Assembly: GCA_008363265.1 (NCBI GenBank)
Contig: RHKR01000017.1
Location: 1-15,402 of the forward strand
DNA length: 15,402 nt
Source of the DNA: Chlorobiota bacterium
GTDB taxonomy: Bacteria > Bacteroidota > Ignavibacteria > Ignavibacteriales > Ignavibacteriaceae
Direction: 5' to 3'
Shown: piece by piece, positions 1 to 15,402 of the stretch
Position numbering within the stretch: position 1 is the stretch's first letter
Layout of the letters: each line of letters begins with the position of its first letter
Program-made: the position numbers and the translations under genes
Notes under the pieces: generated by a model
The model's database searches: none
What the model was told of the DNA's origin: nothing
The model's input: the letters and a program-made list of their open reading frames with translations, nothing else

Positions 1-534
1 TTCCTCGGCGGTCAGGTTCGCAATCTTCTCGAGCCGGTGGTTCTGCTCTTTTTCGAGCTCTTCAAGTTCTTCTTCTTTCTGACGGATGGCGCGCTGTTTG
101 TCGTTGACTGACTGCTCAATGCGCTTGATCTCACTCTCTTTTGAGCGCACCTGTTCTATCTTCCTGTCGATCTGGTCTTCGCGGGAAGTGAGTGATTTTT
201 CCATGTTCTGGATGTTTTGGCGCTTCGAGTTGTATTCGTTGTCAAACTCAACTTTTTTCTTGTACCACTCGTCCTTTACCTCGAGTAGTTTTTCACGCTT
301 TATATTGTTGGCTTCTTTTTCAGCGTCTTTCAGAAGTTGAGCGACTCTTTCTTCTGCAGAGGCGATTATCTGTTTTGCCTTCTCCTCCGCGGCTGAAATT
401 ATCTCGCGTCCTTTATCTTCGGCGGCAGAAATGCTCTTCTTGCCAAAACGGTTGTTTATGTACCAACCGAGGTAGAAAAAGACAACAGTTGTCGCTAAAA
501 ATATCAGAATGATGATTATGATATCATCTGTCAT
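1..534 (-). CDS. rny: Ribonuclease Y, N-terminal part (runs off left edge)
   Basis: RNase Y is a membrane-anchored endoribonuclease that initiates mRNA decay. Only the first 178 codons are present and the reading frame is open to base 1. Visible are an N-terminal membrane segment (about residues 4-22, a run of Ile/Leu/Val/Phe after MTDD), then a long charged coiled coil rich in Glu, Lys, Arg and Gln, including repeats of the type SAAEEKAKQIIASAEERV. The last residues, NLTAEE, match the region just before the KH domain in this family. KH and HD domains would lie beyond the window. ATG at 534 is chosen because it directly precedes the membrane segment. The gene follows zapA and the structured intergenic RNA on the same strand. 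Family assignment is from recognition of the anchor plus coiled-coil pattern and is quite secure. Confidence 0.9.
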   Translation of the reverse strand, partial: MTDDIIIIILIFLATTVVFFYLGWYINNRFGKKSISAAEDKGREIISAAEEKAKQIIASAEERVAQLLKDAEKEANNIKREKLLEVKDEWYKKKVEFDNEYNSKRQNIQNMEKSLTSREDQIDRKIEQVRSKESEIKRIEQSVNDKQRAIRQKEEELEELEKEQNHRLEKIANLTAEE

Positions 535-546
535 TGAATGTAGTCT

Positions 547-759
547 CCGTAATGTATAAAGCCGTTCCGGCCGGAAGAGTCATTTAAAGAAAGAACCCTT
601 TAATGACATCTTGGGTAATTGACCCTGAGCTTTTTGCTTCCACCGTCACAAATAAATGTGAGCCCGCGAGCGGGTTGAGGCCTGCAATACGCCTTTGGAG
701 TCCAAATCCCATTGAATTTACATATGGTTCTTTTATGTATACATCAACCGACCGTACGG
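547..759 (-). ncRNA. Structured intergenic RNA candidate, possibly 6S RNA (ssrS-like)
   Basis: The zapA-rny gap is too long and too structured for a simple spacer. On the minus strand AAAGAACC (733-726) pairs perfectly with GGTTCTTT (597-590). Further in, TGGG pairs with CCCA and GACTC pairs with GGGTC, separated by symmetric internal loops (about 14x14, then 5x5 nt). Apical hairpins follow, with stems CCCG/CGGG and TCACA/TGTGA. Further out, ATGTATA (near 744-738) can pair with TATACAT (558-552), and CCGT (759-756) with ACGG (550-547). This long, interrupted hairpin of about 150-210 nt with a central bulge resembles 6S RNA, which lies directly downstream of zapA in proteobacteria. A TAnnTTTG box overlaps the zapA stop codon upstream. 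The RNA reading is inference; a leader element of rny or a small coding gene remain possible. Ends are approximate. Confidence 0.45.
565..576. repeat. 12-bp perfect palindrome
   Basis: TTCCGGCCGGAA is a perfect palindrome between the structured RNA candidate and the rny start. On the minus strand it overlaps a small GCCG-GAA-CGGC hairpin followed by TTTATA, which could act as a weak terminator or processing signal for the upstream RNA, or be a protein-binding site. Neither role is demonstrated. Confidence 0.4.
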
Positions 760-767
760 CAAAACTA
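760..767 (-). promoter_or_regulatory. Candidate -7 box (TAnnTTTG) for the intergenic RNA
   Basis: TAGTTTTG matches the Bacteroidota -7 consensus TAnnTTTG exactly and its TAG is also the zapA stop codon. No convincing TTG -33 element lies 17-23 nt upstream, so this is a half-supported promoter. Transcription would start near 754, just ahead of the outer inverted repeat. Confidence 0.3.
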
Positions 768-1061
768 AGACGGACTGTGAGTGGAGTGGGGTTCGAGAAG
801 CAATTTCAACGATTTAATCTTCTCAGAAGCTTTCGATGTGATCTCTTTGTTTCTGTCTCTCTCAATAAAATAGTCGTAAGCGATGTTAAGAGCAGCAATT
901 ACGGCTACAGTTTGCACAGGTTGATTGGGCAGCTCCTGGCGGGTGTCCTCCATTACCTGATCAACATACTTGGCGAGTTCTTTCGCAAGATCCTCGTTAT
1001 CTACTAAAAGAGAGTATTCTTTATCGAATATTTTAATTTTTAGCTTCTTTTTGTCACTCAT
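765..1061 (-). CDS. zapA: Cell division protein ZapA
   Basis: ZapA binds FtsZ at the division ring and promotes filament bundling. The 98-residue product has the family layout: an N-terminal beta segment (KLKIKIFDKEYSLLVDNED), a helix beginning LAKELAKYVDQVMED, a hydrophobic stretch (TVAVIAALNIAYDYF), and a C-terminal coiled-coil segment. Length is normal for the family. ATG at 1061 is the natural start, 23 nt after the coiled-coil gene upstream, so the two are probably cotranscribed with pheST. The downstream gap to rny holds the structured RNA candidate. Confidence 0.85.
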   Translation of the reverse strand: MSDKKKLKIKIFDKEYSLLVDNEDLAKELAKYVDQVMEDTRQELPNQPVQTVAVIAALNIAYDYFIERDRNKEITSKASEKIKSLKLLLEPHSTHSPS

Positions 1062-1084
1062 CTCGATTGTCCGCCGGTTGATAT

Positions 1085-1408
1085 CTAAAGATTGATCAAA
1101 TGCCTGTTTATTTTTAGAATAAGGTCATTGATCTTCTGGGCCATGATCGCCTTTTCATGTTCACTCATCTGTTCAAAGAGCGAAAGGCTGCCGCCAAATG
1201 AACCCGTCTTCAGGGTTTCATTCTCGGCTTCAAGTTCGGCCACTCTCTTTCGGAGTCCTTTGTTCTCTTCAAGTATCTTTGTCAGCCGCGACTCAAGGGC
1301 ATTCCTCTCCTCACTAATTCGGCTGCGGTCGGCCAAAAGGCTTTTCAACGATCGCTCAAGAGATTCAAGGTCGCTGAACATTACGTCGATCTTGGTCAGG
1401 TCACTCAA
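1085..1408 (-). CDS. Small coiled-coil protein, ZapB-like
   Basis: The 107-residue product is mostly coiled coil: charged heptad-like sequence from about residue 15 to 68 (for example RISEERNALESRLTKILEE and LRKRVAELEAENETLK), then a Gly/Ser break and a second short helix. It has no membrane segment or catalytic motif. Its position directly before zapA suggests a cell-division partner of the ZapB type, but coiled coils are poor evidence for orthology. The longest frame begins with TTG at 1408, immediately after the pheT stop (TGA then TTG). An in-frame ATG at 1381 would give a 98-residue product and is equally plausible. Tight spacing with pheT implies translational coupling. Confidence 0.6.
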   Translation of the reverse strand: MSDLTKIDVMFSDLESLERSLKSLLADRSRISEERNALESRLTKILEENKGLRKRVAELEAENETLKTGSFGGSLSLFEQMSEHEKAIMAQKINDLILKINRHLINL

Positions 1409-3814
1409 TCAGTTTCCTCGTAAAACTGCGTTGAATTGTTTCGTTATTTTGTTTATCAATCCGGAAAACTCTTTTTCAACCTCTTCTTCTGTCAGGGTTC
1501 TTTCTTTATCAAAGAACTCAAGAGTGAACGCGAGGCTCACTTTACCCTCACCGAGCACTTTATCATTCTCGTACTTGTCGAAAAGATCAACACTCTTTAG
1601 AAGAGAGGAAGAATTTTTCCTGATAAATGCGGCAATGTCGCCATACTTGATGTTTGAGTCAAATATGAGAGCCATATCGCGGACGATCTTTGGATATTTA
1701 AGCAGGGGAACATACTTCCTCAACTTATCCGAATTTCGCTGAATGCAATTTACGAATAATTCAGCACAAAAAACAACTTGTTTTATATCATATTTAGCCG
1801 CGAAAGCATCGGTCACCTTACCGTAGGTACCCAACTTCTCTTCACCGGCAAAGATATCGGCAGAATACTCGTATATCCCCTGCTCTTCAGTGTTGTACAC
1901 ATAGGATAACTTGTTTGTATTCAAATAAGTTTCAAGCAACGAGTTCAAGTAACCTTTAAGGTCATGGATATCAAAAAAGCGCTCTTCACTGCTCCAGGTT
2001 TTCTGTGAGGCACGACCGGTCAGAATGATCGAAATGGCGCTTTGTTCGCTGATATTTTCAAACGAAGTGAGACTCTCGCCAACCTTGTTTATTACGTGAC
2101 CCGTCTCGAAGAGCATAAGGTCTTTTTCACCGTTATTGATGTTGTGTCTTACCGTATCGAGCCCTCCCTGTATGAGCGATGTTCTGAGAACTGACATTTC
2201 CGCGTTCAGGGGGTTCATCAGCACAACCGGTTCACCCGTCGCTTTTGCTGTCTCGAACGGCTGCAGCGAGTTATTCATGATCTCATTGAAACCAAAACCG
2301 ATCATCTTCGCGCGAAGTGAGTTAAGGGTTTCCATATAGTCAATTGATGACTCCAAAGGTGATGTGACCCTCTCAACCGGTGGTATATTGTCATAACCGT
2401 TGATCCTTGCGATCTCCTCGATAAGGTCTATCTCCCTTTCAACATCGGGTCTGAAACCGGGTATTTCCACCGTTAACTTCTCTGAATCACCTCCGACAAC
2501 CCTGAACTCGAGGTTCTGAAGGATCGAGAGGACAAAATCGTCAGGTACATGATAGCCTAGTATTTTTTCGACACGGGCATATCTAAGATCAACTGTTTTG
2601 GTTATCAGTTTGTCTGAAACAACATCAAGCTCACCCATTAAAACTATTCCGCCGGCAAACTGTACCATAAGCTCAGCTGCTCTTAATGCGGCGGTCATTG
2701 TGCCTTCATAATTCGTTCCTCTTTCGAAACGGTACGAAGCCTCAGTTGATAGACCAAGATATCTTGCCGATCTCCTCACGCTTGTCGGGTTGAAGTAGGC
2801 ACTCTCTATCAAAATGTTCCTGGTATTTTCGTGTACTTCAGAGTTTTCACCGCCCATAATGCCTGCAATAGCCACTTCCTTTTCGCCATCGCAGATCATC
2901 AACACAGAATCCCGCAGTTCCCTCTCAACTGAATCGAGAGTGGTGAATTTCGAACCGTTTTTCGATCTCTTAACCACGATCTTGCTGCCGCTGAGGTTAT
3001 CCAGGTCGAAAGCGTGAAGCGGTTGCCCCAACTCGAGCATTATGTAGTTGGTAATATCAACAATGTTGTTGATCGGACGCATACCAGCCATCTTCAGGCG
3101 GCTTTTCATCCAGTCCGGCGACTCGCCGATCTTCACATCTTTTACTACCACAGCCGAGTATCTCGGGCAGTTCTCAAGGTCTTCTATCTCAATGGCTACC
3201 TTGTCCCCGATCTTCTCAGAGTCACGGGAGATCACAGGTTCTTTTTTCCTGAGAGGACGGTTGAGCAGCGCTGAAAGGTCCCTGGCCACGCCAATATGGC
3301 TTAATGCATCGGGTCTGTTGGGGGTAATTCCGATCTCGAATACGACATCGTTGTATCCGATAGCTTCTGCAAGCGGTAATCCGGGTATCGTATTTTCGGG
3401 AAGGACAAGAATGCCCGAGTGGTCGTTCGATATCCCAAGTTCAGCCTCTGAGCAGATCATACCCTGTGAGAGCTGGCCGCGGAGTTTTGTGCTTTTGATA
3501 ACAAAATCCGAGTCAGGTATTCTTGCTCCTTCGCAGGCGAGAGCCACTTTCTGACCGGCAGCCACATTCGGCGCTCCGCAAACGATCTGCAGCACTTCGT
3601 TTCCGGTGCTTACCTTGCAGAGCGACAGTTTATCCGCATTGGGGTGTTTTTCTTTTTCCACCACTTCCGCGGTTATAAAATTGTTGTAAACCTGACGGTA
3701 ATCGGTTATTCCCTCAACCTCCAGGCCCGCCATTGTAAGTTCTTGGGCGATCTTTTCATCCGAAATGTCGTTTAGATCGATATATTCGTTTAACCAGCTT
3801 AATACTATTTTCAC
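1409..3814 (-). CDS. pheT: Phenylalanine--tRNA ligase beta subunit
   Basis: Beta chain of the alpha2-beta2 phenylalanyl-tRNA synthetase, which charges tRNA-Phe in the cytoplasm. The 801 residues match the usual bacterial length (about 800). Recognisable parts in order are the N-terminal MKIVLSWLNEYIDL segment, the EMAP-II-like tRNA-binding OB fold (about residues 40-150), the B3/B4 editing region followed by STEASYRFERG (about residue 360), the B5 region ending near GYDNIPP (about 475), the catalytic-like core, and a C-terminal anticodon-binding FDX-ACB domain starting near LKYPKIVRDMALIFD. The start codon is GTG at 3814, 12 nt downstream of the pheS stop. The gene appears intact. Confidence 0.97.
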   Translation of the reverse strand: MKIVLSWLNEYIDLNDISDEKIAQELTMAGLEVEGITDYRQVYNNFITAEVVEKEKHPNADKLSLCKVSTGNEVLQIVCGAPNVAAGQKVALACEGARIPDSDFVIKSTKLRGQLSQGMICSEAELGISNDHSGILVLPENTIPGLPLAEAIGYNDVVFEIGITPNRPDALSHIGVARDLSALLNRPLRKKEPVISRDSEKIGDKVAIEIEDLENCPRYSAVVVKDVKIGESPDWMKSRLKMAGMRPINNIVDITNYIMLELGQPLHAFDLDNLSGSKIVVKRSKNGSKFTTLDSVERELRDSVLMICDGEKEVAIAGIMGGENSEVHENTRNILIESAYFNPTSVRRSARYLGLSTEASYRFERGTNYEGTMTAALRAAELMVQFAGGIVLMGELDVVSDKLITKTVDLRYARVEKILGYHVPDDFVLSILQNLEFRVVGGDSEKLTVEIPGFRPDVEREIDLIEEIARINGYDNIPPVERVTSPLESSIDYMETLNSLRAKMIGFGFNEIMNNSLQPFETAKATGEPVVLMNPLNAEMSVLRTSLIQGGLDTVRHNINNGEKDLMLFETGHVINKVGESLTSFENISEQSAISIILTGRASQKTWSSEERFFDIHDLKGYLNSLLETYLNTNKLSYVYNTEEQGIYEYSADIFAGEEKLGTYGKVTDAFAAKYDIKQVVFCAELFVNCIQRNSDKLRKYVPLLKYPKIVRDMALIFDSNIKYGDIAAFIRKNSSSLLKSVDLFDKYENDKVLGEGKVSLAFTLEFFDKERTLTEEEVEKEFSGLINKITKQFNAVLRGN

Positions 3815-3826
3815 TTTGTCACCATA

Positions 3827-4837
3827 TCAAAATTGTTTCAGGAACCTGACATCATTCTCGAAGAGAAGCCGTATATCGTTGATGTCGTGTTTCAGCATCG
3901 CGATCCTCTCGATACCCATACCGAACGCGTAACCGGTCACTTCTTCCGGGTCGTAACCGACGGATTTGAAGACATTGGGATCAACCATGCCGCAACCGAG
4001 TATCTCGAGCCAGCCTGAGTGCTTGCACACCCTGCAGCCGGATCCGCCACAGATGAAACATGTAATATCCATCTCGGCACTCGGTTCTGTGAACGGGAAG
4101 AAACTCGGGCGGAACTTGTATTTAACACTGCTTCCGTAATACTCCTTTGCGAAGTGAACGAGCGTGCCCTTCAGTTCGGCAAATGTTACATTCTTGTCAA
4201 CATAAATACCGTCAACCTGATGGAACATGCAGTAGCTCCTCGAGTTGATCGCCTCGTTCCTGTACACCCTTCCGGGCATGATCGCTCTGATCGGCGGAGC
4301 CTGTTTCTCCATGATCCTGACCTGTACAGGTGTTGTGTGGGTCCTGAGAACGAAGTCGTTGTTCACGAAGAAGGTATCCTGCATGTCTCTGGCGGGATGA
4401 TCCGCCGGGAAATTAAGGGCACCGAAATTGTTCCAATCTGATTCGATCTCCGGCCCTGTAACTACCGAAAAACCGATCTTTTTGAAGATCGACATTATCT
4501 CTGTCATCGTCTGTGGTATAAGGTGCGCGGTACCCGAAGCAGGCATCCTTCCCGGAAGAGAAAGATCGATCTTCGGTGCAGCCGCTTTGCTGCTGAGCTC
4601 GATGCTTTCCTTCAGTTCATCGTACTTCGACTGTAATTCCTCACGCAGAATGTTAAGTTCCTTACCCAAAACCCTTTTTTCTTCCGGGGTTACGGATTTA
4701 AACTCTTCAAACAGATTGGCTACAATTCCGTTTCTGCTGAGGTATTTTATCCTGAGGTCTTCCAGTTCCCTGGCAGACCGTACATTCACAACATCTGAAG
4801 TGAATGAATTTCTTGTGTCACTGATCTTGTTCAGCAT
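3827..4837 (-). CDS. pheS: Phenylalanine--tRNA ligase alpha subunit
   Basis: Catalytic subunit of phenylalanyl-tRNA synthetase (class II). An N-terminal coiled coil of about 85 residues for tRNA binding is followed by the catalytic domain: HPARDMQDTFF, the motif 2 region around RSYCMFHQVDG, and motif 3 (GMGIERIAML) near the C terminus. A CxxC-x4-CxxC cluster (CFICGGSGCRVC) sits in the loop before SGWLEILGCGMVDP; such cysteine clusters occur in many bacterial PheS proteins. ATG at 4837 (MLNKISDT) is preferred; the open frame extends three codons to a TTG at 4846. The ATG lies only 24 nt after the U-tract of an intrinsic terminator following rplT, so expression probably depends on readthrough or attenuation, or on an unseen promoter. 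Confidence 0.97.
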   Translation of the reverse strand: MLNKISDTRNSFTSDVVNVRSARELEDLRIKYLSRNGIVANLFEEFKSVTPEEKRVLGKELNILREELQSKYDELKESIELSSKAAAPKIDLSLPGRMPASGTAHLIPQTMTEIMSIFKKIGFSVVTGPEIESDWNNFGALNFPADHPARDMQDTFFVNNDFVLRTHTTPVQVRIMEKQAPPIRAIMPGRVYRNEAINSRSYCMFHQVDGIYVDKNVTFAELKGTLVHFAKEYYGSSVKYKFRPSFFPFTEPSAEMDITCFICGGSGCRVCKHSGWLEILGCGMVDPNVFKSVGYDPEEVTGYAFGMGIERIAMLKHDINDIRLLFENDVRFLKQF

Positions 4838-4859
4838 GGCTATCAATTTAATATTTAAA

Positions 4860-4902
4860 TAAAAAAACCCTCTTAATCGGATTTTCTTCCGAGAAAGAGG
4901 GT
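4860..4902 (-). terminator. Intrinsic terminator or attenuator between rplT and pheS
   Basis: On the minus strand ACCCTCTT (4902-4895) pairs with AAGAGGGT, flanking an inner CTCGG/CCGA-type stem and an AAGAAAAT loop, and the hairpin is followed directly by seven T residues. This is a strong rho-independent terminator. It lies after the rplT stop and just before pheS, a position comparable to the pheST attenuator of enterobacteria. No leader peptide rich in Phe codons is seen. Confidence 0.85.
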
Positions 4903-4921
4903 GTAAAACTTCAAAGGTTTA

Positions 4922-5269
4922 TTAGCTTTTAACCAGAGCCGCGAGTTCCGCGAAAACCTGCGGATTTTCAGCCGCGAGATTTGCCAGCACTTTGCGATTG
5001 ATGGCTACACCCTTCTTGCTCAGGCCCGAAATAAACGAAGAGTAATTGAGTCCGTGAATTCTGGCCCCGGCATTTATTCTTGCTATCCAGAGTCTTCTGT
5101 ACTCGCGTTTCTTCAGTTTTCTGCCAACGTAAGCGTGGGTAAGACCCTTCTCAACGTGGTTCTTGGCAATGGTGTAAACATTTTTTCTTGATCCCCAGTA
5201 ACCTTTTGCAAGTTTAAGGATCTTTTTTCTTCTGTGGTGGGAAGCTACATTATTTTGTGATCTTGGCAT
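4922..5269 (-). CDS. rplT: 50S ribosomal protein L20
   Basis: L20 is an early-assembly protein of the large ribosomal subunit that binds 23S rRNA, and in several bacteria it also represses its own operon. The 115-residue sequence is full length and highly typical: basic N terminus (MPRSQNNVASHHRRKKILKL), AKGYWGSRKN, then RRLWIARINAGAR and GLSKKGVAINRKVLANLA. ATG at 5269 is supported by an AAGGA-type sequence upstream. It lies 15 nt after rpmI in the conserved infC-rpmI-rplT order and is followed by a strong terminator. Confidence 0.98.
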   Translation of the reverse strand: MPRSQNNVASHHRRKKILKLAKGYWGSRKNVYTIAKNHVEKGLTHAYVGRKLKKREYRRLWIARINAGARIHGLNYSSFISGLSKKGVAINRKVLANLAAENPQVFAELAALVKS

Positions 5270-5284
5270 TTTCTATTATCCTTC

Positions 5285-5476
5285 CTATTGCAACATTCTT
5301 TTGATCTTTGGAGCATCCTGATCGGTCACCATGGTGCCTTTTCTCAGGTGTCTTTTTCTCTTTGTTGTTTTGGAAGTAAGAATATGGCTTCTGAAAGCTT
5401 TCTTACGTTTGTAGCCGCCCGATGCGGTTTCCTTGAACGTCTTCCGCGCTCCGCGGTTCGATTTCATTTTTGGCAT
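5285..5476 (-). CDS. rpmI: 50S ribosomal protein L35
   Basis: L35 is a small basic protein of the large ribosomal subunit. The 63-residue product has the typical [17 protein letters not shown] start, the [20 protein letters not shown] core and the C-terminal [10 protein letters not shown]. Length is normal. It begins with ATG, 15 nt after infC, and is followed after another 15 nt by rplT, so all three are almost certainly one transcript. Confidence 0.97.
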
Positions 5477-5491
5477 GTTACTGTCCCGAAT

Positions 5492-6052
5492 TTATTTCTT
5501 TTTGGTTTTGTTTTTTATCGGTACAACTATCACATTCATATTTCGTCCCTCCAGTTTGATTGGAGATTCTACTTTAGCGATTTCTGAAATTTTCTCGACA
5601 AACTTGTTCAGAAGTGTCTCCCCGAGCTGGGTATAAGCCATCTCGCGGCCTTTGAACATTACCGACGCCTTAACTTTGTTCCCTTCTTCAAGGAAGTTAA
5701 TCGCATGTTTGGTCTTAAACTCGAAATCGTGAGAGTCGGTATTCGGATGGAACCTTATCTCTTTGAGTATTTGTACCACTTGATTTTTTCTTTGGGTTTT
5801 CTCCCGCTTCTGCTTTTCGTATTTAAACTTACCGTAGTTGATGATCTTACAGACAGGTGGTTCTGCCTTCGGAGCGATCTCTACAAGATCAAGTTCTTTA
5901 CTCCTGGCGATTTGAATTGCAGCCCTTGTTTCAAGAACTCCCAACTGTGAACCGTCAGAGTCGATTACACGTACCTGAGGAACTCTGATTTCCTCGTTGA
6001 TCCTGGTGGTATCCTTCGGATCTTTAGAACTTGTATTGTTGTCTTGTATCAA
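5492..6052 (-). CDS. infC: Translation initiation factor IF-3
   Basis: IF-3 binds the 30S subunit, prevents premature 50S joining and checks start-codon and initiator-tRNA pairing. The product shows the IF3-N domain (RINEEIRVPQVRVIDSDGSQLGVLETRAA, quoted here only as its first half RINEEIRVPQVRV), a linker KFKYEKQKREKTQRKNQ, and the IF3-C domain with KEIRFHPNTDSHDFEFK. Length (186 residues) is normal. No ATG is available: the frame has TTG at 6052, ATC at 6061 and, farther upstream, ATA before an in-frame TGA. ATC is preceded at close range by AAAGG. Noncanonical starts are known for infC in other bacteria and allow autoregulation, since IF-3 discriminates against them. Start is therefore uncertain. 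Confidence 0.95.
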   Translation of the reverse strand: MIQDNNTSSKDPKDTTRINEEIRVPQVRVIDSDGSQLGVLETRAAIQIARSKELDLVEIAPKAEPPVCKIINYGKFKYEKQKREKTQRKNQVVQILKEIRFHPNTDSHDFEFKTKHAINFLEEGNKVKASVMFKGREMAYTQLGETLLNKFVEKISEIAKVESPIKLEGRNMNVIVVPIKNKTKKK

Positions 6053-6092
6053 ATTCCGGATTTTGCCTTTCAGCTGTTTGTAAAATATTCAT

Positions 6093-6118
6093 CAAAATAA
6101 ACCGGATCGTCATCCGGT
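6093..6118 (-). terminator. Intrinsic terminator of the tRNA-Leu/tRNA-Val transcript
   Basis: Two bases after the tRNA-Val CCA end, ACCGGAT (6118-6112) and ATCCGGT (6107-6101) form a perfect 7-bp stem with a GACG loop, followed by TTATTTTG. This separates the tRNA transcript from infC, which must then have its own promoter within about 40-60 nt or rely on readthrough. Confidence 0.75.
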
Positions 6119-6120
6119 GC

Positions 6121-6197
6121 TGGTGGGTTCTACAGGAGTCGAACCTGTGACCTTCTGTACGTCAAACAGACGCTCTAGCCAACTGAGCTAAGAACCC
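6121..6197 (-). tRNA. tRNA-Val (anticodon GAC)
   Basis: A full cloverleaf reads on the minus strand: acceptor GGGTTCT/AGAACCC, D arm with GCTCAGTTGGCTAGAGC, anticodon stem TCTGT/ACAGA around loop TTGACGT (anticodon GAC), and T arm ACAGG-TTCGACT-CCTGT. The discriminator A and CCA tail are encoded. It reads valine GUC and GUU codons. It lies 24 nt after tRNA-Leu on the same strand and is followed by a terminator. Confidence 0.97.
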
Positions 6198-6221
6198 ATA
6201 AGAACTTTTTCCGCCGATTAA

Positions 6222-6309
6222 TGGTACCGAGAGCCGGGGTCGAACCGGCACGGGAGAAACTCCCACGGGATTTTAAGTCCCGTGCGTCTACCTATTCCGC
6301 CATCCCGGC
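6222..6309 (-). tRNA. tRNA-Leu (anticodon UAA)
   Basis: A class II tRNA of 88 nt including an encoded CCA. Acceptor GCCGGGA pairs with TCTCGGT using G-T wobbles. The anticodon stem CGGGA/TCCCG surrounds loop CTTAAAA (anticodon TAA). A long variable arm (TGGGAG-TTT-CTCCC type) is followed by T arm GCCGG-TTCGACC-CCGGC. It is the first gene of a two-tRNA transcript driven by a promoter at 6328-6358. Confidence 0.97.
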
Positions 6310-6327
6310 ACGCAAAAATTTAGATTA

Positions 6328-6358
6328 CAAATATAGCTTTAAAGCGCCAAATAACCAA
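6328..6358 (-). promoter_or_regulatory. Bacteroidota-type promoter for tRNA-Leu/tRNA-Val
   Basis: On the minus strand TTTTG (TTG at 6358-6356), a 20-nt spacer and TATATTTG (6335-6328) match the -33/-7 consensus of the Bacteroidota housekeeping sigma factor. The expected start would be roughly 10-15 nt ahead of the tRNA-Leu 5' end. The promoter begins within ten bases of the end of the lipoprotein gene. Confidence 0.75.
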
Positions 6359-6367
6359 AATATCTTT

Positions 6368-6862
6368 TTACCGGCCCGGCAACTGATTCAGTTTTGTAAA
6401 CTTCATTTCGCGCGATTCAAGAATGATCCACTTCCCCTCCCGTGTCTTCCCAAGTATGTGGCGGGTAATTGCCACATGGTCATCGAACTGCGGTCCGTTT
6501 ACTCTCCTGACCTCCATTTCAACCTCCACTTCGGCGGTTCTGTCATCCTTCCTGAGTACTTTGAAATCACGCACAATGTAGTCAAGGTCGTAAAGTTTTG
6601 TGACCGATTCAAAATAATTGAGCGCGTTTATCGAATCGAGACCGGTGACCCGGATCGTGGTCAGATACTCTTTCGAATTCTTTCCCTTCAATGCCTGGAT
6701 CTGCATATTAAAAACCGCCTTAAGTTCCGCGTCACCCGTATCACTCATCGACACTTTTACGGAATCACCCGTGCCGTTGTTGTTGCGCTCATCCGGTCCG
6801 CACCCCGTGAGAAGGAACAACGCCGCGGTCACAGCACAAAAGCCAAAAAATCTAAAAAACAT
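6368..6862 (-). CDS. Small lipoprotein, possibly NTF2/SnoaL-like fold
   Basis: A 164-residue predicted lipoprotein. The N terminus has a short hydrophobic signal ending in LLTGC, with Cys21 as the lipidation site, then a Gly/Asn/Asp-rich linker. The remainder (about residues 45-164) alternates a helix (AELKAVFNMQIQALKGKNSKEY) with beta-like segments (TAEVEVEMEVRRVNG, KWIILESREMKF), a pattern seen in NTF2/SnoaL-like proteins. No catalytic residues are evident and the function is unknown. ATG at 6862 is the only start that places the signal at the N terminus. It is transcribed divergently from the CAU tRNA, with promoters that seem to overlap. Confidence 0.8.
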   Translation of the reverse strand: MFFRFFGFCAVTAALFLLTGCGPDERNNNGTGDSVKVSMSDTGDAELKAVFNMQIQALKGKNSKEYLTTIRVTGLDSINALNYFESVTKLYDLDYIVRDFKVLRKDDRTAEVEVEMEVRRVNGPQFDDHVAITRHILGKTREGKWIILESREMKFTKLNQLPGR

Positions 6863-6880
6863 TCTCTTGCAAAATTTGTT

Positions 6881-6910
6881 TTGAATAAAAAGCGAATATA
6901 GCTATATTTG
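6881..6910 (+). promoter_or_regulatory. Bacteroidota-type promoter for the CAU tRNA
   Basis: TTTTG (TTG at 6881-6883), a 19-nt spacer and TATATTTG (6903-6910) form a consensus -33/-7 pair. Transcription would start about 15-20 nt before the tRNA 5' end at 6935. Confidence 0.8.
6893..6907 (-). promoter_or_regulatory. Likely -7 box of the lipoprotein gene within a palindrome
   Basis: ATATAGCTATAT (6896-6907) is a perfect 12-bp palindrome. Read on the minus strand it supplies TATATTCG (6900-6893), one mismatch from TAnnTTTG, at a suitable distance from the lipoprotein start at 6862. The same palindrome supplies the plus-strand tRNA -7 box, so the two promoters would compete for polymerase. Confidence 0.4.
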
Positions 6911-6934
6911 AAGTCTGAATAACGATTTTTCAGC

Positions 6935-7008
6935 GGACCCTTAGCTCAGTTGGTTAGAGCAACTGACTCATAATCAGTAGGTCCCAGGTTCAAGTCCTGG
7001 AGGGTCCA
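6935..7008 (+). tRNA. tRNA with CAU anticodon (elongator Met or Ile2)
   Basis: A complete cloverleaf: acceptor GGACCCT/AGGGTCC, D arm GCTCAGTTGGTTAGAGC, anticodon stem ACTGA/TCAGT around loop CTCATAA (anticodon CAT), T arm CCAGG-TTCAAGT-CCTGG and discriminator A. It is not the initiator: the first acceptor pair is a normal G-C and the anticodon stem lacks the three G-C pairs. The TTCAAGTCC T loop and CCTTAGCTCAG start resemble lysidine-modified tRNA-Ile2, but Met cannot be excluded by eye. Unlike the two tRNAs on the other strand, no CCA is encoded (A is followed by CTA). Confidence 0.95.
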
Positions 7009-7029
7009 CTACCTGCCCGGAAATTCCTC

Positions 7030-7473
7030 TCACCGTAAACTCGCATGTATTTTGGAAAAGCATTTCCATCCATTCTGGTATATTAAATCGATGCGCTTCA
7101 TGTCTTCCATTGAAGACGATTTTCCAGTTTTGCGATTCATTGTTGTTTGATATTCAACAGCCATGATAAGAATGGAACCATCACTTTCGTAGTATTCATA
7201 ACTATATACCTCAAACTTGTGGTATGTTGTATAAAAATTTGTGTAGAAATTTTTGGCAACTTTCCTTATTCCGGCACGGCTGTATTTGGTTCCTTCGAAG
7301 TATGTAGGATCTGAAAAGAGATTTGCGTGGTCCTCATAACTCCCGTACAAAAGTGAACTACTATATGCTTTGAGGAAATTCCTGACAATCTCATCGACCT
7401 GGGCACTGGTTCTAACAGAAGCAAAGCTCCAGATAGCAATGGAAATCAGAATGCAGAAAGATAATTTGTTCAT
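7030..7473 (-). CDS. Small secreted protein, NTF2/SnoaL-like (hypothetical)
   Basis: A 147-residue product with a signal peptide (MNKLSFCILISIAIWSFASV, probable cleavage after RTSA at residue 24). The mature part has an N-terminal helix (VDEIVRNFLKAYSSSLLYGSY), an aromatic-rich middle (FYTNFYTTYHKFEVYSYEYY) and paired beta segments (ILIMAVEYQTTMNR, RIDLIYQNGWKCFSKIHA), consistent with the cone-shaped NTF2-like fold. Ligand and role are unknown. It has no lipobox. ATG at 7473 is set by the signal peptide. The 3' end converges on the CAU tRNA, 21 bases away. Confidence 0.75.
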   Translation of the reverse strand: MNKLSFCILISIAIWSFASVRTSAQVDEIVRNFLKAYSSSLLYGSYEDHANLFSDPTYFEGTKYSRAGIRKVAKNFYTNFYTTYHKFEVYSYEYYESDGSILIMAVEYQTTMNRKTGKSSSMEDMKRIDLIYQNGWKCFSKIHASLR

Positions 7474-7779
7474 AGTGGTGGTCCCATAGATAAAGATTAA
7501 TCTATTTATTTCAACATTACAATATATGATTGACTTTATTTAATCACCAATTAAAATGGGCTCTCAGAAAAAATAACTTGAATTAATTCTCCCTTTCCGG
7601 AGTTTTTCCGGCTGGGTAGTTCGAAGAGATACTCCTGATCATTCGTGTTTTAGGCAAATAGAAAAATAATTGCACCCACCAGAAATTAATTTACCACTAT
7701 TTTTGTTGATATTTTAACAGGCACCAACTCCCGGTGTATCATATTGGATATTATCGTCGGAAACCAGATCATTAGAAGA
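7474..7779. other. AT-rich divergent intergenic region
   Basis: About 300 bases between the divergent NTF2-like and SGNH genes. It contains an AGATTAATCT palindrome (7494-7503) near the minus-strand start, a short CCGGA-GTTTT-TCCGG hairpin around 7605-7620, and the plus-strand TATTTTTG box at 7698-7705. No coding frame or RNA gene is convincing. Confidence 0.5.
7698..7705 (+). promoter_or_regulatory. -7 box (TATTTTTG) upstream of the SGNH hydrolase gene
   Basis: TATTTTTG fits TAnnTTTG exactly and lies 74 nt ahead of the ATG at 7780. The nearest upstream TTG (7670-7672) is 25 nt away, longer than ideal, so the -33 part is doubtful. The leader that follows includes a small CACC/GGTG hairpin near 7722-7736. 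Confidence 0.45.
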
Positions 7780-9288
7780 ATGAAAAGATTATTACTTATA
7801 CTGTTGTTATTTGTATTTTTAGGTTACGTTTCGCAACCAATCGAAGGGCAATCGAAACCGAAGAAAAAGGTTTCGAAGCAGACCGACAAATCAGGAAACA
7901 AGAAGAAAAAATCTAAAAAACCTGTAAACAAGAAGAAAAAATCGCCCCAAACGAATAAAAAATCTCCGAAGAAGCAACCGAAAGCCTCTCCTAAAAAGAC
8001 ATACACACCGGCCAAACGACCTGATCTGACAACTGTAACCCGCTTCATGCCAAAGGATACGGCAAGCAGCATTACATTTGGATTAATTGAAGAATACGAC
8101 AAGGTTATTAAGGAAGAGTTTACCCCGATAATAAATGACTCAAGCCTTCAACTGTTTTTCGGGAAACTGCAATCTCTGGAAAAGGGAGAGAAGCGGAAGG
8201 TCAGGATACTGCACATCGGCGACTCGCACCTGCAGCCGGGATATTTCGCTTCATGGATAAGAACCGAACTTCAGAAGAAATACGGATACGCGGGTTTCGG
8301 ACTTTTCTACCCTTACGCCCTCTCGAACATTTATACGCGGATGGGACTCTTCTCATGGTCGGACACACGCTGGGAAAGCCGGCGCAACATGACCGGCGAA
8401 AAGGGACAGTATCTGGGAGTTTCCGGATATTCGGTCAAAACTGATGATCCATCATGGAAGATCGGGATCGGTGTGGTACCTTTCAATACGATCGATAACC
8501 GCTTTGACAGAGTGACACTCTTCCACTCACCCGGCACTACAAAACCTGAGATAATTCCTTTAAGACCAATAATTACCGGTAAAGCCACCGATGCTGATTC
8601 ATGGGATGACTCTCCGGTCACGATGGCTCTCGACTCGAATCACGGCAAGTGGACAGCCTCTAACTACTCTCTCCCCTCTCCCACGAATGAGATCGTGATC
8701 ACTTCAGGAGACAAAGAGGAGAAAGACGGACCTTTCATTTTCCACGGGGGTACGGGAGAAATGGCGGAGAACAGCGGGATAATCTATCACGAAGCAGGCG
8801 TGGGAGGAAGCCAGTTGCCCCTCTTCACAAGGACAACCCTCTTTTTTGATCAGGTCAAGGAGATATCTCCCGATCTGGTTATCGTCTCACTGGGTACGAA
8901 CGAGAGTTATTCTCCTGAATACGATACGGTTTGGTACGAAAAACGAGTAACAGAACTGATCACGAAGATCAGGAGCGAATCGCCTGCCACCGCTTTCATT
9001 CTTATGACGCCGCCAGATATTCTTTACAAAAGAAATTATCCCAGATATATGCAGGCAATCATCAACATCTTTAAGCGTGTCGGTGAAAAAGAGAATGTCG
9101 CCATCTGGGACTGGAATGCCATTATGGGCGGAAAAGGAAGTATTGGTAAATGGGTTGCTGAAAAACTCGCACAGTCTGATAACATCCATATGACCCCTAA
9201 AGGATACAGACTGACAGCAGCTCTTTTTCTCAAGAGCTTCGAAGAATCATATGAAAAATTCAAACCGGGAAATATCTCACCAGAATGA
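7780..9288 (+). CDS. Secreted SGNH/GDSL hydrolase with lysine-rich linker
   Basis: A 502-residue exported protein, probably acting on acyl groups of a cell-surface polysaccharide. ATG at 7780 (MKRLLLILLLFVFLGYVSQP) begins a clear signal peptide; an upstream in-frame TTG at 7744 would only add a non-signal extension. Residues about 25-80 form a Lys/Ser/Pro-rich linker. The catalytic domain shows block I (ILHIGDSH, nucleophile Ser149), a Gly block (GVGGSQ, near residue 350), block III (SLGTNES, Asn374) and block V (DNIHMTPKGY, Asp467 and His470). About 200 residues between blocks I and II form a large insertion, likely a beta-rich accessory domain. It converges on the DHHW/MBOAT operon with no spacer, and all three are typical partners in glycan O-acetylation. 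Whether it removes or transfers acyl groups is not decided by the sequence. Confidence 0.85.
   Translation: MKRLLLILLLFVFLGYVSQPIEGQSKPKKKVSKQTDKSGNKKKKSKKPVNKKKKSPQTNKKSPKKQPKASPKKTYTPAKRPDLTTVTRFMPKDTASSITFGLIEEYDKVIKEEFTPIINDSSLQLFFGKLQSLEKGEKRKVRILHIGDSHLQPGYFASWIRTELQKKYGYAGFGLFYPYALSNIYTRMGLFSWSDTRWESRRNMTGEKGQYLGVSGYSVKTDDPSWKIGIGVVPFNTIDNRFDRVTLFHSPGTTKPEIIPLRPIITGKATDADSWDDSPVTMALDSNHGKWTASNYSLPSPTNEIVITSGDKEEKDGPFIFHGGTGEMAENSGIIYHEAGVGGSQLPLFTRTTLFFDQVKEISPDLVIVSLGTNESYSPEYDTVWYEKRVTELITKIRSESPATAFILMTPPDILYKRNYPRYMQAIINIFKRVGEKENVAIWDWNAIMGGKGSIGKWVAEKLAQSDNIHMTPKGYRLTAALFLKSFEESYEKFKPGNISPE
7896..7943 (+). repeat. 18-bp direct repeat encoding a Lys-rich motif
   Basis: AAACAAGAAGAAAAAATC occurs twice (7896-7913 and 7926-7943), offset by 30 bp or ten codons, encoding NKKKKS in both copies. 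It falls in the Lys/Pro linker of the SGNH hydrolase and suggests growth of the linker by in-frame duplication. Confidence 0.8.
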
Positions 9289-10692
9289 TCACCTGGTTGT
9301 ATCAGGTACAGTCGGGATTTCGGTCTTATTTTCAGTCTTTTTGGGTTTATCCTTCTTCTTCTCTTTGGTATTGGACTTTCCGAGTTCCTTGTTGATATCA
9401 AATGTTCCCGGTGGAGTATCAACCATCTTCACCAGCCTGTCTGTAAAGAAGGGTGTGGCGGCTGAGAAAGAATTGTTCAGAATTAGCAGATCAGTTATCT
9501 TGTAATCTCTGAGCATTTGCCTGATGGTGAACTTGAAGTAGCGGAAATCTGCTACATACACTTCAGAAAAATTGTTGATCAGAAACGGTACGAATGCGTT
9601 TCCGAATGACTCCTTGATCACCAGTATCCTGCGCTTGTTTTTCACACCCGTGATCATCTTGATCACCGGTACGTCACCATTGGTGAAAACAAGATATGAG
9701 GAAGCACCGTTATACTTCTCATTAAGGAGCATTCCATCCTGCCAGGCACCAAAGTTGTTCGAATAATTGAAGTAAACCTTGTTTTTAGTGTTTGAGATGA
9801 AGTACTCAACACTGTCAGGATTTTCTTTAAGAACAGGATCACGCGTGTAAGAATAGAGACTCCCTACAAAATCATGTTTAACTTTGCGTTTGAAAGTATC
9901 GAGCGGCTTCGGTTTCATTCCGGCACTTTTACAGAAGGCAACGTAAGCCTGATATGCTCCCCGCGCGGTCCAGTGATGGTCAGTTCCGAAGTAAAGGTAA
10001 TCACGCTTTTTTCTGTTCAGCTCTGAGTAGGCATCAACTCTTACGATCTTTGGGTTCAGGTAGCTGTAAAGGCTGTCAATAAATGCTTTCTCAGAACGGG
10101 AGAGGGAGTCATACTTTCCCTTGACATAAAACTCGGCCGGGCTCGGGAAAACCATGGAATATATCTTCACCGAATCCCCGATCATATCGAAAACCTTGTT
10201 CACATTCTTTGCATAGTGTTTCCCAAAAGCCGGAAGCGCGCCAAATAACTGATAAGCCTTGTTGTCATATATCAAAAGGTTGTTCTTCATCTTTCCGGTT
10301 GCGTTAGGATCAAAGACGTCACCCTCATCAAAACCGGAAGTGGTGTCGTCCACGGCTCCCGGAGCTTCCGCACCATTCTGGAAATTGACAATTTTTACAC
10401 CCTGATCAGACACCCAAAAGGGATTCTTCACCATATCCATGAGTTCCAATATCCTTTCCCGCTCAGGAAATTGGTCGGTTACATAACCCGAAAAATCTTT
10501 CATAAACTTGCCGCTTAGTACACTTTCAGTTGACAGCACCGGCAATTTCATCAATTCCCGTTTCTCTTTTTCAGATTTCGACTTCTCACCGGCAGTGAGC
10601 AGAATTGTTCCGACAGCGATAAGGATAACAAGATAGAGCACCGAGTGTATGGTCGCAAGCACATTGACTTTTTTTGTTCCACTTCTGTTCAT
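9289..10692 (-). CDS. DHHW/AlgJ-like membrane-anchored O-acyltransferase partner
   Basis: A 467-residue protein of the DHHW / AlgJ-AlgX-like family, the extracytoplasmic partner of MBOAT proteins that places acetyl groups on a polysaccharide. One N-terminal membrane anchor (about residues 10-33) is followed by a periplasmic domain. Visible motifs are TDHHWTARGAYQAY (Asp238, His239, His240, Trp241) and KESFGNAF (Ser362, the probable nucleophile), together a SGNH-like triad. The last ~35 residues are Lys/Thr/Pro-rich and low complexity. ATG at 10692 lies one base after the MBOAT stop, showing translational coupling. The stop codon abuts that of the converging SGNH gene. Confidence 0.88.
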   Translation of the reverse strand: MNRSGTKKVNVLATIHSVLYLVILIAVGTILLTAGEKSKSEKEKRELMKLPVLSTESVLSGKFMKDFSGYVTDQFPERERILELMDMVKNPFWVSDQGVKIVNFQNGAEAPGAVDDTTSGFDEGDVFDPNATGKMKNNLLIYDNKAYQLFGALPAFGKHYAKNVNKVFDMIGDSVKIYSMVFPSPAEFYVKGKYDSLSRSEKAFIDSLYSYLNPKIVRVDAYSELNRKKRDYLYFGTDHHWTARGAYQAYVAFCKSAGMKPKPLDTFKRKVKHDFVGSLYSYTRDPVLKENPDSVEYFISNTKNKVYFNYSNNFGAWQDGMLLNEKYNGASSYLVFTNGDVPVIKMITGVKNKRRILVIKESFGNAFVPFLINNFSEVYVADFRYFKFTIRQMLRDYKITDLLILNNSFSAATPFFTDRLVKMVDTPPGTFDINKELGKSNTKEKKKDKPKKTENKTEIPTVPDTTR

Positions 10693-10693
10693 T

Positions 10694-12091
10694 TTAAAAA
10701 CCCCCGTAAAGGAATGGATTAAAACTTCTGTCGAGCAGCAGCGCGGTGCTAAAGAAGAGCGCGGCCAAAGTAAAGATAACCCTTAAACCATATGTTGCGG
10801 ATGGGAAACGTTCTTCGTAGTCAGCATAGTACTTCCGGAAAAGTTCTCCCACCGGAAAAACAAAGACAAGAGCAACCAGGATAACGGGCAGATGCGTGAT
10901 TAAGGCCTGCTGAAGAGAGAGGTCGACCATTATGCTTCCCGGCTGAAAGGAGAAAAGTATCCGGTAAAACTCAGTTAGTTTATCCATGTCGCGGAAGTAA
11001 AAGAGCGACCATCCGGTAACAACCACCAACAGTAAGTAGAAGTGCTGAAAAATAACTGGAAGCCGCGGCAGAAATCGCTTAAGCAGATAAATCTCGGCAG
11101 CGATAAATATCCCGAAATAGACACCCCAGAGAAGGAAATTCAGGGTAAATCCATGCCAAAGTCCGGTGAGACTCCAGACAACTGCCAGGCTTATGATAAT
11201 GTTAAACTTGCTTCGTACAAGCGAGAGCGGAATGAACACAAAATCCCTGAAAAATGAACCAAGTGTGATGTGCCATCTTCTCCAGAATTCGGAAACCGAA
11301 CGTGAGAAATACGGATAGTTGAAATTCTCAGGAAGTGTGAAACCAAATAGTGAAGCGATCCCGATAACAATATCTGTGTAGCCTGAAAAATCGTAGTATA
11401 TCTGGAGCGAGAAGATGATCAGTCCAAATAGAAGACTCAGTGAACCCGAACCCGGATCCACTGTCAGGAATTGTCTGGTTAACGGCTCAAGTGAGTCTGC
11501 AATAACTATCTTCTTGATCAACCCTGTGGATATCCTGACCAAACCGTTCGAAATGTTCAAAGCGGAGAACTTGCGTGATGCCATCTCCTCTTCGAGTTCC
11601 GAATATCTGACGATCGGACCTGCTATTATAACAGGGAAAAATGAAAGATAGAAGAGATAGTCGGCAAAATTCCGGGTCGGGGTAATTACTTCAAGGTATA
11701 TCTCAGAGACGTACGATATCGAGCGGAACATGAAAAACGAAAGTCCGATGGGGATCGCGGAAAAGAGAGAGAATCCGTCAACAGGCTCGAATTTATAGTG
11801 CAGTGCCAGATTTATTCCGGCCAGAATCCCGATCCTGATCAAGACAGATATTGCAAGAAATGTGCTCCTGAGTGCCGGTTTTTCAATTTTTATGAAAGCC
11901 AATCCGGAGATATAATCAAGAACCGCAACCGAGACCAGAACCCATATCGAATTAAGATCGCCCCACGCGTAGAAAAAGAGGGAGGCAAACAAGAGAATGT
12001 AGTTTTTCGCCCTTATTCCCGGAATCGCAAAATAAGCTATAATGACGACCGGAAGAAAGAAATATAAAAATGTAATTGAAGTAACGCCCAT
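10694..12091 (-). CDS. MBOAT family membrane O-acyltransferase (AlgI/DltB-like)
   Basis: A 465-residue polytopic membrane protein, full length for the AlgI/DltB type. It moves acyl groups (commonly acetyl) from a cytoplasmic donor across the membrane to an extracytoplasmic acceptor. Hallmarks are the N-terminal FLYFFLP and FFYAWGD segments, IPIGLSFFMFRSISYVSEIY, SLQIYYDFSGYTDIVIGIA, the FWRRWHITLGSFFRDFVFIPL block (His274), and SLTGLWHGFTLNFLLWG with the presumed catalytic His313. Many hydrophobic helices span the sequence. ATG at 12091 follows a consensus promoter by about 20 nt. It is the first gene of a two-gene operon with the DHHW protein, and the substrate glycan is unknown because no glycan-synthesis genes are in view. 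Confidence 0.93.
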   Translation of the reverse strand: MGVTSITFLYFFLPVVIIAYFAIPGIRAKNYILLFASLFFYAWGDLNSIWVLVSVAVLDYISGLAFIKIEKPALRSTFLAISVLIRIGILAGINLALHYKFEPVDGFSLFSAIPIGLSFFMFRSISYVSEIYLEVITPTRNFADYLFYLSFFPVIIAGPIVRYSELEEEMASRKFSALNISNGLVRISTGLIKKIVIADSLEPLTRQFLTVDPGSGSLSLLFGLIIFSLQIYYDFSGYTDIVIGIASLFGFTLPENFNYPYFSRSVSEFWRRWHITLGSFFRDFVFIPLSLVRSKFNIIISLAVVWSLTGLWHGFTLNFLLWGVYFGIFIAAEIYLLKRFLPRLPVIFQHFYLLLVVVTGWSLFYFRDMDKLTEFYRILFSFQPGSIMVDLSLQQALITHLPVILVALVFVFPVGELFRKYYADYEERFPSATYGLRVIFTLAALFFSTALLLDRSFNPFLYGGF

Positions 12092-12112
12092 GAAACCCTA
12101 AAATTGTTAATA

Positions 12113-12142
12113 CAAATTTATGCAAATGAGTAGATTAGGCAA
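12113..12142 (-). promoter_or_regulatory. Bacteroidota-type promoter for the MBOAT-DHHW operon
   Basis: On the minus strand TTG (12142-12140), a 19-nt spacer and TAAATTTG (12120-12113) match the -33/-7 consensus exactly. The start site would be about 10-15 nt before the MBOAT ATG, giving a very short leader without an evident Shine-Dalgarno sequence. Confidence 0.8.
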
Positions 12143-12208
12143 TCATTCCATAATAACAGTATTTGCAGATTTCCGGCTATCGCTGCAAAAACACAAAAAT
12201 CAAAACCA

Positions 12209-13525
12209 TCACTTCACCACCGCAACCTTTACACTTTTAACTCCTTTCCCGCTTTTCATCAGCAGAAAATAGACACCGGTTGAAAGTTTTGTGGTGTTGT
12301 ACACGATCTCCTGATCCCTGGCCCCAACCGAGCCGCTCAAGACAGTCGATACTTTTTCACCGAGGGCGTTATAGAGCGCGAGCTCGACATTCTGCTCTGA
12401 ACCGGGGTTGAAGCGGATGATCATATTGTCCCGCGCGGGATTGGGGTGTACAGAGAGCTTTTCAACCGCGGAGGTTTGAATTGATTCATCCCTGTTTGAT
12501 GTTACGGTGAAGACCGTGGATGCGGTTGTTATTATTTCAGGGTCTTTGGGCTGACCGGAGTTCATTCTTGTGAACCTCTCGGCTTCAAGGGTTGGAAGTA
12601 TGGCCAACCTTGCAGTGATCTGAGGTTTAACAGTCTGATAACAAAGCTCAGCGGTGATGGTGAGATCGCCATTTTCCGATGGTTTTATCCTGTAGGTTAC
12701 AATATCGGAACCGCTGCCTTCGATCGAGGCGTTGTAGTTGAAGTTTGGATCGTCGCCAACACCCTCGATTGAAGTGCTGTCATAACTGACGTGTGAAGCT
12801 ACAAATCCCTTTGGCGGTAAACGGTTGTCTTTAATGTATGACGCGGCCCTGAGGAGAGTGTTTGTTACATCACCGTTCACATCTACGAGTACACCTTCAT
12901 ATATCTGGGTTCTGTCCGCATTGCGGATAATATCATGGTGCGGCTCATAGACAGAATCAATACCGGTAATTTCACCGTCACTTCCCCACTCTCCCGATTC
13001 AAAAACTGTCTGGCCTGTGGAGTTCGTCACTTTGAGGTGTAGCCACATCCGTCTTATTGGTATTCCCGAAGGTAGCTTGTGACCTGAAAGGTTGGTGGTT
13101 ACCACTTTTATATCGAGTGAATCGTTATTTGGTTGAGCGGATATCTCTATCTGAGCGGTCCGCGAGAGCATTTTTGTTGTCCGGGCTAGCGTGCTGTCGA
13201 AGTGATCAGGACCGGCGGTTACGCCGAGTGAATCAATATTGTTTTGCAGCATCCGGAGCATCATTTTGTTGGCACCGACAAATTCATGCTTAAAGAATGG
13301 GGCGTGCGTAGCTGTGTGCCAGGCGGGAATTGAGGAAATATCAAGTGAGTCGGAGATTGATGGCATATGACAGGTCTGGCATTCAACTCCTGATGTACTA
13401 TAAATACTGTTCTTCCACTCCAGGTAAGGCGTCTGTTCAGGGAAAATTCCCGCCTGCTGATTGTTGTAGTCGAAATAGGGAGTAAAAAGTGTGTGGCATG
13501 TAGCGCACAATTCGGAATTGTTCAC
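12209..13525 (-). CDS. 3' portion of the broken cytochrome: hemes 4-5 and T9SS domain
   Basis: 438 codons are open from a GTG at 13525, but this is unlikely to be a true start: there is no signal peptide and the codon before it (CAT, His) extends the conserved HVNNSELC motif. It carries CATCH (residues 7-11) and CQTCH (49-53), a histidine-rich stretch WHTATHAPFFKHEFVG that probably supplies distal heme ligands, then long beta-type segments. The last ~75 residues, from about KLSVHPNPARDNMIIRF to VKVAVVK, are a Por-type C-terminal sorting domain directing export by the type IX system. Without the 5' half this product could not reach the periplasm. Confidence 0.8.
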   Translation of the reverse strand: MNNSELCATCHTLFTPYFDYNNQQAGIFPEQTPYLEWKNSIYSTSGVECQTCHMPSISDSLDISSIPAWHTATHAPFFKHEFVGANKMMLRMLQNNIDSLGVTAGPDHFDSTLARTTKMLSRTAQIEISAQPNNDSLDIKVVTTNLSGHKLPSGIPIRRMWLHLKVTNSTGQTVFESGEWGSDGEITGIDSVYEPHHDIIRNADRTQIYEGVLVDVNGDVTNTLLRAASYIKDNRLPPKGFVASHVSYDSTSIEGVGDDPNFNYNASIEGSGSDIVTYRIKPSENGDLTITAELCYQTVKPQITARLAILPTLEAERFTRMNSGQPKDPEIITTASTVFTVTSNRDESIQTSAVEKLSVHPNPARDNMIIRFNPGSEQNVELALYNALGEKVSTVLSGSVGARDQEIVYNTTKLSTGVYFLLMKSGKGVKSVKVAVVK

Positions 13526-14015
13526 ATGGGCCGTAGATTATCCTGGTCGTATCGATCTTGTAGTTTCCGCTATAAGACTGAGCCATCCCGAGGTTTGCGG
13601 GATCGATCTGGTGACAGAGTGTACAGCTTATGCCATCTTTCCCCAGGGGATCGTTGCGCATCATCTCCAGGGTATAATTAGTTAAGCCGTCATGCTTTGC
13701 CTGAGTGTTTCCCATCGGGGCATGACATCTCGTGCAAATATTCTCGATGGCGTCTTTCATCGCCGGGAACTCATGGGTTTCCTCCGAGACCATCGCCTGC
13801 CAGAGTGGATCCTTGGATGAATTGGCCATCATAGTGCTGCGCCAGTGCGTTGGTGGCGACACATCCACTCCGTTATGTGTTAGAACTGTTGCCGTTCCGG
13901 TATGGCACATGGCACAATTCCCCGATGCCGTAAACATCGATGAGTTAAATGACGGAAGTGGTGTCTGCGCGATCAGAACTGAGGTTAAGATAAGCAAGAA
14001 AAACAGTTGTTTCAT
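13437..14015 (-). CDS. 5' portion of the broken cytochrome: signal peptide and hemes 1-3
   Basis: 192 codons from ATG 14015. A signal peptide (MKQLFFLLILTSVLIAQ) is followed by three heme-binding motifs: CAMCH (34-38), CTRCH (94-98) and CTLCH (131-135). Residues after TTRIIYGP (about 155-163) no longer resemble a cytochrome and end at a stop inside the downstream frame. If translated, it would be a short exported three-heme protein lacking the sorting domain. The spacing THWRSTMMANSSKDPLWQAM is typical of this multiheme family. Confidence 0.85.
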   Translation of the reverse strand: MKQLFFLLILTSVLIAQTPLPSFNSSMFTASGNCAMCHTGTATVLTHNGVDVSPPTHWRSTMMANSSKDPLWQAMVSEETHEFPAMKDAIENICTRCHAPMGNTQAKHDGLTNYTLEMMRNDPLGKDGISCTLCHQIDPANLGMAQSYSGNYKIDTTRIIYGPCEQFRIVRYMPHTFYSLFRLQQSAGGNFP

Positions 14016-14140
14016 CTATTGGGTCCCGTTTCAAAAATGATTTCAATGGTTGTATGACATCCCTAAACGGAAAAAAGTTTATTATTAAACAAAATTTAAT
14101 TCATTTTCCTGAAATAAATTACATTCCTGAATCCTTTCCG

Positions 14141-14155
14141 TTGATTTTGAATCAA
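14141..14155. repeat. Inverted repeat upstream of the DUF2892 gene
   Basis: TTGATT-TTG-AATCAA is a perfect 6-bp inverted repeat with a 3-base centre, 23-35 bases before the DUF2892 starts and in the 162-bp divergent region shared with the cytochrome gene. It could be an operator, but nothing else supports this. Confidence 0.35.
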
Positions 14156-14177
14156 ACAATAGAAGAAATCATTTATC

Positions 14178-14381
14178 ATGGAGAAAGAAATGAAGAAGAA
14201 CGTTGGATCGGCTGACAAAATATTAAGATACATTGTTGGCGTTGGTGTGATTGCTGCCGGTATCTATTTTCAGAGCTGGTGGGGACTCGTCGGTCTCGTA
14301 CCGATAATCACAGCCACAATGGGTGTTTGCCCTGCTTATCTTCCTTTGGGCGTCTCAACCTGCAAAACCGAAAAGAAGTAA
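14178..14381 (+). CDS. DUF2892 small inner-membrane protein (YgaP-tail-like)
   Basis: A 67-residue (or 63-residue) membrane protein. The core MKKNVGSADKILRYIVGVGV is the usual start of DUF2892 proteins, followed by two hydrophobic segments (VGVGVIAAGIYFQSWWGLVG and LVPIITATMG) and the family's cysteine turn near CPAYLPLG, then a Lys-rich tail. The domain occurs alone or fused to rhodanese domains; its function is not well established. ATG at 14178 gives the longest frame, but ATG at 14190 is preceded by GGAG at ideal spacing and matches the family's usual start, so it may be the true one. A hairpin follows the stop. Confidence 0.85.
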   Translation: MEKEMKKNVGSADKILRYIVGVGVIAAGIYFQSWWGLVGLVPIITATMGVCPAYLPLGVSTCKTEKK

Positions 14382-14391
14382 AGTTTTCACC

Positions 14392-14417
14392 GGAGTGGCC
14401 TGCCCGAGGGTCACTCC
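14392..14417 (+). terminator. Probable terminator after the DUF2892 gene
   Basis: GGAGTGGCC pairs with GGGTCACTCC (one G-T or bulge) around a short TGCCCGA loop, followed by TCCCCTTTTCT. The stem is strong and the T tract only moderate. Confidence 0.6.
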
Positions 14418-14512
14418 TCCCCTTTTCTGAATATTCTGCCATCCTCATATTTTTCTGCCTGAAGGCCAACCCTTAATTTTCATCTCATATTCCACTAAAC
14501 TTTGTGTTTGAC

Positions 14513-15402
14513 ATGAAAATTCTCAACCTTCTTTTCGTTTATTTAATGTTTCTCCCCTCTGTCGCGATACCCCAATATGTACTAAAATGTGATGAAACGG
14601 GCACTTTCAGTGAAGGGATGCTCTCTTTCAGGCGTGGGGATGCCTGGGGATTTGCTGATTTGACCGGGAAGGAAGTGATCCCCCCGGCTTATTTCTACTC
14701 ATTCGGTGCCCCGTTCTTCTCCGATGGGCTTGCCGTGGTGCAACTCTCAAAAGGAGGTAAATTCGGCGCGATCGATAAAACAGGAAAACTCGTGGTTCCG
14801 CCTGAATTCTTCACACTTATGAGATTTGGTTCGGGTGTGGCTGTCGCCTTCAAACCGGCGGATGCCGGGATCCCCACCACAAGGGCGCACTGCAAGATTG
14901 TTTCGAACTCGGGAGAAATAATAAGTGATTCAACCGTTAACGATCATGGCTTTGAGACCTGGTACACGGAAGGTCTGAGCGTCTTCAGAAATTCAGGGAA
15001 GTACGGCTTCCTTGACACAAAAGGCGAAGTGGCGATCCCGGCCATCTATAAAGACGCCCGGCCGTTCAGAAGCGGAATGGCAGCGGTGAATACCCCTTCC
15101 GGCTGGAAATTTATTGATAAATCCGGTAAACTTCTTGAGGGTTTTTCCTCGAATGTTGAACCGGGAGTTTTCTCCGGAGATGTCGCAACATTTACCGGGC
15201 AGAACGGGAAGAAAGGTGCTGTTGATAAAACCGGAAAAGTGGTCATTTCCCCCGTTTATGAACAACTGGCTACTTTTGAAAATGGTTTTTCAGCAGGTAA
15301 ATACACCGACCAGAGTACATGGGAGAATATCTTTGAAATAGTCACATCCACAGGAAAAGTTGTGAAGAAGTTCTCACCCACACTGGATAAGGGGAAATAC
15401 TA
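14513..15402 (+). CDS. Secreted WG-repeat protein (reaches right edge)
   Basis: The frame from ATG 14513 is open for 296 codons to the window edge; the last two bases are TA, so the next base could complete a stop. A signal peptide (MKILNLLFVYLMFLPSVAIP) is followed by repeated units of about 45-50 residues with the WG/KWG pattern: WGFADLTGKEVIPPAY, KFGAIDKTGKLVVPPEF, KYGFLDTKGEVAIPAIY, WKFIDKSGKLLEGF, KKGAVDKTGKVVISPVY. These are beta-rich repeats found in secreted or surface proteins of Bacteroidota and Leptospira, with no known catalytic site. The role is unknown, probably binding or structural. It follows the DUF2892 gene after a likely terminator and so is probably a separate transcript. 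Confidence 0.85.
   Translation, partial: MKILNLLFVYLMFLPSVAIPQYVLKCDETGTFSEGMLSFRRGDAWGFADLTGKEVIPPAYFYSFGAPFFSDGLAVVQLSKGGKFGAIDKTGKLVVPPEFFTLMRFGSGVAVAFKPADAGIPTTRAHCKIVSNSGEIISDSTVNDHGFETWYTEGLSVFRNSGKYGFLDTKGEVAIPAIYKDARPFRSGMAAVNTPSGWKFIDKSGKLLEGFSSNVEPGVFSGDVATFTGQNGKKGAVDKTGKVVISPVYEQLATFENGFSAGKYTDQSTWENIFEIVTSTGKVVKKFSPTLDKGKY

Follow-up and report, generated by a model that had tools for sequence, protein, structure and literature searches.

The window (the whole 15,402-nt stretch of DNA analysed here) contains a 230-nt spacer at 535-764, between zapA and rny, with both genes on the minus strand. Does this spacer encode an RNA of its own, and if so, which one? At Rfam's own cut-offs the window returned three tRNAs only. 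The initial annotation, made from this one sequence, proposed a 6S-like RNA. 6S RNA is a mimic of an opened promoter that sequesters RNA polymerase. Our analysis found homology to 6S RNA, a covarying fold, a steady bubble size, a competing hairpin and synteny. We consider it very probable that minus strand 555-765 is a 6S RNA, predicted to act as a polymerase-holding rod with pRNA-driven release. The proposed identity was upheld because three largely independent lines agree on it: the convergence of the Rfam 6S model (RF00013) on this locus across relatives, covariation, and the position between zapA and rny. The features referred to below are as follows.

1..534, minus: rny (RNase Y), downstream neighbour, truncated by the window edge (PF12072, RNase_Y_N, 2.3e-33; TIGR03319 below its curated cut-off, because the protein is cut by the window edge)
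545..548, minus: Shine-Dalgarno-like GGAG of rny, directly 3' of the RNA, read from the sequence
555..765, minus: 6S RNA (ssrS) gene, very probable, about 205 nt, approximate ends (RF00013 full-length alignment, match to the lineage model R1, covariation)
561..574, minus: closing helix, 3' arm CCGGCCGGAACGGC (helix 1)
579..607, minus: predicted competing hairpin, 3' bubble strand GTCATTAAAGG (597-607) with CTTTAAATGAC (579-589), P2 3' strand in the loop (folding energies)
590..597, minus: P2, the downstream helix, 3' arm GGTTCTTT (helix 2)
598..611, minus: central bubble, 3' strand, 14 nt, expected -10-like side (family bubble sizes)
612..711, minus: apical (internal) arm with TGGG/CCCA, GACTC/GGGTC, and ATTGCAGGCC (679-688) with GGAAGC (636-641) (helices 3-7, invariant columns)
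712..725, minus: central bubble, 5' strand, 14 nt, expected pRNA template side (family bubble sizes)
726..733, minus: P2, 5' arm AAAGAACC (helix 2; 96.0% paired, two-sided changes in 5 of 8 pairs)
748..760, minus: closing helix, 5' arm GCCGTACGGTCGG (helix 1; 85.0% of cells paired, two-sided changes in 10 of 12 pairs)
765..1061, minus: zapA (cell division protein ZapA), upstream neighbour (PF05164, 6e-16; NF010724 below its curated cut-off)

Locus and fold in the window

The zapA stop codon is followed by 5 nt and then by the first C of the closing-helix CCG, and rny starts 27 nt past the closing-helix CGG. On the other side of zapA, between it and pheT, the minus strand at 1085-1408 encodes a 107-aa coiled-coil-like protein. 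A similar short ORF stood ahead of zapA in all 14 other loci examined. The ZapB Pfam model PF06005 scored this coiled-coil gene below its cut-off in nine of ten cases and was unlisted in the tenth. Elsewhere in the window, two overlapping out-of-frame ORFs with CxxCH motifs were seen on the minus strand (12209-13525 and 13437-14015), and the product of the downstream ORF carries a T9SS type A sorting domain (TIGR04183) at its end. A frameshift, genuine or introduced in assembly, may have split a single multiheme-cytochrome-like gene into the two.

Most of the pairings named in the initial annotation are present in the window. The 8-bp helix P2 joins AAAGAACC (726-733) to GGTTCTTT (590-597), 136 nt from start to start, and is followed by the 14x14 internal loop as claimed, with 712-725 opposite 598-611. 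Beyond it come TGGG (708-711) with CCCA (612-615), the 5x5 loop, and GACTC (698-702) with GGGTC (621-625). The two short stems held for the window and less so for the family: the U-A pair of TGGG/CCCA was kept in only 15 of 59 spacers, and the register of GACTC/GGGTC is the window's own, not the family's. In the same arm, ATTGCAGGCC/GGAAGC is among the most conserved stretches, and the Rfam 6S consensus GcAaGCC/GGAAgC aligns there. The proposed outer pairing of ATGTATA with TATACAT was abandoned, because it would cross the real closing helix and draws on a poorly conserved stretch. ATGTATA (738-744) lies inside the helix GCCGTACGGTCGG/CCGGCCGGAACGGC, which the first list of pairings did not include, and TATACAT (552-558) lies outside it, in the poorly conserved stretch ahead of rny; with the closing helix between them, the two copies are excluded as an outer stem. 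In the family alignment A2 described below, the window lacked the family pairs 41-304, 96-237, 98-235, 105-231, 106-230 and 107-229.

The minus strand from 555 to 760 folded at -65.3 kcal/mol, compared with -51.4 kcal/mol for dinucleotide shuffles (sd 4.4; z -3.14; none of 200 as good), and the segment 540-770 gave a z of -2.63. This excess is modest evidence taken alone. The conservation of the fold among relatives is much stronger evidence than the energy of a single sequence.

Conservation and covariation among relatives

Relatives were collected with 11 aligned ZapA proteins as the query, which gave the named loci (the best 80 of 138). These were nearly all from metagenome-assembled genomes named Ignavibacteria, Ignavibacteriales, Ignavibacteriaceae, Melioribacteraceae or Bacteroidetes. 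Because the named loci were chosen by ZapA, the presence of zapA is given there, while that of rny is not. The sequence set comprised 93 sequences (92 loci and the window); named and unnamed loci overlap, and some genomes occur twice. In 90 of the 93, zapA was followed by rny on the same strand. Three sequences yielded no spacer: L011 and L012, without zapA, and L069, at a contig end. Removal of identical spacers and of those of at least 300 nt reduced the 90 to 84 unique ones. Alignment A2 consisted of 59 spacers below 80% identity, each trimmed by 15 nt at the rny end. Two loci, L010 and L046, had spacers of 379 nt, about 140 nt longer than the others, and were excluded from the alignment; they are probably one genome sampled twice. 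Among the 83 other unique spacers, the nearest to that of the window was 78% identical and the rest were at most 54% identical, so the set was suitable for a covariation test.

RNAalifold predicted 25 pairs from the 59 spacers, 19 of them with compensatory changes. A fuller structure of 39 pairs, which took in the closing helix and P2, had two-sided changes in 27. It paired 89.8% of cells, against 38.1-52.4% with the partners slid, a comparison in which it is favoured since it was partly read from the same alignment. Its covariation score was 0.341 against 0.183 (sd 0.007) in shuffled alignments, and none of 500 shuffles was as high on any of five measures. Covariation in related genomes thus stood above both the shuffled and the slid controls. 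P2 (A2 columns 64-71/266-274) was paired in 96.0% of cells over the 59 spacers. It had been named from one sequence alone, yet five of its eight pairs carried two-sided changes; one position was G-C in 34 of the 59 spacers and A-U in 23. Such pairing across 59 diverse spacers also bore out the expected conservation of the spacer. For 20 loci outside the order the figures were 21 of 25 pairs and a covariation score of 0.505 against 0.161 (sd 0.018), in an alignment that was fitted to the model.

The bubble was steady in size. Its 5' strand had a median length of 14 nt (interquartile range 13-15, range 6-18, n=59) and its 3' strand a median of 14 nt (interquartile range 14-15, range 12-21, n=59). 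The architecture first suggested, a helix, a large central bubble and a second helix, is therefore one that covariation has kept, with a median bubble of 14/14 nt. No clear conserved box of a dedicated 6S promoter was found at the end of zapA, and a promoter scan found 2 candidates against 1.3 expected from shuffles, no more than the background. No intrinsic terminator was found 3' of the RNA on the minus strand (one was found on the plus strand), and a U-run lay within 12 nt of the RNA end in 13 of 84 unique spacers.

Rfam models, gene position and distribution

With an open threshold, in an 801-base search of positions 300-1100, all of RF00013 (1-187 of 187) aligned to 555-765 on the minus strand with 27.0 bits (E 0.002), below its gathering score of 46.4 bits. 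The 6S-Flavo model RF01685 (gathering score 85 bits) had no match at E≤10 in the same positions 300-1100. The suggested check against Rfam gave a 6S alignment below the cut-off and no 6S-Flavo match. In a whole-genome search, RF00013 had no match in the window's own genome; searches spanning more than 40 genomes ran with stricter filters. Over the 59 order-level genomes, the window's own included, it gave 12 matches at E≤10, the best with 40.8 bits, and none of the 59 reached the cut-off. The ten best (E 7.8e-7 to 0.79) all lay in the zapA-rny spacer, which is hard to explain except as 6S; the last two (E 5.4 and 7.3) had neither zapA nor rny alongside. None of 20 named loci reached the cut-off, and 7 of 16 loci outside the order matched at E≤0.5, leaving 9 without a match. 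Among 198 phylum genomes, 34 matched at E≤0.01 and one exceeded the cut-off: locus L181 of genome G093, a class-level relative, with 47.1 bits, zapA before the RNA and rny after it.

We also built a covariance model, R1, from the zapA-rny spacers of the order. Its matches within the order are therefore partly by construction, while those outside are not. On the window it matched 549-765 on the minus strand with 140.6 bits, by construction; a weak plus-strand match (13.5 bits) we read as a mirror image of the palindromic fold. Of the 59 order-level genomes, 58 gave a single strong R1 match at E≤1, with 111.6-187.6 bits, and the next best match anywhere had 27.4 bits. The remaining genome, G006, also lacked a zapA match, so the locus is probably missing from its assembly. 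The best score, 187.6 bits, was that of G033, the genome of the long-spacer locus L010. At E≤0.01, R1 matched 177 of 197 class genomes, the order included, and missed 20; in the phylum it matched 209 of 395 and missed 186, and the weakest of these matches may be chance. In all 28 genomes outside the order that had both a ZapA and an R1 position among the matches listed, the two lay on one strand and the RNA began 35-303 nt past the ZapA match. In the 20 non-order loci, zapA flanked the RNA in every case (19 by the first ZapA profile, L187 by a wider one) and rny in 19, the exception being L175. The RF00013 and R1 positions coincided in all 31 genomes with both among the matches listed, out of the 34 matched by RF00013; of the others, G094 and G127 were also matched by R1, and G067 was not.

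The zapA-rny slot also holds 6S RNAs that Rfam recognises. At E≤0.01, RF01685 matched 30 of the 247 phylum genomes searched, 12 of them over its cut-off and none in the window's class. In 29 of these 30 loci the flavobacterial RNA lies between zapA and rny, the same slot as in the window. The 6S-Flavo model did not match the window, and R1 matched only one of the 30 loci at the right place (L158), with three other matches elsewhere. Recognised 6S RNAs in this slot, in the RF01685 genomes and in L181, make the window RNA their positional ortholog. The window itself scores below the Rfam cut-off of RF00013 and a class-level relative at the orthologous locus scores above it; orthology and anatomy, rather than its own score, are what place the window RNA in the family.

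With E. coli ssrS and B. subtilis 6S-1 (RF00013), the window RNA shares a closing arm, P2, a large central bubble and an apical arm with GCAGGCC/GGAAGC. R1 found no match in E. coli ssrS. The place directly after zapA, which had been noted as typical of 6S, is indeed common to 6S-Flavo and E. coli: in E. coli K-12, ssrS lies 41 nt after zapA on the same strand, as the window RNA likewise lies directly downstream of zapA. The gene that follows differs, being fau in E. coli and rny in the window. In an excerpt of PMC7641849, 6S genes of β- and γ-proteobacteria are described as always immediately after zapA. If the coiled-coil protein encoded ahead of zapA is ZapB, the order zapB-zapA-6S would match that of the β/γ-proteobacteria. 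Bacteroides thetaiotaomicron, a member of the Bacteroidetes, also has a 6S RNA; a passage of PMC7366714 reports that this RNA, and evidence for pRNAs, were detected by dRNA-seq.

Competing hairpin, alternative readings and implications

The stretch immediately past P2 complements the 3' bubble strand, and pairing between the two leaves the 3' strand of P2 mostly in the loop. Over the 59 spacers this competing hairpin had a mean minimum free energy of -9.49 kcal/mol, compared with -4.84 kcal/mol (sd 0.32) when the halves were swapped. A gapless pair count gave a smaller excess, which we attribute to bulges in the stem: 0.580 against 0.532 swapped at offset 0 (sd 0.019; largest of 1000 swaps 0.599) and 0.545 against 0.515 at offset 1. 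We relied on the energy test instead, by which the predicted hairpin is well supported within the order. In the window itself, the minimum-energy fold (-65.3 kcal/mol) contained the hairpin and lacked the AAAGAACC/GGTTCTTT helix of P2. With P2 enforced, the energy was -63.8 kcal/mol, 1.5 kcal/mol worse than the hairpin state. P2 is accordingly predicted to have the structural potential to open in favour of this alternative, and the two states, 1.5 kcal/mol apart, resemble an E. coli-type bistable arrangement set in another register.

Two other rearrangements were considered. Bubble self-closure brought no gain (-1.98 for a spacer's own 5' and 3' bubble strands, -1.90 swapped, sd 0.19), and a hairpin on the 5' side, enclosing the 5' arm of P2, was weak (-2.02 against -1.07 swapped, sd 0.12) and is not claimed. 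Outside the order, P2-containing segments still favoured their own partners (-17.4 against -13.8 swapped, sd 0.6, n=20), the fold of the 3' segment was weaker (mean z -1.39, n=20, against -2.96, n=59), and the 3' hairpin varied in length, being long or short depending on the locus. In L168-L172 (family f26) the 3' bubble strand forms a short hairpin in place of the long one.

Alignment to the E. coli pRNA start, which we take to be U44, placed a nucleotide other than U at that position in the window. In E. coli, as described in an excerpt of PMC8876501, pRNA synthesis unwinds P2 and a 9-bp hairpin in the 3' bubble strand contributes to release; B. subtilis 6S-1 uses a bubble-collapse helix instead, and the same excerpt describes a short hairpin of the 3' bubble strand, like that of L168-L172, in the free 6S-1 RNA. 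By that account, E. coli 6S and the window RNA both have a 3'-bubble hairpin that competes with P2. They differ in that the P2 3' strand pairs with the 3' bubble strand in E. coli, whereas in the window it would be mostly loop.

By analogy with E. coli and B. subtilis 6S, we infer discrete transcription, polymerase binding, pRNA synthesis, release and growth-phase control for the window RNA. The closing helix, P2, the open 14x14 bubble and the apical arm would form a rod that mimics a melted promoter. As growth slows, the RNA would occupy the holoenzyme of housekeeping sigma and RNA polymerase. When nutrients return, the polymerase would transcribe the 5' bubble strand and the AAAGAAC arm into a short pRNA. 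In doing so it would open P2, and the freed P2 3' strand would come to lie in the loop of a hairpin in which the 3' bubble strand pairs with the stretch following P2; this hairpin may help to eject the polymerase.

In another reading, the structure is a cis-acting leader in the 5' UTR of RNase Y that controls rny, for example in RNase Y autoregulation, and is not 6S. The RNA ends a median of 31 nt before the rny start, with a Shine-Dalgarno-like motif ahead of rny in 80 of the 84 unique spacers, and rny comes next in 90 of the 91 order-set sequences with zapA (the 91st lies at a contig end, and some genomes occur twice), as it does in 19 of the 20 non-order loci. However, a leader of this kind leaves the apical arm with 6S consensus letters unexplained, and the 6S model matches over its full length in the window and several relatives, with L181 over the cut-off. 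Locus L175 (G169) keeps the RNA and zapA in the absence of rny from the locus, with ymdB (PF13277, 1193-2038, minus) in its place, and E. coli has fau following ssrS. We therefore regard the leader reading as improbable.

Still less probable, in our judgement, is a 6S-derived RNA of changed function that binds the polymerase core and not the sigma holoenzyme, like the RNA described as Ms1 in Actinobacteria in a passage of PMC9130861. The low RF00013 scores would fit it, and the form of polymerase bound is at present assigned by analogy; but the steady open bubble, P2 and the release-type hairpin, all features of the holoenzyme cycle, have been kept, and the slot is that of 6S-Flavo. A chance fold of an ordinary spacer might be suspected from the single-sequence energies, which are only moderately unusual (z -2.6 to -3.1). 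Against it stand the covariation over 59 spacers, above shuffled and slid controls, the conservation, the single strong copy per genome and the convergence of the Rfam model, and its probability is negligible. The 6S reading accounts for the locus best.

The main 6S survey is reportedly that of Wehner et al. 2014. Among the papers searched, none joined 6S RNA with the Ignavibacteria, and a prediction in that survey is possible. A passage of PMC7366714 cites it for pRNAs predicted in Bacteroidetes, so it may already contain predictions of parts of the present finding. The window RNA belongs to a known family, and the copy of this lineage sits below library thresholds. With this analysis a whole lineage gains its missing 6S RNA: RF00013 exceeds its cut-off in none of 59 order genomes and one of 198 phylum genomes, and R1, the lineage model, detects the RNA in 58 of 59 (E≤1) and 209 of 395 (E≤0.01), in samples and at thresholds that differ from those used for RF00013. 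It also links the flavobacterial 6S variant to canonical 6S through gene position, offers a simple rule for diverged 6S RNAs in the phylum, namely to search the zapA-rny gap, and, through the competing hairpin, allows the pRNA release model to be tested in a further lineage.

The most interesting observation is the order zapA-6S-rny across the sampled phylum, with its zapA side common to the Proteobacteria. This placement may be ancestral or convergent. Tentatively, and with considerable doubt, we suggest a joint picture in which the zapA-6S pair would predate the split of Bacteroidota and Proteobacteria, the 6S RNA of Bacteroidota would double as the rny leader, with one transcript cut between mature 6S and rny mRNA, and the release hairpin, whose loop holds the P2 strand, would add a variant mode of ejection to those of E. 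coli and B. subtilis. If this is true, a ribonuclease, a transcription brake and a Z-ring regulator would be set together.
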